Virus record (IMG/VR): IMGVR_UViG_3300047510_002187
Coordinates: 157,073 to 221,072 of that record
Length of the DNA: 64,000 nt
Reading direction: 5' to 3' (one strand)
DNA from: a virus
Shown here: piece after piece, positions 1 to 64,000 of the stretch
Layout: each line of letters begins with the position of its first letter
Numbering within the stretch: position 1 is the first letter of the stretch
Translations under genes and position numbers: made by a program
The notes under the pieces: generated by a model
Databases searched by the model: none
What the model was told of the DNA's origin: nothing
Seen by the model: the letters and a program-made list of their open reading frames with translations, nothing else

Positions 1-1086
1 GCAGTCTCTGCCGCCGCTGGAGGCGCCGCTGAGGCAGGTAGAAAGGTGCAAAGGGGTGCTGAGAAGGTTAAGGGTAAACTTGCTTCCGCAAAGGAAAAAA
101 TCAAAGGATTTATTAAGTCTGGCAGAAAAGCAGCAGCTGGTGGTCTTCGTAATCTTGCCGCTAAAGTAGAACCGAAAGAAACTCCTGCAGCAAAACCAAA
201 AGCAAAAGAAGGAACTCCAGAAAATCCAAGAGTTGGTCAACCTGCTAAAGAAAGACCCGCACTTCCCCCAGGAAGAACTGTAACCGCAAATAGAAGATCA
301 CTCGCTGCTAAAAAACTTGAAAATGCAGCAGCTGGAGAAGGTCCTACAGAACCCCAACAAGGTCAACCAGCAGGAACCTTTAAAGATAAAAAGTCTAGAC
401 GAGAAGCAAGAAAAAGAGAAGCAAGACTTACTGCTAAGGAAAGTTTTGAACTCCTAGATCTCTTAATTGATGATCTAATTGCGGAAGGATATGTTAGTAC
501 TGAAAGTGAAGCTTATGATTTAATTGAAAATCTTGATGTCAATGAGACCTATGAACTTGTAGAATCATATATTTCCGAAGATACTGTAGATCTTTATGAT
601 ATAATCCTTGAGCATCTTATTGATGAAGGATATGCTGATACCGAGGAAGCAGCAACTGTAATTATGGCAAATATGAGTGAAGAGTGGAGAGAAGAAATTC
701 TTGATGAATCAGTTAGAGGATCTCAAAGATCTATTGCTAATAGAATTACTGGAGATGATATTCGCTCAGTTACTGATAAAGATGGGAAAACAAAGTATAA
801 TAAACCAAAATGGAAAGATTCAATTCAAGCACAGGTTAGACGTGGTTCGCAATTAAGAAGATCTGGTGAAAGTGAAAATAATAATGATAGAAGAGACCGT
901 GAAAGAATTAAAGCAAATAAAAAAAGTATTAATAGATTAAATGCTGAAAAAAATATAGAACATAAGCAGGCAGATGGTGATTATGAAAATTCCATTGATC
1001 ATTCTAGGCGCGGTAAAGGTAAATCTGGTTATATGGAGGTTCCTACTGATTATCGTGCTCGCAGAAGGAGAGCATCTGGCAGATGA
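1..1086 (+). CDS. Virion-type protein with acidic helical modules (5' partial)
   Basis: The reading frame is open to the left edge, so the N-terminus lies outside; an in-frame GTG at 46 is probably internal. The visible part begins as a Lys/Ala/Pro-rich basic region, then has an acidic helical block with two related segments (FELLDLLIDDLIAEGY and LYDIILEHLIDEGYADTEEA) followed by NMSEEWREEIL, and ends in a basic hydrophilic tail. The second segment recurs almost exactly in the gene at 3741-4337. I do not recognise a biochemical function; such modules occur in structural or head-associated proteins of T4-like cyanophages (from memory). Confidence 0.7.
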   Translation, partial: AVSAAAGGAAEAGRKVQRGAEKVKGKLASAKEKIKGFIKSGRKAAAGGLRNLAAKVEPKETPAAKPKAKEGTPENPRVGQPAKERPALPPGRTVTANRRSLAAKKLENAAAGEGPTEPQQGQPAGTFKDKKSRREARKREARLTAKESFELLDLLIDDLIAEGYVSTESEAYDLIENLDVNETYELVESYISEDTVDLYDIILEHLIDEGYADTEEAATVIMANMSEEWREEILDESVRGSQRSIANRITGDDIRSVTDKDGKTKYNKPKWKDSIQAQVRRGSQLRRSGESENNNDRRDRERIKANKKSINRLNAEKNIEHKQADGDYENSIDHSRRGKGKSGYMEVPTDYRARRRRASGR

Positions 1087-1110
1087 TTATTTTTCAATCA
1101 TAACATCTCT

Positions 1111-1136
1111 AAGGGGTCTTGACAAGACCCTTTTTT
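1111..1136 (+). terminator. Intrinsic terminator enclosing a TTGACA box
   Basis: GGGTCTT-GAC-AAGACCC stem-loop followed by six T. It ends the preceding gene. The loop region spells TTGACA (1119-1124), and a TAGGAT follows 17 bases later (1142-1147), so the site may double as a weak promoter. No plus-strand gene starts until 1652, so that reading is uncertain. Confidence 0.8.
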
Positions 1137-1171
1137 ATTGCTAGGATCGGTTTGTCGGTTTTGAAGATGGT

Positions 1172-1597
1172 TTATAAAGCTTTAGAGCTTTTAAGAACAA
1201 TCTCATAAATATTCTCTACTTCACTACTAAAGAACTTACCTTCAACATTTGTATTGTAGTAGTCTTCTCTAAGAATTACATCTCTTTTGAATTGTTCCAT
1301 AGTCTCATAAAAACTCATAGATTTCTTGTGAGGACATAGATATAAAATTTCTCGGAGAAATTTATCTTCTCCGAGATTTTTTACGTCTTCAATTAATTCA
1401 TCACAAGAACCAAAATATTTTTTCCAATCACTTTCTTTCTTTTTTCTGCGACCTGTTTTACGATCTTTTTGTCTTGTCCAAAAGTGTTTCTTTCCAATGT
1501 ATTTTTTATCATTGGTGAGATTTGTAATAAGGTAAACAAAACCTTCCATGTCTTTTGGGACTTCTGTAAACTCTTGATTGTTATATTTCCAGGTCAT
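1172..1597 (-). CDS. GIY-YIG-type endonuclease, small
   Basis: 141 residues from the ATG at 1597; longer upstream extensions are non-coding in appearance. Near the N-terminus GFVYLITNLTNDKKYIGKKH matches a GIY-YIG core (Y-L-I ... Y-I-G), followed by a basic loop (RKTGRRKKKES) and an acidic helical C-terminal part. GIY-YIG domains are nucleases that cut DNA with a conserved Tyr, Arg and Glu; free-standing versions in phages are often homing endonucleases. It is the only minus-strand gene here and is read convergently with the gene ending at 1086. Confidence 0.7.
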   Translation of the reverse strand: MTWKYNNQEFTEVPKDMEGFVYLITNLTNDKKYIGKKHFWTRQKDRKTGRRKKKESDWKKYFGSCDELIEDVKNLGEDKFLREILYLCPHKKSMSFYETMEQFKRDVILREDYYNTNVEGKFFSSEVENIYEIVLKSSKAL

Positions 1598-1651
1598 TAG
1601 ATAAGAATTGCTAATATGACTATGTAGGTTCATATATAGATTAAAAACGGA

Positions 1652-2002
1652 ATGAAATTTTTCAGAAAGATTAAGAACTTCCTCAACCACTTGACAAGGG
1701 ATCAGGATGTGGTAGAGTCCAAGGTGTCGGAGGTTCCTCAGGAACCCACTCCCATTAAACAAGAGGAAGAAACTAACTTGGACATCAACATTGAAAATGA
1801 ATGCCTCAATCAAGTGCGTGGTTGGGCAATCAAGAAAATTGAACTTCTCCATGAAGCAGATAGGCATCGTAATGCTAAGGCACTTCAAGCGGAGTTTGAG
1901 GAATGGATTAACATTCCAGAAGGTGTTGAAGAAATTGACTACTTTTCTATTGAAAAAGATGATGATGAATGGTCTGAAAATGAGACTGTAGGCAGTGTCT
2001 AA
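1652..2002 (+). CDS. Conserved acidic cyanophage protein, unknown
   Basis: 116 residues from ATG at 1652. A basic N-terminus (MKFFRKIKNFLNHL) is followed by a Glu/Pro-rich linker and a helical segment (NQVRGWAIKKIELLHEADRH), with a strongly acidic C-terminus. No catalytic motif is visible and I do not recognise a family with known function. It is divergent to the GIY-YIG gene and precedes the candidate internal head protein at 2029. Confidence 0.6.
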   Translation: MKFFRKIKNFLNHLTRDQDVVESKVSEVPQEPTPIKQEEETNLDINIENECLNQVRGWAIKKIELLHEADRHRNAKALQAEFEEWINIPEGVEEIDYFSIEKDDDEWSENETVGSV

Positions 2003-2028
2003 ATGATAAATATTTCTAAAAGTGTAAT

Positions 2029-2514
2029 ATGAAAACTTTTAGAGAGTTTATTTTAGAAGCAAGAAAATCAGAGCAAGAAACAATAGACTGGTGGGGAAAA
2101 GGTAGACCTAAAGCGTCTCAAAAAGTTGCTCAGTTGCGAAGGGATAGAAATCCTCAAACAATGTCTAAATCTGTAAGAAAAATCACCCAAATAACAAAGG
2201 CGATAAACGATAAGGATCAAAGACACGAAGCGAGTAAACCTGCCAGAACTGCAGCACAAAGGGCGCAAGATTCTGGCAGAGTTCATAGAAGTCAATATGC
2301 TCAAACTGGCGTTAGAGGTAGAATAGGACCAGATTCGCCAAGTTCTGTTGGAACAGTTTCTGGTAACAAAAGAAGACGAGTGACTAACATAAAAACTGGT
2401 CAAGATCTTGGTTCAGCAGAACCTTCTGATACCAGAGTGTCTGGAAGATACGGAACAGTTCCTGGTGGTAGAGGTACTGGTGTTTCTCGTTCAGGTGGAC
2501 AGATTGGAAGGTGA
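2029..2514 (+). CDS. Candidate internal head protein with T4-like capsid-targeting N-terminus
   Basis: 161 residues, very basic (many Arg/Lys, few acids after residue 25). The N-terminus MKTFREFILEA closely resembles the capsid-targeting sequence MKTYQEFIAEA of T4 internal proteins, which is removed by the gp21 protease after an (I/L)-X-E site; here I-L-E precedes Ala. The remainder is Ser/Gly/Arg-rich, suited to DNA binding. The inference is a protein packaged in the prohead and injected with DNA; no domain beyond the leader is recognisable. A similar leader occurs at 24183. Confidence 0.6.
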   Translation: MKTFREFILEARKSEQETIDWWGKGRPKASQKVAQLRRDRNPQTMSKSVRKITQITKAINDKDQRHEASKPARTAAQRAQDSGRVHRSQYAQTGVRGRIGPDSPSSVGTVSGNKRRRVTNIKTGQDLGSAEPSDTRVSGRYGTVPGGRGTGVSRSGGQIGR

Positions 2515-2519
2515 CTCTC

Positions 2520-2548
2520 TTGACAAAACCTAAATAATCACTTATCAT
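2520..2548 (+). promoter_or_regulatory. Sigma70-type promoter, TTGACA-17-TATCAT
   Basis: TTGACA at 2520-2525 and TATCAT at 2543-2548 with a 17-base spacer. A terminator follows within 10 bases (2556), so transcripts may be very short or attenuated before the lysozyme gene at 2678. Confidence 0.5.
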
Positions 2549-2555
2549 GTAAATT

Positions 2556-2578
2556 CCCTGTTATGAGCAGGGTTTTTT
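2556..2578 (+). terminator. Intrinsic terminator
   Basis: CCCTG-TTATGAG-CAGGG stem-loop followed by six T, between the genes ending at 2514 and starting at 2678. Confidence 0.75.
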
Positions 2579-2677
2579 ATTATGAGTCCTTGATTTGAAA
2601 ATTAGAGCCGTGGAAGATGCCTCCTAAAAAGAGGTGTACCCCTTCTTCTAAACGGATGTAGAGTTCTATTAAACTAA

Positions 2678-3304
2678 ATGCTAAAAAACCTTACAACTGT
2701 GACCGTATCTCTTCTTGGTGCGGTTGCAACATCAGCGGCAACACTGCCAACACCGAGTTATGCTACTTTAAATCAAACTAGCACAATTCAGGAGACAGCG
2801 ACCAAAGAGGTTGCTCCGGAAACACCAAAAGAAAGACGGATAACTTGTAACGGGTGTAATGAAAATGAACATTATGTTTTAAATGCACTTCAAGATGAAG
2901 GTATTCGTGATAAAGTAGCAATTGCTACAATTATGGGTAATCTTAAACAAGAATCTACCTTTGTTCCCAATATTTGTGAGGGAGGTGCAAGAGTTCCATA
3001 TCATAGGTGTCATCGTGGTGGTTATGGAATCTTACAATGGACCGATTCAACAAGATACAATGGTCTAGGTCATTTTGCTAAAAGGTATGGTGGTAATACA
3101 TCAACTTTAGAGACTCAGGTTCAATATATGTTTTATGAACCTGACTGGAAGATGATTAGAGACCGCATGAGTCGTCCTGGAGGTACTATCAACGATTATA
3201 TGCGTCTTGCGTTTAAGTGGATTCGTTGGGGTCACAAGGGACCAAGAGAAACTTATGCTATGCAGTATCTCAATAAGTTTGAGTATACGACCATTGATTC
3301 TTGA
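2678..3304 (+). CDS. Secreted phage tail lysozyme-like protein
   Basis: 208 residues. The N-terminus (hydrophobic residues ~5-23, ending SAATLPTPSYA) looks like a signal peptide. Residues ~62-195 match the phage tail-lysozyme fold (Phage_lysozyme2 type): ENEHYVLNALQDEGI, AIATIMGNLKQES with the likely catalytic Glu, GGYGILQWTDSTR, and a C-terminal FKWIRWGHKG. The same domain type is present in the large baseplate protein at 51148. It would hydrolyse peptidoglycan in the periplasm; whether it acts in lysis or on the surface is not evident. The RlpA-like gene follows after 17 bases, so the two may be co-expressed. Confidence 0.8.
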   Translation: MLKNLTTVTVSLLGAVATSAATLPTPSYATLNQTSTIQETATKEVAPETPKERRITCNGCNENEHYVLNALQDEGIRDKVAIATIMGNLKQESTFVPNICEGGARVPYHRCHRGGYGILQWTDSTRYNGLGHFAKRYGGNTSTLETQVQYMFYEPDWKMIRDRMSRPGGTINDYMRLAFKWIRWGHKGPRETYAMQYLNKFEYTTIDS

Positions 3305-3321
3305 TGTGAGGAAGTTCAATT

Positions 3322-3681
3322 ATGTTTAAAACACTTTCAATTCTTGCTATTCTTTCTTCTGTTCTTTTGCCTATTGAGTCTAAGGCAGCAAGTGGATGTA
3401 CCACTGCTTCTCATTATGGAGTTGGTGATGGATTTCACGGACAATTAACTGCCAGTGGAAATGTATTCAATGCTTATGGTAATTCTGTAGCACATCGTTG
3501 GCTTCCTTTTGGAACTCGCCTTCGTGTTACAAACCAATCCAATGGTAGGTCTGTGGTTGTTCGTGTGACTGATAGGGGTCCATTTATTGCTAGTCGTGAT
3601 TTAGATTTGTCTTATGGTGCATTTGCATCCATTGCTTCTCCGAGTAATGGAGTTGCAAGAGTTTGTTATCGGGTGATTTGA
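3322..3681 (+). CDS. RlpA-like double-psi beta-barrel protein
   Basis: 119 residues with a clear signal peptide (FKTLSILAILSSVLLPIESKA). The rest is one RlpA-like barrel: ASHYGVGDGFHGQLTASG, PFGTRLRVTN and VVVRVTDRGPF with the conserved Asp, then RDLDLSYGAF. RlpA-family enzymes are peptidoglycan lytic transglycosylases or glycan-binding proteins. With the lysozyme upstream it forms a two-gene cell-wall cassette ended by a strong terminator. Confidence 0.85.
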   Translation: MFKTLSILAILSSVLLPIESKAASGCTTASHYGVGDGFHGQLTASGNVFNAYGNSVAHRWLPFGTRLRVTNQSNGRSVVVRVTDRGPFIASRDLDLSYGAFASIASPSNGVARVCYRVI

Positions 3682-3690
3682 TATTTTAGC

Positions 3691-3714
3691 GGGGACCTTA
3701 GGGTCCCTTTTTTT
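3691..3714 (+). terminator. Intrinsic terminator
   Basis: GGGACC-TTAG-GGTCCC stem-loop with seven T, directly after the RlpA-like gene. Confidence 0.85.
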
Positions 3715-3721
3715 ATAAATA
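3714..3721 (+). promoter_or_regulatory. T4-type late promoter
   Basis: TATAAATA, the T4 late-promoter element recognised by gp55/gp33, 20 bases before the ATG at 3741 and fused to the T-tract of the upstream terminator. Confidence 0.7.
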
Positions 3722-3740
3722 AAAGAAAAGTATTGTTAAA

Positions 3741-4337
3741 ATGGAAGCAGTAGATTTAGTAGAAGCTTATTCGCAGGTTTATCAAGATCAGGAACTTGGT
3801 GAGGCAAATAAACTTGAGAAATACAGAAATGCAACTGAAAGACAAAGAGTAGGGCGCAGACAATCCCGCGATTTTGAAAATATTTTACATCCTGCTGATT
3901 GGGACACCCAAGGTGAACCAGTAAGGAAAAAAATCCATGCAGATAAAAGAGGTGTTAAGAAAAACACAAACCGCGAAAGTTACGACCTCTACGATATAAT
4001 CCTCTCCCATCTTCTTGATGAAGGATATGCTGAAACCTCAGAAGCAGCAGAGCAAATGATGGTAAATATGAGTGAGGGTTGGAGAGATAGTATTCTTCAA
4101 GAATTATGGAGAGGTAGGCATGGGCAATCAGAAACTGATTATATGAATTCTCGTTCTCAAGGCGGAAAGATGATTTCTGGTGATTCTAAACATAGTGGTG
4201 CTGCTTATTCGCATCGTTCTTATAAAGGAGTTGGAAGTCCTGCTAAACCAGGGGAGCATCAACCTAATCAAGGTCGTATGGATTCCGGCACTAGAACCGA
4301 TTTACAATATCGTAAAGCACTCTTAAAGAAAAAATAA
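3741..4337 (+). CDS. Virion-type protein with the LYDIILSHLLDEGYA module
   Basis: 198 residues. The centre carries SYDLYDIILSHLLDEGYAET and NMSEGWRDSILQELWRG, the same module as in the gene at the left edge. The flanks are basic and hydrophilic. A late promoter 20 bases upstream supports a virion or assembly role. The N-terminal AVDLVEAYSQVY is another helical segment. No enzymatic motif is visible; I infer a head- or core-associated protein without direct evidence. Confidence 0.65.
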   Translation: MEAVDLVEAYSQVYQDQELGEANKLEKYRNATERQRVGRRQSRDFENILHPADWDTQGEPVRKKIHADKRGVKKNTNRESYDLYDIILSHLLDEGYAETSEAAEQMMVNMSEGWRDSILQELWRGRHGQSETDYMNSRSQGGKMISGDSKHSGAAYSHRSYKGVGSPAKPGEHQPNQGRMDSGTRTDLQYRKALLKKK

Positions 4338-4343
4338 TATTGA

Positions 4344-4757
4344 ATGAAATTTAAATTTAATTTTGGAAATAAAAAACCAGATATTAAAACTTATGCAATT
4401 ATAGGAGTTGTTCTTACCTCTATAATTGCATTTTTATCTAATTGTACTGGAATTAAAGAAGAACTTATTTGGGATTTCTTTGATGAAGTTCAAAGAGAAG
4501 TAAATCCTAGTACACCTATTAATGATTTTATTATCAAAGATCCCAAAAAACTTGAGAGAAGAATCAATAGAGATATTGATAGAGCAATAGAAAAAGTGAC
4601 TCCCGAGTATGATAGAATTATTAAAGAAGCTAATAAAAAATATGAACCAAAGTACATTGAAGAACCTATAAATAATGACACATGTTATACTGAAGAGTGT
4701 AAATCATTAGGAGGACCAATAAGAATGTGTGCTCCTTGGGTAGAAGACTGCAAATAA
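4344..4757 (+). CDS. Single-pass membrane protein, unknown
   Basis: 137 residues, starting six bases after the previous stop. Basic N-terminus, one transmembrane segment at residues ~16-33 (YAIIGVVLTSIIAFLSNCTG), then a charged helical domain with a Cys-containing tail. The C immediately after the hydrophobic segment could suggest a lipoprotein, but the basic start and lack of a proper lipobox leave this open. A spanin-like role is possible but not shown. Confidence 0.6.
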   Translation: MKFKFNFGNKKPDIKTYAIIGVVLTSIIAFLSNCTGIKEELIWDFFDEVQREVNPSTPINDFIIKDPKKLERRINRDIDRAIEKVTPEYDRIIKEANKKYEPKYIEEPINNDTCYTEECKSLGGPIRMCAPWVEDCK

Positions 4758-4761
4758 CATG

Positions 4762-4769
4762 TATAAATA
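4762..4769 (+). promoter_or_regulatory. T4-type late promoter
   Basis: TATAAATA, 25 bases before the ATG at 4794, with a GGAGAT ribosome binding site between. Confidence 0.7.
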
Positions 4770-4793
4770 AATTTTTAATTATTGGAGATTATT

Positions 4794-4985
4794 ATGTCTA
4801 CATCACAAGAACTTCTTGACGCCTTTGAGTCTTGGAAAGTTGAAGACGAAAAGTTTACTAATGGTAATAATGCTGCAGGCACCCGCGCACGCAAGGCATT
4901 GCAAGAAATTACTAAACTAGTCAAGTCTCGCCGCGCCGAGATCACAGAAGAGAAGAACACCAGGAAAGAGGTAAAGGGGGGTTGA
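4794..4985 (+). CDS. Small Hc1-histone-like protein
   Basis: 63 residues starting at the ATG preceded by GGAGAT; the upstream in-frame ATG is rejected because it overlaps the ribosome binding site. The central stretch GNNAAGTRARKALQEITKL followed by SRRAEI resembles the N-terminal half of chlamydial Hc1-type histone proteins (GN-x-AA-x-R-x-R ... KL ... R). Many such short proteins occur in T4-like cyanophages (from memory). A nucleoid or packaged DNA-binding role is inferred; expression is predicted to be late. Confidence 0.6.
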   Translation: MSTSQELLDAFESWKVEDEKFTNGNNAAGTRARKALQEITKLVKSRRAEITEEKNTRKEVKGG

Positions 4986-5011
4986 CAGGCACCCCATCTG
5001 TCTGGTATCTT
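4982..5011 (+). promoter_or_regulatory. Probable promoter with -35 in a hairpin loop
   Basis: TTGACA at 4982-4987 is flanked by GGGG and CCCC, which can pair around it; TATCTT lies 18 bases downstream. It would read into the tRNA array. Confidence 0.4.
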
Positions 5012-5055
5012 GTAGGGGTGGTTGAGGGAGCGCCACCCGCTCTCCACTCCACCCC

Positions 5056-5084
5056 TTGACAATCTGAGGTTCGTGCCTTATGAT
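5056..5084 (+). promoter_or_regulatory. Promoter of the tRNA array, TTGACA-17-TATGAT
   Basis: Near-perfect sigma70 boxes with 17-base spacing, 10 bases before tRNA-Leu. The boxes are embedded in an inverted repeat GACAATC ... GATTGTC. Confidence 0.8.
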
Positions 5085-5093
5085 TGTCCCATC

Positions 5094-5176
5094 GGGAGCG
5101 TGGCGGAATCGGTAGACGCACCGGACTTAAAATCCGTTGGGCAGTGCCCGTGGGGGTTCAAGTCCCCCTGCTCCCA
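5094..5176 (+). tRNA. tRNA-Leu(TAA), class II
   Basis: Complete cloverleaf with acceptor GGGAGCG/TGCTCCC, anticodon loop CTTAAAA and a long variable arm normal for leucine tRNA. It lacks the group I intron that many cyanobacterial tRNA-Leu(UAA) genes carry. Confidence 0.95.
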
Positions 5177-5205
5177 TTGACAATCTGGTATAAATACCAT
5201 ACGAT
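5177..5205 (+). promoter_or_regulatory. Promoter, TTGACA-17-TACGAT
   Basis: Directly after tRNA-Leu and before tRNA-Ile(TAT). It again sits in an inverted repeat GACAATC ... GATTGTC, like the preceding promoter. Confidence 0.65.
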
Positions 5206-5214
5206 TGTCTGATT

Positions 5215-5335
5215 GGGAACGTAGCTCAAGTGGTTAGAGCACCCACCTTACGGTATCAAAAGATTGTTAATGGGGGGGCAGTACCCTCTATACCGAATAA
5301 GTGGGAGGTTCTGGGTTCAATCCCCAGCGTTCCTA
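5215..5335 (+). tRNA. tRNA-Ile(TAT) interrupted in the anticodon loop
   Basis: Acceptor GGGAACG/CGTTCCT, D arm and T arm are normal, and the anticodon stem CCCAC (5242-5246) pairs with GTGGG (5301-5305). The loop is 54 nt instead of 7: CTTA, an insert closed by CGGTAT (5251-5256)/ATACCG (5290-5295), then AATAA. Removing 47 nt would leave CTTATAA with anticodon TAT. The insert is far too short for a group I intron, so how it would be removed is unknown. Confidence 0.75.
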
Positions 5336-5358
5336 TTGACAACATTAAGTTGTCTTTT

Positions 5359-5432
5359 GCCTCAGTAACTCAGTGGACTAGAGTATCCGCCTTCTAAGCG
5401 GTTAGCCGTAGGTTCGAATCCTACCTGAGGTG
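5359..5432 (+). tRNA. tRNA-Arg(TCT)
   Basis: Acceptor GCCTCAG/CTGAGGT, anticodon loop CTTCTAA, complete D and T arms. A GACAAC/GTTGTC hairpin with four T lies just upstream. Confidence 0.95.
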
Positions 5433-5433
5433 C

Positions 5434-5462
5434 TTGACTTTTTTCCAAAAAAGTCTTATAAA
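5434..5462 (+). promoter_or_regulatory. Palindromic promoter, TTGACT-17-TATAAA
   Basis: The spacer forms GACTTTTTT-CC-AAAAAAGTC with the -35 box, so the same DNA can act as a hairpin after tRNA-Arg and as the promoter of tRNA-Gly. Confidence 0.65.
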
Positions 5463-5475
5463 TAAAATAACAATT

Positions 5476-5547
5476 GCGGATGTAGTTCAGCGGTAGAACG
5501 CTATCCTTCCAAGTTAGATGTCGTCGGTTCAAGTCCGATCATCCGCT
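5476..5547 (+). tRNA. tRNA-Gly(TCC)
   Basis: Acceptor GCGGATG/CATCCGC, anticodon loop CTTCCAA, T loop TTCAAGT. Confidence 0.95.
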
Positions 5548-5548
5548 C

Positions 5549-5578
5549 TTGACTTTTGAAAAACAAAAGTCTTATAAA
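5549..5578 (+). promoter_or_regulatory. Palindromic promoter, TTGACT-18-TATAAA
   Basis: Same design as at 5434: GACTTTTG-AAAAA-CAAAAGTC includes the -35 box, followed by TATAAATA. It drives the small ORF at 5602. Confidence 0.6.
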
Positions 5579-5601
5579 TAGTAACACACTTATCAAAGAA
5601 A

Positions 5602-5706
5602 ATGACTCATTTATCACCAAAACCCCAATTTACATATTCAAACGGCAATATGTCCGATTGGGATCTTATTGCGTGTGAGTCCCCTTCTGCGATTATGGAA
5701 GTATAA
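5602..5706 (+). CDS. Small ORF, 34 residues, unknown
   Basis: Begins 24 bases after a promoter and ends just before a terminator, which together form a single-gene unit; this is the main support for it being real. The product contains SDWDLIACESPSAIMEV and has no recognisable domain. No strong ribosome binding site (AAAGAAA only). Confidence 0.45.
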   Translation: MTHLSPKPQFTYSNGNMSDWDLIACESPSAIMEV

Positions 5707-5723
5707 AAAGTACAACCATAAAG

Positions 5724-5766
5724 CAAGAAGGGGAGAGAAACCAAAAGTTTCCTCCCCTTTTTTGTT
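5724..5766 (+). terminator. Intrinsic terminator
   Basis: Long GC-rich stem (AAGGGGAG..GAAAC / GTTTCCTCCCCTT with a one-base bulge) followed by a T-tract, after the small ORF. Confidence 0.8.
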
Positions 5767-5913
5767 GCTAGTGTCATTATCAGCGGGGGAATGAGACCCC
5801 ATCCAGTTCCAATCTTGAAACTGGCACACACCACTTGACCCCAACGGTTTCTTGTGGTACTTTTAAAAAGCGGTTGAGAGATCGCTTGAACCTTGAAAAT
5901 TTAACCATTTATT
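5767..5913. other. Spacer without gene
   Basis: No ORF supported. It holds a CCAGTT/AACTGG hairpin near 5810 and a possible promoter TTGACC (5835) -17- TACTTT inside a CCAC/GTGG hairpin, upstream of tRNA-Lys. Confidence 0.4.
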
Positions 5914-5987
5914 GGGTCTGTAACTCAATTGGACAGAGTAGTCGGCTCTTACCCGAAAAGTTGTGGGTTCAAATCCCACCAGACCCA
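5914..5987 (+). tRNA. tRNA-Lys(CTT)
   Basis: Acceptor GGGTCTG/CAGACCC, anticodon loop CTCTTAC, full T arm. Its body is nearly the same as tRNA-Lys(TTT) at 8420, indicating duplication and anticodon change. Confidence 0.9.
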
Positions 5988-6129
5988 TTGGTGTTTCCTA
6001 GTGATAGGATAAGGTATTCCTCATAACAGAGTAATCTGGAGGAGTAAGGAGGCATCCTTATTAGTTTTAGTATCTTTTGCTGGACTTATAATCCTGTCTT
6101 TAATGACGAAGTAAAACACCGAATTCTTT
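5988..6129 (+). other. Structured spacer, possible ncRNA
   Basis: GGTGTTT (5990-5996) can pair with AAACACC (6114-6120), enclosing about 117 nt that include TAAGGA/TCCTTA. No ORF and no T-arm motif, so it is not a tRNA I can recognise. It directly precedes E1. Confidence 0.3.
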
Positions 6130-6182
6130 TAGATGATTCAGCAATTTTTACTTTTCTTTTGGGTAGAAAAAACAATCATCTA
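6130..6182 (+). ncRNA. CAGCAAU element E1
   Basis: TAGATGAT (6130-6137) pairs with ATCATCTA (6175-6182). The 5' strand of the internal loop is TCAGCAATT, followed by a hairpin TTTTCT/AGAAAA and an A-rich 3' strand. One of six copies in the window (see findings). Confidence 0.65.
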
Positions 6183-6194
6183 GTCTAAACATAA

Positions 6195-6231
6195 CTCTTA
6201 TAAATAACAGAGTAATACTCCGTTATAAGAG
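6195..6231 (+). promoter_or_regulatory. Palindrome abutting the start codon
   Basis: CTCTTATAA (6195-6203) pairs with TTATAAGAG (6223-6231), with an inner GAGT/ACTC stem. The next base begins the ATG at 6232, so the hairpin would hide the ribosome landing site, or the palindrome could be an operator. Confidence 0.55.
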
Positions 6232-6627
6232 ATGTTTGAAAACTGCAAAAACACCAAAAAACAAGGTGATGTTGGATTAGGTTTATGTATTTCTCACTTT
6301 TGTTATCTTGGATATACTGTTTCAATTCCTTTAACAGATAGTCAAGATTATGATTTGATAGTTGATTTTCCTGAACTTGGATTACAAAAAATTCAAGTTA
6401 AGACAACCAACTCAAAATCATCTAGTGGGAAATATGTAGTAGGGTTGAGAATTACTGGCGGAAATAGTAAATCTAATTTTGTCAATAAACTCAACACTGA
6501 AATCTTTTATGATCAGTTATTCGTACTGACTTCTAATGGTGATAAGTATCTTATTCCAAAAGAAATCATAAAAGATAACAAAAATTCAATTAATCTTGGT
6601 GAAAATTATTTGCAGTATAAACTCTAG
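6232..6627 (+). CDS. PD-(D/E)XK endonuclease of the group I intron homing type
   Basis: 131 residues. KKQGDVGLGLCISHF, YDLIVDFPE and the Q-x-K core QKIQVKTT match the PDDEXK_5 family that includes I-Ssp6803I, a homing endonuclease from a cyanobacterial tRNA-fMet intron (family knowledge). Catalytic Asp and Lys are visible. The stop codon TAG overlaps the first base of tRNA-Tyr. Position in a tRNA array fits an endonuclease that targets tRNA genes; substrate not shown. Could also be a restriction-type nuclease. Confidence 0.65.
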   Translation: MFENCKNTKKQGDVGLGLCISHFCYLGYTVSIPLTDSQDYDLIVDFPELGLQKIQVKTTNSKSSSGKYVVGLRITGGNSKSNFVNKLNTEIFYDQLFVLTSNGDKYLIPKEIIKDNKNSINLGENYLQYKL

Positions 6628-6717
6628 GGAGAGTGGCTACTGTCGGCAATATGTGTAGTCCGTGTCTGTAAAACACGTACATAGGAACCATCGGGGGTTC
6701 GATTCCCTTCTCTCCCA
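6627..6717 (+). tRNA. tRNA-Tyr(GTA), class II
   Basis: Acceptor GGGAGAG/CTCTCCC, anticodon stem CGTGT/ACACG with loop CTGTAAA, and long variable arm. The D loop is longer than usual (about 14 nt). Its first base is the last base of the preceding stop codon. Confidence 0.9.
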
Positions 6718-6885
6718 TTTCCGAAGGAGTTTGCTACCTTAGGAAAACGAGGTTGATCCTGACCTTGAACCAAAAAGAAGGACGTAGTTCTATCTACTAC
6801 GATAACACGATAGACATGTTTGCAGAATCATGTAAAATATCTGATGACAAAGGGAAAGTCCTCTGTTGGGTGGTGCCCAACTCTA
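6718..6885. other. Spacer without recognised gene
   Basis: No supported ORF; the long frame from 6820 runs through three tRNAs and is rejected. It contains a CC.AAGG/CCTT.GG hairpin near 6722. Confidence 0.4.
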
Positions 6886-6959
6886 CGGAATGTAGCTCAG
6901 CTTGGTAGAGCCCTGGTTTTGGGAACCAGTTGTCGCAGGTTCGAATCCTGTCATTCCGA
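6886..6959 (+). tRNA. tRNA-Pro(TGG)
   Basis: Acceptor CGGAATG/CATTCCG, anticodon stem CTGGT/ACCAG with loop TTTGGGA. Confidence 0.95.
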
Positions 6960-7028
6960 TCCAAGGAAGTCCAAACTCCTTGCATTGATGCGGTTCGGCT
7001 ATACCGCTTTAACAAAATGGCCGCCAAT

Positions 7029-7101
7029 ACGCAGTTGGCAGAGTGGTGAATGCGTTGGTCTCCAAAACCAATTTTCAGGGGTTCGAATCCTCTACTGCGT
7101 G
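7029..7101 (+). tRNA. tRNA-Trp(CCA)
   Basis: Acceptor ACGCAGT/ACTGCGT, anticodon stem TTGGT/ACCAA with loop CTCCAAA. A GCGGT/ACCGC hairpin with three T precedes it. Confidence 0.93.
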
Positions 7102-7102
7102 T

Positions 7103-7174
7103 TGCGGGAAAGTGTAGTGGTTGCACAGGAGTCTCATAAGCTCCAGGTTGACAGTTCGATTCTGTCTCCCGCTC
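7103..7174 (+). tRNA. tRNA-Met(CAT) 1
   Basis: GCGGGA/TCCCGC acceptor helix (six clear pairs), anticodon stem GGAGT/GCTCC with loop CTCATAA, T arm GACAG/CTGTC. CAT could also be a lysidine-modified isoleucine tRNA; sequence alone does not settle it. Confidence 0.88.
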
Positions 7175-7178
7175 CCAA

Positions 7179-7251
7179 GGGGTCTTAGCTCAATTGGTAG
7201 AGCATTTGCTTTGCAAGCAAGAGGTTAGGGGTTCGATTCCCCTAGATTCCA
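7179..7251 (+). tRNA. tRNA-Ala(TGC)
   Basis: Acceptor GGGGTCT/AGATTCC, anticodon stem TTTGC/GCAAG with loop TTTGCAA. Confidence 0.95.
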
Positions 7252-7320
7252 TTCTCTTTATGAGAACTCTGGCGTGCTAGAGTTAAAAGCACCTGTCGTG
7301 GCCAATGCGCGACAACTATT

Positions 7321-7392
7321 GCGGAATTAGTTCAGTGGTAGAACGCAACCTTGCCAAGGTTGATGTCATCGGTTCAAATCCGATATTCCGCT
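7321..7392 (+). tRNA. tRNA-Gly(GCC)
   Basis: Acceptor GCGGAAT/ATTCCGC, anticodon stem CAACC/GGTTG with loop TTGCCAA. Confidence 0.95.
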
Positions 7393-7396
7393 CCAA

Positions 7397-7469
7397 CGCT
7401 CATTAGTGTAGTGGTCTAGCACGCCTCTCTGTCTAAGAGGTATCAGGGGTTCAAATCCCCTATGGGTGG
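7397..7469 (+). tRNA. tRNA-Asp(GTC)
   Basis: Acceptor CGCTCAT/ATGGGTG including wobble pairs, anticodon stem CCTCT/AGAGG with loop CTGTCTA, discriminator G. Confidence 0.9.
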
Positions 7470-7525
7470 TAGGACGTTATGTTTTTCAGTTTCTCAATGT
7501 CCGCTAAAAATAGTAGAAACTGCTT

Positions 7526-7608
7526 GGAGAGGGTCCGGTTGGCCGAGGAAGCTGTCTTGAAAACAGTTGGGGGTAACAGCCTCGCAGGTTCGATTCCTGT
7601 TCTCTCCG
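7526..7608 (+). tRNA. tRNA-Ser(TGA)
   Basis: Class II tRNA; acceptor GGAGAGG/TCTCTCC, anticodon loop CTTGAAA, long variable arm. The spacer before it has an 8-bp CAGTTTCT/AGAAACTG hairpin. Confidence 0.95.
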
Positions 7609-7611
7609 TTG

Positions 7612-7673
7612 GGTTGAGCATCAAGTAAAGACTGAGCAAGACAGAAGATGTTTGAGACTCTCAGTTACCCATA
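7612..7673 (+). other. Structured spacer before tRNA-Glu
   Basis: Nested helices GGGT/ACCC and ACTGAG/CTCAGT around about 23 nt. Probably a processing or stability element; no similarity to the CAGCAAU elements. Confidence 0.35.
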
Positions 7674-7674
7674 T

Positions 7675-7747
7675 GGTCCCATCGTCTAATTGGTCAGGAC
7701 GCGACCCTTTCAAGGTTGAAACGCGGGTTCAAACCCCGCTGGGACTA
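7675..7747 (+). tRNA. tRNA-Glu(TTC)
   Basis: Acceptor GGTCCCA/TGGGACT, anticodon loop CTTTCAA, T arm GCGGG/CCCGC. Confidence 0.93.
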
Positions 7748-7770
7748 TTCCTCTTTATTGAGGATTTTAA

Positions 7771-7843
7771 TGGGATATAGATCAATTGGCAGATCGTGCG
7801 GCTGTTAACCGCTTCGTTGCAGGTTCGAGTCCTGCTATCCCAG
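7771..7843 (+). tRNA. tRNA-Asn(GTT)
   Basis: Acceptor TGGGATA/TATCCCA, anticodon loop CTGTTAA. Confidence 0.95.
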
Positions 7844-7868
7844 TTGCCTCAAAAGAGGCCATTTAAAT

Positions 7869-7942
7869 GGGGACTTGGTGTAGGTTGGTCGGCACGTATG
7901 TCTGAAGAACATGAGGTCTCGGTTCAATTCCGGGAGTCCCTG
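7869..7942 (+). tRNA. tRNA-Phe(GAA)
   Basis: Acceptor GGGGACT/AGTCCCT, anticodon stem ATGT/ACAT with loop CTGAAGA. Confidence 0.9.
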
Positions 7943-7948
7943 CCTTAT

Positions 7949-8019
7949 AGGAATATAGCTCAATGGGAGAGCAATCGGTTGATAACCGATAGATCACAGT
8001 TCAACTCTGTGTATTCCTA
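7949..8019 (+). tRNA. tRNA-Ile(GAT)
   Basis: Acceptor AGGAATA/TATTCCT, anticodon stem ATCGG/CCGAT with loop TTGATAA. Confidence 0.95.
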
Positions 8020-8022
8020 TTT

Positions 8023-8105
8023 GGAAGATTGGCAGAGTGGTTAATGCAGCGGTTTGCTAAACCGTGGGGTCAACGCCCCCGTTGGTTCGATCCCAACATC
8101 TTCCG
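8023..8105 (+). tRNA. tRNA-Ser(GCT)
   Basis: Class II; acceptor GGAAGAT/ATCTTCC, anticodon loop TTGCTAA, long variable arm, discriminator G. Confidence 0.93.
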
Positions 8106-8109
8106 CCTT

Positions 8110-8194
8110 GGAGAGTTGTCCGAGTGGTTTATGGTGAGATCTTGGAAAGGTCTTGGATGTCAAAGTCCCAGAGGTTCGAATCCTCTACTCTCCT
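8110..8194 (+). tRNA. tRNA-Ser(GGA)
   Basis: Class II; acceptor GGAGAGT/ACTCTCC, anticodon loop TTGGAAA, long variable arm. Confidence 0.9.
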
Positions 8195-8197
8195 TTA

Positions 8198-8269
8198 GGC
8201 AGTATAGTTCAGTGGTAGAACGGATGATTCATACCCATTTCGTCGGTGGTTCAATTCCACCTACTGCCA
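8198..8269 (+). tRNA. tRNA-Met(CAT) 2
   Basis: Acceptor GGCAGTA/TACTGCC, anticodon loop TTCATAC with an A-C mismatch closing the anticodon stem. May be the initiator, an elongator or a lysidine Ile tRNA. Confidence 0.85.
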
Positions 8270-8270
8270 T

Positions 8271-8343
8271 GTGTGCGTAGCATAAAGGTTAATGCGCCAG
8301 ATTGTGGATCTGGTTTATGTCGGTTCAAATCCGATCGTACACC
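8271..8343 (+). tRNA. tRNA-His(GTG)
   Basis: Acceptor GTGTGCG/CGTACAC, anticodon stem CCAGA/TCTGG with loop TTGTGGA. No G is encoded at position -1. Confidence 0.93.
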
Positions 8344-8345
8344 CC

Positions 8346-8416
8346 GCCTCTAAAGCATTGTGGTGATGCACCGCTCTTGTAAAGCGGAGACGACAGTTCA
8401 ATTCTGTCTAGGGGCT
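8346..8416 (+). tRNA. tRNA-Thr(TGT)
   Basis: Acceptor GCCTCTA/TAGGGGC, anticodon stem CCGCT/AGCGG with loop CTTGTAA. Confidence 0.95.
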
Positions 8417-8419
8417 TAT

Positions 8420-8493
8420 GGGTCTGTAACTCAATTGGATAGAGTAACGGGCTTTTAACCTGGAAGTTGTGGGTTCAAGTCCCACCAGACCCA
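8420..8493 (+). tRNA. tRNA-Lys(TTT)
   Basis: Acceptor GGGTCTG/CAGACCC, anticodon loop CTTTTAA. A close relative of tRNA-Lys(CTT) at 5914. Confidence 0.95.
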
Positions 8494-8497
8494 TTAT

Positions 8498-8569
8498 GTC
8501 TCAGTAGCCAAATGGTAAGGCGGGAGTCTGCAAAACTCCTAATCGTCGGTTCAATTCCGACCTGAGACT
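8498..8569 (+). tRNA. tRNA-Cys(GCA)
   Basis: Acceptor GTCTCAG/CTGAGAC, anticodon stem GGAGT/ACTCC with loop CTGCAAA. Confidence 0.95.
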
Positions 8570-8574
8570 CTCAT

Positions 8575-8647
8575 TCCAGAGTCGTCTAACTGGCAGGACA
8601 CCACCCTTTGAAGGTGTATAATCTAGGTTCGAATCCTAGTTCTGGAA
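8575..8647 (+). tRNA. tRNA-Gln(TTG)
   Basis: Acceptor TCCAGAG/TTCTGGA, anticodon loop CTTTGAA. Confidence 0.93.
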
Positions 8648-8666
8648 TTGCTCTTATGAGCATTTT

Positions 8667-8741
8667 GTCCGTGTAGCGCAATTGGTAGGAGGCACCACCT
8701 TGAGGGGGTGGACAGTGGAGGTTCAAATCCTCTCGCGGACA
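8667..8741 (+). tRNA. tRNA-Leu(GAG) without long variable arm
   Basis: Acceptor GTCCGTG/CGCGGAC, anticodon stem CCACC/GGTGG with loop TTGAGGG. The variable region is only about 5 nt, unlike normal class II leucine tRNA. The D arm pairs weakly (GCGC..GGC). Confidence 0.8.
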
Positions 8742-8784
8742 TTGACTTCTGGGAGCACCTATGGTACTCTTAAGGGGTCGTCAA

Positions 8785-8858
8785 GGGCGTGTAGCGCAAC
8801 GGTAGGAGGCAATAGACTTAGGATCTATACAGTGGAGGTTCGAATCCTCTCACGCCCA
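8785..8858 (+). tRNA. tRNA-Leu(TAG) without long variable arm
   Basis: Acceptor GGGCGTG/CACGCCC, anticodon loop CTTAGGA, short variable region ACAGT. Same atypical body as the Leu tRNAs at 8667, 8862 and 9504. Confidence 0.8.
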
Positions 8859-8861
8859 TGT

Positions 8862-8936
8862 GTCCGCATAGCGCAATAGGTAGGAGGCAACAGACTTAAA
8901 ATCTGTACAGTGTGGGTTCGAATCCCTCTGCGGACA
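8862..8936 (+). tRNA. tRNA-Leu(TAA) 2 without long variable arm
   Basis: Acceptor GTCCGCA/TGCGGAC, anticodon stem ACAGA/TCTGT with loop CTTAAAA, short variable region; T stem GTGGG/CCCTC has a T-T mismatch. A second TAA isoacceptor beside the class II one at 5094. Confidence 0.8.
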
Positions 8937-8956
8937 TGAAATTCATTGAGGTTATT

Positions 8957-9478
8957 ATGTCTTATTTTGTGGTTGATGTAGAATCAGATGGTCCCTGTCC
9001 CGGACTATATTCAATGATTTCATTTGGTGCTGTATTGGTCCAAGAGGATCTTAAAAACACAGCAACTTTTTATGTAACACTAAAGCCTATTAGTGATAAG
9101 TGGATTCCGGAAGCACTTGCTGTTTCTGGATTTACTAGAGAAGAAACTATGAGTTTTGCAAATCCAAGACACGAAATGGAAGATTTTGCGGTCTGGATCA
9201 AAGAAAATAGTGTTGGTCGTCCAATCTTTATCTCAGATAACAATGGATTTGATTGGCAGTTCATTAACTACTACTTTCATGCTTTCTATGGATCTAATCC
9301 TTTTGGGTTCAGTTCTCGTAGACTTGCAGATCTTTATTGTGGAATGCAAAAAGATTCTTTTGCAAAGTGGAAGCACCTTAGAGATACCAAGCACACTCAC
9401 AATCCAGTGGATGATGCTATGGGAAATGCTGAGGTTCTTGTTAAAATGAAAAACATGGGACTAAAAATTAAATTTTGA
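8957..9478 (+). CDS. DEDDh 3'-5' exonuclease (RNase T/DnaQ-like)
   Basis: 173 residues from the ATG preceded by TTGAGG; the earlier ATG at 8936 lies in the tRNA. Exo I motif VVDVESDGP (D-x-E) near the N-terminus, middle DNNGFDWQFINYYFH with conserved Asp, and Exo III H-N-P-V-D-D-A (His and Asp). Such enzymes trim DNA or RNA 3' ends; the family includes RNase T, which matures tRNA 3' ends. Its location between tRNA-Leu genes suggests a role on tRNA precursors, but a DNA role is equally possible. Confidence 0.75.
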   Translation: MSYFVVDVESDGPCPGLYSMISFGAVLVQEDLKNTATFYVTLKPISDKWIPEALAVSGFTREETMSFANPRHEMEDFAVWIKENSVGRPIFISDNNGFDWQFINYYFHAFYGSNPFGFSSRRLADLYCGMQKDSFAKWKHLRDTKHTHNPVDDAMGNAEVLVKMKNMGLKIKF

Positions 9479-9503
9479 TTATACATAATGTATAGTCTTT
9501 ATT

Positions 9504-9578
9504 GCTGGTGTAGCGCAACAGGTAGGAGGCAACAGACTCAAAATCTGTACAGTGTGGGTTCGAATCCCTCCACCAGCA
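9504..9578 (+). tRNA. tRNA-Leu(CAA) without long variable arm
   Basis: Acceptor GCTGGTG/CACCAGC, anticodon stem ACAGA/TCTGT with loop CTCAAAA, short variable region; T stem with the same T-T mismatch as at 8862. Confidence 0.8.
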
Positions 9579-9581
9579 TAT

Positions 9582-9653
9582 GCCCTGGTAACTCAGTGGA
9601 AGAGTGCTTCGCTACGAACGAAGAAGACGGGGGTTCAAATCCCTCTCAGGGTG
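9582..9653 (+). tRNA. tRNA-Arg(ACG)
   Basis: Acceptor GCCCTGG/TCAGGGT, anticodon stem CTTCG/CGAAG with loop CTACGAA. Confidence 0.95.
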
Positions 9654-9689
9654 CCACATTCTAAATATTACGAGGTGCAATAGAAAGCA

Positions 9690-10160
9690 ATGGAATCCGT
9701 AGAACCAAATAGTACAGTCTTGGTTCTAAACAGTTCTTATGAACCATTACATTTCACTAATTGGAAAAGAGCAATCGTTCTTCTTTTTAAGGAGAAAGCA
9801 AAACTCATTACCAAGCGTGTAATTCGTTTGGTCAATTATGTGAGAATTCCTTTTACTCGTGGAAGAGATGCTTATCCAACAAGAGCACTCATCTATAAGA
9901 GGGATGACCATGAATGTCAATACTGTGGATCCAAGAAAGATCTTACGATTGACCATGTGATTCCTCGTTCAAGAGGTGGACAGGACACATGGGATAATCT
10001 CGTTGCCTGTTGCACCAAATGTAATACGAAAAAAGGAAGTAAACTTCTTTCTGAAACTAATATGACTTTGAAGAAATCACCAGAAGCGCCCTTCAATAAG
10101 GTGTATTTGGATCTTCAGAAGAGTAAGGTTTCTGAATGGAAGGATTATGTAATCGGTTGA
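9690..10160 (+). CDS. HNH endonuclease, cyanobacterial type
   Basis: 156 residues from ATG at 9690. An N-terminal segment (VLVLNSSYEPLHFTNWKRAI) typical of chromosomal cyanobacterial HNH proteins is followed by the zinc-HNH core: CQYCG, then LTIDHVIPRSRGG with the catalytic His, and NLVACCTKCNTKKG with the second Cys pair. Metal-dependent DNA nicking or cleavage is expected. Location in the tRNA array fits a mobile endonuclease, but the host-like N-terminus suggests capture of a cellular gene. Confidence 0.8.
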   Translation: MESVEPNSTVLVLNSSYEPLHFTNWKRAIVLLFKEKAKLITKRVIRLVNYVRIPFTRGRDAYPTRALIYKRDDHECQYCGSKKDLTIDHVIPRSRGGQDTWDNLVACCTKCNTKKGSKLLSETNMTLKKSPEAPFNKVYLDLQKSKVSEWKDYVIG

Positions 10161-10187
10161 GACAGTTTAGCAACCGGCACAAGGGGG

Positions 10188-10216
10188 TTGACGAATGAGC
10201 GACTTCCTGGTATATT
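10188..10216 (+). promoter_or_regulatory. Promoter, TTGACG-17-TATATT
   Basis: Upstream of tRNA-Val; the transcript would continue through E2 and E3 into the Ro-like gene. Confidence 0.7.
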
Positions 10217-10248
10217 AAAGGGGTGGTTGAGAGATCACCACCCACATC

Positions 10249-10320
10249 GGGAGATTAACTCAGCGGTAGAGTGCGCTCCTTACAAGTGCGAAGCCACTGG
10301 TTCGATTCCAGTATCTCCCA
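10249..10320 (+). tRNA. tRNA-Val(TAC)
   Basis: Acceptor GGGAGAT/ATCTCCC, T arm ACTGG/CCAGT, anticodon loop CTTACAA with a T-T mismatch in the anticodon stem. A TACACC/GGTGTA hairpin follows at 10322-10337. Confidence 0.88.
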
Positions 10321-10338
10321 TTACACCGTAAGGTGTAT

Positions 10339-10397
10339 TAGATGAGTCAGCAATTCTTGCACTAGACGTTTAATCTAACCAGCAAAAAACTCATCTA
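10339..10397 (+). ncRNA. CAGCAAU element E2
   Basis: TAGATGAG (10339-10346) pairs with CTCATCTA (10390-10397). TCAGCAATT follows the helix; inside are TTGC/GCAA and TAGA/TCTA helices, then AAAAA. Located in the leader of the Ro-like gene in tandem with E3. Confidence 0.65.
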
Positions 10398-10402
10398 GAA
10401 CA

Positions 10403-10454
10403 AAGTTGATTCAGCAATCAACAAATTGTTCTTCAAAACAACCAAAATCAACTT
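10403..10454 (+). ncRNA. CAGCAAU element E3, in the leader of the Ro-like gene
   Basis: AAGTTGAT (10403-10410) pairs with ATCAACTT (10447-10454); two pairs differ from the other copies by compensatory changes. TCAGCAAT follows the helix and TTGTT/AACAA forms the apical hairpin. It ends one base before the GGAG ribosome binding site of the gene at 10466, so binding there could control translation. Confidence 0.65.
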
Positions 10455-10465
10455 GGAGAAAAATC

Positions 10466-11944
10466 ATGACTTTTATTACTGCACTAGAAACTGAACTGAA
10501 TAACACTGTTACTGAGAACGGAGCAAAAGCATATTCTTCTACTCTCAACAAGTGTCTGGATCTGTTCGGTAAGATCGCCGCATGTCGGAACGATCTGAAC
10601 CAGGCACAAAAACTGTTCGCATTTGCCTTCAAGGAAGATCCTGAAACTGCGACCCGTATTCTCTTCTGGGCACGGGATGTTCGTGGTGGTCAGGGAGAGC
10701 GTGATGTCTTTCGTAATCTCTTCAAGTATCTCGTAGAGGAAGATGCTGAAATCGGTGCAAAGCTGGTTGAATTCGTTCCTGTTTACGGTCGTTGGGATGA
10801 CCTTCTTGTTCTTGAGAACACTTCCGCTTGGAACACTGTTCTTGATGTAATTCAGAAGCAACTCAATGCAGACAATGTTCTTGCCTCTTCTGGTGGTAAC
10901 ATTTCTCTGCTTGCGAAGTGGCTGCCTTCTATCAATGCTTCCAGCAAGGATAGCAAGCGTCTTGGTCGCAAGATTGCAGAATATCTTGGTCTGAGTGAGC
11001 GTGAGTATCGTAAGACTCTTGCGAATCTGCGTAATTACATCAAGATTATTGAGACTGCAATGTGCTCTAAGGAGTGGTCAGCAATTGACTATTCCAAGGT
11101 TCCTTCCCGTGCTGCTTTCATGTACCGCAAGGCATTTGCAAAGCAAGACGGAACTCGTTACCAAGAGTATCTGAATGCTGTTTCTAAGGGTGAAGCAAAG
11201 ATCAACGCTGCAACTCTGTATCCTTATGATATTGTCAATGAGTATCTCTACAGGGGTGCTCGTCATGACAAGACTATTGATCTCCAGTGGGAGGCACTGC
11301 CTAACTATATGGAAGGTCAAGAGTTCAACGGTCTAGTTGTTGCTGACGTTTCTGGTTCCATGTATGGTATGCCTATGGCAGTTTCCATCTCTCTTGCAAT
11401 GTATATTGCAGAACGGAACACTTCTCCTGTCTGGAAAGATAAGTTCATCACTTTCTCTGGAAATCCTAAATTGCAAACAATTGCGGGTTCTACTATCGGA
11501 AAGCGTATTGAACACCTTTCTCGTGCTGAATGGAGTATGAATACTGACCTCATGGCAGTATTTAAGACTATTCTGGATGCAGCAATGACTCATGATGTCC
11601 CTGCAGAAGATATGCCACAAAAACTGATCATTGTCTCTGACATGCAGTTTGATCAAGCATGTTCTTCCAACAAGCGTACCAACTTTGAGCAAATTCAAAA
11701 ACTCTACCGCAAGGCAGGTTATGAAATGCCTCAACTGGTATTCTGGAACGTGAACTCTTATGCTAACGTTCCTATCACTTCACATGACACTGGTACTGCT
11801 CTAGTGTCTGGTTGCAGTCCTTCCATTCTCAAGTCAGTTCTGACTGGTGGAACTCTGACTCCAGTTGACGTGATGAACGATGCAGTGTATGCTGAGCGTT
11901 ATGATGAAGTCGGTCACGTCTTTCATCCTCTGCCACTTAGTTGA
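10466..11944 (+). CDS. Ro60/TROVE-like protein with C-terminal vWA domain (DUF2828 type)
   Basis: 492 residues from the ATG after GGAGAAAAATC. The N-terminal helical region has FWARDVRGGQGERDVF and VPVYGRWDDLL, signatures shared by TROVE and DUF2828 proteins. The C-terminal vWA domain has an intact MIDAS: ADVSGSMYG (~residue 292), a Thr in NTDLM (~358) and Asp in VSDMQFD (~390). Ro60 family members form RNA-binding rings that hold misfolded RNAs and Y RNAs, sometimes with tRNA-like modules. It lies between CAGCAAU elements and tRNA-like genes. TROVE versus DUF2828 membership cannot be settled by eye. Confidence 0.75.
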   Translation: MTFITALETELNNTVTENGAKAYSSTLNKCLDLFGKIAACRNDLNQAQKLFAFAFKEDPETATRILFWARDVRGGQGERDVFRNLFKYLVEEDAEIGAKLVEFVPVYGRWDDLLVLENTSAWNTVLDVIQKQLNADNVLASSGGNISLLAKWLPSINASSKDSKRLGRKIAEYLGLSEREYRKTLANLRNYIKIIETAMCSKEWSAIDYSKVPSRAAFMYRKAFAKQDGTRYQEYLNAVSKGEAKINAATLYPYDIVNEYLYRGARHDKTIDLQWEALPNYMEGQEFNGLVVADVSGSMYGMPMAVSISLAMYIAERNTSPVWKDKFITFSGNPKLQTIAGSTIGKRIEHLSRAEWSMNTDLMAVFKTILDAAMTHDVPAEDMPQKLIIVSDMQFDQACSSNKRTNFEQIQKLYRKAGYEMPQLVFWNVNSYANVPITSHDTGTALVSGCSPSILKSVLTGGTLTPVDVMNDAVYAERYDEVGHVFHPLPLS

Positions 11945-11958
11945 GTGACACAAGGGGG

Positions 11959-11987
11959 TTGACAAAATCTTCCCCCTCTGTTAAAAT
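11959..11987 (+). promoter_or_regulatory. Promoter, TTGACA-17-TAAAAT
   Basis: The -35 box lies in the loop of an AGGGGG/CCCCCT hairpin. The predicted start (about 11994) coincides with the first base of E4, so E4 would form the 5' end of the transcript of the tRNA-like operon. Confidence 0.75.
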
Positions 11988-11994
11988 AATTTCA

Positions 11995-12045
11995 TAGATG
12001 GTTCAGCAATTCTCTTCTTAGGTTAAAGAAAACAAAAACCATCTA
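11995..12045 (+). ncRNA. CAGCAAU element E4
   Basis: TAGATGGT (11995-12002) pairs with ACCATCTA (12038-12045); TCAGCAATT, hairpin TTCTT/AAGAA, then an A-rich strand. Six bases before the first tRNA-like gene. Confidence 0.65.
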
Positions 12046-12050
12046 GTTTT

Positions 12051-12170
12051 GCCGAGATAGTTTAATTGGATAAAACGCTTAAAAAATCGGTTATCTTGAA
12101 AAAGATACAGACAGCAATTCTATTAATCCATGTTAAGGAGGTGTTCTAGGTTCGAATCCTAGTCTCGGCG
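12051..12170 (+). tRNA. tRNA-like gene 1 with permuted CAGCAAU module
   Basis: 120 nt. Acceptor GCCGAGA/TCTCGGC, D arm GTTT/AAAC and T arm CTAGG/CCTAG are intact, and CTTAA/TTAAG can form the anticodon stem. In place of a 7-nt loop there are about 50 nt: AAAAAATCGG, hairpin TATCTT-GAAA-AAGATA with a GNRA loop, then CAGACAGCAATT. No credible anticodon loop can be assembled. Either a tRNA with a mini-insert or a tRNA-mimic RNA. Confidence 0.6.
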
Positions 12171-12195
12171 TCAGACAGTTCTCTGTCTGTTTTAT

Positions 12196-12280
12196 GGGGA
12201 AGTTCTCTGGGGGACCGGAGATTATCTAGATTTAGATAAGTCAGCATCGCACCTAATAAGTTCGACTCTTATCTTCTCCG
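12196..12280 (+). tRNA. tRNA-like gene 2
   Basis: 85 nt. Acceptor GGGGAAG/CTTCTCC, D stem CTCT/GGAG and T arm ATAAG/CTTAT. The anticodon arm is a 7-bp hairpin TTATCTA-GATT-TAGATAA with a 4-nt loop, which cannot present a normal anticodon, followed by GTCAGCATC, close to the CAGCAAT core. Confidence 0.55.
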
Positions 12281-12284
12281 CTTA

Positions 12285-12338
12285 TAGATAGTTCAGCAAT
12301 TTACCGTTTATTCCAAAACGACCATAAAAAACTATCTA
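12285..12338 (+). ncRNA. CAGCAAU element E5
   Basis: TAGATAGT (12285-12292) pairs with ACTATCTA (12331-12338); TCAGCAATT, hairpin CGTTT/AAACG, then CATAAAAA. Confidence 0.65.
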
Positions 12339-12344
12339 GTCTCC

Positions 12345-12456
12345 GGGGAGGTAGCTCAATTGGTAGAGCAACCGTCTAATAAATACATCGAGTTAATTGA
12401 TGTTAACAGCAAAATACTAAAACAGTCCGTCGTAAGTTCAATTCTTACCCTCCCCT
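12345..12456 (+). tRNA. tRNA-like gene 3
   Basis: 112 nt. Acceptor GGGGAGG/CCTCCCC, D arm GCTC/GAGC and T arm GTAAG/CTTAC are normal. The anticodon region holds about 40 extra nt: an A-rich stretch AATAAATA, hairpin CATC/GATG, then TTAACAGCAAAA. A CTAA copy lies on each side of the insert. The possible stem ACCGT/ACAGT has one mismatch; anticodon undetermined. Confidence 0.55.
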
Positions 12457-12460
12457 CTTA

Positions 12461-12513
12461 AAGATGAGGCAGCAATCTTAGGATCTCTTGGTTCGATTCC
12501 AAAAACTCATCTT
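12461..12513 (+). ncRNA. CAGCAAU element E6 with T-arm-like hairpin
   Basis: AAGATGAG (12461-12468) pairs with CTCATCTT (12506-12513), a compensatory A-T for T-A change at the outermost pair. GCAGCAAT follows. The apical hairpin is TTGG-TTCGATT-CCAA, i.e. a perfect tRNA T loop, then AAA. Confidence 0.65.
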
Positions 12514-12518
12514 GACCC

Positions 12519-12637
12519 GCCGAAGTGGTGTAATGGTAGCATTAAAAAAGCGGTTATCTTGTAAAAGATACAGACAGCAATTACTCTAACAATTCTCTGC
12601 CAAAGAAAAGGACCGGGTTCGAATCCCGGCTTCGGCT
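12519..12637 (+). tRNA. tRNA-like gene 4 with permuted CAGCAAU module
   Basis: 119 nt. Acceptor GCCGAAG/CTTCGGC, T arm CCGGG/CCCGG, D arm GTGT/GCAT. The middle contains AAAAAAGCGG, hairpin TATCTT-GTAA-AAGATA with a GNRA loop, then CAGACAGCAATT, nearly identical to tRNA-like gene 1 although the bodies differ. No normal anticodon arm can be drawn. Confidence 0.6.
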
Positions 12638-12680
12638 TTTAATATAATGATAAATAAAGGAAATATATCATTATGGTAAA

Positions 12681-12941
12681 ATGGAAAACATAAGAATAAG
12701 ATGTAAGTCATGCAATAAAGAACTTGAAGGGCGAGCATCTAAAACAGTCTCTTGTGGATGTCCAAATATGGCAACTATAAGAGACAATACTAATATAACA
12801 GCAATTGATTTATCTCTTATTGTTATGCTAAATTCGCCCAAAGAAACTAAAAAGCGAAATGTCTTGTCTAATGAAGATATTATGTGGCAAGAACATAGAA
12901 GACAACGTAAGGTTCGCAAATTAGATTTTGAGATTAGATGA
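12681..12941 (+). CDS. Zinc-ribbon-like small protein
   Basis: 86 residues. The N-terminal CKSCNKELEGRASKTVSCGC has two Cys pairs spaced for a zinc ribbon; the rest is basic and helical. Nucleic acid or protein binding is a reasonable guess. The next gene overlaps its stop (ATGA), indicating coupled translation. A TATAAT (12643) and GATAAATA (12649) lie upstream. Confidence 0.65.
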   Translation: MENIRIRCKSCNKELEGRASKTVSCGCPNMATIRDNTNITAIDLSLIVMLNSPKETKKRNVLSNEDIMWQEHRRQRKVRKLDFEIR

Positions 12942-13135
12942 ATAATGATCAAATTAAGCAGAGAGCATTTATACTAAGTTCTCTAAGTAGATCAAAAATT
13001 TTGATATCCACTTATGCTTATAAATTTGCTGACAAAATAATTAATGAAGGATGGATGCCCTCCTTAGGAAATTTACCTGAAGTTGACTCTGAAATTAAAA
13101 TTAAATATGAAGAATTTATTAATTCTTATCGTTAA
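12938..13135 (+). CDS. Small conserved protein, unknown
   Basis: 65 residues; its ATG overlaps the previous stop. Helical, with a Ser-rich N-terminal half (FILSSLSRSKIL) and an acidic C-terminus. No family recognised. Confidence 0.55.
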   Translation: MNNDQIKQRAFILSSLSRSKILISTYAYKFADKIINEGWMPSLGNLPEVDSEIKIKYEEFINSYR

Positions 13136-13161
13136 ATAGAAAAATCTACTAAATTATTAAA

Positions 13162-13374
13162 ATGGTATTAATGTCTCAACAAAAAATGGAAAGCTTTACA
13201 ACCGAAGAATTTCAATTATATTTTGATGAATTATTGGAACGAGTTGAAAATGGAGAATCTTTTGTGATTAAGGGTGATTATGGAAACTGTGTTTTGGTTC
13301 CATGTAATGAGTATGGGTGTGAAGAGATTGATGATCTTATTCGCATCCATACTCATCATGAGGACGGTTGTTGA
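13162..13374 (+). CDS. Phd/YefM antitoxin-like small protein
   Basis: 70 residues (an alternative ATG at 13171 gives 67). FTTEEFQLYFDELLERVENGE followed by SFVIKGDYGNCVLVPCNEY resembles the N-terminal DNA-binding half of Phd/YefM antitoxins. No toxin gene is adjacent: the next ORF (13435) has its own promoter and no toxin signature. It may be a solitary regulator or an antitoxin acting against a host toxin. Similarity is by eye and could be superficial. Confidence 0.5.
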   Translation: MVLMSQQKMESFTTEEFQLYFDELLERVENGESFVIKGDYGNCVLVPCNEYGCEEIDDLIRIHTHHEDGC

Positions 13375-13383
13375 ACTGTCCAC

Positions 13384-13412
13384 TTGACACAGATCTAAAT
13401 TTGCCTTATACT
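13384..13412 (+). promoter_or_regulatory. Promoter, TTGACA-17-TATACT
   Basis: Strong sigma70 boxes 22 bases before the ATG at 13435. Confidence 0.8.
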
Positions 13413-13434
13413 GATTAAGTCAACACGATAAACA

Positions 13435-13653
13435 ATGACACTCTCAGAAAAATTCAAAAAAGAAATCCAAACTCTTCGTGGCGCTGCCAACGGTGATTTT
13501 TATCTTGATGTAAAAAATCCAAAACTTTATAAAAAAGTTCGCAGATACTATGAAAATGAAGGTGTAGTATTCTCTGGTGATGTTCTTGATGATTATGATA
13601 TTTTAATGGATCATGTTTTTCAAGATCTTCAACCTTTAGAAATCGCATCGTAA
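13435..13653 (+). CDS. Small acidic protein, unknown
   Basis: 72 residues with its own promoter. Charged and helical (FKKEIQTLRGAANGDFYLDV, then KLYKKVRRYYENEG), ending in an acidic stretch. Not recognised beyond general resemblance to cyanophage early small proteins. Confidence 0.55.
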   Translation: MTLSEKFKKEIQTLRGAANGDFYLDVKNPKLYKKVRRYYENEGVVFSGDVLDDYDILMDHVFQDLQPLEIAS

Positions 13654-13805
13654 AGACACGGATGGTCTATAACAGAACTGGTGGAGTCAAGTTCAAACCC
13701 TGATTTGTCCTCGTCGGATGGACTTTAAATATGCCGACTGGTGCGGGTGAAGATATTGCCGCCTGGTTTCTGGTTTCCAGTCAAAAAATCTCGAAAAAAG
13801 AGGGG
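13654..13805. other. Spacer with terminator
   Basis: No ORF seen. A GTTCAAACC motif near 13695 looks like a T loop but no matching acceptor helix exists. It ends in the AAGAGG/CCTCTT terminator that overlaps the next promoter. Confidence 0.4.
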
Positions 13806-13834
13806 TTGCATAAACTCCTCTTTTTTAGTATAAT
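13795..13834 (+). promoter_or_regulatory. Terminator-promoter hybrid before the glycan operon
   Basis: AAAAAAGAGG ... CCTCTTTTTT forms a terminator; TTGCAT (13806-13811) within it and TATAAT (13829-13834) 17 bases on form the promoter of the glycan genes. Confidence 0.7.
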
Positions 13835-13860
13835 ATATAAATGGTACATTTAAGAAGTAT

Positions 13861-14910
13861 ATGAGAGATTATAATAAAACAGCACTTGTTCTTGGTGCTG
13901 GTGGGTTTATTGGAAGTCATATGGTAAAACGACTTCGTTCAGAAGGGTACTGGGTTCGTGGTGTGGATCTTAAATCCCCAGAATTTTCACGCTCTGAAGC
14001 AAATGAATTTATTCATGGCGATCTTCGTGACGCTAATTTTGTTGATCGTGTAATTCAATTTAAAGGTAAAAGAGGCAACTTCTACCATTTTGTTCCATCA
14101 CGGTATCTTGAACCTTTTGATGAAATTTATCAGTTTGCTGCTGATATGGGTGGTGCTGGATTTGTCTTCACTGGAGAGAACGATGCGGATATTATGCATA
14201 ACTCAGTAACTATTAATCTGAATGTGTTAGAGTCTGTTCGTAAGTTTAATGATTTTAAACAAACAAATAGAACTAAAATTTTCTATTCTAGTTCTGCCTG
14301 CATGTATCCTGAGTATAATCAATTAGATCCTGATAATCCAGATTGTAGAGAAGATTCTGCATACCCAGCAAATCCCGATTCTGAGTATGGTTGGGAAAAA
14401 CTCTTTAGTGAAAGACTTTATTTTGCATATCATCGCAATTATTTTATTCCAATAAGAGTTGCCCGCTATCATAATATTTTTGGACCAGAGGGCACCTGGG
14501 AAGGGGGCAGAGAGAAGTCTCCCGCTGCTATCTGTCGCAAGGTTGCTCACCTACCCGATACAGGCGGTGCTATTGAGGTCTGGGGTGACGGAAAGCAAAC
14601 CCGTTCGTTCCTTTATATTGATGAGTGTATTGAAGCAACCCGTCGTCTGATGGATTCTGATTTTATTGGACCTGTCAATATTGGGTCCGAAGAAATGGTC
14701 ACAATTAATGAACTTGTGGATATTACTGCAAGAGTTTCTGGTAAAGATGTGCAGAAAATGTATAAGTTGGATGCACCTACTGGAGTTCGTGGTCGCAATT
14801 CAAACAATGATTTGATACGCGGAAAACTTAGATGGGATTATTCACAACCCCTAGAAGAAGGAATTTCTAAAACTTATAAATGGATTATGGAGCAAATTAA
14901 AAATGCCTAG
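13861..14910 (+). CDS. GDP-mannose 3,5-epimerase-like NAD-dependent epimerase
   Basis: 349 residues, extended short-chain dehydrogenase fold. Rossmann motif GAGGFIGSH (~residue 12), then AADMGGAGF, SSSACMYP (~143) and YGWEK (~175, catalytic Tyr/Lys). The block FGPEGTWEGGREKSPAA and GVRGRNSNN match plant GDP-mannose 3,5-epimerase closely, including the Cys in SAC used in that enzyme. Product would be GDP-L-galactose or a related hexose. First gene of a nine-gene glycan operon; the next gene overlaps its end. Confidence 0.85.
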   Translation: MRDYNKTALVLGAGGFIGSHMVKRLRSEGYWVRGVDLKSPEFSRSEANEFIHGDLRDANFVDRVIQFKGKRGNFYHFVPSRYLEPFDEIYQFAADMGGAGFVFTGENDADIMHNSVTINLNVLESVRKFNDFKQTNRTKIFYSSSACMYPEYNQLDPDNPDCREDSAYPANPDSEYGWEKLFSERLYFAYHRNYFIPIRVARYHNIFGPEGTWEGGREKSPAAICRKVAHLPDTGGAIEVWGDGKQTRSFLYIDECIEATRRLMDSDFIGPVNIGSEEMVTINELVDITARVSGKDVQKMYKLDAPTGVRGRNSNNDLIRGKLRWDYSQPLEEGISKTYKWIMEQIKNA

Positions 14911-15487
14911 AAAGAAAAAGACAACAACTATTACACTATCGGAAAGATATCTCAAAGGTGGGCATTGTACTGACAAATATCAGTTAGGTTATTATGATCA
15001 TTTTTATGAAGAACATTTTAAACCATATTTAAATTCTCCTATTAACATTTTAGAAATAGGTATTAGGGGTGGAGGATCTATCAAAATATGGAAAGAATAT
15101 TTTCACCCAGATTCTAATGTTTATGGTGGAGACATTGAAAATTTTAATCCTATTGATGGTACAACATGCTATAAAATTGATATGTACACTCAAGAGGCTT
15201 TAGATTTGTTTGAAGACTCTTATTTTGATATAGTAATTGATGATGGGATTCATACATATGAATCTTTTCAAAAAGTGATGGACTTATATTATTCTAAAAT
15301 TAAACCCAAAGGAGTCATGATTATTGAAGATATTATAGATCCATCCTGGGTAGATCCTCTTCTTAAATTGTCAGAATCAATTGGTTATACTAAATCTGAA
15401 GCATTTGATATGTCCGGTAAGCAAAAATATCAAGATTTATTGAATCGGTGGAAAAATGGTCTATATATTCTAAAACTCACGAAATAA
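14903..15487 (+). CDS. SAM-dependent methyltransferase (CmcI/macrocin O-methyltransferase type)
   Basis: 194 residues, overlapping the epimerase by 8 bases. ILEIGIRGGGSIKIW is the SAM-binding motif I, DIVIDDGIHTYES the metal/catalytic region and GVMIIEDI the following strand, as in metal-dependent sugar O-methyltransferases. In a glycan operon it likely methylates a sugar hydroxyl. Exact substrate unknown. Confidence 0.75.
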   Translation: MPRKKKTTTITLSERYLKGGHCTDKYQLGYYDHFYEEHFKPYLNSPINILEIGIRGGGSIKIWKEYFHPDSNVYGGDIENFNPIDGTTCYKIDMYTQEALDLFEDSYFDIVIDDGIHTYESFQKVMDLYYSKIKPKGVMIIEDIIDPSWVDPLLKLSESIGYTKSEAFDMSGKQKYQDLLNRWKNGLYILKLTK

Positions 15488-15488
15488 A

Positions 15489-16082
15489 ATGTCTCATAGT
15501 ACACAACAAGATTTCATATCATACGTTAAAAATAAATTTCCAAAGTATTTTGAAAATACAAAAGTTCTAGAAGTTGGGAGTTTAGATATTAATGGAAGTA
15601 TGAGATCTTTTTTTTCTAATTGCGAATATTTGGGAATAGATGTTGGTGAAGGTAAAGGAGTTGATTTAGTAATTCAAGGGCAAGAGTATGATGCTCCAGA
15701 TGAAACATTTGATGTTTGTGCTTCTGGAGAATGTTTTGAGCACAACCCATATTGGGCAGAAACGTTTGCAAATATGGTGAGAATGTGTAAAACTGATGGA
15801 CTGATATTTTTTACTTGCGCTACGACAGGAAGGGCAGAACACGGGACCACTAGATCTGATAAAGGTTCTTCTCCTCTAACTGTAAATATTGGTTGGGAGT
15901 ATTATAGGAATCTTGATGAACAAGATTTTAGAGAGTCCTTTGAGGAATCATTTGATGAAATATTTTCTGAGTATGAGTTTCATAGTACAGTAGATTACGA
16001 TAATCCAACTGAATTTATAAAAAACATGAGAACTTATATTAATCCTTGTGAAGATTTATATTTTTGGGGAATTAAGAAATAA
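15489..16082 (+). CDS. Class I SAM-dependent methyltransferase
   Basis: 197 residues. VLEVGSLDINGSMR (motif I), YLGIDVGEGKGVD (acidic loop), FDVCASGECFEHNPYW and GLIFFTCA are typical of methyltransferase type 11/25 folds. Probably acts on a sugar nucleotide or glycan, judged by neighbours. Starts two bases after the previous stop. Confidence 0.7.
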   Translation: MSHSTQQDFISYVKNKFPKYFENTKVLEVGSLDINGSMRSFFSNCEYLGIDVGEGKGVDLVIQGQEYDAPDETFDVCASGECFEHNPYWAETFANMVRMCKTDGLIFFTCATTGRAEHGTTRSDKGSSPLTVNIGWEYYRNLDEQDFRESFEESFDEIFSEYEFHSTVDYDNPTEFIKNMRTYINPCEDLYFWGIKK

Positions 16083-16083
16083 A

Positions 16084-17022
16084 ATGAAATTACTTGATGG
16101 CGTAAGTCTTTCAAATCTCTGCGACTACTCTTTTGGAGACCAATCTGGAAGTTTTGGAAGCATTCCAAATCACTTTATGAAACCTGCAAATTTATTAAAT
16201 TTAGAATTTGTTGAAAAAGTTTTATTTGAATCTAAAGAGTACATGACTCTTTTTATTGATAATATAAGACTTTATAGGAGAGAAATTAAAAATTTAAAAC
16301 CTCAGGATAGATCTTATGTAAATTCCTTATTAGAAGAGAATGATCTTTTAGAATTATGCTCAAACTTTCCAGATAAAAAATTTATTATTTTTACAAATTT
16401 AGAAGATACTCCAATTGATGATGTTATTTTTGACAAAATACCAGATAATGTTTTAAGTGTGAATGCTGTAAATGCAATAAGTTTTGGTGGAAAAGTTAAT
16501 CCAATTCCTTATGGTCTTCAACGAAAGATGAGTAATAATGACAATAGACATGAAATACTATTGTCATTTATGGTTAATCAAAAAGGTTATACTGAAAACC
16601 TTCTTTATGTTAACCACAGTATTCATACCAATTTTACCGAAAGGTCTGGTATAAATGAATTATTTTTAGATAAATCCTGGGCAAAAGTTGAATTTGGGTC
16701 AGTTAATTATGAAGAATATCTAACCTCTTTACAACAATCTAAATTTATGATTTGTCCCATCGGGAATGCAATAGATTGCCATCGTAACTGGGAGTGTCTT
16801 TATATGAGAAGAGTTCCTGTTATGAAGAAGAATAAATATCTTGAATATCTTTTTAGAGATTATCCTGTCCTTTTTGTTGATCAATATTCAGACGTAACAG
16901 AAGAACTCCTGAAATCTAATCAATATCTTTATGATGAAATGCAAGATATAAATCTTGATAATTTAGATATCCAAAATTTTTACGATAAAATAATCAATCA
17001 ATCAATTGAAAAAGATGATTAA
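16084..17022 (+). CDS. Exostosin-like putative glycosyltransferase
   Basis: 312 residues; the ATG at 16084 is chosen because it lies just after the previous stop. The C-terminal region FMICPIGNAIDCHRNWECLY then RRVPVMKK resembles the C-P-x-G-x-x-x-D-x-H-R-x-W-E motif of exostosin-like or related GT-B glycosyltransferases. The N-terminal half is unassigned. Donor and acceptor unknown. Confidence 0.55.
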   Translation: MKLLDGVSLSNLCDYSFGDQSGSFGSIPNHFMKPANLLNLEFVEKVLFESKEYMTLFIDNIRLYRREIKNLKPQDRSYVNSLLEENDLLELCSNFPDKKFIIFTNLEDTPIDDVIFDKIPDNVLSVNAVNAISFGGKVNPIPYGLQRKMSNNDNRHEILLSFMVNQKGYTENLLYVNHSIHTNFTERSGINELFLDKSWAKVEFGSVNYEEYLTSLQQSKFMICPIGNAIDCHRNWECLYMRRVPVMKKNKYLEYLFRDYPVLFVDQYSDVTEELLKSNQYLYDEMQDINLDNLDIQNFYDKIINQSIEKDD

Positions 17023-17689
17023 TCTTCCTGATGTAACTCTTATTTGCATTTCTTCAATAAATTTTCCACAAACATATTTTGCATTCCAAAAAAGTGTTGA
17101 AGGAATTAATTTTGGTTCAGTGAAATTAGTTACTCACGAACCCCCAAAAGATCTTCCCAATTTCATTGAATACTCTGAGTGTTATAAAATTAATAACATA
17201 AATGATTATAGTTATTATTGCATTTACAATTTAACAAATCATGTAGATACTTCTCATTGCTTATTGATTCAAGCAGATGGATTTATCATTAATCCAAATA
17301 AATGGGATGATACTTGGTTAGAATATGATTATATTGGTGCTCCTTGGGAATATACTCAAAACGCATATGTTGATCCATTTGGGAATCACCAAAGAGTTGG
17401 TAATGGAGGATTTAGTCTAAGAAGTAAAAAACTATTAGATGTCCCTAAACATGAACATGTTGAATGGAATGTTAACCAGGGAAACTTCTATAAACACATG
17501 AATGCAAACAATTTTGCTGAAGATGGAAATATATGCGTCCATAATAGACATATATACGAAAGATGTGGTTGTAAATTTGCTCCAATTGAAGTTGCGGCTA
17601 AGTTTGCTCACGAAAAACCAATTAAAGAAACTGAAGGAATAGTACCTTTTGGATTTCATTATCACTTACCAAAAAATACAAAATTATGA
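17015..17689 (+). CDS. DUF5672-type glycosyltransferase-like protein
   Basis: 224 residues; ATG at 17015 overlaps the previous stop. LIQADGFIINPNKWDD, YDYIGAPW and NGGFSLRSK are hallmark motifs of DUF5672 proteins, which resemble GT-A glycosyltransferases (the A-D-G acting like a D-x-D). Next gene overlaps by 4 bases. Confidence 0.65.
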   Translation: MINLPDVTLICISSINFPQTYFAFQKSVEGINFGSVKLVTHEPPKDLPNFIEYSECYKINNINDYSYYCIYNLTNHVDTSHCLLIQADGFIINPNKWDDTWLEYDYIGAPWEYTQNAYVDPFGNHQRVGNGGFSLRSKKLLDVPKHEHVEWNVNQGNFYKHMNANNFAEDGNICVHNRHIYERCGCKFAPIEVAAKFAHEKPIKETEGIVPFGFHYHLPKNTKL

Positions 17690-18468
17690 TCGGATTTAAT
17701 CATATAGGTCGTCATGGGCGACTTGGAAACCAAATGTTCCAGTATGCAGCACTTAGGGGAATTGCGGCAACTAATGAATATGAGTTTTGTATTCCCGAAT
17801 CGGAATTTAAAAATGAATGGGAAGACCATCAGTTGTTTGAGGCATTTACTCTCCCAAATTTAAAAAATAAAAAATTTTTGTCAGGTAATTACTATCAAGA
17901 AAAGCAATATAATTACTCTCAAGAGTATGTCAATAACTGTCCAGATAATGTGAATTTGTTTGGGTATTTTCAGACGGAAAAGTATTTTTCACACATTGTA
18001 GATAGTATTCGTGAAGACTTTACTTTCAAACCTGAAATTATAAATCCTTGCAAGGAAGTATTTACCTTTGATGAAGTAATATCTTTGCATGTTAGAAGGA
18101 CTGATTATGTGCAAAAATCCATAGATCATCCTCCATGCTCTCTTGAATATTATGAAGAAGCATTGAGTAAATTTAATTCTAATCTTCCAGTTCTTATTTT
18201 CTCTGACGATATTGAATGGTGTAATCAGCAAGAGTTATTTGAATCTGATAGATTTATGGTTTCTGAGTCTGGTTGGAATTTAATTGATATGTGTTTAATG
18301 TCTATGTGTTCTCATCATATTATTGCAAATTCTTCATTCTCTTGGTGGGGTGCATGGTTATCTGGATCTGATAATGTAATTGCACCATCTCGCTGGTTTG
18401 GGGATAGTGGATATACTGCAAGTCATAATACTGAAGATATTATTCCCGATCGTTGGACTAAAATTTGA
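17686..18468 (+). CDS. GT11 alpha-1,2-fucosyltransferase-like
   Basis: 260 residues. GRLGNQMFQYA near the N-terminus, H-V-R-R-T-D-Y (~residue 134, GDP-fucose binding in GT11) and NSSFSWWGAWL near the C-terminus are the three GT11 signatures. Expected to transfer fucose, or a similar GDP-sugar such as GDP-L-galactose made by the upstream epimerase, to a hydroxyl in alpha-1,2 linkage. Confidence 0.85.
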   Translation: MIGFNHIGRHGRLGNQMFQYAALRGIAATNEYEFCIPESEFKNEWEDHQLFEAFTLPNLKNKKFLSGNYYQEKQYNYSQEYVNNCPDNVNLFGYFQTEKYFSHIVDSIREDFTFKPEIINPCKEVFTFDEVISLHVRRTDYVQKSIDHPPCSLEYYEEALSKFNSNLPVLIFSDDIEWCNQQELFESDRFMVSESGWNLIDMCLMSMCSHHIIANSSFSWWGAWLSGSDNVIAPSRWFGDSGYTASHNTEDIIPDRWTKI

Positions 18469-19229
18469 TGCCTGAGATTTCTATTGCAATTCCAACTTAT
18501 GAGATGAAAGGTATTGGTGATCGTTATCTTTCTGAGTTATTTGAAACAATCCGAATTCAAGACTTCAAGAATTTTGAAGTTTGTATTTCCGATCAATCTA
18601 AGGACGATTCTATTCTTGAAGTATGTGGGCAATATGCAAATTACTTTGAGATAAAGTACTTTAAGAATGAAGAAAATCTTGGTAATGGTCCAGCAAATAC
18701 AAATTCTGCGGTTGAAATGTGTAGTGGGAAAATTACTAAACTAATCTTCCAAGATGATCTCTTTATTGATAAATTTGCATTATCCAAAATAAAATTGGCA
18801 TTTTATGATAAATCTTGTAATTGGTGTTTTAATGGATTTGCGCATACTCAGAATGGAAATCAACACTTTAGACCCATGATTCCGAGATGGACTGATATGA
18901 TGTTAGAAGGTAGAAATCTTCTTGGTAGTCCGTCATGTGTTTCTTTTTTGACTGATAAGTTTGTTGGGTTTGATGAAAAACTTCAATTATTAATGGACAC
19001 AGATTTTTATCATAGGATGAGATATGAAAATGGAATGCCATTTATTATTGATGATTATTTAATATCAAATAGAGAACACTCAAATAGAATTAGTTCTTCC
19101 AGTGTGATTTACAATAAAGTAATTGATCATCCGGAAGGTTCTTGGATGGTAAATCAAGAAGAATTAGATTATGTTTTAGAAAAAAATAAAGATACTAGAA
19201 ATTATCCAAATGAAAATAGATTTAACTGA
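18468..19229 (+). CDS. Family 2 glycosyltransferase
   Basis: 253 residues from the ATG overlapping the previous stop. Opens with ISIAIPTYE, then NFEVCISDQSKDDS, GNGPANTNSAVEMCSG and FQDDLF (D-x-D equivalent), the standard GT2 fold, with MDTDFYHRM as the later acidic motif. Acceptor unknown. Confidence 0.8.
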   Translation: MPEISIAIPTYEMKGIGDRYLSELFETIRIQDFKNFEVCISDQSKDDSILEVCGQYANYFEIKYFKNEENLGNGPANTNSAVEMCSGKITKLIFQDDLFIDKFALSKIKLAFYDKSCNWCFNGFAHTQNGNQHFRPMIPRWTDMMLEGRNLLGSPSCVSFLTDKFVGFDEKLQLLMDTDFYHRMRYENGMPFIIDDYLISNREHSNRISSSSVIYNKVIDHPEGSWMVNQEELDYVLEKNKDTRNYPNENRFN

Positions 19230-20022
19230 AGCAACATTTATTATTCCAATTCGTATTGAATCATCTGATCGTCTTCGTAATGTAATTGCAACTACAGCAT
19301 TTTTATTGGAAAACTTTGATGCAAATATTATTATTAAAGAAGTTGATTCTGAATCTATATTTAAGAAGGAAGCACTTCCTATACTAAAATCCATACTTGA
19401 AGTTGATATTAATATTAATCATATTTTTGAAAAAAGTTTAGATTCTACTTTTCATCGTCAAAGAATTTTGAATGAAATGATTATGGAATCCGATACTAAA
19501 GTTGTAGTAAATTATGATTGTGATGTAATTCTTCCTCTGCATTCTTATAAACTTGCATATGAATCTATTTTAAGAGATGAATGTGATGTAGTTTATCCAT
19601 ACGGACAAGGTACATGGCAAAGGCAGGTTCCTCCTAGTGATGAGATTGTTTCTAAGTTTTTAGAAACACTTGATTATGATTATCTTGAAAAAAACTCTAA
19701 CAAATATCTTTCCGACTTTGGGTGGGTGCAGTTTTTTAACCGTAAAGTCTATATTGAAGGTGGTATGGAAAATGAAAACTTTGTAGCATATGCCCCAGAG
19801 GATAAGGAGAGATTTTACAGATTTACGACTTTGGGGTATAATATTGAGAGAATTGAAGATACCATTTATCATTTGGAGCATTCTAGGGGACATAATTCTT
19901 GGATCACTAATCCACACATGGTAAACAATAATGATATTTGGAAACAAATTCAATCTATGGACAAATTACAATTGCAAAAATATTACTCAAAACAAGATTA
20001 TCTAAAAAAATATAATGGATAA
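19210..20022 (+). CDS. GT-A glycosyltransferase, galactosyltransferase-like
   Basis: 270 residues; overlaps the GT2 gene by 20 bases. FIIPIRIESSDRLRN opens the fold, NYDCDVILP provides the D-x-D, and AYAPEDKERFYR resembles the E-D-x-E acceptor motif of beta-4-galactosyltransferase and chondroitin synthase types. Function in glycan assembly inferred from these and from the operon. Confidence 0.65.
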   Translation: MKIDLTEATFIIPIRIESSDRLRNVIATTAFLLENFDANIIIKEVDSESIFKKEALPILKSILEVDININHIFEKSLDSTFHRQRILNEMIMESDTKVVVNYDCDVILPLHSYKLAYESILRDECDVVYPYGQGTWQRQVPPSDEIVSKFLETLDYDYLEKNSNKYLSDFGWVQFFNRKVYIEGGMENENFVAYAPEDKERFYRFTTLGYNIERIEDTIYHLEHSRGHNSWITNPHMVNNNDIWKQIQSMDKLQLQKYYSKQDYLKKYNG

Positions 20023-20806
20023 AAATAAATCAGCATATAAACTTAAAAACTTTGGTCCCGTATATTATCTCAATCTGGATGAACAACCAGAAAGAAAACA
20101 GTATATGGAAGATCAATTTAAGTATTGGGAAATTGAAAATTATACCCGTATATCTGCTTATGATGGGCGAGAAGATGATTTGAGTGAAATCATAAAAGGT
20201 AAATATCCAGATTCTATGACTTCTGGAGAAATTGGTTGTGTCACATCTCATCTAAAAGCGATTAAACATTGGTATGAGACATCTGATACTCCTTATGCAA
20301 TTATCATGGAAGATGATTGTAATTTGGAGTTAGTGAAGTATTGGAGTTTTACTTGGCAAGATTTTATTGCTCGCGCTCCTTATGCTTGGGATGTAATTCA
20401 ATTGGCAATTATTTGCACGGGTGATATTGTAGTTCCTATTCATACTAGATTCGTAAATGACTTTTCTACTGCTTGTTATGTTATTACTCGTCATCATGCT
20501 TCAAAATTGATCAAAAATCATATTCGCGATGATAAGTATAAATTGGATAATGGTGTTAGACCAAGACCAGTTGCAGATGACCTAATTTACAATTCTGGCG
20601 TTACTTATGCGACTCCAGTTCTTCTTTATAAAATAGAACTTGGGTCTTCTATTCATCCGGAACATATTGACGTGTTTCATCGCAATAGTCATAATGCAAT
20701 ATTAGATTTTTGGCAGAAGCAAGGTTCTGAAATAACGATTGAGCAAATAACCAATTATGACCCCTATCTTGGACGGATTACCGAACCATCCGCAAAGAAA
20801 GCTTGA
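20015..20806 (+). CDS. Family 25 glycosyltransferase
   Basis: 263 residues, overlapping the previous gene by 8 bases. YYLNLDEQPERK, GEIGCVTSHLKAI and YAIIMEDDC are the classic GT25 (lipopolysaccharide glycosyltransferase) motifs, with the D-x-D in EDDC. Last gene of the operon; its stop overlaps the -35 box of the porin promoter. Confidence 0.8.
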   Translation: MDKNKSAYKLKNFGPVYYLNLDEQPERKQYMEDQFKYWEIENYTRISAYDGREDDLSEIIKGKYPDSMTSGEIGCVTSHLKAIKHWYETSDTPYAIIMEDDCNLELVKYWSFTWQDFIARAPYAWDVIQLAIICTGDIVVPIHTRFVNDFSTACYVITRHHASKLIKNHIRDDKYKLDNGVRPRPVADDLIYNSGVTYATPVLLYKIELGSSIHPEHIDVFHRNSHNAILDFWQKQGSEITIEQITNYDPYLGRITEPSAKKA

Positions 20807-20831
20807 CAACCGGACGCTTCTGGTGTACACT
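20803..20831 (+). promoter_or_regulatory. Promoter of the porin gene, TTGACA-17-TACACT
   Basis: The -35 box includes the TGA stop of the GT25 gene. Confidence 0.8.
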
Positions 20832-20839
20832 AAATAGGT

Positions 20840-20866
20840 GTTAAGAATTCAGTTGTAATTCTTAAC
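20840..20866 (+). promoter_or_regulatory. 5' leader hairpin of the porin mRNA
   Basis: GTTAAGAATT/AATTCTTAAC, a perfect 10-bp stem with a 7-nt loop. It begins at the predicted transcript start and ends three bases before the ATG. No Shine-Dalgarno sequence remains. It may stabilise the mRNA or control access to the start codon. Confidence 0.65.
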
Positions 20867-20869
20867 AAA

Positions 20870-21775
20870 ATGTCGTTTATTAAAAAACAAAACTCTATGA
20901 TGATTCGTTCTTTTATTGCTGCCGCTGTTGTTGCTACTACCGCTGCTCCTGCAATGGCACAAGTTACCAGTGTTTCACAACTGCGTGACGTTCAACCAAC
21001 CGAATGGTCTTATCAGGCAATCTCAAACCTGATTAGTCGTTATGGTTGCGTTGCTGGTTATCCCGATGGTACTTTCCGTCCTGGTCAACCTGCAACTCGT
21101 TCTGAACTTGCCGCATTGACTAATGCTTGCCTTGATAATATCACTCAATTCTATACTGAAGCAGATGCTCGTACTGCTGCTGCTCTCCGTGCAGAATTCT
21201 CCCGTGAGATTGCTGCAACTAATTCACGGGTAAGTGCTCTTGAACTTGCTGCTGCTCAAAAGGCACAAGGAGTTGGTAATTACCTCGGTGCCGGTGTTCT
21301 TCTGAACCAACAAGGTGTTGATGGTAATGGTTACGATGCAGAACGTACTATTGCTGGTGGCACGGTTCAGGGTCGTTATGCTGTAAAAACCTTCAACAAT
21401 CAGAACGCCATCTCCGTTCGTCCATATGTCAACTTTGTTGGCACTCCTGCAGGTGAAATTGGTGCTGGTGGTGGTGCTCTCCTCTCTTATGATTGGAGTA
21501 TTTCTAAGGCGTCCAGTGGCGTAAGTCGTGCTAACATCTATACCGGTGTTGGTTATCAAATTCCTTTTGTTAACAACACTGATGCTAACTTCCAGTCTGC
21601 TGTTGGTGATCGTGGTCAAGTCGTATTTGCTCTTGGTCTTGAAGGTCGTCTGACCAACTCTCTCGTTGGTTTTGCTGACCTGAAGTTCCCAACCACCACT
21701 GCTGCTAATGCCTATGGTGCTACTGACGGCACTTATTCCCCAGTTCTTACTGCTGGTCTTGGATTCAAGTTCTGA
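20870..21775 (+). CDS. SLH-domain outer-membrane porin-like protein
   Basis: 301 residues. Signal peptide (FIAAAVVATTAAPAMA), then one S-layer homology domain (VQPTEWSYQAISNLISRYGC to GQPATRSELAAL), a short coiled coil (ADARTAAALRAEFSREI) and a C-terminal beta-barrel-like region ending in FKF. This is the layout of cyanobacterial SLH porins (Som family) but with a shorter barrel. Likely a host-derived protein that could alter the infected cell's outer membrane. Strong promoter, leader hairpin and terminator mark an independent unit. Confidence 0.75.
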   Translation: MSFIKKQNSMMIRSFIAAAVVATTAAPAMAQVTSVSQLRDVQPTEWSYQAISNLISRYGCVAGYPDGTFRPGQPATRSELAALTNACLDNITQFYTEADARTAAALRAEFSREIAATNSRVSALELAAAQKAQGVGNYLGAGVLLNQQGVDGNGYDAERTIAGGTVQGRYAVKTFNNQNAISVRPYVNFVGTPAGEIGAGGGALLSYDWSISKASSGVSRANIYTGVGYQIPFVNNTDANFQSAVGDRGQVVFALGLEGRLTNSLVGFADLKFPTTTAANAYGATDGTYSPVLTAGLGFKF

Positions 21776-21809
21776 ACTTGATGCTCGTCAGTAATCCCTG
21801 ACAAAACTG

Positions 21810-21859
21810 GTCAAGGGGTGGGTTCCCCCCTTGACTTTTTCTTTTTCTTCCTATATACT
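21810..21859 (+). promoter_or_regulatory. Terminator-promoter hybrid between porin and hli
   Basis: GTCAAGGGG/CCCCTTGAC stem (21810-21835) with T-tract ends the porin unit. TTGACT in its 3' arm (21831-21836) and TATACT (21854-21859), 17 bases apart, start the hli unit. Confidence 0.8.
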
Positions 21860-21884
21860 ACTGGAGTAGTTACAAAAATTAACA

Positions 21885-22079
21885 ATGACGGTTACGACAA
21901 ATGAAAGGGGTCAGCAAAATCTCTTCGCAAAAGAACCCGTAATGTATTATGAAAATTATGGAATGCTAACCCCTAATCAAGTCAAGGAGAGAGTCAATGG
22001 GCGCTGGGCAATGGTCGGTATTATTGCTGGGTTTATTTCTTATACTCTCACTGGCAACTTCTTCTTCGGGATCTTCTGA
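21885..22079 (+). CDS. hli: High-light-inducible protein
   Basis: 64 residues. The single chlorophyll-binding helix VNGRWAMVGIIAGFISYTL carries the conserved N-G-R-x-A-M-V-G motif of Hli/Scp proteins in the light-harvesting superfamily. Hli proteins protect photosystem II under stress, here during infection. Followed by overlapping small genes, a second hli and a peroxiredoxin. Confidence 0.92.
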   Translation: MTVTTNERGQQNLFAKEPVMYYENYGMLTPNQVKERVNGRWAMVGIIAGFISYTLTGNFFFGIF

Positions 22080-22165
22080 TGACTGAAGTTATTTTTACTG
22101 TTACTAGTATTGCATTTTTTGTGCTTCTTGCACACTCTGTTAATCAACTATCTAAAACTTATTGA
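22079..22165 (+). CDS. Single-helix membrane peptide
   Basis: 28 residues starting in the TGATG overlap with the hli stop. Residues 4-19 (VIFTVTSIAFFVLLAH) form one transmembrane helix. Size and context recall small photosystem subunits, but I cannot match it to one. Evidence is the coupled start and its place between two hli genes. Confidence 0.5.
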   Translation: MTEVIFTVTSIAFFVLLAHSVNQLSKTY

Positions 22166-22176
22166 GGAGTACTCAA

Positions 22177-22296
22177 ATGAACAAAATTTTTACTGAATTT
22201 GCCGAACGTTGGAACGGAAGACTGGCGATGCTTGGATTCGTTGCCGCAGTCGGCGCATATTTCGTTAGTGGGCAGATAATTCCGGGAGTGTGGTGA
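22177..22296 (+). CDS. hli: Second high-light-inducible protein, short form
   Basis: 39 residues with GAGGAG ribosome binding site. ERWNGRLAMLGFVAAVGAYF contains the full chlorophyll-binding signature (E-x-x-N-G-R-x-A-M-x-G), ending GQIIPGVW as in many cyanophage Hli proteins. Probably pairs with the upstream Hli in photosystem protection. Confidence 0.92.
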   Translation: MNKIFTEFAERWNGRLAMLGFVAAVGAYFVSGQIIPGVW

Positions 22297-22304
22297 GGTA
22301 AACT

Positions 22305-22832
22305 ATGACAAACACACCTAATCAGATTCCGAATGTTGAGTTTATTTTCCGGGAGTCTGGCGAATTTGTAAAACGTAAAGCTTACGATCTTTTTGATAGT
22401 AAGAGAGTTGTTATCTTCTCTCTTCCTGGTGCATTTACTCCAACTTGCTCAGCATATCAACTTCCTGGATTTGAAGAAAAGTTTGAAGAATTTAAGGAAT
22501 TGGGTATTGATGAAATCTATTGTATTTCCGTCAATGATGCATTTGTGATGAATGCTTGGGCACAAGACCAAAACATCAAAAATGTAAAACTTATTCCAGA
22601 TGGCAATGCTTACTTCACTCGTGCTATGGGTCAACTCGTTACCAAGGCCAATCTTGGTTTTGGTGAGCGTTCTTGGCGATATGCTGCTGTGGTAAACAAC
22701 AGGATTATTGAACAAATCTTTGTTGAACCTGGATTTAGGGATAATGCAGATACTGATCCTTATGAAGTATCCTCCCCAGAAAATGTTCTAGAATATGTGA
22801 AGTCAACTGTTCGGGAAACTGCATCCGTTTGA
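22305..22832 (+). CDS. Peroxiredoxin (Prx5 type)
   Basis: 175 residues. PGAFTPTCSAYQLPGF holds the peroxidatic Cys in the P-G-A-F-T-P-T-C motif of Prx5/AhpC-TSA family enzymes, followed by CISVNDAFVMNAWAQ and ERSWRYAAVVNN. Expected to reduce hydrogen or organic peroxides using glutathione or glutaredoxin; a phage glutaredoxin is encoded at 35507. Last gene of the hli unit, suggesting joint light/oxidative stress control. Confidence 0.88.
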   Translation: MTNTPNQIPNVEFIFRESGEFVKRKAYDLFDSKRVVIFSLPGAFTPTCSAYQLPGFEEKFEEFKELGIDEIYCISVNDAFVMNAWAQDQNIKNVKLIPDGNAYFTRAMGQLVTKANLGFGERSWRYAAVVNNRIIEQIFVEPGFRDNADTDPYEVSSPENVLEYVKSTVRETASV

Positions 22833-22844
22833 ATTGACTAATAT

Positions 22845-22882
22845 AATATCCCTAATACCTAAATAAGGTGTTGGGGATTTTT
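22845..22882 (+). terminator. Intrinsic terminator
   Basis: ATCCC..CCT / AGG..GGGGAT imperfect stem with six T, after the peroxiredoxin gene. Confidence 0.7.
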
Positions 22883-22889
22883 TGTGCTT

Positions 22890-23045
22890 ATGTCAAGGGG
22901 GCAAATTACGAAAGATCATTTCAAGATTTTAATTCTACAACAAAAAAACAGACTACAGCACGAATCCCGTAGTGATGAATGTAAGTTGTTTGCGCAAAAG
23001 CAACTTAATGAAATATTAGATAAGTTAGAAGAGTTTAGGTATTAA
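22890..23045 (+). CDS. Small conserved cyanophage protein
   Basis: 51 residues: SRGQITKDHFKILILQQKNR and a charged helical C-terminus ending EEFRY. The pattern is familiar from T4-like cyanophages but no function is known to me. It begins 8 bases after the terminator. Confidence 0.55.
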   Translation: MSRGQITKDHFKILILQQKNRLQHESRSDECKLFAQKQLNEILDKLEEFRY

Positions 23046-23047
23046 CC

Positions 23048-23560
23048 ATGATAGGACCAAAACGTAGACCACAAGAATTTGGATTTAAACAAGGAGATTC
23101 TCATATCATTGTAAATGATATTGTAGAAACTGCAAAGGCATTTAGTTTTGATGGAAAACTTCTATGGGAAGTTCCAGCACTTGCAAGAGGGCAAGGTAGT
23201 GACTTTGAGTTTCGTGCAGTAAGAACTGATACTCCTCCTGGATTGTATAGAATCGGACAGATTTACAGAGATTATGAAAGAGTTGGAGCAAATCCTGGTT
23301 ACGATAGAACTCTGATGGCATATGGATGGTATAGTTTTGATTTGGTTGAATTGGAAAATCAAGAATCAAAATTTGGTCGTGCAGGCATTATGATTCATGG
23401 AGGAGGGAGTGCTGCTGGATGGCCTGGAGCATGGGCACCTAAACAACCTTTATTCTCCACACATGGGTGTGTGAGAATGTATAATCAAGATTTAAGAGAT
23501 AAACTTCTACCACTCACAAAAACCGGGACTGTTTATGTTTCCGTATTTCAAGAAGGATGA
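23048..23560 (+). CDS. L,D-transpeptidase (YkuD domain)
   Basis: 170 residues. The C-terminal IMIHGGGSAAGWPGAW and FSTHGCVRMYNQD form the YkuD active site (H-x14-17-S/T-H-G-C-h-R) with catalytic Cys. YkuD enzymes form 3-3 crosslinks or attach proteins to peptidoglycan. With the lysozyme directly downstream (stop overlaps an ATG) it forms a cell-wall pair. No signal peptide, so it may need holin-type release or act in the virion. Confidence 0.82.
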   Translation: MIGPKRRPQEFGFKQGDSHIIVNDIVETAKAFSFDGKLLWEVPALARGQGSDFEFRAVRTDTPPGLYRIGQIYRDYERVGANPGYDRTLMAYGWYSFDLVELENQESKFGRAGIMIHGGGSAAGWPGAWAPKQPLFSTHGCVRMYNQDLRDKLLPLTKTGTVYVSVFQEG

Positions 23561-23562
23561 TT

Positions 23563-24186
23563 ATGTCAGATTTTAAATTCACAAATGCCGCAAAGTTCTT
23601 CATTGGAGAACCTTATCAAATTGATGCTTTTGAATATCTTCAAGAACATACTTCACCAGAAGTTGTTGAAGAGTTTAAGAGAAGATTTAGAAATGAAAAT
23701 AAAATACAAAGAAAACTCCCACATCCTGGAGTTGCTTTAATCAAGGAATTTGAGGGATGTCACCTCAAAGCATATTATGATCCCCTTACTGGTGGACTTC
23801 CAATTACAATCGGATGGGGAAGCACTCGTAGAATGGATGGTTCTCGTTTCATGATTGGTAATACAATTACTCAAAAAGAAGCAGACGACCTTTTAATCTA
23901 TCAATTAGAAAAGGAATATTTACCACCTCTTGAAAAAATTCCTTATTGGAGTGAAATGAATGAAAAACAACAGGGGGCACTTCTCAGTTTTGCCTATAAT
24001 CTTGGTGCTAATTTTTATGGTTCTTCTGGATTTAATACTATTACCAGAGTCCTTAGAGAGAAGAAGTGGGACGAAGTTCCAGCAGCACTTGAACTTTATA
24101 GGAATCCAGGAACAAATGTAGAAGCAGGACTTCTTAGAAGACGCAAAGCAGAAGGTGCCTTATGGTCTGGAGATAGTTGCAAATGA
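23563..24186 (+). CDS. GH24 lysozyme (endolysin)
   Basis: 207 residues from the ATG with AAGGA seven bases upstream; an ATG six bases earlier lacks that spacing. ALIKEFEGCHLKAYYDPLTG and PITIGWGST provide the T4/P22 lysozyme E ... D ... T triad; NEKQQGALLSFAYNLG is the conserved helix. The N-terminal ~50 residues are an extra helical extension. Likely the lytic enzyme; no signal peptide. Confidence 0.85.
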   Translation: MSDFKFTNAAKFFIGEPYQIDAFEYLQEHTSPEVVEEFKRRFRNENKIQRKLPHPGVALIKEFEGCHLKAYYDPLTGGLPITIGWGSTRRMDGSRFMIGNTITQKEADDLLIYQLEKEYLPPLEKIPYWSEMNEKQQGALLSFAYNLGANFYGSSGFNTITRVLREKKWDEVPAALELYRNPGTNVEAGLLRRRKAEGALWSGDSCK

Positions 24187-24758
24187 AGACATTTAAGCAG
24201 TTTATGGCAGATGCTTGGATTCCTCCGGCAGCAAAAAGATTAAGAGGGGGTAAAGAAAGTCCTTTAAGTGCAGCAAAAAATGCGGGTACTGACACTAGTA
24301 AAGTTAGTCAATCTGTGCATAGATTCGCTAGTCCTATTAATAATCCAAGGGATCCTGATATTGACTATAAGCATGATGAACGATCTAATACACATACTTT
24401 TACACATAAAAAACATCCAATCAAAGTACAATATACTCCTGGAGACAAACCAAATACCTTTATTCAAAATTCTACAAAAACTGGAGATACGAAAAATCCG
24501 GTTTCTACAGCAAAAGCAATGCAATCTATTAAAAAAAGTGTATCTACAGCAGCAAGACCTGGAACTACTTTAGTATCTCAACCTGTTGGATCTCGTCGTG
24601 CTTCATTGAATAGTAGGACTCAAGGTATGAGTGAACCAAATGAAAAAGGAGTTCAGGCGGGAATTGTTAGAAATAGATCTCCAAAACAAAAAGCGAAAGG
24701 ATCTAAACCATTGGATCCGGTACAACATAAAGGTATTTTTATTGACCCAAATCATTAA
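24183..24758 (+). CDS. Candidate internal head protein with MKTFKQF leader
   Basis: 191 residues; ATG overlaps the lysozyme stop (ATGA). The N-terminus MKTFKQFMADAWIPPAAKR resembles T4 capsid-targeting leaders (MKTYQEFIAEA) although the protease site is less exact (M-A-D). The rest is basic and Ser/Thr/Lys-rich with many phosphate-binding-like stretches, as in the gene at 2029. A packaged DNA-binding protein is inferred. Confidence 0.55.
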   Translation: MKTFKQFMADAWIPPAAKRLRGGKESPLSAAKNAGTDTSKVSQSVHRFASPINNPRDPDIDYKHDERSNTHTFTHKKHPIKVQYTPGDKPNTFIQNSTKTGDTKNPVSTAKAMQSIKKSVSTAARPGTTLVSQPVGSRRASLNSRTQGMSEPNEKGVQAGIVRNRSPKQKAKGSKPLDPVQHKGIFIDPNH

Positions 24759-24761
24759 TTA

Positions 24762-25082
24762 TTAGTCTTCCATCTTTGCTTTTAATCCCAAAACGGTAGT
24801 CAGTAACATAAACAAAGCATCATACCCCCTTCTTTGAGATTCTTCGCAATCCAAAGGAGGGGGATTTTTTAGTCCCCCTAATGCATCTGCACGTTCCATA
24901 CTACCGGGAATTAAAAAGTTACAATTTAAAAAAGTAATCCCAACATATCCAATTGTAGTAATCACAATTAGAACAATAAGTTTACTTAAAAGGTTGGGAC
25001 TTTTTTTTACCTTTTTTGGATGGTCTTCGGATGAATCTGAAGATTTCTGGTGGTTGTCTTTTTGGGATGGGTCTTCGGACAC
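24762..25082 (-). CDS. Membrane protein, unknown (GTG start)
   Basis: 106 residues from GTG with AAGGAG nine bases upstream. Hydrophilic Ser/Lys/Asp-rich N-terminus (~32 residues), transmembrane helix ~33-55 (LLSKLIVLIVITTIGYVGI), Cys and Pro-rich loop, and a second hydrophobic stretch near the C-terminus (ALFMLLTTVLGL). It is convergent to the lysozyme cluster. A holin or spanin role is possible on topology alone. Confidence 0.5.
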   Translation of the reverse strand: MSEDPSQKDNHQKSSDSSEDHPKKVKKSPNLLSKLIVLIVITTIGYVGITFLNCNFLIPGSMERADALGGLKNPPPLDCEESQRRGYDALFMLLTTVLGLKAKMED

Positions 25083-25149
25083 TGATGAAAACTCCTTCGT
25101 TTGTGATAAGACGAATAATAATAAGAGTTAAAAGAATTATTCTTTTCAT
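24982..25149 (-). CDS. Small membrane peptide overlapping the previous gene
   Basis: 55 residues; ATG overlaps the thermonuclease stop (ATGA). N-terminal hydrophobic helix (RIILLTLIIIRLIT) then a very basic tail. It overlaps the GTG gene in another frame, an arrangement reminiscent of nested spanin genes but without a lipobox. May be spurious. Confidence 0.35.
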   Translation of the reverse strand: MKRIILLTLIIIRLITNEGVFISVRRPIPKRQPPEIFRFIRRPSKKGKKKSQPFK

Positions 25150-25487
25150 CCCAAGTATGGTTTTGCGATACCTTCATTTAACATTCTTTCATTCACAGTA
25201 ACTGGGTCTCCAATTAAATAAAGAGTTCCAAGATATCTACCATACTTATCCTCTTTATGGGTTTCAATAATCCACTCTCCTTCACGGGAGAGTTCTTTTT
25301 CTAACCACTCTTTTGCAATAAATCCTTTCTTCTTTTCATCAAGATTTAGAGTTCTGGTTTCTGGTGCATCAATATCTTTTAGACGAATTCTATGAGTGAT
25401 TGTAATGCTAAATCCCAAATCAATGTCTATATCAATGGTATCTCCATCAATGACCTTGTTGATCTTCTTTATTTTGTACTGATACAT
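25146..25487 (-). CDS. Staphylococcal-type thermonuclease
   Basis: 113 residues. NKVIDGDTIDIDIDLGF, RIRLKDIDAPETR (catalytic Arg and Asp) and KYGRYLGTLY are the SNase core motifs. Calcium-dependent cleavage of DNA/RNA is expected. No signal peptide. Middle gene of a minus-strand group with overlapping ends on both sides. Confidence 0.85.
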   Translation of the reverse strand: MYQYKIKKINKVIDGDTIDIDIDLGFSITITHRIRLKDIDAPETRTLNLDEKKKGFIAKEWLEKELSREGEWIIETHKEDKYGRYLGTLYLIGDPVTVNERMLNEGIAKPYLG

Positions 25488-25590
25488 TTTCTTCCTGGTG
25501 TGCTAATTGTAGGATTTTAAAAATGAGATAAGAAACCCCAATCATTCCAACTCCAAGTAAGATATTTACAGACCAAACTACTTCTTTCAT
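25447..25590 (-). CDS. Small membrane protein
   Basis: 47 residues, ATG overlapping the preceding stop at 25587-25590 and ending inside the thermonuclease gene. One transmembrane helix (VNILLGVGMIGVSYLIFKIL) and an acidic/Gln tail. No function recognised. Confidence 0.5.
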   Translation of the reverse strand: MKEVVWSVNILLGVGMIGVSYLIFKILQLAHQEENVSVQNKEDQQGH

Positions 25591-25781
25591 TTTCTATTCT
25601 CCTTCTTATGTATCCAAAACTTTAATTCTTTCAGATAGTTTCTTAACATATCTGCTTTTTCCAGATGCCAAGAATTGCCAGTTTTAAAGTACTCTTGATT
25701 GTGATTATCAATTGCCTTTAAAATCTGATGAATTGGAGCATTCCAAGGTTCTCTGTGGGGATTATTCCATTCTCTTGGCAT
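25587..25781 (-). CDS. Small conserved protein, unknown
   Basis: 64 residues: REWNNPHREPWNAPIHQIL, then helical charged sequence with QEYFKTGNSWHLEKADMLR. First gene of the minus-strand group; divergent to psbA. Family familiar in cyanophages but without function. Confidence 0.55.
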   Translation of the reverse strand: MPREWNNPHREPWNAPIHQILKAIDNHNQEYFKTGNSWHLEKADMLRNYLKELKFWIHKKENRK

Positions 25782-25838
25782 AAATCTGAGGTTTTTAAGT
25801 ATTTAGTCAATGGACACTTGATCAACCGTCCACACCAC

Positions 25839-25867
25839 TTGACACCCCTTGTATCCTGTGCTACTAT
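25839..25867 (+). promoter_or_regulatory. psbA promoter, TTGACA-17-TACTAT
   Basis: Sigma70-type boxes about 160 bases upstream of the psbA ATG, giving a long leader that contains a GTCAGG/CCTGAC hairpin at 25882-25897. TATAAATA overlaps the -10 region (25865 on), so early and late control may be combined. Confidence 0.75.
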
Positions 25868-26025
25868 AAATACATCAACAGGTCAGGAAACCCTGACATT
25901 GTTGCCTTGCTTACCGGGACTTTGCAAGTAAAATACGTCTCTCATCTTACCTTCTCTTGAGGGTAGAGAAGGAAAATAACGCACAGAATCTTCCCTGGAT
26001 TCATCTTATTTTCTTTTTAATTCTT

Positions 26026-27317
26026 ATGACTGCTACAATTGCTACACGTTCAATTTCTAATCCCTGGCAGGACTTCTGCGAGTGGGTGACTTCAACCAAC
26101 AATAGGTTGTATGTCGGGTGGTTCGGAGTTCTTATGATTCCTTGCCTTCTTGCTGCGACCATCTGCTTTGTTATTGCCTTCATTGCTGCACCTCCTGTAG
26201 ATATTGATGGCATTCGTGAACCTGTTTCTGGTTCACTCATGTATGGAAACAACATTATCTCTGGTGCTGTTGTTCCTTCTTCTAATGCAATCGGACTTCA
26301 TTTTTATCCTATCTGGGAAGCAATGAGTCTTGATGAATGGCTTTATAATGGTGGTCCTTACCAACTTGTTGTATTTCACTTCCTGATTGGTGTCTTCTGC
26401 TATATGGGTCGTGAATGGGAACTTTCTTATCGTCTAGGTATGCGTCCTTGGATTATGGTTGCTTACAGTGCTCCTGTTGCTGCTGCCACTGCCGTATTCC
26501 TTGTTTATCCTTTCGGTCAAGGTTCTTTCAGTGATGGAATGCCTCTAGGTATCTCTGGCACTTTCAACTACATGCTTGTGTTCCAGGCAGAACATAACAT
26601 TCTTATGCATCCGTTCCATATGCTCGGTGTTGCAGGTGTGTTTGGTGGGTCACTGTTCAGTGCTATGCATGGTTCACTTGTGACTTCTTCACTGGTTCGT
26701 GAAACCACTGAGACTGAATCTCAGAACTATGGTTACAAGTTCGGTCAAGAGGAAGAAACTTATAACATCGTGGCTGCACACGGTTATTTCGGTCGTCTTA
26801 TTTTCCAATATGCGTCCTTCAATAACTCCCGTTCACTACACTTCTTCCTCGCCGCTTGGCCTGTAGTTGGTATTTGGTTCACTGCTCTCGGGGTTTCTAC
26901 GATGGCTTTTAACCTCAACGGACTAAATTTCAACCAGAGTATTCTGGATAGTCAGAACCGAGTAGTTCCTACTTGGGCGGACATTTTAACAAGAGCAGGA
27001 CTGGGAATGGAGGTTATGCACGAGCGTCAAGTTGTGCTTTGCGCTCTTTAAATCGGATGAATTGCTGGAAACCCCAAGTGGGCAATCAGCATCCAAGTCT
27101 TAGATACATCTAAGAAAGGTTCAGAGACTACCTGAGGGATATAGTTCCCTTAATAACAGGAATAAGCGTCCGACACCAGAAATGGTGATGATATAGTCCA
27201 ATCCTGATAGCAATATCAGATAGTTAAGGAAAGTTTAAGAATGCACACAACTTTCCTTTAGATTTGGCGGCAGCGGAAACAACTTCGGTTGCTCTAACTG
27301 CTCCTTCTATTGGTTGA
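26026..27317 (+). CDS. psbA: Photosystem II D1 protein, interrupted by a group I intron
   Basis: Exons 26026-27027 and 27240-27317 join to 359 residues; the unspliced frame stops in the intron at 27051. The start is set by alignment to D1 (MTATIATRS, then GWFGVLMIP); the ATG at 25957 is rejected as it adds a non-D1 extension. Functional residues are all present: Tyr161, Asp170, Glu189/His190, His198, His215, Ser264, His272, His332, Glu333, His337, Asp342 and Ala344. Residue 130 is Glu, as in high-light D1 forms. The intron falls after Arg334, between Mn-ligand codons 333 and 337, so splicing is essential for an active oxygen-evolving protein. Confidence 0.97.
27028..27239 (+). ncRNA. Group I intron in psbA, 212 nt, no internal ORF
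   Basis: The 5' exon end GAGCGT (27022-27027) pairs with the intron guide GCGCTC (27041-27046), placing the required U-G pair at the splice site; the intron ends in G. Core elements are visible: P/Q (AATTGCTGGAAAC and AATCAGCATCCAAG) and R/S (AGAGACTA, 27123; GATATAGTCC, 27190). It has no endonuclease gene inside; two lie downstream. Confidence 0.93.
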
Positions 27318-27345
27318 TATAAAAACCAAATAATGGTATAATAAG

Positions 27346-27370
27346 GGAACTCTTCGGAGTTCCTTTTTTT
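27346..27370 (+). terminator. psbA terminator
   Basis: GGAACTC-TTCG-GAGTTCC with a stable TTCG loop and seven T. Confidence 0.9.
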
Positions 27371-27377
27371 ATAAATA
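27370..27377 (+). promoter_or_regulatory. T4-type late promoter before the homing endonucleases
   Basis: TATAAATA fused to the psbA terminator T-tract, 30 bases before the ATG at 27407. Confidence 0.65.
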
Positions 27378-27406
27378 AGTATAGAACTAACTTTGGATTG
27401 GAAGTA

Positions 27407-28147
27407 ATGGAAAATGTATTTTATACTTATGCTTATTTGCGTGAAGATGGAACTCCTTACTATATTGGTAAGGGAAAAGGAAAACGAGCATATGATAGAA
27501 AAAGGCATAGTGCTTATGTTCCATCAAGGAATAGGATTTTAATATTAAAGAAAAATCTAACTGAAGAAGAAGCATTTAAGCACGAAATTTATATGATTTC
27601 TGTCTTTGGTAGAAAGGATTTGGAAACTGGTATTCTTTATAATCTAACAGATGGTGGAGATGGTCCTTCTGGGTATGTTTATACAGAAGAACAAAGAAAA
27701 AGAATGGGAGAACTTCGTAGAGGGAAGAAAAGACCAAATCATAGTAAAATAATGAAAAAGAAAAATCATTTACAAGTAGTGAATGAAAATAAAATAAAGG
27801 AGTTGAGAAAAAATTGCCCGCCAGAAAAAATTGCTGAACTTTATACTGAAGGTAAAACTCTCAAAGAAATAAAATCAATCTTGGGATGTGGAATGGTTTG
27901 GATTAGAAAATCATTAGACGAAATGGAAGTTAAAATAAGGCATAGAAACGATTATGGAAATCCTATGGACGATAAGGAAGTTAGGGATAAAATCTCGCAA
28001 AAAGCAATAGAAAGAGGTGCTTGGTCGGGAGAAAATAATCCAAATTATGGTGAAGGTATTTGTAGAGATAAAATTATAGAAAGAACAAAAGAAGTAAATA
28101 CTGGAAAGCAAAATTGGAAGTATAGAAAACCTAAAACCGATGAATGA
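27407..28147 (+). CDS. GIY-YIG homing endonuclease 1
   Basis: 246 residues from the ATG at 27407 (an upstream TTG is less likely). N-terminal YTYAYLREDGTPYYIGKGKG is the GIY-YIG module with the catalytic Arg region GKGKRAYDRK and Glu in AFKHEIYMI. The C-terminal part has a helix-turn-helix-like segment (GKTLKEIKSILGCGMVW) for DNA binding. Placed 89 bases after psbA, it probably mobilises the psbA intron or its neighbourhood. The next gene overlaps by 8 bases and is a paralogue. Confidence 0.88.
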   Translation: MENVFYTYAYLREDGTPYYIGKGKGKRAYDRKRHSAYVPSRNRILILKKNLTEEEAFKHEIYMISVFGRKDLETGILYNLTDGGDGPSGYVYTEEQRKRMGELRRGKKRPNHSKIMKKKNHLQVVNENKIKELRKNCPPEKIAELYTEGKTLKEIKSILGCGMVWIRKSLDEMEVKIRHRNDYGNPMDDKEVRDKISQKAIERGAWSGENNPNYGEGICRDKIIERTKEVNTGKQNWKYRKPKTDE

Positions 28148-29234
28148 TTTTTACACCTATGCTTATTTGAGAGAAGACAGAACACCTTATTATATTGGTA
28201 AAGGAAAAGATGACCGATGTTTTATAAAAGGTAAAAAAGAAAGTGTCTCTCCACCCAAAGACAAATCAAGAATAATCTTTCTCAAACAAAACTTAACCGA
28301 ACAAGAAGCATTTAAGCACGAAATTTATATGATTGCTGTGTTTGGTAGAAAAGATAATGGAACTGGTATTCTTCGTAATCTTACTAATGGCGGTGATGGT
28401 GTAAGTGGATATATTCCTAGCGAAAGTGTTAGAAAAGCAAGAAGAAGACACGGAAAGGTAATTGGAAACCAGAATGCAGAATTAAAAAGAGGAGTTTGCT
28501 CTCTCACAAAAGAACAACGAGTAAAAAATGGAAATTATGCAAAAGAAAATGGACTTGGAATATTTTCATTAACTCCAGAACAAAAACAAGAAAATAGTAA
28601 GAAAGCAGGTCAAAAAAATAAAGAACTTGGACTTGGAGTATGTGGATTTGGATTTGAAGAAAGAAGTGCTGCTGGAAAAATAGGTGGTGCTAAAAATAGA
28701 GATAATAAAAGTGGAATTTGTGGTCTATCTTTTGAAGAAAGAAGTAAAAATGGAAAAAGAAATGGAAATAAGATGAAAGAACTTGGTCTTGGTATATTCT
28801 CTCCTGGATTTTTAGAAAATAAAAGTGAAAGATTTTCTGGTGAAGGAAATCCTATGTATGGGAAAAAACATAACTCAGAAACTATTGAAAACATTAAAAG
28901 GAAGGCATTAGAAAGGAATAAAAAAATACATAAACTAAAAAATCCAAATGGTGAAATAATTATCTTTGAAAATATTGTAACATTTTGTAGTAAGTATAAT
29001 TTAGATGATGGGTGTATTTCTCAGGTATTGGGCAAAAGACATAAACAACATAAAGGATGGACTTTACCGGAAACAATTTTAGAAAAGAAAATTTATAAAA
29101 TTAAAAGTCCAGAAGGAATAATCTATACTTTCAATAATATAACAGAATTTTCAAAAGAACATAATATCAAATGTGGTCTTGATGCCGTTTTGCGAGGCGT
29201 AAGAAAATCTTGTTATGGATGGACGAGACCATAA
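28140..29234 (+). CDS. GIY-YIG homing endonuclease 2 with NUMOD repeats
   Basis: 364 residues. N-terminal FYTYAYLREDRTPYYIGKGK repeats the domain of the preceding gene, indicating tandem duplication. A central region has imperfect repeats around E-L-G-L-G-V/I-C/F (residues ~115-230). GEGNPMYGKKHNSE is a NUMOD3 motif, and two C-terminal segments (GEIIIFENIVTFCSKYNL and EGIIYTFNNITEFSKEHNI) look like NUMOD1/IENR1 DNA-binding modules. Expected to recognise a long DNA target. Confidence 0.88.
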   Translation: MNDFYTYAYLREDRTPYYIGKGKDDRCFIKGKKESVSPPKDKSRIIFLKQNLTEQEAFKHEIYMIAVFGRKDNGTGILRNLTNGGDGVSGYIPSESVRKARRRHGKVIGNQNAELKRGVCSLTKEQRVKNGNYAKENGLGIFSLTPEQKQENSKKAGQKNKELGLGVCGFGFEERSAAGKIGGAKNRDNKSGICGLSFEERSKNGKRNGNKMKELGLGIFSPGFLENKSERFSGEGNPMYGKKHNSETIENIKRKALERNKKIHKLKNPNGEIIIFENIVTFCSKYNLDDGCISQVLGKRHKQHKGWTLPETILEKKIYKIKSPEGIIYTFNNITEFSKEHNIKCGLDAVLRGVRKSCYGWTRP

Positions 29235-29278
29235 ATGATTAAATACCTACAAAAACACTCACCCACACATAAAACCCC

Positions 29279-29488
29279 ATGAACATCCTACTCCCTCTCC
29301 TATACTTCACATTCTTCGCAGTCATCGCTGGAGGTGCCTTTGCGATGATGTGGGGAAACATCCAATCCATCAATGAGGAAATGAGAACTCCAAGAAAACC
29401 TCAACACCCAGAGGCACCAAAAGAAGGTGACGAACTTTTATATGTTGACCTCACCAAAGAAAGATTAGAAAATCTTTACGACCAATAA
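29279..29488 (+). CDS. Small conserved membrane protein
   Basis: 69 residues: N-terminal transmembrane helix (LLPLLYFTFFAVIAGGAFAM), then PQHPEAPKEGDELLYVDL and a charged C-terminus. Widely seen in T4-like cyanophages (from memory), function unknown. Confidence 0.65.
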   Translation: MNILLPLLYFTFFAVIAGGAFAMMWGNIQSINEEMRTPRKPQHPEAPKEGDELLYVDLTKERLENLYDQ

Positions 29489-29496
29489 TGCCCCTC

Positions 29497-29524
29497 TTGA
29501 CTTTCCACCAAAAACTGATATAAT
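29497..29524 (+). promoter_or_regulatory. Promoter, TTGACT-16-TATAAT
   Basis: Perfect -10 box 22 bases before the ATG at 29547. Confidence 0.8.
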
Positions 29525-29546
29525 ACTCCTAATTAACAAAACGATT

Positions 29547-29771
29547 ATGACACAACTTACACCCGAACAAATCAAAACACTGGAAGATGCCTTTGCGAGT
29601 TATCCAGAGAACTTTTCAACAACTTCTAAGTATGCATCAATGAAAGGAATTCAAGAACAACTTGATGGACTTGAAGATGGTAAAGGAATTATTTTTTATA
29701 TCTCCAGAGCATCTGTGAGTGACGGTCAAGTGAATTGCTCAATGGAAAAAATGAAAGTGGGAGAGGACTGA
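29547..29771 (+). CDS. Small protein, unknown
   Basis: 74 residues, with own promoter. Starts TQLTPEQIKTLEDAFASY; the C-terminal half contains IIFYISRASVSDGQ. Not recognised. Confidence 0.55.
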   Translation: MTQLTPEQIKTLEDAFASYPENFSTTSKYASMKGIQEQLDGLEDGKGIIFYISRASVSDGQVNCSMEKMKVGED

Positions 29772-29819
29772 TATAAAACCCCAAATCTTCTAAGATACTC
29801 ATAAAATCTCAAAAACAAA

Positions 29820-29975
29820 ATGACTGAACCCACGGAAAGAGAAATTAGAAATCGTATGAAACTCACTGGAGAAAGTTATTACACTGCCAGAGAAGAACTA
29901 AGAGAGGAAGCATACGGAAAAACCTACACTAAACCTCCAGGTCAATCTTGGGGAGATTTTTGGAAATCTTATTGA
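29820..29975 (+). CDS. Small protein, unknown
   Basis: 51 residues (TEPTEREIRNRMKLTG, then ending PPGQSWGDFWKSY). Helical and charged with an aromatic C-terminus. Short but with sensible codon use and spacing between neighbours. Confidence 0.5.
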   Translation: MTEPTEREIRNRMKLTGESYYTAREELREEAYGKTYTKPPGQSWGDFWKSY

Positions 29976-30015
29976 CATAAGACCTCCTCATAAATACTCA
30001 AAAACTTAGAGTAAG

Positions 30016-30096
30016 ATGGAAGGAATTATTTTAATGTATGCAGTCTTTTTGGGATTTGGGTTTTTCCTCTTCATAATGTCTTTGTTTCCTTATTGA
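30016..30096 (+). CDS. Single-helix membrane peptide
   Basis: 26 residues, almost entirely hydrophobic (GIILMYAVFLGFGFFLFIMS), preceded by a possible promoter (TTGACA at 29972). Similar in size to small photosynthetic complex subunits but not matched to one. Confidence 0.4.
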   Translation: MEGIILMYAVFLGFGFFLFIMSLFPY

Positions 30097-30144
30097 CCTT
30101 TATTCAGTTATTGCATTTTTGTTGAAACCCTGTTATAACGACCC

Positions 30145-30173
30145 TTGTCATTTCTTCTGTACCCTGTTATACT
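30145..30173 (+). promoter_or_regulatory. Promoter, TTGTCA-17-TATACT
   Basis: The -10 region is part of a repeat ACCCTGTTATA that also occurs at 30127. Upstream of the gene at 30232. Confidence 0.65.
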
Positions 30174-30231
30174 GTATGCAGGACAGTGAGGTTCCAAGTA
30201 ACCCAGTCCTAGTGTCCTTTACATTAATAAC

Positions 30232-30663
30232 ATGAAACCCCTTTCATATTATCAGACAACATCGGTATCCATTCCGAAAAAAGACGATTATATGACGATT
30301 TACTATTACCGAAAAGGATTGATGGTTGGAATGAAAGTTGGTCCAAAAGACGATGACTTCCAACCACCTAAAAACTGTGTGGAAGAACAAGTTCTTGATG
30401 AGGTCTCATATAACTCTCATTTGAAACTTCATCAAGAAGAAACTCTAAGATTACAAGAAGAATTCCGTAAAGACCTGATTGAAAAATACAATATGACTGG
30501 TCATCCTAAGTCAAATAAAATCTTCAATAAGGCATGGGATCTTGGTTGTTCTTTGGGTTATGATGCAATAGAAGATTACTTTCAGGAATTACTAGAACTC
30601 TTTGATAATGAGGAAAATGAAGAAAGTGTAAATCTATTCACTACGATGATAGATTGGACATGA
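30232..30663 (+). CDS. Conserved protein, unknown
   Basis: 143 residues. N-terminal beta-rich part (MTIYYYRKGLMVGMKVGPKD) and an acidic helical C-terminus (EDYFQELLELFDNEENEE). No known motif. The next gene overlaps its stop. Confidence 0.6.
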   Translation: MKPLSYYQTTSVSIPKKDDYMTIYYYRKGLMVGMKVGPKDDDFQPPKNCVEEQVLDEVSYNSHLKLHQEETLRLQEEFRKDLIEKYNMTGHPKSNKIFNKAWDLGCSLGYDAIEDYFQELLELFDNEENEESVNLFTTMIDWT

Positions 30664-30863
30664 CACCAAGACAAAAAGAAATTTGTAAAACACTTCAAAT
30701 CTTATTGTGGATATGGTTTGGTCTCGTTACTTCATTCTGTGCAACGAATGTTGTAAATATTGCAAAACTTGAAACACAAATCAAGGAGACAAATACACGA
30801 ATAGATAACATTGAAAACCGTTTATTACTTTTAGAAAATGGCACAAACAATCGAAGAAATTGA
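30660..30863 (+). CDS. Membrane-anchored coiled-coil protein
   Basis: 67 residues from the ATG overlapping the previous stop. One transmembrane helix (LQILLWIWFGLVTSFCATNV) followed by a coiled coil (KLETQIKETNTRIDNIENRL). Resembles an i-spanin in layout, though no partner lipoprotein was found. Confidence 0.5.
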   Translation: MTPRQKEICKTLQILLWIWFGLVTSFCATNVVNIAKLETQIKETNTRIDNIENRLLLLENGTNNRRN

Positions 30864-31140
30864 AAAACAGATTGCAGAACTTCAAAAAACTCTAGAACAA
30901 CTTAAGAATCCAAAGTTAACAGTATCCAGAGATTTTATGGGAGAATATTTTGCTCCCTATCAGGGGAGATTATTCAGAAGAATGGAATCTGATGGAATTC
31001 CAATCTGGGAAGCATATTTAGATATTAGAGAAAACTGGGTGATGTTGAACAAACAAGAAAGTGATAATCTTGAAAAGATTTATCATAAGGATTGTCTTAA
31101 TAAGAATAAACCAGACACAATTGAAGAATTTATGAAATGA
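30838..31140 (+). CDS. Coiled-coil protein, unknown
   Basis: 100 residues; overlaps the previous gene by 26 bases. N-terminal coiled coil (IEEIEKQIAELQKTLEQL), then a globular part with FMGEYFAPYQGRLFRRM. No function recognised. Confidence 0.6.
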   Translation: MAQTIEEIEKQIAELQKTLEQLKNPKLTVSRDFMGEYFAPYQGRLFRRMESDGIPIWEAYLDIRENWVMLNKQESDNLEKIYHKDCLNKNKPDTIEEFMK

Positions 31141-31149
31141 TAAAAAAAA

Positions 31150-31180
31150 GAGGGAGTGATCTAAAAATCACTCCCCTTAA
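31150..31180. terminator. Bidirectional terminator
   Basis: GGGAGTGAT-CTAAAA-ATCACTCCC between convergent genes, with A-rich and T-rich flanks. Confidence 0.75.
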
Positions 31181-31429
31181 TTATGCGGGTGGTTCAGTAC
31201 AGATTCCAACATTTTCAGGTTCAGGTGTCATAAGTTGATAGACGTTTGCATCTTGAATCACATCCGTCATTGAACCAAAATTATTAATACTCTGATTCAC
31301 ATCAGAAATCTGACTATCAATTATATTTCTTTGATAGTTGTAATAAGGATTATAATATCTTCCATAATAATATGGATTTAGATTATAATATCTGTTATAA
31401 TAAGGATATGGTTGATATCTATAATACAT
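31181..31429 (-). CDS. Tyr/Asn-rich protein with S-Q-I ... N-F-G tail motif
   Basis: 82 residues. The first ~32 are tyrosine, asparagine and arginine (e.g. YNLNPYYYGRYYNPYYNYQ). The C-terminal half has DSQISDVNQSINNFGSMTDV, which matches NSQIAETRQGMVNFGTMAGV at the end of the protein from 32972-33799. Together with its place in a virion-like minus-strand cluster this suggests a surface or fibre component; function unknown. Confidence 0.6.
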   Translation of the reverse strand: MYYRYQPYPYYNRYYNLNPYYYGRYYNPYYNYQRNIIDSQISDVNQSINNFGSMTDVIQDANVYQLMTPEPENVGICTEPPA

Positions 31430-31444
31430 TTTAAATTCTCCTAT

Positions 31445-31576
31445 TTAATAATAGTATGGATAATATGAGTAATAAGGGCAATATCTGTGATAATAAGGAT
31501 TGCACCCATAACGATAGTAGTCATAATAGTCATAATATCTCCTGTAATAAGGATAGTAGGGTCTAGGATAGTACAT
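31445..31576 (-). CDS. 43-residue tyrosine-rich peptide
   Basis: 23 of 43 residues are Tyr, in YY pairs separated by P, R, D or N, with two Cys. The ATG overlaps the end of the protease gene and the same composition recurs in the following gene, which supports it being translated. Low-complexity adhesive or dityrosine-crosslinking material is a guess. Confidence 0.5.
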   Translation of the reverse strand: MYYPRPYYPYYRRYYDYYDYYRYGCNPYYHRYCPYYSYYPYYY

Positions 31577-32321
31577 TGTTTTCTCCGGTTTGATTGGGTA
31601 TATCAAAAGTCCAAATGTCGTATCCTTCCTGTCTTACATAATCAAAAGGAATCCAACAGTATCCCTTATCGCCCCAATCAGTACCAAAACTGTTCTTTGC
31701 TAAAAACAGTTTCTTACCTAAGTCATATCCTACCATACACATTGCATGACCACCAAGACTTTTTTCCTTTCGTGAAGGAAATGTTACAGTTGAAATACGC
31801 TCATTTAGATCCATGAAGCTATCGTAAATTTGCATTCCAAATACAACTGGTTTGTTGTAATTCAACACTTGAGTCATGTAGTAAATGCTAATGAGTTTTT
31901 GATACTTTGAAATTTTTCTTTTCTTTGCATCTTCATAACATTCTTCAGTTGGTTGTACTGTAAAGTTTTCTGGATTATAGGGCCATAACTCTTCGGTGCA
32001 AATACCAAACTTTGATAATGATTTCAGACCATCTTTCAAAAACATTCCTTCATCTTCTTCAATGATTCCGTATTCAACACGAGCATTGTAATAAAGAAAT
32101 AATCTACTTAGATGAGTGAAGTATTCTGGATACATGCGATTCACACAAAGTTCATAAGCATTTGTAATTGCATTTGCAGAACAACTACCTAATGAATTTT
32201 GTGATTCCACAATTGTATCCCATTCACGAAGATCCACAGATTCTCTAAGAACTTCTGTGCTATCATTTTTATAGATGTAATCTCTATCGTCAGGAAGAGA
32301 TGGTTGAATATTAAATTTCAT
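31563..32321 (-). CDS. Papain-like cysteine protease (C1A family)
   Basis: 252 residues from the ATG at 32321. VESQNSLGSCSANAITNAYE places the catalytic Cys (G-S-C-S rather than G-S-C-W), GGHAMCMVGYD the His and LAKNSFGTDWGDKGY the Asn, all in family order. No signal peptide or long propeptide. Lies between a collagen-like fibre gene and Tyr-rich peptides, so it may process virion or surface proteins or act on host proteins. Confidence 0.8.
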   Translation of the reverse strand: MKFNIQPSLPDDRDYIYKNDSTEVLRESVDLREWDTIVESQNSLGSCSANAITNAYELCVNRMYPEYFTHLSRLFLYYNARVEYGIIEEDEGMFLKDGLKSLSKFGICTEELWPYNPENFTVQPTEECYEDAKKRKISKYQKLISIYYMTQVLNYNKPVVFGMQIYDSFMDLNERISTVTFPSRKEKSLGGHAMCMVGYDLGKKLFLAKNSFGTDWGDKGYCWIPFDYVRQEGYDIWTFDIPNQTGENNVLS

Positions 32322-32323
32322 TG

Positions 32324-32905
32324 TTATAATTTTGCTGAGATAATATACCAATCGCCACCTCTACAGATCACATAAACTGTTCCATAAGGTACTGTGATAA
32401 TGTAATCATCAGCACCATCAATCAATGATCCATCAGAAGTAGTTACAGTAACTTTACGATTACCCAATGGTGGACCCATTTCTGCTTTTACAATAATTTC
32501 ACAACAATCGGTACAGTTTTCAGGTAATGAAATAGTAACAGGTTCGTTGCTATTGACACCGATGTAATAGTCATCACAAGTAGCAGAATAATCGTCTGAA
32601 ACCAGGATGCTTTTGCATTTGCAGGTACACACTCCTGGTTCTCCAGGGGGTCCTGGAGGTCCCTGTGGTCCCGGTGGACCTTGTTCTCCGGGGGGTCCTG
32701 GAGGTCCTGGAGGGCACTCATCAGGGCAATCATCTCCATCTATAACGATGTTGATGTTGTCATTTCCTCCAACACGGGTATTCAATAGTTCGGTAATCTG
32801 TGATCGTAAAGATTGAATGTTTTCAATTAGATTCGGATCATTACTTCTTTGATATTGTGCAAGAAGATTATAAAGATCAATGAGTTTTCTTTCTGCTGAG
32901 TCCAT
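32324..32905 (-). CDS. Collagen-like fibre protein
   Basis: 193 residues. N-terminal coiled coil (LIDLYNLLAQYQRS to SQITELLN), then about nine G-x-y triplets (residues ~67-92, P-rich), a Cys cluster (CTCKC) and a C-terminal beta domain. This trimeric fibre layout is common in phage tail fibres and head decorations. The protease gene follows after two bases. Confidence 0.8.
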   Translation of the reverse strand: MDSAERKLIDLYNLLAQYQRSNDPNLIENIQSLRSQITELLNTRVGGNDNINIVIDGDDCPDECPPGPPGPPGEQGPPGPQGPPGPPGEPGVCTCKCKSILVSDDYSATCDDYYIGVNSNEPVTISLPENCTDCCEIIVKAEMGPPLGNRKVTVTTSDGSLIDGADDYIITVPYGTVYVICRGGDWYIISAKL

Positions 32906-32971
32906 AGTTATTCTCCTTTAAAAAAAGGGGAAGGAAGTGGGCAACCTTCCCCCGATAACTACTGAACTAAA

Positions 32972-33799
32972 TCAGCGAACTGCGTTGCTGGTTGAGGATT
33001 GACCAACACCAGCCATGGTTCCAAAGTTAACCATACCCTGACGGGTCTCAGCAATCTGACTGTTGAGTGAGTTTAACTGAGAATTAACTTGGGAAGATAG
33101 TGCAGCGAACTGACTATTGAAGAGTCCATCACGGGCACCCCAATAGTCGTGACGGCAATGAGTTAGATCGGTGTTACGCTCAATAAGAAGACGATTAAGT
33201 TCGTCATTCTTAAGTGCATTAACAAGATCACGGGTCTTTTCATTTTCATAAGCAATTTGCTTGCTGATATCATACTTGCTCTCAGCAATTTCTTTGCTGA
33301 GTTGTGATTGACCAAGTGCTACAGCAGCAGCAACCTTAGCGGACTCAAGAGCAGCAGCAGTAGCAGTTCTTTCAGTAGAAAGAAGAATCTCTGTGCTGAG
33401 TTTTTGAGCAGCCATATCTTGACTTGCTTTGAGAGCAGCAAGATCGCGGGAAGCATCAAAATCTCTTGCTTGACCGGCAAGATAAAAATCAGTAGCTCTT
33501 TGCTGAATTTTATCAGCAGCTTCATCAATTTTAACTTGATTATTATGACCTGTAGTTAGAATGTCACGATTGGTTGATTCTGAGTGTTCTGCAATAGAAT
33601 ACTTTACATCACCAAAACCTAATGCTTGCTCTCTACGAATATCTGCTTGACCGATAGCATTAGCATAACGGTTGTCAGCAGTGCGAGTAGCAACATCAAA
33701 ACGAATCTCGCCACGTTCTACAGAACCTTCTCTACGAATGTCTGAGTGTTGTGCGGCAAGTGCTGCCCAAGGATCGGGCATATATACGGGATCTGCCAT
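32972..33799 (-). CDS. Helical virion-like protein
   Basis: 275 residues, nearly all alpha-helical with Ala/Glu/Gln-rich repeats (e.g. DIRREGSVERGEIRFDV, then AVALGQSQLSKEI). The C-terminal motif NSQIAETRQGMVNFGTM is shared with the gene at 31181. First gene of the minus-strand cluster, with a strong ribosome binding site. Probably structural; precise place unknown. Confidence 0.6.
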   Translation of the reverse strand: MADPVYMPDPWAALAAQHSDIRREGSVERGEIRFDVATRTADNRYANAIGQADIRREQALGFGDVKYSIAEHSESTNRDILTTGHNNQVKIDEAADKIQQRATDFYLAGQARDFDASRDLAALKASQDMAAQKLSTEILLSTERTATAAALESAKVAAAVALGQSQLSKEIAESKYDISKQIAYENEKTRDLVNALKNDELNRLLIERNTDLTHCRHDYWGARDGLFNSQFAALSSQVNSQLNSLNSQIAETRQGMVNFGTMAGVGQSSTSNAVR

Positions 33800-33840
33800 T
33801 TTGTTTCTCCTTAAGGGAAAGAAAGGTTAATTGGAGAGGG

Positions 33841-33942
33841 ATATAATCCAATCCTTCCCTGACATAATGCCAGACGATTCAGTTCCACAGGCGACTGTAG
33901 ATGAGTCGTCTGGGATTACTTCTCTTTAGAATTGGATTATAT
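33841..33942. repeat. Nested perfect inverted repeats
   Basis: ATATAATCCAAT (33841-33852) pairs with ATTGGATTATAT (33931-33942), 12 bp; inside, CCAGACGA (33870-33877) pairs with TCGTCTGG (33906-33913), 8 bp, and CAGT/ACTG within that. It lies in the leader of the minus-strand cluster, just upstream of the gene starting at 33799. Confidence 0.7.
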
Positions 33943-34012
33943 TACCCAATTAGAGTGAAGCATTAATGAAAGAACCAAAAATGGAATCTTTTAGTAATAC
34001 ATCTTGTCTCTA

Positions 34013-34034
34013 ATGAGAAGATTTCTCTTCTCAT
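34013..34034. terminator. Palindromic hairpin
   Basis: ATGAGAAGA-TTTC-TCTTCTCAT, 9-bp perfect stem, between minus-strand genes; probably the terminator of the gene at 34060-34335. Confidence 0.5.
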
Positions 34035-34059
34035 GATTATTTATAAAATAAATTTCATA

Positions 34060-34335
34060 TCATAGTGAACATAAATGCTCATGTTGCCATTTTAGAAATC
34101 CTGTGATACTATTAGGATACTTTGGTTTTCCTCTACCTCTGGGTTTCTTTTGATGTTTCATTGCAATTTCATAATTGCTCCAAGTCAATTCCAGTTCTTC
34201 TGGACCATTATCAAAGTTATAAAATCCATCTATCCAAAAATTGGAACCAGATTTATTCATCATATGCTTGCACCATAATTTAAATGATGCAAATACAAAA
34301 ATCCATCCAATTTTAATTTTCAATAAAAAGTCCAT
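34060..34335 (-). CDS. Small protein with hydrophobic N-terminus, unknown
   Basis: 91 residues from the ATG preceded by GGAGG at ideal spacing. Hydrophobic/aromatic N-terminus (FLLKIKIGWIFVFASFKLWC), then DGFYNFDNGPEELELTW and a basic PRGRGKPKYP stretch. No family recognised. Confidence 0.55.
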   Translation of the reverse strand: MDFLLKIKIGWIFVFASFKLWCKHMMNKSGSNFWIDGFYNFDNGPEELELTWSNYEIAMKHQKKPRGRGKPKYPNSITGFLKWQHEHLCSL

Positions 34336-34372
34336 TCTACCTCCATTTAGAACATAATATATAGAAAATATA

Positions 34373-34735
34373 ATGAAAACCATCATTGCAGGTTCAAGAA
34401 CTGCATCAATTAAAGATGTTATAGATGCACTGGAACTCTGTCCTTTTACTACCGAGATTACTGAAGTGATTTCAGGTTGCGCAAGAGGTGCAGATTCTTA
34501 TGGAGAAATGCTTGCAGAAGAATTTGATGTTCCAATTAAAAGATTTCCCGCAGAATGGGAAAAGTATGGAAGAGGTGCCGGTCACATTCGCAATTCGCAA
34601 ATGGCAGAATATGCTGATGCTTTAGTTGCCGTATGGGATGGAAAATCTACTGGAACTAAGGATATGATTTCAAAAGCAGAAAAACGGGGACTTAAAGTAT
34701 TCATACATAAAATAAAAACAAATGATAACAACTGA
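34373..34735 (+). CDS. SLOG-family (DUF2493-type) nucleotide-binding protein
   Basis: 120 residues. TIIAGSRTAS, VISGCARGADSYGE and GHIRNSQMAEYADALVAVW are the Rossmann-like SLOG/YspA motifs (G-S-R, S-G-x-A-R-G-A-D, R-N-x-x-M). SLOG domains bind nucleotide-derived ligands in stress or defence settings; the ligand here is unknown. Confidence 0.8.
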   Translation: MKTIIAGSRTASIKDVIDALELCPFTTEITEVISGCARGADSYGEMLAEEFDVPIKRFPAEWEKYGRGAGHIRNSQMAEYADALVAVWDGKSTGTKDMISKAEKRGLKVFIHKIKTNDNN

Positions 34736-34841
34736 AACACCATACAAACTTGCAGAAATTATTCGTGATACCTGGCCTCAACTTTACAGACCCCCTAAAA
34801 TGAGGTATAATGATCAAAAGGACAAAAAACAAAATGAATGA
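34722..34841 (+). CDS. Small protein, unknown
   Basis: 39 residues (TTETPYKLAEIIRDTWPQLY, then basic tail). Overlaps both neighbours by short stretches typical of coupled genes. Confidence 0.45.
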   Translation: MITTETPYKLAEIIRDTWPQLYRPPKMRYNDQKDKKQNE

Positions 34842-35103
34842 TTATTGGGTGGTTATTGAAAACACTACAGGAAAAGTAGTTGCTCATTGTGGTGACGAAA
34901 GAGATGCTATAATGATGATCCTACTTAAACCTAATAGGATTTATAAGAAACAAAAATTTATTAATGATCAAGTAATCACAGTAACGACAACAACTTATAG
35001 ACAACTTCCAGGTCAACAAGGATTACCTCCTGGTAAAATAGAGCAACTAAACCCATATAAAGAAAGTCTACCAGAGGGAAAGCAGGAACCGGTGAAAATC
35101 TAA
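34834..35103 (+). CDS. Conserved small protein, unknown
   Basis: 89 residues from the ATG in the overlap with the previous stop; an in-frame ATG at 34810 is an alternative. NDYWVVIENTTGKVVAHCGD and VTVTTTTYRQLPGQQG suggest a beta-rich fold. No function recognised. Confidence 0.55.
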   Translation: MNDYWVVIENTTGKVVAHCGDERDAIMMILLKPNRIYKKQKFINDQVITVTTTTYRQLPGQQGLPPGKIEQLNPYKESLPEGKQEPVKI

Positions 35104-35127
35104 ATATTTCAGGTATGAATTTTACTA

Positions 35128-35493
35128 ATGCCACTATACTCCACTTCAAAAGAACTCTTGTATAATTTAGAGGCAACAACAAGTTCTGAGGCAAGGAAAA
35201 AATGGAGACATTCAATAAAAGAAAAATGGAATCACAAATGTGCCTATTGCGGGTCTGATGAAAACATAACACTTGATCACATTACGCCAAGATCAAAAGG
35301 TGGAAGCGATAAAATTACAAACGTGTTATGTGCATGTAATTCTTGCAATAGATCTAAAGGTCACGAAAAATGGTATGACTGGTACATGAAACAATCCTTC
35401 TTTACAACCGAGAGATTATCTGATATCATTGAATGGCAGAAACAACTGGTGGAGACGGATTACAAAGTTTATTACCCAAGAAAACAAGTATAA
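35128..35493 (+). CDS. HNH endonuclease
   Basis: 121 residues. CAYCGSDENITLDHITPRSK holds the first Cys pair and the catalytic D-H, VLCACNSCNRSKG the second pair. Similar to the HNH protein at 9690 but without its N-terminal segment. Likely a free-standing homing-type nuclease. Confidence 0.85.
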   Translation: MPLYSTSKELLYNLEATTSSEARKKWRHSIKEKWNHKCAYCGSDENITLDHITPRSKGGSDKITNVLCACNSCNRSKGHEKWYDWYMKQSFFTTERLSDIIEWQKQLVETDYKVYYPRKQV

Positions 35494-35506
35494 AATTATT
35501 ACTATT

Positions 35507-35746
35507 ATGAAATTCACAGTTTATTCTAAGGATGGATGTCCTTTTTGTTCCAAAATTCAGCAAGTGCTACAACTTACTAATTTGGAACATAAAATTTATA
35601 AATTAGACGAAGACTTTACTAGAGATCAATTTTATGATCAATTCGGTCTAGGGTCTACTTTTCCTCAGGTTGTCCTGAATGATATGGATAATCTTGGTGG
35701 ATGCACCGACACTGTTAAGTATCTTCAGGAGAACAAAATTATCTAA
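35507..35746 (+). CDS. Glutaredoxin
   Basis: 79 residues from the ATG at 35507. The active site is C-P-F-C in YSKDGCPFCSKIQQVL; STFPQVVLND has the cis-Pro and GGCTD binds glutathione. Could supply electrons to ribonucleotide reductase or to the phage peroxiredoxin. Next ATG overlaps its stop. Confidence 0.9.
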   Translation: MKFTVYSKDGCPFCSKIQQVLQLTNLEHKIYKLDEDFTRDQFYDQFGLGSTFPQVVLNDMDNLGGCTDTVKYLQENKII

Positions 35747-36105
35747 TGGAAACAACTTTTCACGAAGTTTATTATGATGTTGAAAAAGCAATTGATTACG
35801 CTTTCCACGGAAAGTTCGTATTAAATTTTTATGAATACTTAAAAATTAAAGGTGTTTTAAAGAGAGAAATAGAAGAATTTATTGGCAGTAAAACTGCTAA
35901 TAATCTTAATGGAGTTGTATTAGACTTAGATACATATCTTGAGGGTGGTGCTGATAATTTGCACAAACAACTTCGCGAAGCTTATGGTCACTTGTCAAAA
36001 CCAGAAGCAAGAAAAATAAGAAATTATCTTTATAGCATTTTAGTAGATGCTCAAAAATATAATAATGATAAACGAAAAGGAAGACGAAAAAAGCAAACTA
36101 AATAG
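35746..36105 (+). CDS. Conserved protein, unknown
   Basis: 119 residues; TAATG overlap with glutaredoxin. Helical with EVYYDVEKAIDYAFHGKF and a very basic C-terminus (KRKGRRKKQ). No function recognised. Confidence 0.6.
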   Translation: METTFHEVYYDVEKAIDYAFHGKFVLNFYEYLKIKGVLKREIEEFIGSKTANNLNGVVLDLDTYLEGGADNLHKQLREAYGHLSKPEARKIRNYLYSILVDAQKYNNDKRKGRRKKQTK

Positions 36106-36277
36106 TTTTGATCCTCATATCAATAGAGGATTTGAGTTAATGCTAAGACACAATAGTAGGAGGGAACCGGCATCAAAACCAAAAACATTTCATTTTTGTT
36201 TTGGAAAGATGTTATCTCTCTTCCGCCGAGAGATGCATTTTCAAATTGAATTTTCTTTTAATATGGAAAAAAAGTAA
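36065..36277 (+). CDS. Small protein, unknown
   Basis: 70 residues from the ATG at 36065, overlapping the previous gene in another frame by 41 bases. Polar N-terminal half and Phe-rich C-terminal half (FHFCFGKMLSLF). Weakly supported. Confidence 0.4.
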   Translation: MINEKEDEKSKLNSFDPHINRGFELMLRHNSRREPASKPKTFHFCFGKMLSLFRREMHFQIEFSFNMEKK

Positions 36278-36293
36278 CTCTCGGGAGAACGCC

Positions 36294-36527
36294 ATGGAAC
36301 TATCAATTATATTAACATTCACAACTCTCTTTTGTGTAATGTTCCTGTTTATTGGACTTATTGGAGGATGGATATTTAAACAATACCAAGTTGAAAGAAT
36401 TTATGGTATTAAAAATGTTCATCCGGAGTTTTTTGATAGTAACGGAAATGTTATTCCTGATGAAGTCTTAGCAGTTAGATTTGAAGAAGGATTTTTTGAT
36501 GATGAAGATGATGATGAAGAGGATTGA
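36294..36527 (+). CDS. Membrane protein with acidic tail
   Basis: 77 residues from the ATG preceded by GGGAGAACGCC. N-terminal transmembrane helix (LFCVMFLFIGLIGGWIF), short domain and a run of Asp/Glu at the end. Found near late genes in related phages (from memory); role unknown. Confidence 0.6.
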   Translation: MELSIILTFTTLFCVMFLFIGLIGGWIFKQYQVERIYGIKNVHPEFFDSNGNVIPDEVLAVRFEEGFFDDEDDDEED

Positions 36528-36575
36528 TAAATATTAAAAATTAAACTATACTATACCTGAATTGTATTAAAGATT

Positions 36576-37145
36576 ATGCCTGTAGCAAAAACCGAAAAAC
36601 CCATTACAAAACTTCAAGCGAATCCTTTCCAGTATGAGATTTTGGAACTCGCTTCTAAACAAAGAACAAACGCTAACAAAGTAGAAGTACTTAAAGAGTA
36701 TCGTAACGATGCTCTGGTTTCTCTTCTTATCTGGAATTTTGATCAGAGTGTTGTTAGCATTCTTCCTCCAGGACCGGTTCCTTATGCTGATCCTAATGAT
36801 CAATCATCAGTCGGGGGAAATCTTACTGATTTGATTGACAGTAAAACTAAAAATACTAATTTAAATAATGGTGCGTATGCGGGAACAGATGAGTTAATGA
36901 ACAAACAACATACTTCCTTACGCAACGAATATAAAAATTTCCATCTCTTTGTATATGGTGGAAATAAAACTCTTTCTCAGATTAGAAAAGAAACTATTTT
37001 TATTAATATGCTTCAGGGACTACATCCTCTTGAGGCAGAGTTAGTTTGTTTGGTTAAAGATAAGAAACTTACCGACAAATATAAAATATCCTGGGATAAC
37101 GTTAAAGAAGCCTACCCTGATATTAGATGGGGAGGGCGTTCATGA
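36576..37145 (+). CDS. DUF6433-like conserved phage protein
   Basis: 189 residues. NPFQYEILELASKQRTNANK and LSQIRKETIFINMLQGLHP, then ELVCLVKDKKLTDKYKIS, are reminiscent of a T4-superfamily protein of unknown function (assignment from memory). A GATAAATA lies about 50 bases upstream. Possibly linked to late transcription or replication; unproven. Confidence 0.55.
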   Translation: MPVAKTEKPITKLQANPFQYEILELASKQRTNANKVEVLKEYRNDALVSLLIWNFDQSVVSILPPGPVPYADPNDQSSVGGNLTDLIDSKTKNTNLNNGAYAGTDELMNKQHTSLRNEYKNFHLFVYGGNKTLSQIRKETIFINMLQGLHPLEAELVCLVKDKKLTDKYKISWDNVKEAYPDIRWGGRS

Positions 37146-37474
37146 CAGCAGTTGCGGAGAATAAAATGGCACAATGGACACCCGAAGAAAAAAAAGAGAT
37201 CCCATCTCAATATGGGTGCGAATTATTAATTGAAAGAGCAACTCTGCAACAAATTAAAGATCCTACTCTTCCTTCAGATGCTTATGTGGTTTCATATAAA
37301 GTTGATGGTGAAATTTTTATGGATCTTTGTAGAGGATCTAAAATTAAAGTTTTTGATCTTTATTATGATAAATTTGGAAAAGAATCCATTCAAGAAATTT
37401 CTTGGGGATATGGTAGGGTAAACCCAAAAGTATGGGGAATGAAAAAGCAATCTGAAGGAAAGAAAAGAAAATGA
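37142..37474 (+). CDS. Conserved protein, unknown
   Basis: 110 residues; ATG overlaps the previous stop (ATGA). LLIERATLQQIKDPTLPSDA and SWGYGRVNPKVWG stand out; C-terminus very basic. Coupled on both sides. Confidence 0.55.
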   Translation: MTAVAENKMAQWTPEEKKEIPSQYGCELLIERATLQQIKDPTLPSDAYVVSYKVDGEIFMDLCRGSKIKVFDLYYDKFGKESIQEISWGYGRVNPKVWGMKKQSEGKKRK

Positions 37475-37653
37475 GTGAAGGATTTGGTAAAGTAAAAGTA
37501 GTCGTTGCAAAGGATGGAATAGATCAAATTCTTAAGGACTACAAAAAAATTAAGAAGTACATGAAGTCTTCTTTGTATCAGGTCAAAAAAATTGACGGAA
37601 CGGAAAAAGTTGTGTCGGAACTTTTAGAAGAATATTATGAAGATCCAATTTGA
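37471..37653 (+). CDS. Small basic protein, unknown
   Basis: 60 residues, ATGA-coupled to the previous gene. Lys-rich with an acidic C-terminus (SELLEEYYEDP). No motif recognised. Confidence 0.5.
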   Translation: MSEGFGKVKVVVAKDGIDQILKDYKKIKKYMKSSLYQVKKIDGTEKVVSELLEEYYEDPI

Positions 37654-37657
37654 TTAA

Positions 37658-37984
37658 ATGGGAAAGCATTTTTTACTAAACCTTTACGGATGCTCGTCGG
37701 TTCTTTTGAACGACGAGATTTTTCTTGTTGATTTAATAGAGAACGCTGCGGTTGCATCGGGCGCTACGATACTTAAAACTGTATCGCATAAATTTGATCC
37801 TCAAGGAGTTACGGCACTTTGTTTATTATCTGAAAGTCATATAAGTGTTCATAGTTGGCCTGAAGAGGGTAAAGCATCGTTTGATGTTTATACTTGCGGA
37901 TCTGCTAATCCTAAAATTGGATGTGATATAATCATCCTTCAACTTGATCCTATAGAGTATAAATTGACATACATCCAAAGGTAA
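37658..37984 (+). CDS. speD: S-adenosylmethionine decarboxylase proenzyme
   Basis: 108 residues. SESHISVHSWPEEGKASFDV contains the self-cleavage Glu-Ser bond that generates the pyruvoyl cofactor (Ser ~59) and the catalytic His/Cys region YTCG. SpeD supplies decarboxylated SAM for spermidine synthesis and is a known cyanophage auxiliary gene. Confidence 0.92.
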   Translation: MGKHFLLNLYGCSSVLLNDEIFLVDLIENAAVASGATILKTVSHKFDPQGVTALCLLSESHISVHSWPEEGKASFDVYTCGSANPKIGCDIIILQLDPIEYKLTYIQR

Positions 37985-38001
37985 AGAGTTTGTAAAGGGG
38001 C

Positions 38002-38030
38002 TTGACTAAATACCTATGATGGTCTATCGT
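38002..38030 (+). promoter_or_regulatory. Promoter, TTGACT-17-TATCGT
   Basis: The -10 box lies in a GGTCTA-TCG-TAGACC palindrome. Followed by a structured leader. Confidence 0.55.
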
Positions 38031-38036
38031 AGACCA

Positions 38037-38166
38037 ACGTTCATCCGCTCAGGCGGACGCAAGTAGGACGACGAGGAACGCACTCGTTCATTCGTTATTA
38101 TGGTAACGAACGGAAACGCCGCCCGAAGGAACGGGACTTAAAAATCTCATTCTGGAGGAAATCCTA
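38037..38166 (+). ncRNA. Highly structured 5' leader RNA
   Basis: At least four hairpins in about 130 nt: CCGC/GCGG (38045-38056), CGAG/CTCG (38072-38086), TTCGTTA/TAACGAA (38091-38110) and CCCG/CGGG (38122-38135), then a GGAGGAAA ribosome binding site. GC-richer than its surroundings. May be a riboswitch-like or protein-binding leader. Confidence 0.55.
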
Positions 38167-38322
38167 ATGTCAAAAGTTACTTACAGGGGGTGTCAATACG
38201 ACACTGAAGATTCCAAGAAACAATACATTTCTTGGTATAATCAAACGCATTCCCCAGCACATCCAAAAAATGTATATCGTGGAGTATCTTACAGACCTTG
38301 CAATAATGAGGTAGTAAAATGA
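38167..38322 (+). CDS. DUF4278-like small protein
   Basis: 51 residues with two copies of a Y-R-G-x-x-Y motif (TYRGCQYDT and VYRGVSYRP), as in the cyanobacterial DUF4278 family. Strong ribosome binding site and structured leader. Function unknown. Confidence 0.65.
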   Translation: MSKVTYRGCQYDTEDSKKQYISWYNQTHSPAHPKNVYRGVSYRPCNNEVVK

Positions 38323-38420
38323 ATAAGTATGTCGTAACCTACCTCAAGAAGAAGGACAAAAAAGAAAAACTTCTTCATCTTGCACAACTTAATATGGCAA
38401 AGCAACCTCAAGTTGCTTGA
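38319..38420 (+). CDS. Small basic peptide
   Basis: 33 residues, ATGA-coupled to the preceding gene; Lys-rich (YLKKKDKKEKLLHLAQL). Function unknown. Confidence 0.45.
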   Translation: MNKYVVTYLKKKDKKEKLLHLAQLNMAKQPQVA

Positions 38421-38428
38421 TTAAATCG

Positions 38429-38467
38429 GGAGAAGGGGTTGACACCTTTCTCCCTTTCCTGTATCAT
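38429..38467 (+). promoter_or_regulatory. Terminator-promoter hybrid
   Basis: GGGAGAAGG/CCTTTCTCCC hairpin with TTGACA (38439-38444) in its loop and TATCAT (38462-38467) at 17-base spacing. Confidence 0.7.
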
Positions 38468-38488
38468 GGGTGGAGTATTTGAGGATTT

Positions 38489-38653
38489 ATGGATCAAGAA
38501 AGAATTAGACTAATGGTTCGTAATATGGAACTGTTGGTTCAAGGATTAAAAAAAGAATTAAATGAACCATTAGAACTGGAGTATGAAGAAATTGCTCCAT
38601 ACATAGAAGATGACGTTGATGAGTATTATGTGGAGGGAGAAGAAGATGTATGA
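38489..38653 (+). CDS. Small acidic protein
   Basis: 54 residues; helical and very acidic C-terminus (YEEIAPYIEDDVDEYYVE). Own promoter; the next gene overlaps by 8 bases. Function unknown. Confidence 0.5.
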   Translation: MDQERIRLMVRNMELLVQGLKKELNEPLELEYEEIAPYIEDDVDEYYVEGEEDV

Positions 38654-38834
38654 AGACATAACGCCATACGAAAGATCACTCGCTAGATTTGGTGATAAGT
38701 GTGCGCTCATTGCTGGTCTTGAACTTGCTGATAAAATTTCTCCAGAAGAAGCATATCAGCAGATAAAGGAAATGTACAAAGAACTTAAAAAACTTCGTAA
38801 AGTTGAAAAAAATACTTGGGAGATTAATGAATGA
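38646..38834 (+). CDS. Small helical protein
   Basis: 62 residues from the ATG overlapping the previous gene. SLARFGDKCALIAGLELADK, then EAYQQIKEMYKELKKL. Coupled to thyX by ATGA. Unknown function. Confidence 0.5.
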   Translation: MYEDITPYERSLARFGDKCALIAGLELADKISPEEAYQQIKEMYKELKKLRKVEKNTWEINE

Positions 38835-39583
38835 AACCAATTAGAGCAAAAGATCTCATTGAACTTGATAAGAATCTTCAAGTCGTATTGCTACAATGTT
38901 ATTCAATTCCAGAGCAGGTAGTTTATCAAGCAGCAAAATGCGATTACTCTGAGATTCCTATTCACGATCAAACAATTCCAGAACCATCTAAGTGTGGTAA
39001 GTGGATCGTAGAGCGTCTCCTAAGCAACGACAGAGGGCACTGGGGACCCCTAGAACACCCAGCAATTACTTTGTCGGTGTCTGGGTATGTTCATAGTGTT
39101 ATGGCACAAGCAAGGACGCACAGAATCGGTATTACATTTGATGTTCAATCCCAAAGATATACTGGGAAGAGAGTTGTTAAGGTTGCTAAGAGAGAACTTC
39201 CAATAGAAGATGTTTTCTACGTTCGTCCTCCAGGGTTGTATACAAACCGTCATGGTAAAAAGTATGAATGGTCCGAAGAAGATCGTCAGCGTAAATTTGG
39301 AAGAATTCTAAGTGAGTGTGAGGAGTATACTGAATATTATGAAAATGGTGCTTGTGAAGAGCACATTAGAGATTATCTTCCGCAAGCAATTCGTCAGAAC
39401 TTTGTAGTATCTTTCAATCTTCGTTCTGCTCTACACTTTATTGACTTGAGGGCAAAGTTAGACGCTCAATTGGAAATTCAAGCATTGACAGAACAAATTG
39501 CACCACATCTTAAGCGTTGGGCACCTAATGTTTGGGATTACTATGAAGAAAAACGCCTACATAGAGCTAAGTTATCTCCATAA
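38831..39583 (+). CDS. thyX: FAD-dependent thymidylate synthase
   Basis: 250 residues. MAQARTHRIGITFDVQSQRY is the ThyX motif region (R-H-R-x7-S variant), with HWGPLEHPAITLSVSG upstream and NLRSALHFIDLRAKLDAQLE downstream for FAD and dUMP binding. Converts dUMP to dTMP using methylene-tetrahydrofolate and NADPH, supporting phage DNA synthesis. Confidence 0.93.
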   Translation: MKPIRAKDLIELDKNLQVVLLQCYSIPEQVVYQAAKCDYSEIPIHDQTIPEPSKCGKWIVERLLSNDRGHWGPLEHPAITLSVSGYVHSVMAQARTHRIGITFDVQSQRYTGKRVVKVAKRELPIEDVFYVRPPGLYTNRHGKKYEWSEEDRQRKFGRILSECEEYTEYYENGACEEHIRDYLPQAIRQNFVVSFNLRSALHFIDLRAKLDAQLEIQALTEQIAPHLKRWAPNVWDYYEEKRLHRAKLSP

Positions 39584-39588
39584 GTTCA

Positions 39589-39747
39589 ATGAAAAGTTGG
39601 TGCATTAAAGACCATTCTACTGGTCATATTTTTAAAATTCTCTTAACTGAAGAAGAACTGCAATCATTCTTAAAAGAAAATCCCGACATGGATGAATGTA
39701 TTAATTGCGTAGAATGTGATGATGCACCCTCTATAACATTAGAATAA
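39589..39747 (+). CDS. Small protein with C-x-x-C
   Basis: 52 residues: SWCIKDHSTGHIFKILLTEE, then MDECINCVECDDAPS with a Cys cluster that may bind metal. Function unknown. Confidence 0.5.
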   Translation: MKSWCIKDHSTGHIFKILLTEEELQSFLKENPDMDECINCVECDDAPSITLE

Positions 39748-39775
39748 ATATACCAATACAGAATGGAGGTTTAAA

Positions 39776-40024
39776 TTGGCGACTTATCCAATTATCAATA
39801 AAGTTACTGGCGAACAAAAAGAAGTAACTATGAGTATAAATGAATGGGATCAATGGAAACAAGATAATCCCGATTGGGCAAGAGATTGGAGTGATCCATC
39901 CACTTGCCCCGCTTCTGGTGAAGTTGGCGAGTGGAGAGATAAACTTATTAAAAAAAATCCTGGATGGAATGATGTACTTCATAAAGCATCAAAAGCCCCA
40001 GGATCTCGCGTAAAAACTATTTAA
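39776..40024 (+). CDS. Conserved protein with TTG start
   Basis: 82 residues. TTG is chosen because GGAGG lies eight bases upstream and no ATG fits. YPIINKVTGEQKEVTMSINE, DNPDWARDWSDPST and GEVGEWRDKLIKKNPGWNDV are conserved in T4-like cyanophages (from memory). Possibly a virion component; unknown. Confidence 0.6.
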   Translation: MATYPIINKVTGEQKEVTMSINEWDQWKQDNPDWARDWSDPSTCPASGEVGEWRDKLIKKNPGWNDVLHKASKAPGSRVKTI

Positions 40025-40030
40025 ATACCT

Positions 40031-40795
40031 ATGGCAAGAAAAAGAAGAAATTCGCAAGAAGTTCAAATCGGAACTGGTATGACTGCGAAGCAAATTAAGC
40101 GCAGAAAACCAATTAATTCGGAATTACTTTTAAATATTGAACCATTGACAGATAACCAATCAAAACTTTTTGATTCCTATTCTGATGGTAAACATATAGT
40201 TGCCTATGGTGCTGCTGGAACTGGTAAAACTTTTATTGTTCTCTATAATGCATTAAAAGATGTTCTTGATGAAAGATCACCCTATGAAAAAATTTATATT
40301 ATTCGTTCTTTAGTGCAAACTAGAGAAATAGGTTTTCTTCCGGGTGGACATGAAGACAAGAGTGCATTATTTGAAATACCATATAAGAATATGGTAAAAT
40401 ATATGTTTCAACTTCCATCAGATGAAGACTTTGAAATGCTTTATGGAAATCTTAAAACACAAGGAACTATAAGTTTTTGGTCTTCTTCTTTTTTAAGGGG
40501 AACTACATTTGATAATTGTATTCTAATTGTTGATGAATTTCAGAATATGAATGGTCATGAGAATGATTCTATTATTACTCGCGTAGGTGAAAATTGCAAA
40601 ATTATGTTCTGTGGCGACGCCTCTCAAAGTGATTTAGTTCGCCAAAATGAAAGAAATGGAATTCATGACTTTATCAAGATTCTCCAGATTATGCCATCGT
40701 TTGAGTTTATTGAATTTGGTATTGAGGATGTATGTAGGTCTGGATTGGTTAAAGAATATCTAATTGCAAAGCACACTTTAAATATTGAAATATAA
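40031..40795 (+). CDS. phoH: PhoH-family ATPase
   Basis: 254 residues. Walker A GAAGTGKT (~residue 59) and Walker B ILIVDEFQN (~165), then MFCGDASQSD and the C-terminal ED-CRSGLVKEY, match the PhoH P-loop ATPase family, in cyanobacteria and phages linked to phosphate stress and probably RNA metabolism. Confidence 0.92.
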   Translation: MARKRRNSQEVQIGTGMTAKQIKRRKPINSELLLNIEPLTDNQSKLFDSYSDGKHIVAYGAAGTGKTFIVLYNALKDVLDERSPYEKIYIIRSLVQTREIGFLPGGHEDKSALFEIPYKNMVKYMFQLPSDEDFEMLYGNLKTQGTISFWSSSFLRGTTFDNCILIVDEFQNMNGHENDSIITRVGENCKIMFCGDASQSDLVRQNERNGIHDFIKILQIMPSFEFIEFGIEDVCRSGLVKEYLIAKHTLNIEI

Positions 40796-40798
40796 ACT

Positions 40799-41467
40799 AT
40801 GTTTGTTCATGTTGATTTGGATCTCCCCACTTTAAATAGGGAAACTATAGATGGTGTTCGTTATTATACTGTCAATGAGGAAAATAAAAAATTAGTTTCT
40901 ATTACCTCAGTTATAAGTCATTATAACAAAGAAAAATTTGCAAAATGGCGTCAAAGAGTTGGTGAAGAAGAAGCAAATAAAATAACTAAAAAAGCAACAA
41001 GTAGGGGTACTGGTACTCATACCCTTATTGAAAATTATTTGTTCAATAAAGATTTGCCTGAAGTTCAACCAATTTCTCAGCATCTCTTTACTATTATTAA
41101 ACCTTCTTTGCACCGAATAAATAATATTCATACTATTGAAGGTTCTCTTTTCAGTATGCACTTAGGTGTCGCTGGATCAGTTGACACCATTGCCGAATTT
41201 GATGGAGAACTTGCAGTCATAGATTATAAAACATCCAAAGAACCAAAACCCGTAGAATGGATTGAGTCATACTTCGTACAAACTATGTTTTATGGTATGG
41301 CATTTTATGAAATGACTGGTATTCAAATTAAAAAACTAGTTATTATAATGACTTGCGAAAATGGTGATTGTGTAGTTTACGAAGAACGGGATTTGGACAA
41401 GTATATGAAACTTGTCGTAAAATATATTAAAAAGTTTGTTGACGATAAACTCAAACTGCTGTCTTGA
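40799..41467 (+). CDS. PD-(D/E)XK exonuclease (RecB/Cas4-like)
   Basis: 222 residues. SRGTGTHTLIENYLF, GVAGSVDTIAEFDGELAVID and YKTSKEPK form the H ... D ... E/D-x-K core of RecB-type nucleases; QTMFYGMAFYEMTG is the following Q-x3-Y motif. Probably a DNA exonuclease in recombination or host DNA degradation. Confidence 0.8.
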   Translation: MFVHVDLDLPTLNRETIDGVRYYTVNEENKKLVSITSVISHYNKEKFAKWRQRVGEEEANKITKKATSRGTGTHTLIENYLFNKDLPEVQPISQHLFTIIKPSLHRINNIHTIEGSLFSMHLGVAGSVDTIAEFDGELAVIDYKTSKEPKPVEWIESYFVQTMFYGMAFYEMTGIQIKKLVIIMTCENGDCVVYEERDLDKYMKLVVKYIKKFVDDKLKLLS

Positions 41468-41492
41468 CTTTTGTTCCGAACTAATGTATGAT
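41464..41492 (+). promoter_or_regulatory. Promoter, TTGACT-17-TATGAT
   Basis: Its -35 box includes the TGA stop of the exonuclease gene. Drives genes 33-59 and probably 32. Confidence 0.75.
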
Positions 41493-41518
41493 GTCTTAAG
41501 TATGATGGATCAATAACT

Positions 41519-41809
41519 GTGCCACTCACTCTCATTCAATTGATGAATTCCGACTTAAACCAAGAACTAGAAAAAGTACTGGAAGAAAAATTTTATTGTC
41601 CAGCAAGGTTTGCTCAAGAGATTGAGACCCTTGTTCTAAAAGAAAGTATAACTTATATTGATGCAATCATTGCATTTTGTGAGATTAATAAAATTGATTT
41701 GGAATCTGTACCTAAGTTAATTTCAAAACCTCTTAAAGAAAAGATTAAATGTGAGGCAATTCAACTAAACTTCTTAAAGAAAACAACTAAAGCAAAATTA
41801 GTATTTTAA
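41519..41809 (+). CDS. 33: Late promoter transcription coactivator gp33
   Basis: 96 residues from GTG. MNSDLNQELEKVLEEKFYCP and helical C-terminus match the size and position of gp33 in the conserved 33-59-32 block. gp33 bridges the sliding clamp and RNA polymerase at late promoters, consistent with the TATAAATA elements in this window. Assignment rests mainly on synteny. Confidence 0.65.
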   Translation: MPLTLIQLMNSDLNQELEKVLEEKFYCPARFAQEIETLVLKESITYIDAIIAFCEINKIDLESVPKLISKPLKEKIKCEAIQLNFLKKTTKAKLVF

Positions 41810-41811
41810 AT

Positions 41812-42399
41812 GTGAATCCCTTTCAAGTCTATACAACTTTTTTGAGCATCAAAAATCATTTTACTTTACATAATTACAATTATTTCACATATAAAGGAAA
41901 AGTTAGAGCAAATTTAAAATCTTTTTATAAGCGTAACGATAGATTTTATTTTGAAAAAATGTCTAGGCAGAAAAGTGATGAAGAAATTGTAAACTTTTTT
42001 GTTTCTAATTTTGTTTCTTGTGATGATCCTCAATCACTCTGGATTGGTGAAATAATAAAAGAGGGAGATCAAACATATAAACAATGGATTCGCAAAACGC
42101 AATCTCTCACTTACATCTTTAAAAATGAAGTTAGTATTTTAAATCCCGATAATTTTGATGAAATGTTTGAGATAGAAGGTAATAAACATCCCAAAATCTT
42201 GAAGCAATTTTTACAAAATAAACTATCATTAGAAACTATGATAGTATTAAACAATATTCTCAAATACAAAAATAATTTTGATGATAAATTAAAAGATCCT
42301 GTTTGGGAATCCGTTTCAATGAAGATTGAAAAATACACTCCATTTCTTCAAATAGATAATAATAAATTTAAAACGCTTTTAAAGGAGTGTGTGCTATGA
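41812..42399 (+). CDS. 59: Helicase loader gp59
   Basis: 195 residues from GTG. NPFQVYTTFLSIKNHF, YFTYKGKVRANLKSFYKR and FFVSNFVS followed by WIGEII parallel T4 gp59, an all-helical protein that loads gp41 helicase onto forks coated with gp32. Located directly before gene 32 as in T4 relatives. Confidence 0.8.
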   Translation: MNPFQVYTTFLSIKNHFTLHNYNYFTYKGKVRANLKSFYKRNDRFYFEKMSRQKSDEEIVNFFVSNFVSCDDPQSLWIGEIIKEGDQTYKQWIRKTQSLTYIFKNEVSILNPDNFDEMFEIEGNKHPKILKQFLQNKLSLETMIVLNNILKYKNNFDDKLKDPVWESVSMKIEKYTPFLQIDNNKFKTLLKECVL

Positions 42400-42740
42400 G
42401 TTTTTTTACTTCCGATATTGTTCGTTCTGAAATGGAACAAATATCTATTCTTCAAGAAGAAGTTTATAAAAATGTTTTTAATTTTGCCTTCATGGATAAT
42501 GAGCAAAAAAGATCACATATAGATACTTTAGAAAAATTATTAAATAAACAACAAGTTCTTTATACTAGATTAAGTTTATCTGATGATCCTGAGGCAATTC
42601 AAATGAAACAAAAAATCATTGAATCTGCTCAAATGATGGGAATGAATCCTGATGTTGATATGAATGTAGTTTTCAACAGCATGTCCAAATTAATTGACCT
42701 GATGAAAAGACAACTTGACAACCCTGAAGATGTAGGATAA
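42396..42740 (+). CDS. DUF1825-family protein
   Basis: 114 residues, ATGA-coupled to gene 59. SDIVRSEMEQISILQEEVYK and KQQVLYTRLSLSDDPEAIQM are the conserved DUF1825 signatures, a family found in cyanobacteria and their phages. Function unknown; location suggests replication. Confidence 0.8.
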   Translation: MSFFTSDIVRSEMEQISILQEEVYKNVFNFAFMDNEQKRSHIDTLEKLLNKQQVLYTRLSLSDDPEAIQMKQKIIESAQMMGMNPDVDMNVVFNSMSKLIDLMKRQLDNPEDVG

Positions 42741-42809
42741 ACTTAATACTGGGCTGGATGATCCCTTAAGCTAAATCACAAAGGCCAAATCTATCTAATC
42801 TAATTAAAC

Positions 42810-43748
42810 ATGTCATTTCAATCCTTAAAAAAACAATCCTCTCTTGGTTCTCTCACCGAAAAGTTGGTGAAAGAAGTAGAAAAAATGAATACTGGTGCTC
42901 AAGGCGGCGCCGATGATCGTCTCTGGAAACCCACAATGGGTAAAGGTGATGTAGGTTCTGCTATTATTCGCTTCTTACCAGCACCTGATGGTGAAGACCT
43001 TCCTTGGGTAAAAATGTATAATCACGCTTTCCAAGGAAATGGTGGTTGGTTAATTGACAACTGCCTAACTACACTCGGACAAAAATGCCCAGTATGTGCA
43101 TCCAATTCCGAACTGTGGAACTCTGGAAATGATCGCGACAAAGAAATTGCACGTCAAAGGAAGCGCAAACTGTCCTATTACTCAAACATTTATGTAATCA
43201 AGGACCCCGCAAACCAAGAGAATGAGGGGAAAGTATTTCTCTTCAAGTATGGTAAAAAGATCTTTGATAAGATTCTGAATTCCATGCAACCGGAGTTTGA
43301 AGACGAAGAACCAATCAATCCATTTGACTTTTGGAAAGGTGCGAATTTCCGCCTCAAGATCCGTAAAGTTGAAGGTTACTGGAATTATGATAAGTCTGAG
43401 TTTGATTCTTCAGAACCACTTCTAGAAGATGATGATGCGATGGAAGCAATCTGGAAGAAAGAGTATTCTCTTGCTTCAATTGTTGCTCCCGACCAATTCA
43501 AGACTTATGAGGATCTGGAAAAGCGTCTAAACTTTGTTCTCGGAACTGGTAAAGTCGCTCCTAAGTCATCTACTGCAGACCAAGAAGAAGAATATGATTC
43601 TTATGTCACTCAAAGCAGTACCACTGATAATTTGATGGAAGAACTGGAACAATCTTACCGTAATAGTAAGACTGTAAATGTTCCAACTGAAGATGAAGAT
43701 GACTCTGAAGATACTCTTTCCTACTTCAAAAAACTTGCAGAAAGTTAA
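42810..43748 (+). CDS. 32: Single-stranded DNA-binding protein gp32
   Basis: 312 residues. N-terminal basic LAST-like segment (SFQSLKKQSSLGSL), core with zinc-binding NHAFQGNGGWLIDNC and CPVC, OB-fold residues WKPTMGKGDVGSAIIRFLP, and an acidic C-terminal tail (TEDEDDSEDTL) that binds partner proteins. Standard T4 gp32 layout. Convergent with gene 53, ends overlapping by 4 bases. Confidence 0.95.
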   Translation: MSFQSLKKQSSLGSLTEKLVKEVEKMNTGAQGGADDRLWKPTMGKGDVGSAIIRFLPAPDGEDLPWVKMYNHAFQGNGGWLIDNCLTTLGQKCPVCASNSELWNSGNDRDKEIARQRKRKLSYYSNIYVIKDPANQENEGKVFLFKYGKKIFDKILNSMQPEFEDEEPINPFDFWKGANFRLKIRKVEGYWNYDKSEFDSSEPLLEDDDAMEAIWKKEYSLASIVAPDQFKTYEDLEKRLNFVLGTGKVAPKSSTADQEEEYDSYVTQSSTTDNLMEELEQSYRNSKTVNVPTEDEDDSEDTLSYFKKLAES

Positions 43749-44410
43749 GTATAAAGTCTAATATTATCTCCTCTCTTAAGGGTCTCGCTAATGTATTGTT
43801 GAGACCCTTTTTTGTACTGCATAATATCTTCCATATCATTAAAAATAATATTAAGATATTGTGGTTTAAGTATGTAAATATTTCTTTTCTTTTCTTCTAG
43901 TCTAACTTCATATTCATAGTTTGTAACTGGTACTGTGATATCTCTTGCGTATACGATTGTTCCATCATCATTGTATTCAACGAAAAAATCTTCATTCACT
44001 TCTACGCCCGATGGGAAGATAACAAGACCAGATGAATTTATTACTTCTAAAGACTCATAATGATGAATACTACTATAAAGAGTCTCATAATCATCATATT
44101 TTTCCAACATGACTTGATCAAATGTTCGTTGAGACATTGGCCATTCAGACTGAATATTTAAAATATTATTAGAAAGAAGAATCACCCAATCTAATGATTC
44201 ATCATCATAAACTTTATATGCAACATTATCAGGTCTCTCATCACCAATGATTTGATACTTCTCAAAAAATTGTAAATTTGCAAAAATGTATTCTCTTATT
44301 TTACCTCTTTTGAAGAGATTTTTTACCGGAACATAATCTGATAAGTATTGTTCCCCATCATTTCTGGAGACATATTCAAAGTTTGGAAGTTGTCTGAAGT
44401 ATGATGCCAT
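43745..44410 (-). CDS. 53: Baseplate wedge protein gp53
   Basis: 221 residues. SYFRQLPNFEYVSRNDGEQ, LDWVILLSNNI and MSQRTFDQVMLEKYDDYETL match gp53 of T4-like phages, the LysM-like clamp that joins baseplate wedges. Next to gene 48 as in related genomes. Confidence 0.88.
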   Translation of the reverse strand: MASYFRQLPNFEYVSRNDGEQYLSDYVPVKNLFKRGKIREYIFANLQFFEKYQIIGDERPDNVAYKVYDDESLDWVILLSNNILNIQSEWPMSQRTFDQVMLEKYDDYETLYSSIHHYESLEVINSSGLVIFPSGVEVNEDFFVEYNDDGTIVYARDITVPVTNYEYEVRLEEKKRNIYILKPQYLNIIFNDMEDIMQYKKGSQQYISETLKRGDNIRLYT

Positions 44411-44411
44411 T

Positions 44412-45848
44412 TTAGTAACCTATTTCTGATTCAAAAGATTTTGATGCATTTTGATAATCATCATCATAAATTGGTTCAAGTTCATTAAAACTTAATGATA
44501 ACTCATAGGAAGTCATTGCACCATCATTATATGTTGCATATGATCCCGATGGCGTGTAATTTACTGTGCAATTTACAAGAGCACACTCTTTTATTTTATT
44601 GATCCAAGGATGTTCTTTGTTACCTCCCATAATATATTTTATAGCAAATGTATGGGGAGTTTTTAAAAATAAATCTGAGGATGCTCTTTTTACCGACATT
44701 CCTTGTTTAAAGAATCTTATAATATTTTTTATTGTTTTAGATTCAGTAGAATTTCTTGCGGACATAGTGAAATTGAAACTAAAAGTTCTCAATTCTGGAC
44801 CATTAAAAAGTAGTTCCATATTTGGGTTAATTATTCCACCAGTTGTTCTTGTTAATAATCCTTTGGTGCTGGCAGCTTCTCCGGCAAAATAAGCAGCTAT
44901 TGCATTTTTTAAGTTTTCTTTTTCATTTGTTATTAAACTTTTGGCTGCAGATAGTTGTTCTGCTACGGTTCCCCCATCACCCAAAATAGTGCTCATGGCT
45001 GCTGCAGCAGCGATTCCCTGAAATGCATTCATTGTTTCGGATCCCCAATTCACTATATTTGAATCTGTTATAGATGGTTGAATTGGTAAAGTTACTGTAC
45101 TTCCTATTTCTTTTGCACTTGCAACTGATCTTTCTGTTAATATTTTTCCTTCGGAAATTGCATTGGCGCTTAATTTTCTTGGTCTATATTCAACCATTGT
45201 GAATTGAATACAATCCTGAATTTTTAAATTTAAATCTATAGGATAACGAAGATTATTGTTACTTGGATATTCTTTTACGCCTCGTATTTTTCCACCTTCT
45301 ATTGTCACATTATTTAAATTGTTAAAATTTTCATTATATGATTGTTGTATGTCTTGAGATGTATCTTCACCTTCAATGGGGGTTTGTTCGGTTCCTGTTG
45401 CTTGTTCAATTGCTTCTGCGGCATTTGGGTCTACATTTGGTTTGTTTCTTGGTTGTGTTGTACTTGCAATAGATCGGTATCCCGGTAAAGTTGCCAGTCT
45501 TTTGGCAGCATTTGGATTTACTTCCTGATACCATTTGGTTTTTGCATCTTTTAAAAATTGCTGACCATTAGAATTTGGAGAATTGAAAAAAGAATTTAAG
45601 GCAGTTTGCGGACCTTCTCTAAATTTTCCCTTACTAAAATCGGGTTTATTTGATACGGGACTATATTGAAATAATAATTCATCAGCACCAAAAAGTCCGG
45701 TTCCTTTAGAATAGACATCTATACTACCATTTATATTTGCTTTTACGACAGTTCTATATGAATTTCCCGTACCATCCTTTAACAGTCCAAATTTATCTGT
45801 CGTATAGACTGCAATATCATTGGCGCTAGGGGAAAATACATCTGTCAT
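44412..45848 (-). CDS. 48: Baseplate tail-tube cap gp48
   Basis: 478 residues. The C-terminal third NPNMELLFNGPELRTFSFNF, IRFFKQGMSVKRASSDLFLK and GSYATYNDGAMTSYELSLSF carry the conserved gp48 signatures. gp48 caps the hub and starts tail-tube growth with gp54. The middle is low-complexity linker. Minus strand with 53; a TGATAAATA late-promoter-like element lies upstream at 45879-45887. Confidence 0.88.
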   Translation of the reverse strand: MTDVFSPSANDIAVYTTDKFGLLKDGTGNSYRTVVKANINGSIDVYSKGTGLFGADELLFQYSPVSNKPDFSKGKFREGPQTALNSFFNSPNSNGQQFLKDAKTKWYQEVNPNAAKRLATLPGYRSIASTTQPRNKPNVDPNAAEAIEQATGTEQTPIEGEDTSQDIQQSYNENFNNLNNVTIEGGKIRGVKEYPSNNNLRYPIDLNLKIQDCIQFTMVEYRPRKLSANAISEGKILTERSVASAKEIGSTVTLPIQPSITDSNIVNWGSETMNAFQGIAAAAAMSTILGDGGTVAEQLSAAKSLITNEKENLKNAIAAYFAGEAASTKGLLTRTTGGIINPNMELLFNGPELRTFSFNFTMSARNSTESKTIKNIIRFFKQGMSVKRASSDLFLKTPHTFAIKYIMGGNKEHPWINKIKECALVNCTVNYTPSGSYATYNDGAMTSYELSLSFNELEPIYDDDYQNASKSFESEIGY

Positions 45849-45877
45849 TAATTTAGAAATAAGAACTTCTTTATTCT

Positions 45878-46342
45878 TTATTTATCACGATATTTTATAC
45901 CCAAGTCATCTTCAGTAATTATCTTAAAATTTAGTTTTCTATCATCACACCATTCCTTTGCCGCCTTCCATTTTGCAAGGTTTTTTTCGTATGTTATACT
46001 TTCATTAATTAAAGTTTTTGTTTTCTTTTTTCCCGGAACAGGTGGTTTTGTTTGTTTTTTCGGTTTCACTTCAACCACATAAGTTTTCACGATTCCAGTA
46101 TTTTCCCTTATCTTAACAATAAAGTCCGGAAAGTATCTACGAACTTTATTAGTTGTAGGATCCAGATAAGGAATAAAAAATTCTTCAGAACCCCATTCAA
46201 GGATATTTTCTCTTCTATCACAATATCTCATGAATTCAAGTTCCCAAGAACTTCTGTAAATTATATTGTTTACATCACCTTTATATTTTTCTGGGTGTTG
46301 TGGATTGAATCTTCCTTGAACATATTTACCGTCTTTACCCAT
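45878..46342 (-). CDS. 4: Head completion protein gp4 (nuclease fold)
   Basis: 154 residues from the ATG at 46342; a longer start at 46390 would overlap the divergent gene 54 start and is less likely. GRFNPQHPEKYKGD, YRSSWELEFMRYCD, EEFFIPYLDP and RRYFPDFIVK match T4 gp4/gp50, which has a PD-(D/E)XK-like fold and acts on DNA ends when heads are completed. Confidence 0.85.
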   Translation of the reverse strand: MGKDGKYVQGRFNPQHPEKYKGDVNNIIYRSSWELEFMRYCDRRENILEWGSEEFFIPYLDPTTNKVRRYFPDFIVKIRENTGIVKTYVVEVKPKKQTKPPVPGKKKTKTLINESITYEKNLAKWKAAKEWCDDRKLNFKIITEDDLGIKYRDK

Positions 46343-46373
46343 AAATACATAATAATAGTCTATGTATTTATAG

Positions 46374-47246
46374 ATGTCTATATCACCCAATCCAGAAGTA
46401 AGATCAGTAAGTGATATTAAAAGATTTTTAATGCAACCAGCATTAACATCTCATTATGAATGTTATTTTCCGTATCCATCTGGAGTGGAAAGAATTCTTA
46501 ATTTCAATAAGTTGGGGAATAAATCTGAGATTACTAAAAATCTAATTATTTCTTGCTCAGATGCGGTTTTACCAGGATCTTCTTTAACTACACATGAATT
46601 AAATAACGATTTTACTGGTGTAACACAACGACATGCATATCGGAGATTATATGATAATCAATCCGATTTTAGTTTTTACGTGGATCAGAAATATACTCAA
46701 ATAAGATTATTTGAAGCTTGGATGAGATTTATTATTGGTGAACAGATAGAAGATGCACCCAACCTCAATAATTCATATAGAATTGCTTATCCCGAAACAT
46801 ATAAAACTACAATTTATATAACCAAATTTGAAAGAAATATTGGAAAACCGGGAAAAGCACCAGAAACCAGTCCAAAAAATGGTAAGTCGGAAAAAATAGT
46901 TTATAGTTTTTTCAATTCTTTTCCAATATCAATATCTTCAATACCAGTATCTTATGAAACATCACAATTATTAAAAGTCACTGTGTCTTTTTCTTATGAT
47001 AGATATGTAGTTTCTAATAATTCTTATTCTGGTTCTTATGCTCCGGTTGAATCATTGTCATCAGAAGTTCCAACCAATCCATTTGAATCTAATCCAATTC
47101 AGCAAGCTAATCTAAACACCATATATTCTCAAAATATAAATCTTGGAAATTATTCGCCAGGAACATTTACCAATGCTAATTTTAATGCGACAAATGTTGC
47201 ACAAAATTTTCAACAGAGTACTTTAACTGGAATAAATTTTGGGTAG
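46374..47246 (+). CDS. 54: Baseplate tail-tube initiator gp54
   Basis: 290 residues. The tube fold is visible in TTHELNNDFTGVTQRHAYRR and FYVDQKYTQIRLFEAWMRFI, shared by gp54 and gp19. C-terminal Asn/Ser-rich tail. Position next to 4, 48 and 53 favours gp54 over gp19. Divergent to gene 4. Confidence 0.78.
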   Translation: MSISPNPEVRSVSDIKRFLMQPALTSHYECYFPYPSGVERILNFNKLGNKSEITKNLIISCSDAVLPGSSLTTHELNNDFTGVTQRHAYRRLYDNQSDFSFYVDQKYTQIRLFEAWMRFIIGEQIEDAPNLNNSYRIAYPETYKTTIYITKFERNIGKPGKAPETSPKNGKSEKIVYSFFNSFPISISSIPVSYETSQLLKVTVSFSYDRYVVSNNSYSGSYAPVESLSSEVPTNPFESNPIQQANLNTIYSQNINLGNYSPGTFTNANFNATNVAQNFQQSTLTGINFG

Positions 47247-47264
47247 ATTAATTAATAATATGCA

Positions 47265-47272
47265 TATAAATA
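47265..47272 (+). promoter_or_regulatory. T4-type late promoter
   Basis: TATAAATA, 27 bases before gene 26; would drive the hub genes downstream. Confidence 0.75.
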
Positions 47273-47298
47273 AAAACACCTGAATTGTTTTAAGGATT

Positions 47299-48018
47299 AT
47301 GCCTTTACCAAAAATTGCTACGCCAACTTATGAATTGGAATTACCTTCTACTGGCGAAACAATAAAGTACCGACCATTTTTAGTTAAAGAAGAAAAATTA
47401 CTGGTTATTGCGTTGGAGTCTGAGGATACTAAACAAATTACTACAGCAATAAAAACTGTTATTAAAAATTGTGTAGAAGCCAAGAATATCAAAGTTGAAA
47501 CTTTACCAACATTTGATATAGAATATATTTTCTTAAATATCCGAGCAAAATCTGTTGGTGAAGAAATAGATGTAAACATATTCTGCCCAGATGATGAAGA
47601 AACTACTGTTGAAGTTAAGATCAACGTAGAAGATATTAAAGTACAAACAAATAAGGATCATACTAATAAAATTAAGTTAGATGATAGTTTGATGATGGAA
47701 ATGAAGTATCCATCATTGGACCAATTCATCAAAAACAATTTTGATATATCTAATAATAATGCTATTGATCAATCATTTGAACTTATTGCGTCTTGTATAG
47801 ACAAGATTTATAATGAGGATGAAGTATGGGTTGCTGCTGATGTGACCAAAAAAGAACTCATGGAATTTTTAGATCAAATGAATACTTCTCAATTTAAACA
47901 AATTGAGAAGTATTTTGAAACTATGCCAAAACTTTCCCATACAGTTAAAGTAACTAACCCTAAGACAAAAGTTGAAAGTGAAGTTACTCTTGAAGGGTTA
48001 TCAAGTTTTTTCGCCTAG
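47299..48018 (+). CDS. 26: Baseplate hub assembly protein gp26
   Basis: 239 residues. IKYRPFLVKEEKLLVIALES, YIFLNIRAKSVGEEIDVNI and the C-terminal VEKYFE-like region with TLEGLSSFFA match the T4 baseplate family (gp26). Its last codons form the slippery sequence T TTT TTC, from which a -1 shift continues into the gp51-like frame, so two products are likely. Role: assembly of the baseplate hub, not present in the virion in T4. Confidence 0.85.
   Translation: MPLPKIATPTYELELPSTGETIKYRPFLVKEEKLLVIALESEDTKQITTAIKTVIKNCVEAKNIKVETLPTFDIEYIFLNIRAKSVGEEIDVNIFCPDDEETTVEVKINVEDIKVQTNKDHTNKIKLDDSLMMEMKYPSLDQFIKNNFDISNNNAIDQSFELIASCIDKIYNEDEVWVAADVTKKELMEFLDQMNTSQFKQIEKYFETMPKLSHTVKVTNPKTKVESEVTLEGLSSFFA
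48006..48012 (+). other. Probable programmed -1 frameshift site
   Basis: T TTT TTC in the zero frame (S-F-F), two codons before the gp26 stop. AAGGG eight bases upstream (47993-47997) resembles the Shine-Dalgarno stimulator of dnaX. The -1 frame is open from 48012 to 48206. Confidence 0.65.
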
Positions 48019-48068
48019 CCTTAATTTATATAGATCTTGAGAGTTATTTTCGTTTGAATTTTTCTTTG

Positions 48069-48206
48069 ATGCAGTACCATAAATACTCATTGACAGAAAT
48101 AGAAAATATGATGCCTTGGGAAAGAGATATATATGTTGAATTGTTGAAACAACACATTGAAGAAGAAGAATTAAAACAAAAGCAACAACAATCTCATGGA
48201 TGGTAG
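48069..48206 (+). CDS. 51: gp51-like hub assembly factor (also C-terminal extension of gp26)
   Basis: 45 residues from the ATG at 48069, containing HKYSLTEIENMMPWERDIYV, typical of gp51-like or tail-chaperone second frames. No good ribosome binding site precedes the ATG, and the same frame is open from 48012 with LALIYIDLESYFRLNFSL before it, so translation probably comes from a frameshift in gene 26. The next gene overlaps the last 11 bases. Confidence 0.7.
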   Translation: MQYHKYSLTEIENMMPWERDIYVELLKQHIEEEELKQKQQQSHGW

Positions 48207-51144
48207 ATCAAAAGTTATTACTCACACTATTGAAAGAGCAATTTTTGATTTGCTTCAATTTGATGATGCTCAGTTAACTAATATTGATTATGAAGATTAT
48301 AGATCTAGAATCGCGGAGATTCTTATTGAAAATCAGTTGGGCGATAGTAATTTAAGTCAAGAGCAAGTAGATTTATTACAAAAAGAACTTAATAGGGTAA
48401 AAAATAAAACTGGAATTATTGAGATAAAAATAAAAAGTGCTAGAGTAAATAGAACAAATACGTTACCTCGCATAAATGCAGAAGTTTCATCGCGGAAAGA
48501 TGAACCTGGACAAAAAGTTGAAAATGTTACAATAGATCACCAAGTAGATGAGGGTATTCTTGTTTTTCTGAAGTTAAAAGCAGGAACTAAAATTAATGCA
48601 AAGACATATTTTGATGCAATTAAAACTACACTTGCTTCATATAGATTAGTAAATACAAAACTTCCTTTTGAAACTCAACAACTTCTTGAAGGAGAACTTA
48701 AAAGAGTATGGAGAATAAAAGATAAAGAAACAAAAACATTTAATTTAAAAGAAACAAAAACTAAAGTTTCTGGTGATAAAAATCCTCCGGGAACTTCTAA
48801 TGTCTCCGAACCAAAAACTTCTGCGATAATAAAATCTCCGGTTTCAAAATTATCCACAGAAAGACTTCGTTATGAACCTAAAATTGAAGAGGTAGATGTA
48901 AAAGATGTAACTAAAAAGACCAGAGTAATTAGAACACCCCAAAAAACATGCTGTGAAAGGATCGGGGAAAAACTAGATTCTATTATAAGCACTCTTACTG
49001 AAATTAATAATTTTGAAACAAATAGATCAGAAAAGGAAAGAAGAACAAGAGAGAAAAGAAGCAGACAAGATAGAGAAAATCAAATGGAATCCAATTCATT
49101 CAAGGGGATTGGAAAGGCATTATCAGCAATAACTAAACCATTTCAATCTATTTGGGATATGATATTGAATTATATTACTAATATAATTCTTGGTAAAGTA
49201 TTCATTAAATTGCTGGAATGGATTGCGGATCCTGATAATCAAAGTAAAATAAAAACTATTATTGAGTTTTTATCTGATAAATGGCCTATACTTGCTGCAT
49301 TATATCTAAGATTTGGAACTGGATTTGGTAGAGCTATTGGTTCATTATCCAAAATACTTATTGCGGGATCTTTAAAATTAACTAAAGCAGTTTTGCCTCG
49401 TTTACTTTCCTTTATTGGTAAACGGGGTGCTGCTGCAAAAGTTGGAAATTTTTTGGGAACAAAAGGCAAACTTATAGGTGCAGGTTTACAACTTGCAACA
49501 ACAGCTGCTGTTACTATTGGTACTGCTAAATTCCTCGGAGATGTCACTGGAAAAAATGAATCACAGCAAGAAAGAACTCCTCCAACTCAAAAATACTCTG
49601 GGGGAGGAAATGTAGCATTATTAAAATTTTCTAATGGTGGTTTAAATGATTTATTTGGAAGTATGAATAATGCACCATCTAGTGGTATGGTAAAAGGTCC
49701 TGGTGGACCTAAAGATGATAAAGTACCAGCGATGCTTAGTGATGGAGAATTTGTTATGTCTGCTGGAGCAGTTAAAAAATATGGTGTTGAAACATTAGAA
49801 TCTATGAATGCTGCTGGTGGAGGAACTAATGTTCCACAAATTGCAAACGGTATAACTTATGCCGCAGGTGGTGGATTTGTTCAAACAGTATCTAAGCATT
49901 TGAAGCATGATGAAGCACTATCTTCATTATCTAAAGGGCAAAATGATTATATTAAACCTGGAGGAAAAAGTGTTATATCCGGAAAAGCATGGAATACAAT
50001 ATCACCACAAACAAATATTCATTCATATATTGACAGTGTGGGGCAACCAACAATAGGGTGGGGATCAACATATTATGATAGTATATTGAATGGTACTAAA
50101 CCAGTTAAACCTGGAGATACAATTACAAAGTCCAAGGCAGACAATATTCTTAATACCAATATTATGAACTTGGGTAAAGTTTATAGTAAAAAGATTCCTA
50201 CTTGGAATAAAATGAGTGATAATCAAAGAGCCGGAGTTACATTAGTTGGGTATAATGCTCCATATGGTCCTATAGGTGCATATAGAAATCTAACATCCGC
50301 TCTTACTAAAGGTGATATGGTTAGTGCCGCCACCCATGTTCAAAGGGGCGGCCCTTCTCCATCTAGAATAGCCTTAGAACGAAAATTGATTTTAAGTGGA
50401 CCAAAAGATTTATCAAGGTCTATTGCACCTCAAAAACCAAAAGAAACAAACTCCCCACCAAAAAATAACAATTCTTTTTTTGGTATAAATTTCAATCCAA
50501 ATTTCTTTAAGTTTCAACATGGCGGTAAGGTTACACCTATTGCAAATAATATTTCAGAGAATAATGATATTAGAAACATGATGGGAGGAATGATAACACC
50601 AAATGAAGAATCTTCTAAAAAGTATCAAGGTGGAGGAATGATAACACCAAATGAAGAATCTTCTAAAAAGTATCAAGGTGGAGGAATGATTAAAGAAAAT
50701 TCTGGTTCTGATTATAGTCCAGATGGAAAAAAATTGGGAGGATCTGATAGACAGTATTTTTCATATTTTGCTCAACCAGGAGAATCTAGATATATTTTTA
50801 CCAAAAAAGCAACAGAAAAAGGTGCTATTGATTATGCAAATGTAATCCAGTCAATGTTGGATGGAAATTCCAATGCATCAAAAAAAGGTTATGATACTAA
50901 TAAATTATCTCCAACAAACTCATCATCACCCGTAAGATTTTCCAGTGGACCAAAGATGAGATCACCAGTAACTCCTTTAACTAGATCCACATCAAAACCA
51001 AAAATTATAGATTTGGGTAAAGTCTCGGGTCAAAATAGAAAATCTTCCGTCAACGTTCCATCAAAATCAAAACCACCATCATTCAGTCCATTGCATCCTA
51101 AAGGAACATCCGTTGCGCAATCAACATTAGGAGTTAGAAAATAA
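48196..51144 (+). CDS. Large baseplate/tail protein with GH24-like lysozyme domain
   Basis: 982 residues. N-terminal helical region, a coiled coil (~270-300), a hydrophobic stretch (~315-455), the tape-measure-type motif DDKVPAMLSDGEFVMSAGAV (~510-530), and a GH24-like domain (~570-730) with QPTIGWGSTYYD and RAGVTLVGYN. A 19-residue repeat around GGGMITPNEESSKKYQ occurs twice (~796-835). Shares layout with the next gene. Likely a hub or tape-like component that digests peptidoglycan during injection. Confidence 0.75.
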   Translation: MDGRSKVITHTIERAIFDLLQFDDAQLTNIDYEDYRSRIAEILIENQLGDSNLSQEQVDLLQKELNRVKNKTGIIEIKIKSARVNRTNTLPRINAEVSSRKDEPGQKVENVTIDHQVDEGILVFLKLKAGTKINAKTYFDAIKTTLASYRLVNTKLPFETQQLLEGELKRVWRIKDKETKTFNLKETKTKVSGDKNPPGTSNVSEPKTSAIIKSPVSKLSTERLRYEPKIEEVDVKDVTKKTRVIRTPQKTCCERIGEKLDSIISTLTEINNFETNRSEKERRTREKRSRQDRENQMESNSFKGIGKALSAITKPFQSIWDMILNYITNIILGKVFIKLLEWIADPDNQSKIKTIIEFLSDKWPILAALYLRFGTGFGRAIGSLSKILIAGSLKLTKAVLPRLLSFIGKRGAAAKVGNFLGTKGKLIGAGLQLATTAAVTIGTAKFLGDVTGKNESQQERTPPTQKYSGGGNVALLKFSNGGLNDLFGSMNNAPSSGMVKGPGGPKDDKVPAMLSDGEFVMSAGAVKKYGVETLESMNAAGGGTNVPQIANGITYAAGGGFVQTVSKHLKHDEALSSLSKGQNDYIKPGGKSVISGKAWNTISPQTNIHSYIDSVGQPTIGWGSTYYDSILNGTKPVKPGDTITKSKADNILNTNIMNLGKVYSKKIPTWNKMSDNQRAGVTLVGYNAPYGPIGAYRNLTSALTKGDMVSAATHVQRGGPSPSRIALERKLILSGPKDLSRSIAPQKPKETNSPPKNNNSFFGINFNPNFFKFQHGGKVTPIANNISENNDIRNMMGGMITPNEESSKKYQGGGMITPNEESSKKYQGGGMIKENSGSDYSPDGKKLGGSDRQYFSYFAQPGESRYIFTKKATEKGAIDYANVIQSMLDGNSNASKKGYDTNKLSPTNSSSPVRFSSGPKMRSPVTPLTRSTSKPKIIDLGKVSGQNRKSSVNVPSKSKPPSFSPLHPKGTSVAQSTLGVRK

Positions 51145-51147
51145 AAA

Positions 51148-54100
51148 ATGGCAAGTTTAATACCTCTATCAAATTCTCCACTTATAAAGAACACCAAGAG
51201 TAATTTGGCGATTGTTCCTAATCAAAATAAACTGCCATACAATAGTATTAAACCAAAAAATGCCAATAAAGTTGAACCAACTAATGCTCTAGTTCCTTTT
51301 GTCGGTGAAGATAAAAAACAACCGGAATCTAAAGAAAATTGTTGCGAAAAGTCATATACAAAAGTAGTAAAAATTGATAAACTATTAAACAAGAATTTAT
51401 CTTTAAGAAAAAAACAGGCAAAGATTTCTAGATTGAATTTAGAGAAATCTGAGTTTGAAAAGAGGGAAAAAGAACTAGAAAAGAAAAAACCAAAACAGGA
51501 TAATAAATTAAAATTACCATCAACACCAAAATTAGGAATATTTGATTGGATAAAAAACTATATAACGCAAACATTTTTGGGATTCATATTCGTTAGATTA
51601 ATAGATTTTCTACCAAAACTTTTGAAAATTGTTCCAGTTATAATTTCTGCTGGAGAATTTTTTATAAATTGGGGCGGCAAATTATTAGATGGTTTTATTA
51701 CCTTTGTTGACTGGGGGAATAAAATATACAAAAGCACTCGCACATTTCTTGGTAATATAGGCGGTGATGGTGTTTTAAAATTATTTGATACTTTTACGGA
51801 TAATTTAAATTTAGTTTTTGATCTTGCAGTTGTTGCAGCATTATCTTCTTTGAGTGGTGATCTTGACACTGGTAGATCTTCCCCAGGAAAACGTGGTTAT
51901 GATTTGAAGGGTAATAGAGTTGGAAAAAATGCTCAACAGAGATATGCTAGAAGATATGGTGTAGATCAATTTAAAACTAGATTTGGAAGTAAAAATTTAA
52001 CTAATTTACCTAGAAGTGGTGGAAGAGGATTTATATCAAGAGTTGCAAGAAATGCTTTTGTTGGTGCGGCGGGAAAAAGTGGAGCAAAGCAAATTCTCAA
52101 GTTCGTAAAACCTTTAGTCAATAAAATACCGATTATTGGTGGACTAATTGAATTTGGTTTGTCTTGGGCACTGGGGGAACCTATAGGTAAAGCAGCCTTT
52201 AAAGGAATTGGTGCTGTTCTTGTGGGTGCAATAGGTACTGCTATTGGTGGGCCTATTGGCGCATTTCTGGGGTCTTGGGCAGGTTCTGAAGCCGGTGGTG
52301 TTCTTTATGATATGTTTTTTGGCAATAAACCTCCCAAAAAGCAAAAAAAACAAAAACCCGTAAGAGCTGCTGGAGGAGGTCAACCAAAAATATCTGGAAA
52401 AACTTCACGCCCTAGAAGAACCATAAAGAAGAAAAAACCATCTAGAACTATTTCAATAATGCCCAGAAAAATAAGACCTGGGGCAAGTATTGGCGGCGAA
52501 GAAAAAGTTCAAAAGGTATTCCCAGATACTAAAAAGAAACAAACACAAAGACCTTGGTGGGATCCTTTTGGGTGGTTTGGGGGAGCGGCAAGAGTAAGGC
52601 AAAGTCAATCGCAAGATGAATCCCAAGTAAAGAAAAAATCTCCAACTACGACTGGAAAAACACCTAATCCCCAAGAGTTTTTACTGAAGACTTATAATGA
52701 TATTTGGAGCAAATCAACAGATATATTTGGTACTATCTCTACAATTATATTCAAATCTATTTTAGGTCAGTCACCAGATAAAATAGATTATTTGAATGTT
52801 GGTAAGGGATTAAATTCTTGGATGAGAAGAATTTTTGATTCTTCATTGCTTGCATTTTCTGGGGGCGGAGAAGTGGATGCGAGACAATTCTTTCAAGGAG
52901 AAGATTATACGAAAGTAATAGCAAGATCAGTAGAAGAATCTGTTTCCAGAGATGTTAATGCAACTATTCGCAAGTTATCCCAAGAGTTGGCATTACGACC
53001 AACTGGTAGGGAGGAGATGATTGAAGAAAATATTAATAGAGGTAATGAGGGTGATGATGGTGCTGGTGGTATTGCGGGTCAATTTTCCCCAGAAGGATTA
53101 CAAGGAGACATATACAATTATTTAATATCCAAAGGAATGAGTGATATTCATGCTTTAGGTATTATGGCTAATATTCATAGAGAGAGTGGATTTAGACCAG
53201 GAGTATCTGAACAAGGAGGGCCAGGAGTGGGTCTTTTCCAATATTCAAATGAACCAAGAAAAGGTAATTTTTTAAGAGCAGTTCCAAATTATGCATCTAA
53301 TTGGAAAGGACAAATTGATTATGCATTAACGGAAAAAGGTGAACCAAGTCAACAATACTTAAATACAAAGTTTTCTTCTTCTCAGCAAGCTGCGGATTGG
53401 TGGATGAGAAAATGGGAACGACCTGCAGAATACATTCAAAATGATAAAGGTCCAAAAATACATGCACAATATCTTGCAAGTTTACAAAGATTTAGAACTA
53501 AAAAAGGATACCAAATTCCAACATCTGCAGATTTTTCTGGCATGACCCGAGGCGGAGATGGTAGATTTATTCAAGGAAACTCTGGGAGGTCAAAAGGTAC
53601 TCATTTTCATATAGGAACAAATAAACCTGGAGATGGATCTGGAGTTGCGACAGCTGGATTCAGAGTGATTAAACATTTTTTGGGGAAAAAGTCAATTTAC
53701 GTCGGAAGATCTGGAGAAACTATTCCCGTAAATTCTAGTGATGAAAAAATAAGAGCATATATTTCAAGAGGACAAGCAGCACATAGAAAAACAGAATTAG
53801 ATTTACAAATAGGAGGTACTGGTAAAGGAAATAAAGTTGCTTTTCCTCTTGCACTTAGAAATATGAAATATAGTGCAACTGATGGTTATGGTGTATCTGC
53901 TGATGTTGTTGGAACGAATGCATTTGTTGGACATGGTAGATATAAACCAGATGGTACTCTTGCGCCACAACAATTAATGAAATTAAATTCGGGTGCTCCA
54001 GATTATTATGCATTTCATGGAGAGAACTTTGGTATTGTTCCTAGAGATGGATTTATTTTGAAATTGCATAAAGGAGAATTATTTAAAGTAATAGATAAAG

Positions 54101-54372
54101 ACTCCGTAGATCTTTTTGGATTTGACCTGGCAAAAGAAATAATTGATATTGAAAACAAATCACAATTAATTGCTAGAGCACCAGGAATAATTGAAAAACT
54201 AAAATCCATTTCTGGATATATGGATTATGATGTACAACAAGAAGTTGTAATTATGAGAGTTCCTACTGATCCCGAAGTTGTTCCAATTCCTATTGGAAGA
54301 GGTGGTGGAAGTTTAGTAATTTCCAAAATAGTAAATAATAATACATTCGAAAACTTAGAGGTTATAGGATGA
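51148..54372 (+). CDS. Large baseplate/tail protein with tail-lysozyme domain
   Basis: 1074 residues. Cys pair near the N-terminus, coiled coil (~80-120), hydrophobic segments (NYITQTFLGFIFVRLIDFL; GAIGTAIGGPIGAFLGSWAG), a basic linker, then a phage tail lysozyme domain (~650-790) with IMANIHRESGF and GVGLFQYSNE. A further C-terminal domain starts near GRSKGTHFHIGTNKP. NYIT hydrophobic segments occur in both this and the previous protein, so they are probably paralogues in the central part. Confidence 0.75.
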   Translation: MASLIPLSNSPLIKNTKSNLAIVPNQNKLPYNSIKPKNANKVEPTNALVPFVGEDKKQPESKENCCEKSYTKVVKIDKLLNKNLSLRKKQAKISRLNLEKSEFEKREKELEKKKPKQDNKLKLPSTPKLGIFDWIKNYITQTFLGFIFVRLIDFLPKLLKIVPVIISAGEFFINWGGKLLDGFITFVDWGNKIYKSTRTFLGNIGGDGVLKLFDTFTDNLNLVFDLAVVAALSSLSGDLDTGRSSPGKRGYDLKGNRVGKNAQQRYARRYGVDQFKTRFGSKNLTNLPRSGGRGFISRVARNAFVGAAGKSGAKQILKFVKPLVNKIPIIGGLIEFGLSWALGEPIGKAAFKGIGAVLVGAIGTAIGGPIGAFLGSWAGSEAGGVLYDMFFGNKPPKKQKKQKPVRAAGGGQPKISGKTSRPRRTIKKKKPSRTISIMPRKIRPGASIGGEEKVQKVFPDTKKKQTQRPWWDPFGWFGGAARVRQSQSQDESQVKKKSPTTTGKTPNPQEFLLKTYNDIWSKSTDIFGTISTIIFKSILGQSPDKIDYLNVGKGLNSWMRRIFDSSLLAFSGGGEVDARQFFQGEDYTKVIARSVEESVSRDVNATIRKLSQELALRPTGREEMIEENINRGNEGDDGAGGIAGQFSPEGLQGDIYNYLISKGMSDIHALGIMANIHRESGFRPGVSEQGGPGVGLFQYSNEPRKGNFLRAVPNYASNWKGQIDYALTEKGEPSQQYLNTKFSSSQQAADWWMRKWERPAEYIQNDKGPKIHAQYLASLQRFRTKKGYQIPTSADFSGMTRGGDGRFIQGNSGRSKGTHFHIGTNKPGDGSGVATAGFRVIKHFLGKKSIYVGRSGETIPVNSSDEKIRAYISRGQAAHRKTELDLQIGGTGKGNKVAFPLALRNMKYSATDGYGVSADVVGTNAFVGHGRYKPDGTLAPQQLMKLNSGAPDYYAFHGENFGIVPRDGFILKLHKGELFKVIDKDSVDLFGFDLAKEIIDIENKSQLIARAPGIIEKLKSISGYMDYDVQQEVVIMRVPTDPEVVPIPIGRGGGSLVISKIVNNNTFENLEVIG

Positions 54373-55676
54373 GAATAGAAATCCTAACAAAAAGTAATGT
54401 ACCTATTTTTAAGGTATTTCCGAACACTGGAGGTGAACCAGTAGCTTTTAATGGTGGAATATCTGAATTATATTATTATGAAAATATATTATCCGAAACC
54501 GTAAGAATGACAATAGCATTTACTGACACTGGTTATGCTTCAGATGGAAATGACGGTACTGGTGGTAGAATAACCGCATCCAATAAGATAAAAATAAGTA
54601 GAGGAGAAAAAGTTTATATTGAACTTGAAGATGCTTTAGAACAAAAAATATCTTTTAAGACTGATGATACCGCAATGTATATCAGTGGTAGAAGTAAAGG
54701 TAGCGATAAACTTAGAGAATTTGAAATCATAGAATTAGTATCTAAAGAGTTTTTAAAGAATGAAAGTGTAAGATTAAAGAAAAGATATGATGGAAAAATT
54801 TCAGATTCTGTAACTAAAATTATTAAAACTGATACTGAAGGATTAAGAACCAATAAAACAATAGACATTGAACCAACTAAAAATAGTAGATCTTTTATTG
54901 CTACTATTAAAAAACCCTTTTACTTTATAATGTGGTTAGCGTCCCAATCAATTAAAGAAAATACAACTGCTGCTGGATTACTCGCTGGTTATTTTTTCTT
55001 TGAAACAAAAAGTGGTTATAAATTTAAATCCATAGATGGTTTATTTGGCCAAGAATACATTAAGAAATATATTCAAAATAATACTGTTTCGGATCCACCT
55101 CCAGGATACACTGGAAAAATACTAAGTTCTGAAGTTATTGATGATGCGGATCTTAGAGATCAACTTCAGATGGGAACATATAATTCCTCGGTGAATTTAT
55201 TCAATACATTAGAAAGTGTATATAATTGCAATCCATTAGATATTGCACAACAAGTAGGATTCACAAATTCTCTTGCGACTGAATTTGGTAAAAATATGAA
55301 TCTTGATTTTATTTCAAATCCATCAAGATTTTTTACGGGGACAGAATCTATCGGTAATTTGTTGCCAGTTGAACAATCAAGAGAACTGGACACCATTAAA
55401 AAAGATTATCTTTCAGCCTCTTCATCTAGATACAATCAAGCATTTACTGTTAAGGTTCAAATTACAATTGCGGGAGATTTTAGTTTGGAAGCTGGACAAT
55501 TAATATATTGTGATTTCCCAGAACAATCTACAAAACCAAATCCAACTCAAGATCCAAGAATTAGTGGAGTATATTTAATTTCAAGTTTATGTCATAGAAT
55601 AGATCCACAACAACAATGTTATACTTCTTTAGAATTAATTCGTGAAGCTTACGGAAGAAGATCAATGAAAATGTAA
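54369..55676 (+). CDS. 27: Baseplate hub protein, gp27-like
   Basis: 435 residues, ATGA-coupled to the previous gene. Beta-rich N-terminal domain (SELYYYENILSETVRMTIAF), a middle domain with FYFIMWLASQSI, and a C-terminal DFSLEAGQLIYCDFPEQS, as in gp27-type hub proteins that form the trimeric cylinder beneath gp5. Assignment by fold features and gene order. Confidence 0.65.
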   Translation: MRIEILTKSNVPIFKVFPNTGGEPVAFNGGISELYYYENILSETVRMTIAFTDTGYASDGNDGTGGRITASNKIKISRGEKVYIELEDALEQKISFKTDDTAMYISGRSKGSDKLREFEIIELVSKEFLKNESVRLKKRYDGKISDSVTKIIKTDTEGLRTNKTIDIEPTKNSRSFIATIKKPFYFIMWLASQSIKENTTAAGLLAGYFFFETKSGYKFKSIDGLFGQEYIKKYIQNNTVSDPPPGYTGKILSSEVIDDADLRDQLQMGTYNSSVNLFNTLESVYNCNPLDIAQQVGFTNSLATEFGKNMNLDFISNPSRFFTGTESIGNLLPVEQSRELDTIKKDYLSASSSRYNQAFTVKVQITIAGDFSLEAGQLIYCDFPEQSTKPNPTQDPRISGVYLISSLCHRIDPQQQCYTSLELIREAYGRRSMKM

Positions 55677-55689
55677 TAAATAATAAAAA

Positions 55690-55920
55690 ATGTCCGCAGT
55701 TAAGATGGATAAATCTTTGCAACAACACATCAATGATGATATTGATGAGTTAAATAATCCAAACACAAATAGTCAAAGAAGAAGACATTTGGAAGATGAA
55801 TTGGATTCTCTTGAAAAATATCAAATTAATCATCCTGATGATGATCATGATCCAACAACATTAGAATTATATTGCGATTCTCATCCTGACGCATTAGAAT
55901 GCCGTATATACGATAACTAA
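55690..55920 (+). CDS. Small acidic protein
   Basis: 76 residues, Asp/Asn/His-rich (HINDDIDELNNPNTNSQRRR, then HPDDDHDPTTLELYCD). AATAAATA upstream. Between two hub genes; unknown role. Confidence 0.5.
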   Translation: MSAVKMDKSLQQHINDDIDELNNPNTNSQRRRHLEDELDSLEKYQINHPDDDHDPTTLELYCDSHPDALECRIYDN

Positions 55921-55925
55921 TTAAT

Positions 55926-57683
55926 ATGTCTGATGTAACTGCAGGTTCTTTGTTTAATCCTCAATTTTTCATGAATCCACCTTGGTGGTTGGGTAGAGTG
56001 GAGCAAAAAGAAACTTGGTCGGATAATATTCAAGGTGAAACTTTTACGAATGTTACCGGAATTAAGGGATGGGGACATCGTTATAAGGTTCGCGTGTTTA
56101 ATTGGCATACTGGAGAATTAGATAAACTTCCACCAAAAGACATGGCATATTGTCAGGTCGTAATGCCTGTAACTGCTGGTTCTGGTCATGGTGGTGCAAC
56201 AGAAACACCATCAATTGAATCGGGATCCGTTGTATTTGGATTCTTTATGGATGGAATGGCAGGTCAAGAGGGTTATATTATGGGAGTTATTGGAAACTCC
56301 AATAACAATGTTCCAAGAGTAAGAGGGGAATCTGCACCAAATCAACCCGCAACAACTTCATCTGGAGGATCTGTTTCAACAACAACACCACCAACACCAA
56401 GAACTGGTCCCGGTAGTTTAGCAAATGTTCCGGTTCCACCAAATGTGGATCAATTAAGTATTGCGCAACTTATAAAACTATTAGATCCATCTAAAACACC
56501 ATCATCGGAAGTTTTTAAAGCAGCAACTGAGGCAAGACAAAAGGCAAGGGCAGCAGGTCTTTCTGCATCCGAAGTTGAAAGGCAAGTATTAATCGCAACA
56601 GTCAAAGCATCTAGAAAACCTGGATCAGATGCAGGTTCGGTTGGAAATTGTAATCAAGGGTATCAACAGTTTAACAATACTTATACTGATGGTGATCCAC
56701 TGAGAGCTGCTTTAGTTCCTGATGATAGAATTATTGGACAGACACCATTACAAATAACAGAAGCGCAACATGTAAGAACCGAAGCAACTAATTTACAGGA
56801 CATTGATATGAGGAAGAAAATTCCTCTATTGGATGTTTGTAAGAAGAATAATTCTCGCACAAAAGGAATACAGAGAATCCTAAAAAATCTTATTAATACG
56901 ATAGAAGATCTTAAAAAGAAATTTAATCAAGTATCTGCATTCTCTGCAAAAATTACAGAATTCACTGCAAAAGTTCAAGAACAAGTTTTTGGTGCGATTG
57001 AAGAAATTTCTAGATTTGCAAAAGATACTATCAATGGAATTCGTGGTTATATTTTAAAACAAGTTCAAGATAAAATCAAAACAGTTGCACCATTTTTATT
57101 TCCAGGCGAAGCTGTTAAATTGGATCAACAATTGGAAAATGGAATAAGTCTTATTAATTGTTTATTTAATAAGTTAATCGCGGGTCTTAAAACTCTTTTA
57201 GCAAACATTCTTTCTAAATTACTAGATAATGTTATTAATGTTCCTCTTTGTGCTGCGGAAAATTTAGTTGGTGAACTTTTAAATAGTATTTTAGGGCCAA
57301 TCGCATCAATATTAGAAAAAGCACTTGCCCCAATAAATGCACTTATTTCTTCAATCGCCGGAATCTTAAGTGGAAACATTGCAGGTTTTAGTTTGTTTAA
57401 TGCTTTAGAATTTATCTCAGGAATTATAAAATTCTTTACTTGTGATGATGAACAAGAATGTGTTAAATATACAGAGATATCTCAAGATGGTTCAGCACTT
57501 CCCGGTGGTGATCCAAAACCAATACCATCAAATCCACAATTAAATTCACCAACGGGTACGGGACAAGGATCATCTTCACCAGTATCAGCAAATACATCAA
57601 ATTCTGGATCTAGTAATACATTTAATTTACCACCAGATACGATTAGGTCTGGTGTAGTTACATTAACACAAAACTCCGCATAA
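55926..57683 (+). CDS. 5: Baseplate hub protein gp5-like (OB domain, no lysozyme)
   Basis: 585 residues. N-terminal OB fold: WWLGRVEQKETWSD, GWGHRYKVRVFNWHTGE and SGSVVFGFFMDGMAGQEGY, as in gp5. A long helical, amphipathic region follows (~320-510), then a Ser/Pro tail. The T4 gp5 lysozyme domain is absent; lysozyme domains sit in the two large upstream proteins instead. Confidence 0.75.
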   Translation: MSDVTAGSLFNPQFFMNPPWWLGRVEQKETWSDNIQGETFTNVTGIKGWGHRYKVRVFNWHTGELDKLPPKDMAYCQVVMPVTAGSGHGGATETPSIESGSVVFGFFMDGMAGQEGYIMGVIGNSNNNVPRVRGESAPNQPATTSSGGSVSTTTPPTPRTGPGSLANVPVPPNVDQLSIAQLIKLLDPSKTPSSEVFKAATEARQKARAAGLSASEVERQVLIATVKASRKPGSDAGSVGNCNQGYQQFNNTYTDGDPLRAALVPDDRIIGQTPLQITEAQHVRTEATNLQDIDMRKKIPLLDVCKKNNSRTKGIQRILKNLINTIEDLKKKFNQVSAFSAKITEFTAKVQEQVFGAIEEISRFAKDTINGIRGYILKQVQDKIKTVAPFLFPGEAVKLDQQLENGISLINCLFNKLIAGLKTLLANILSKLLDNVINVPLCAAENLVGELLNSILGPIASILEKALAPINALISSIAGILSGNIAGFSLFNALEFISGIIKFFTCDDEQECVKYTEISQDGSALPGGDPKPIPSNPQLNSPTGTGQGSSSPVSANTSNSGSSNTFNLPPDTIRSGVVTLTQNSA

Positions 57684-57685
57684 TA

Positions 57686-59266
57686 ATGTCATTTCCATTT
57701 TTATCAAAAATTATTCCTCAGACTGGTATAAAGGTTTCATTCATTGATAATGATGGTAAAAAAGTTGGTGGATTAACTGTAGATCAGGCAAATCAAGTTG
57801 CTCAGTCAGATCCATCAAAAAGGTTTTATTTTCAAAATGGCGATGGAATTGAACAGGAACTTTCTATTAATGAAGTCAATCAATTATCACCAACCAATTT
57901 ACTTCCAACTGCTCCAAGTTGTCCAACAGATCCTCAACTTTGTGGTCCTCCATTGGTTCAATTTTTTGGTGGTGGCGGATTTGGTGCTGCGGCGAATGCA
58001 ATTATAAGTCCAATATCATCTTCAGTTATTGGATTTGATATTGTGAATCCTGGATTTGGATTTTTAAATAATGTTTCCGCAGAACTTATAGACCCATGCG
58101 GAAAAGGTAATGGTAGTAAATTATTAGTAAACTTAATAGATGATGATCAAGATACTAGTGGAATTGATTTAACAACTAATGATAGAACTGGTTCTGGTAT
58201 AATTGGTGGTGCTGGAGGTACTGGTGGTGCTGGGACAGGCGCCGGAGGCGCTGGAGGTGCTGGGACAGGCGCTGGAGGTGCTGGGACAGGCGCCGGAGGC
58301 GCTGGTGGTGCTGGGACAGGCGCCGGAGGCGCTGGTGGTGCTGGGACAGGCGCCGGAGGCGCTGGTGGTGCTGGTGGTGCTGGGACAGGCGCCGGAGGTG
58401 CTGATGGCGCCGGAGGTGCTGGAGGTGCTGGAGGTGCTGGAGGTGCTGGAGGTGCTGGTGGTGCTGGTGGTGCTGGGACAGGCGCCGGAGGTGCTGGAGG
58501 TGCTGGAGGTGCTGGTGGTGCTGGGACAGGAGGCCCTGGGGACACTGGAACATCTAACCAAGATTTTTTTAATCAGTGTGATGATCCTAGAAATAAATTT
58601 GAAAAAGAGATTGTTAAGAAATTAAAAAGAAGTAAGAAAATAAAAAATATAACCATAGTCGCTCCTGGTGATGGATATTTGTCTGCACCTGATGGGAGTT
58701 TGGGTGGTAATGAAAGAGTCTGGAAAGAACCTGATGAAGGATATGTGCAGACAAAATGTGGTGGTAAATATGTTGTTCAACCATATAGACCCATTGAAGT
58801 TAAAAAAGGAGATACTTATTTTCCGCCAGATGGACCTCCTAGAATATTAGATAGGGACGAGGTTGTGTCATTACCTTTAGTTCCAGTCACACCACCATCA
58901 CCAGAAAATATTGGCCCAACTTATCCAGTAATTTTGGTTATTGATGAAATTGTTGTTTTGAATCCTGGATTCGGATATAGACCGGGCGATAAGTTAATAA
59001 TAACTCCAAATAATGGTTCTTCAACAGAATTAGTAGTAAATGATTCTGGTCAAATTGATCGGGTAAATATAATTAAACCTGGCGCGGGATTTTTGGATTT
59101 ACCTAGTATAAGAACAAATTCCAATACTGGGTTTAATGCAACATTTTCTGTAATTTTAAAACCTATTAGAATAGATTTAACTTTACCAATAGAAAGTCAA
59201 ATTGAAAGTGTGCCAGAAAATGTTCAATTAATAACTGTCATAGATTGTGTTGGGAGAGTATTCTAA
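57686..59266 (+). CDS. Virion structural protein with Gly-Ala-Thr repeat
   Basis: 526 residues. N-terminal domain (VGGLTVDQANQVAQSDPSKR), then a beta domain with VNPGFGFLNN. Residues ~175-283 are almost pure G-A-G/G-T-G repeats, and a C-terminal part repeats the N-P-G-F-G-Y motif. The flexible silk-like segment probably spaces two beta domains. The antisense Pro-Ala frames are artefacts of this repeat. Confidence 0.65.
   Translation: MSFPFLSKIIPQTGIKVSFIDNDGKKVGGLTVDQANQVAQSDPSKRFYFQNGDGIEQELSINEVNQLSPTNLLPTAPSCPTDPQLCGPPLVQFFGGGGFGAAANAIISPISSSVIGFDIVNPGFGFLNNVSAELIDPCGKGNGSKLLVNLIDDDQDTSGIDLTTNDRTGSGIIGGAGGTGGAGTGAGGAGGAGTGAGGAGTGAGGAGGAGTGAGGAGGAGTGAGGAGGAGGAGTGAGGADGAGGAGGAGGAGGAGGAGGAGGAGTGAGGAGGAGGAGGAGTGGPGDTGTSNQDFFNQCDDPRNKFEKEIVKKLKRSKKIKNITIVAPGDGYLSAPDGSLGGNERVWKEPDEGYVQTKCGGKYVVQPYRPIEVKKGDTYFPPDGPPRILDRDEVVSLPLVPVTPPSPENIGPTYPVILVIDEIVVLNPGFGYRPGDKLIITPNNGSSTELVVNDSGQIDRVNIIKPGAGFLDLPSIRTNSNTGFNATFSVILKPIRIDLTLPIESQIESVPENVQLITVIDCVGRVF
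58200..58545 (+). repeat. In-frame GGTGCTGG-type repeat
   Basis: Tandem 9-15 bp units (GGTGCTGGAGGTGCTGGGAC and variants) encode G-A-G and G-T-G-A-G blocks. High GC compared with the AT-rich surroundings, so expansion by slippage is likely. Confidence 0.85.
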
Positions 59267-59865
59267 TGTCAAAATCACAAAATAAAGAAATAAAAGATAT
59301 ACGAACTAAAGATGGAAATTTAAGATTTGGACACATTCATAGTGATCAAACAAAATCTTCTATCATGTTACAGGGACAAGGTGGACTTGAATTTATCACT
59401 ATTGAACAAGTTGGAAAAAGACCTGGGTGGATATGGTCTAGATGTAGAGGAAGATATCAAATTACTTGTGGTGATAATATACAGAAAAATGATGTTGCAT
59501 TTTATCTAAACGCATCTGGTGGTGATGGAATTGCTAAAGGAAATATTGAAATTGTAACTAAAGGTACATTTAAAGTTCAAGCAGAAAATATTCAATTGAT
59601 TGCTTCCGGAAATGATAACAGCAATGGAATTATTTCTCTCCAGGCAAATGAAAAAATTGAATTAGATTCCGCTAAACATATTAATATTAAAGCTGGTGAA
59701 GCAATGAGTCTTTATTCATCGGAAATAAATACAAGTGCTAAAAATATTATGAAAATGACCGCAGGAAGTTTTCAGAAATTGAGTAATGCTAGTGCCCTCA
59801 AGAGTCCTTGTTTGCCAGTTAATAAAAGAGCACTTGGTTCCGTTAAACCAGGATCTAATTTTTAA
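59266..59865 (+). CDS. Spike/needle-like baseplate protein
   Basis: 199 residues; TAATG overlap. FGHIHSDQTKSSIMLQGQGG and repeated beta segments (FKVQAENIQLIASGN; KIELDSAKHINIKAGEAM; LYSSEINTSAKNIM) resemble the triple beta-helix of gp5C/VgrG. May be the needle missing from the gp5-like protein upstream. Confidence 0.6.
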   Translation: MSKSQNKEIKDIRTKDGNLRFGHIHSDQTKSSIMLQGQGGLEFITIEQVGKRPGWIWSRCRGRYQITCGDNIQKNDVAFYLNASGGDGIAKGNIEIVTKGTFKVQAENIQLIASGNDNSNGIISLQANEKIELDSAKHINIKAGEAMSLYSSEINTSAKNIMKMTAGSFQKLSNASALKSPCLPVNKRALGSVKPGSNF

Positions 59866-59876
59866 GGAGAAATTAA

Positions 59877-60662
59877 ATGTCATCATTCACAGATGAAGAA
59901 AATATACAACGATTATTTGTAGCGTGCGATGCAGTAAAACCAGAAATTTTGGGTAGGGGTCCTGCCGCAATTAGAGGATCGGCATACGTTCAAGGCCCTT
60001 TAATTGCCGGAGATGATGTTGAATTTCCTGGAATCTGGGCGACTGTAATGATTGGTCCGTTGAGTAATACTGATTCTCTGCCTCCTATAATTCCTGGGGC
60101 ATTATGCACAGGAACTAATAATCCATATTCATTAGGCGTAAGAGGACCTTCTGCATTTATGGATACGGTGGATACTGCGGAAGATGTTAATGTGGGAAGA
60201 GATGTAATTGCTCAAGGTGAAGTTGTATCTCGTTGCGGCAAACATATTCTATCATTAAAAAAGAATTTTGATATTCCACATCCCACAAAAGAAGGTTGGA
60301 GACTGAGACATACTTGTCCAGAAGGACCTTCTAATGATGTTTATATTAAAGGTAGATTAACAAATTCTAATCAAATTATATTACCAGAATACTGGAAGAA
60401 TTTTGTGGATAAAGAAAGTATTGTAGTAACAATAACTCCAATAGGTCAGTTTCAAAATATTATTGTATTAAATTGGACTGATGAGATAATAAATCTTCAA
60501 GAAGAAAATAATAAGGATATTGATTGTTTTTATACTATTTTTGCGGAAAGAATAGATGGTGAAAAATTAATCCCTGAATATGAAGGAACTTCTCCAGCAG
60601 ATTATCCTGGAAATAATGATGAATATTCCGTAGTTGGTTATCATTATGATTCTAAAAGGTAA
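59877..60662 (+). CDS. Virion structural protein with H-P-x-x-x-G-W-R-L-R-H domain
   Basis: 261 residues with AAGGAG ribosome binding site. The C-terminal half contains HPTKEGWRLRHTCPEGPSND, a motif typical of cyanophage tail-fibre and baseplate proteins. Paralogue of the next gene. Attachment role inferred. Confidence 0.65.
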   Translation: MSSFTDEENIQRLFVACDAVKPEILGRGPAAIRGSAYVQGPLIAGDDVEFPGIWATVMIGPLSNTDSLPPIIPGALCTGTNNPYSLGVRGPSAFMDTVDTAEDVNVGRDVIAQGEVVSRCGKHILSLKKNFDIPHPTKEGWRLRHTCPEGPSNDVYIKGRLTNSNQIILPEYWKNFVDKESIVVTITPIGQFQNIIVLNWTDEIINLQEENNKDIDCFYTIFAERIDGEKLIPEYEGTSPADYPGNNDEYSVVGYHYDSKR

Positions 60663-60668
60663 CTAAAC

Positions 60669-61403
60669 ATGGCAGATAGATTCATATTAAGGGATATCGG
60701 AAAAACGGACTGTAGTGATCCTATTATTGGAGGTATTCCTTCATCGCGATATGATTTTGTACCTAAACATGATAATAATGATAATGGACCATTAAATGTA
60801 GATTTAGATCTTCCGCCTCAATGTGTTCCATATTATTACTATAATATGAAGGTGGGATCATTATGGTCATTGGCAAACATTATTTCAAATGGAAATGTTC
60901 TAGCAACTGGTCAAGTTGTTTCCAATGGGGGAGCGCATGTTCTTTCCAATAAAAAGAACTTACCATTTGATATGGAACATCCTAATAAGAAGGGATGGAG
61001 ATTGCGACATGTTTGTATAGAGGGTCCAGAGATTGCAGTGTATTGTAGAGGTAAAGTTTTAGAAGATGGAATTATAACTTTACCATCATTCTGGGTTGGA
61101 TTAGTAAATTTAGATGATATAACAGTAAACTTTACTCCGATTGGTTCCTGGCAAGAGTTATATATAGAGAAAGTAATAAAAGAAAAAAATCAAATTATTG
61201 TAAAAAATAATAATTCTAATCCCATTAATGCGGGATATTATATTATTGGTCGTAGATTGGATGATGATTTGATTGTGGAGTATGAAGGAGATAGTTATCT
61301 TGACTATCCAAATGGTAATGAAGGATACTCATTCAACTTTGAGCACAATTATATGGAAAACTTTATAAAACAGGAAATACAAAATATATTAAAAGATGTT
61401 TGA
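60669..61403 (+). CDS. Virion structural protein, paralogue of the previous
   Basis: 244 residues. HPNKKGWRLRHVCIEGPEIA and VNFTPIGSWQEL align with the preceding protein (HPTKEGWRLRH; VTITPIGQFQ), but the N-terminal halves differ. Overlaps the start of the next gene by 8 bases. Confidence 0.65.
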   Translation: MADRFILRDIGKTDCSDPIIGGIPSSRYDFVPKHDNNDNGPLNVDLDLPPQCVPYYYYNMKVGSLWSLANIISNGNVLATGQVVSNGGAHVLSNKKNLPFDMEHPNKKGWRLRHVCIEGPEIAVYCRGKVLEDGIITLPSFWVGLVNLDDITVNFTPIGSWQELYIEKVIKEKNQIIVKNNNSNPINAGYYIIGRRLDDDLIVEYEGDSYLDYPNGNEGYSFNFEHNYMENFIKQEIQNILKDV

Positions 61404-64000
61404 TCCTAATTTTTGGTATCTAAATGATACCACAGATACTGCAAATGAAGTATATGGTCCAACAGGCATAGCAACTGAACCTGCAGAATTTGAATACGAT
61501 ATTATAGATCCTTGTGGAATAGGAACATATACTGGCGACATTTATATTGATGCATGTGGCATATACACAGGATCGTTAACAACAAATGATATTTACCTCA
61601 GACGAGATTTCTATTTAAATAGATTTCTTTATGATCATTTTAATAGTAGAGGTGTTCCTGGACAGATTTTAATATCAGATGCTTCTGGGGTAAGGTGGGG
61701 CAATTTGGCATCCGTTGCTCCTCCAATACAAGCAATTGATGTATATAATGAAGGAGTATATGCAGGAACAGTTTCTAGATTAGATTTTTATGATGGCATT
61801 GATCAAAATAACTTGGTAGATGTTATTGTTGGAACTGCAGAAACATCTGTGGCTTCTATAATTGTTTCCGATAGGTGGTCGGAAACAACTGATAAAGATA
61901 TCTACCGAGTAAGTAAAGTTGGTATAAACACCGTTCCACAATATGATTTGGATGTTTTTGGTGATACTAAATTATCTGGATTATTAATTGTAGATAATGA
62001 TGCGGAGTTAAATTCAAATTTAGATGTTGACGGAATTGTAACATTCAATAATTTAACATCTTCAACATCTAAAGATACTGGAGCATTAGTAATTACTAAT
62101 GGTGGTGTTGGTATTGAAGAGAATTTAAATATTGGAAATAACCTAAGGGTAGATGGAGAAACTATTCTTTCCGGATTTACACTTGTTGATAATAATATGA
62201 TCATTACCGGTTTCACTACCGGTACTATTTCAACTGCAATCTATGCAGAAAGATCTGGAATCTCTAGTTATTCCGACAGATCTGGAATCTCTAGTTACTC
62301 TGATAGATCTGGAATCTCTACCTTCATAAAAACCGTAGAGACTACAGATAACATTAATTATTTTGTGCCATTCGTACAAAATTCAACTTCAACTGAATCT
62401 GAAACAATTAGAGTTGATTTTGGAATTAAGTATAATCCTAGTTTAAATTCTTTAACATTAGATGGTCCCTTAATAGTTGATGGAACATCCACTCTTTCTG
62501 GATTTACACTTGTTGATAATAATATGATCATTACCGGTTTCACTACCGGTACTATTTCAACTGCAATCTATGCAGAAAGATCTGGAATTTCCAGTTACTC
62601 TGATAGATCTGGAATCTCTAGTTACTCTGATAGATCTGGAATCTCTAGTTACTCTGATGTTTCAGGAATCTCCAGTTATTCCGATAGGTCTGGAATTTCT
62701 AGTTACTCTGATAGATCTGGAATTTCTAGTTACTCTGATAGGTCTGGAATCTCTACTTTTATAAAAACGGTAGAGACTACAAATAACATTAATTATTATA
62801 TACCTTTTGTACAAAATTTTACATCAACTGAATCTGAAACAATTAGAGTTGATTCTGGAATTAAGTATAATCCGGGATTAGATTCTTTCACTTTAGATGG
62901 ATCACTAACAGTTGGTGGATCATCTTTATTTCAGCAATCTGTAGAATTAAAATCCAGTTTAATTGATAGTAATGGTAGTGCTGCAATAGGAAAGACAGAT
63001 TATCGTCTTGCTTCTGTTGGAACCGGAGTATCTTGGAGACCACCTGGAGTTCAAACCCAAAATGCTATTTGGGTTACAATGGACGGAAATGATTCAAATA
63101 CTGGATTACTTGAAGGAGATGCAAAAAGAACTATAGGTGCTGCTGCAGCAATTGCACAGGATGGAGATACAATTTTTGTGCGTTCTGGTGTATATTATGA
63201 AAATAATCCTATTGGTCTGAGAACTGATGTAACTGTTTCGGGTCAAGATTTGAGATTAGTTACAATTGTTCCAAATAATCCAACTAAAGATGTATTTCAT
63301 GTAAGAAGAGGATGCTTAATTGAGAATTTAAATTTTGCAGGATCAAATGTCTCAGTAATGCATAATGGTTGTGGTGCTGTCGCATTTCCACCAATTTCTC
63401 CAAGTGATTCTGCAATGTCCGGTTATATTGCACCAGGGCCTGCATCTGAAGGACCATCAGGAAGATGGAGGTCTCCATATGTAAGAAACTGCACCAACTT
63501 TATGTCCGGTAGCATTGGAATGAAAATTAATGGAGATCATGCAATTGGTTTTGCTCCAGGCGCAGATCTCAAATCTATGGTATGTGATTCATTCACACAA
63601 TATAATGAGGCAGGTATTGGTGTTTCAATTACTAACAATGGATATGCACAATTAGTTTCTATCTTCACAATTAATTGTGATATTGGAATTTATTGTGATA
63701 CTGGTGGTTCTTGTGATCTTACAAACTCAAACTCATCTTTTGGTAATTTTGGTCTTGTTGCAGTAGGTCTTGGTAGAACAGAATTTACAGGAAAAGTTCT
63801 TTCCGACACATTACCAGAACTTGATAGAATAACTTTAACATCAGTGTTTGATTCTGATAATAATCCAAGAAAACCTTATGATGGACAGGCATTATGGTTT
63901 AAAATTAATTTAGACAATTATACAGGAGATGCAGTTGGAACTGGTGTAATTACTGCACCTTTACAAGAACTAAGTTCAATTACCGTCACAAATGGTGGTT
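61396..64000 (+). CDS. Tail-fibre-like protein with tandem repeats (3' partial)
   Basis: Open from ATG at 61396 past the right edge (>860 residues visible). Beta-rich N-terminus, two copies of a ~100-residue block (SGFTLVDNNMIITGFTTGTI) each followed by 9-residue repeats R-S-G-I-S-S-Y-S-D (three then seven copies), and then a right-handed beta-helix-like region starting near NAIWVTMDGNDSNTGLLEGD (pectate-lyase-like fold). Probably a long receptor-binding fibre. Confidence 0.7.
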   Translation, partial: MFDPNFWYLNDTTDTANEVYGPTGIATEPAEFEYDIIDPCGIGTYTGDIYIDACGIYTGSLTTNDIYLRRDFYLNRFLYDHFNSRGVPGQILISDASGVRWGNLASVAPPIQAIDVYNEGVYAGTVSRLDFYDGIDQNNLVDVIVGTAETSVASIIVSDRWSETTDKDIYRVSKVGINTVPQYDLDVFGDTKLSGLLIVDNDAELNSNLDVDGIVTFNNLTSSTSKDTGALVITNGGVGIEENLNIGNNLRVDGETILSGFTLVDNNMIITGFTTGTISTAIYAERSGISSYSDRSGISSYSDRSGISTFIKTVETTDNINYFVPFVQNSTSTESETIRVDFGIKYNPSLNSLTLDGPLIVDGTSTLSGFTLVDNNMIITGFTTGTISTAIYAERSGISSYSDRSGISSYSDRSGISSYSDVSGISSYSDRSGISSYSDRSGISSYSDRSGISTFIKTVETTNNINYYIPFVQNFTSTESETIRVDSGIKYNPGLDSFTLDGSLTVGGSSLFQQSVELKSSLIDSNGSAAIGKTDYRLASVGTGVSWRPPGVQTQNAIWVTMDGNDSNTGLLEGDAKRTIGAAAAIAQDGDTIFVRSGVYYENNPIGLRTDVTVSGQDLRLVTIVPNNPTKDVFHVRRGCLIENLNFAGSNVSVMHNGCGAVAFPPISPSDSAMSGYIAPGPASEGPSGRWRSPYVRNCTNFMSGSIGMKINGDHAIGFAPGADLKSMVCDSFTQYNEAGIGVSITNNGYAQLVSIFTINCDIGIYCDTGGSCDLTNSNSSFGNFGLVAVGLGRTEFTGKVLSDTLPELDRITLTSVFDSDNNPRKPYDGQALWFKINLDNYTGDAVGTGVITAPLQELSSITVTNGG
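62250..62760 (+). repeat. 27-bp tandem repeats and a flanking duplication
   Basis: Units like AGATCTGGAATCTCTAGTTA + CTCTGAT repeat about three times at 62253-62327 and seven times at 62577-62754. The preceding ~90 bases (from 62171 and again from 62499) are nearly identical, showing segmental duplication. Confidence 0.8.

What the first reader, a model, noticed from the sequence alone, without database searches (positions are those of the whole stretch)
12051..12637. Four abnormal tRNA-like genes; two or three carry the CAGCAAU core in circularly permuted order
tRNA-like genes 1 and 4 keep acceptor, D and T arms, but the anticodon region is A-rich strand, then UAUCUU-GNAA-AAGAUA, then CAGACAGCAAUU. 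In the free elements the order is AGAU helix strand, CAGCAAUU, hairpin, A-rich strand, AUCUA. The module is thus the same internal loop opened at the other end: the tRNA body takes the place of the apical hairpin and a GNRA loop caps the helix. Gene 3 shows a weaker version (AATAAATA, CATC/GATG, AACAGCAAAA) and gene 2 has GTCAGCATC after a 7-bp hairpin. No normal anticodon loop can be drawn. They may be tRNA mimics rather than decoding tRNAs.
Basis: partly seen in the sequence, partly recalled or inferred. Interest (0 to 1): 0.85.

Follow-up and report, generated by a model that had tools for sequence, protein, structure and literature searches.

The report
Phage tRNA chimeras beside Ro60-like gene
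A large cyanobacteria-type virus carries a set of small RNAs, some of them built into tRNA genes, that share one folded module and sit around a gene for a relative of the human Ro60 RNA-binding protein; the same pairing turns up in phages of several unrelated hosts, so these odd tRNA genes are probably the RNA half of a viral RNA-handling machine.

Summary
In genes 1 and 4 the same module is opened at the other end and sits in the anticodon stem; gene 3 is weaker; gene 2 has no anticodon arm. (1) The array flanks a DUF2828 gene (10466-11944) whose predicted fold matches Ro60, and a copy of the hairpin abuts its ribosome-binding site. 23 of 35 stretches found by the RNA pattern alone hold this gene; 15 of 20 further module-bearing records lacking it nearby encode it elsewhere; 14 of 19 diverged Ro-phage loci have the module in the fetched flanks. 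(2) Removing the module from gene 1 leaves an Asn(GUU) anticodon arm, from gene 4 a shorter Gly(GCC) one. In other phages the same chimera is circularly permuted, with a capped acceptor stem and sub-threshold matches to the Y RNA family YrlA. Best reading: Y-RNA partners of a phage Ro60-like protein, in an inside-out tRNA arrangement that I did not find described. Whether the module is spliced out of unpermuted genes is open (about 30%). New variant of a known kind.

The parts
10466..11944 (+). Ro60-like protein gene (DUF2828 + DUF7788, phrog_850 'RNA-binding protein')
   Evidence: Pfam and PHROG matches; AlphaFold model, the ten best VIA matches are all Ro60/TROVE structures, Z 14.1 to 11.2, next unrelated row 9.7
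10338..10398 (+). free hairpin of the module in the 5' region of the Ro-like gene
10403..10454 (+). hairpin of the module whose 3' strand abuts the GGAG before the start codon of the Ro-like gene; proposed autoregulatory operator
   Evidence: same arrangement found by pattern in 12 of 16 loci
6129..6183 (+). free hairpin of the module inside the tRNA cluster, upstream of a PD-(D/E)XK gene
11959..11987 (+). sigma-70-type promoter-like site TTGACA-17-TAAAAT, 7 bases before the first array hairpin
   Evidence: 11 of 12 positions; such sites are below shuffle level in the region as a whole, 3 vs 6.2; equivalent sites in the 7 related loci that I picked after reading; L027, L031, L032, L051 and L055 show none there
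11995..12045 (+). free hairpin of the module
12051..12170 (+). tRNA-like gene 1: tRNA body with the module inserted between anticodon-stem positions 28 and 29 (module about 12080-12126); remainder Asn(GUU), G73
12172..12189 (+). terminator-like hairpin between genes 1 and 2
   Evidence: a like hairpin visible in L025, L030 and L053
12196..12280 (+). tRNA-like gene 2: acceptor, D-like and T arms, no anticodon arm; hairpin then TCAGCATC
   Evidence: same form in L025, L030, L037, L053
12285..12338 (+). free hairpin of the module
12345..12456 (+). tRNA-like gene 3: module in the anticodon region; no unambiguous anticodon arm (C-A mismatch in the stem)
12461..12513 (+). hairpin of the module carrying a T-arm-like hairpin (TTGG-TTCGATT-CCAA)
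12519..12637 (+). tRNA-like gene 4: tRNA body with module in the anticodon stem; remainder Gly(GCC), U73, 4-bp arm

Best explanation
The CAGCAAU/A-rich internal loop with its adjoining stem is the docking module for the phage's Ro60-like protein (DUF2828), and the array is its set of Y-RNA-type partner RNAs. The free hairpins are minimal Y RNAs. The tRNA-like genes are Y RNA-tRNA chimeras in which the module sits in the 5' strand of the anticodon stem. In the permuted, YrlA-like form seen in other phages the RNA's ends lie in the module and the acceptor stem is capped; here the ends lie at the acceptor and the module helix is capped: inside out. Most likely working state: the unspliced RNA is held by the Ro-like protein through the module and presents a tRNA body, usually with an anticodon arm, to tRNA-acting enzymes (phage RNA ligases, host nucleases or PNPase), for tRNA repair, quality control or as a decoy. 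A copy of the module at the ribosome-binding site of the Ro-like gene probably feeds back on its translation. Shown by computation: anatomy, covariation, gene association, Ro60 fold, distribution. Inferred: binding, function, feedback.
For: RNA to protein: 23 of 35 stretches retrieved by the RNA pattern alone hold a DUF2828 match (several stretches share a contig and three of the 23 are this same phage). 19 of 79 stretches from a looser core-plus-T-arm pattern hold it in the flank; of 20 records that I chose from the rest, 15 encode DUF2828 elsewhere, 14 over the cut-off, against 682 of 50,697 phage records in all. Protein to RNA: 29 of 30 loci with 62% or more identity carry the free element on the gene's strand (five of the 30 also have one strict hit on the other strand; mononucleotide-shuffle null 0.015 per 10 kb). 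Diverged Ro-phages (Mycobacterium, Listeria, Enterococcus, Bacillus, Campylobacter, Felix O1 type, BUCT-ZZ01 and others): 14 of 19 loci have a module on the gene's strand, 31 modules against 3 on the other strand and about 1.4 expected from shuffles (eight of the 19 had been read by eye before). Covariation. Ro60 fold. YrlA model matches in L117 (E 5.9e-7 and 7e-4, the second over a module) and L124 (E 4.8e-5, over a module), all below gathering. Joining across the module: 39 of 59 permuted genes give 5-bp anticodon stems, R37 in 38 and U33 in 29 of those 39, mean score 4.36 vs 2.88 shuffled. In loci whose normal tRNAs mostly encode CCA, 6 of 33 permuted genes keep it (my count from the rows). 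Operator 12 of 16. RNA ligases: Rnl1 type in 4 of 10 and Rnl2 type in 9 of 10 Ro-phage records (7 over the cut-off), neither in 6 cyanophages without DUF2828.
Against: No binding, expression or processing data for these phages. The bacterial Y RNA docking motif that I recall, and the YrlA consensus ends printed, differ from CAGCAA/AAAAAC; the YrlA model also rings weakly (E 0.03 to 1.6) on ordinary tRNAs of the window. TROVE (PF05731) matches 0 of 20 such records, and sequence searches of the PDB find no Ro60; Foldseek TM-scores are modest (0.31 to 0.46 by query). No module within about 2.5 kb in Aeh1, Serratia BF, Cronobacter LPCS28 or Lak-C1, nor by descriptor in KVP40; Felix O1-type loci show none on the gene's strand by the strict descriptor nor in the 330 bases upstream, only further downstream. 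5 of 20 module-bearing records show no DUF2828. Unpermuted genes keep the discriminator base that fits their anticodon (22 of 42 vs 13.0 shuffled, p 0.0018), which speaks for charging or splicing rather than pure mimicry. Most counts include related sequences that are not independent.
Confidence: 0.55

Rival explanations
1. Intron-bearing tRNAs. The module is an intron bound by the Ro-like protein; a nuclease cuts at both edges of the internal loop and a phage RNA ligase seals the exons, giving working tRNA-Asn, tRNA-Gly and others. Permuted genes would be circularised and opened in the acceptor loop.
For: Excision restores 5-bp stem plus U33 in 21 of 42 cyanophage-type genes; mean score 5.42 vs 3.57 shuffled. 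ARAGORN accepts 40 of 42 excised and 0 of 42 intact sequences in default mode (the excised forms were optimised for an anticodon arm). BUCT-ZZ01 gives Asn(GUU) and CAU arms with encoded CCA. Discriminator base fits the anticodon, p 0.0018. RNA ligases accompany the Ro-phages.
Against: Gene 2 has no anticodon arm; gene 3 and several homologues give 6- or 8-nt loops, C33 or mismatched stems. ARAGORN's own intron mode gives varying, often different anticodons for the intact genes. The window already has module-free tRNA-Asn(GUU) and tRNA-Gly(GCC). Free hairpins cannot be introns. Permuted relatives mostly lack CCA where their neighbours have it. No module-free orthologue of these genes was found.
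Confidence: 0.3
2. The hairpins are RNA-processing or stability sites recognised by some other phage factor; the Ro-like gene is only a neighbour.
For: Binding is inferred from gene association alone; 5 of 20 module-bearing records show no DUF2828.
Against: Association runs both ways and spans phages of unrelated hosts; the element is placed at the Ro-like start site.
Confidence: 0.1
3. Decayed tRNA genes or a chance repeat family without function.
For: Some copies are irregular.
Against: Covariation in the stem, operator placement, conservation across many phages.
Confidence: 0.03

Closest known systems
YrlA Y RNAs (Rfam RF02553) with bacterial Ro60 (Rsr)
   Same: Ro60-fold protein gene beside small RNAs made of a terminal stem plus a tRNA-like body (T arm, capped acceptor, D arm). 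Permuted phage forms in L117 and L124 match the model at E 7e-4 and 4.8e-5, and a second L117 stretch at 5.9e-7, all below the gathering score. The review PMC8394870 (passages) describes the basal stem tethering Rsr and the tRNA-like domain binding PNPase.
   Different: Different conserved core (CAGCAA / A-rich); an anticodon arm is usually kept; in cyanophages the topology is inside out (acceptor open, module capped); several copies; protein is DUF2828, not matched by the TROVE model.
Phage Ro-like proteins with suspected Y RNAs (Listeria phage CKA15, PMC12282133, passages)
   Same: Rsr-like gene downstream of abundant non-coding transcripts that the authors suggest may be Y RNAs; they also found the protein in purified particles. 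The corresponding region of LP-083-2 (97.6% identical to CKA15) holds three of the modules.
   Different: The passages I saw name no RNA motif, no permutation and no tRNA chimeras; the one region they give by coordinates corresponds to a ROOL RNA match, not to the modules.
Intron-bearing and circularly permuted tRNA genes of archaea and algae
   Same: Module position in the anticodon stem; 3' half before 5' half in the permuted genes.
   Different: No splicing shown; acceptor loops of only a few bases in many permuted copies and CCA mostly lost. The family features are from recall and one passage of PMC10085705.

Membership tests
Ro60 (TROVE-vWA) proteins | Ro60 fold: helical ring plus vWA domain | tested here: met
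   AlphaFold model (mean pLDDT 78.3); all 11 Foldseek matches at E<=0.001 are Ro60/TROVE chains, TM by query 0.31-0.46; VIA Z 14.1 to 11.2 over up to 387 residues, next rows 9.7
Ro60 (TROVE-vWA) proteins | TROVE sequence model PF05731 | tested here: not met
   window protein matches DUF2828 and DUF7788, TROVE not listed at E<=0.1; 0 of 20 module-bearing records match PF05731
Y RNA (YrlA) | match to RF02553 at its gathering score | tested here: not met
   no match over the window elements at E<=3 (its three YrlA rows lie on ordinary tRNAs); sub-threshold matches of relatives in L117 and L124
Y RNA (YrlA) | terminal stem plus tRNA-like body, gene beside a Ro60 gene | tested here: inconclusive
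   met by permuted genes of other phages; in the window the free hairpins have the terminal stem beside the Ro-like gene but the tRNA chimeras are inside out
Y RNA (YrlA) | binding to the Ro protein | not testable with these tools
   needs pull-down or gel shift
tRNA with intron | excision leaves a canonical tRNA | tested here: inconclusive
   met for gene 1, nearly for gene 4, not for genes 2 and 3; 21 of 42 in the cyanophage-type set
tRNA with intron | spliced product exists | not testable with these tools
   needs RNA from infected cells

The most novel reading that the evidence does not exclude
A Ro60-like ribonucleoprotein of phages drives removal of a small protein-docking intron from tRNAs: unpermuted genes would be spliced and permuted genes circularised by phage RNA ligases, giving viruses of bacteria a tRNA splicing pathway with permuted tRNA genes, linked to Y RNA biology.
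Probability: 0.28. Interest if true: 0.95.

Novelty: new variant of a known kind. Interest (0 to 1): 0.8.

Why it matters
It gives a concrete, searchable RNA partner to a protein family found in hundreds of phage records (682), shows tRNA mimicry or tRNA interruption built from one module in several topologies, and makes it directly testable what phages use Ro60-type particles for: tRNA repair, RNA decay, decoys against tRNA-cutting defences, or tRNA splicing.

Tried and rejected
Exact module-free orthologues: the joined exons of L023 Thr and window gene 1, searched in the phage collection, gave only general tRNA similarity; comparison with 501 ARAGORN tRNAs of the loci gave none. Another known RNA family: at gathering scores only tRNA at the window elements; at E<=3 one further match, mascRNA over the 3' end of gene 4 (E 1.5). 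RtcB as the ligase: 0 of 10 records, although Listeria LP-083-2 has an RtcB-like gene nearby. Sequence search of the PDB: no Ro60. RNAfold on the intact genes gives acceptor stem, module hairpin and T arm in genes 1, 3 and 4, the D arm in gene 3 only, and no anticodon arm in place; excised gene 1 folds with the anticodon hairpin but no cloverleaf, excised gene 4 without it. So the arms rest on comparison, not energy. A paper on phage Ro60 with Thermus was not found.

The statement that I did not find this described rests on literature searches only; two central Y RNA papers, PMC4201824 and PMC10870794, are not held, so phage Y RNAs listed there may overlap with some permuted forms. That the 2014 Y RNA paper covers phages is my recollection plus a remark in PMC12282133 (mycobacteriophages).

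Rows dropped: 10 of 52 automatic candidates, read as spurious or as misplaced calls over gene-2-type genes, left 42; so gene-2-type genes are not in those counts. L072 and L079 left the protein alignment because of a stop in the stretch, and L031 was left out too when I retyped the list. An earlier count said 24 of 35 loci; the correct count is 23 of 35. The DUF2828 and Rnl1 searches of the six control phages carry the tool's caution that nothing rang in its named controls; the same models do ring.

Full report
What was checked. The window lies in a 224.5-kb virus record; 258-kb contigs with the identical Ro-like protein exist. Its nearest named relatives by DNA and by this protein are large cyanophages. 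CAGCAAT is enriched, 31 against 9.4 expected, and the free hairpins covary: in 34 aligned copies 99.4% of cells pair, five of eleven pairs change on both sides, and slid controls fall to 27-50% paired; the count of pair types alone is not above its shuffles.

What the surroundings show. The array follows a gene with DUF2828 and DUF7788 domains, PHROG 850 'RNA-binding protein'. Its AlphaFold model (mean pLDDT 78.3, 16-sequence alignment) finds Ro60/TROVE structures first: a TROVE domain, Ro60 of Thermus phage phiLo, the Ro autoantigen, Deinococcus Rsr, human Ro60. Two copies of the hairpin lie before this gene, the second ending at its GGAG (10403-10454); the same layout was found by pattern in 12 of 16 loci. 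A TTGACA-17-TAAAAT site lies 7 bases before the first array hairpin. Equivalent sites stand before the array in the 7 loci that I picked after reading; L027, L031, L032, L051 and L055 show none, so the promoter is not general.

Association in both directions. A pattern for the free hairpin alone pulled 35 stretches from IMG/VR; 23 hold a DUF2828 match. A protein query pulled 52 loci; of the 30 with at least 62% identity, 29 have the strict element on the gene's strand, the miss (L090) showing near-copies by eye. In 19 diverged loci 14 have at least one module on the gene's strand, 31 in all, against 3 on the other strand. In the phage collection as a whole 682 of 50,697 records match.

The tRNA chimeras. 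In 42 unpermuted cyanophage-type genes, removal of the module gives a 5-bp stem with U33 in 21, and the mean score is 5.42 against 3.57 for shuffled 3' parts (both scores include a bonus for U33 and R37). Stem sequences change in step across the module (ACGGC/GCCGT, CTTCC/GGAGG, AGCGT/ACGCT, AGCTT/AAGCT). In 59 permuted genes of other phages the halves join to a 5-bp stem in 39, mean 4.36 against 2.88, here without a bonus. Mycobacteriophage Wilder is a clear case: CGCCA-CTGTTAA-TGGCG, Asn(GUU), inside an RNA whose ends form the module stem. In Enterococcus phage EFDG1 and mycobacteriophage Krypton555 such RNAs match Rfam YrlA below the cut-off. So the cyanophage genes look like the inside-out form of a YrlA-like chimera.

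Mimic or intron? Against ordinary tRNA function: in loci where normal tRNAs mostly encode CCA, 6 of 33 permuted genes do (my count from the rows; 9 of 72 permuted genes in all), and their discriminator bases fit the anticodon only slightly better than shuffled (13 of 29 vs 9.3, p 0.084). For tRNA function of the unpermuted genes: discriminators fit (22 of 42 vs 13.0, p 0.0018), and both BUCT-ZZ01 genes encode CCA; in CCA-encoding loci 4 of 9 genes typed as unpermuted have it, two of the five misses (L191, L193) looking permuted. Window gene 1 (Asn, G73) and gene 4 (Gly, U73) fit; for gene 2 I could draw no anticodon arm in any of five phages, and gene 3 has no clear arm. I therefore hold mimicry to be the common function and splicing of some unpermuted copies possible.

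RNA ligases. Ten Ro-phage records: T4 Rnl1 type in 4, Rnl2 type in 9 (7 over the cut-off), RtcB in 0. Six cyanophages without a DUF2828 match have neither Rnl type; the four records of cyanophages or their kind with the gene (L056, B23, BUCT-ZZ01, L079) each have at least one. Serratia BF and Listeria LP-083-2 have an RNA ligase or RtcB-like gene near the Ro-like gene. This fits an RNA-repair setting, described for bacterial Ro operons (PMC7790460, PMC8394870, passages).

What is known. Phage Ro-like proteins, and in one case suspected Y RNAs, are in print (PMC12282133, PMC7824862, PMC7765460, PMC13148394, PMC12363180; passages only). In the ten literature searches named under Tried and rejected I found no description of the CAGCAA module, its permutation into tRNA anticodon stems, or the operator copy.

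Limits. All function is inferred; many counted sequences are related; energy folding of the intact genes gives only part of the drawn structure; the ligase control is small.

Noticed in passing
window 5215-5335: tRNA-Ile(UAU) carries a different 47-bp insert between anticodon positions 35 and 36, bounded by CGGTAT/ATACCG; phage B23 and locus L072 have the same tRNA stretch without it. No CAGCAA core.
   Followed up: partly
window about 6627-6717: A tRNA-Tyr(GUA)-like gene (CGTGT-CTGTAAA-ACACG, long variable arm) by eye, missed by ARAGORN; it shows as a weak tmRNA match.
   Followed up: no
L115 962-1513 (Listeria LP-083-2): A ROOL RNA match (87.4 bits, below the 99.1 cut-off) corresponds by similarity to the 26,236-26,727 region of phage CKA15, which PMC12282133 reports among the regions with the most reads.
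   Followed up: partly
L098 about 3447-3542 and 3684-3794: The same phage shows, by eye, the module at two other places of a tRNA-like body: beside the acceptor end and in the variable region, both with a Lys-like UUU loop.
   Followed up: partly
window 27018-27220, 25894-25985, 38036-38084: Rfam matches: group I intron, PhotoRC-II RNA and glutamine riboswitch.
   Followed up: no
L021 7967-8218: A match to cyanobacterial (permuted) tmRNA in a phage contig, about 150 bases before the stretch that matches the Ro-like protein.
   Followed up: no
literature, Listeria phage CKA15: The Rsr-like protein was detected in purified phage particles with 20 peptides (PMC12282133, passage), so it may be carried into the cell with the phage.
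   Followed up: no
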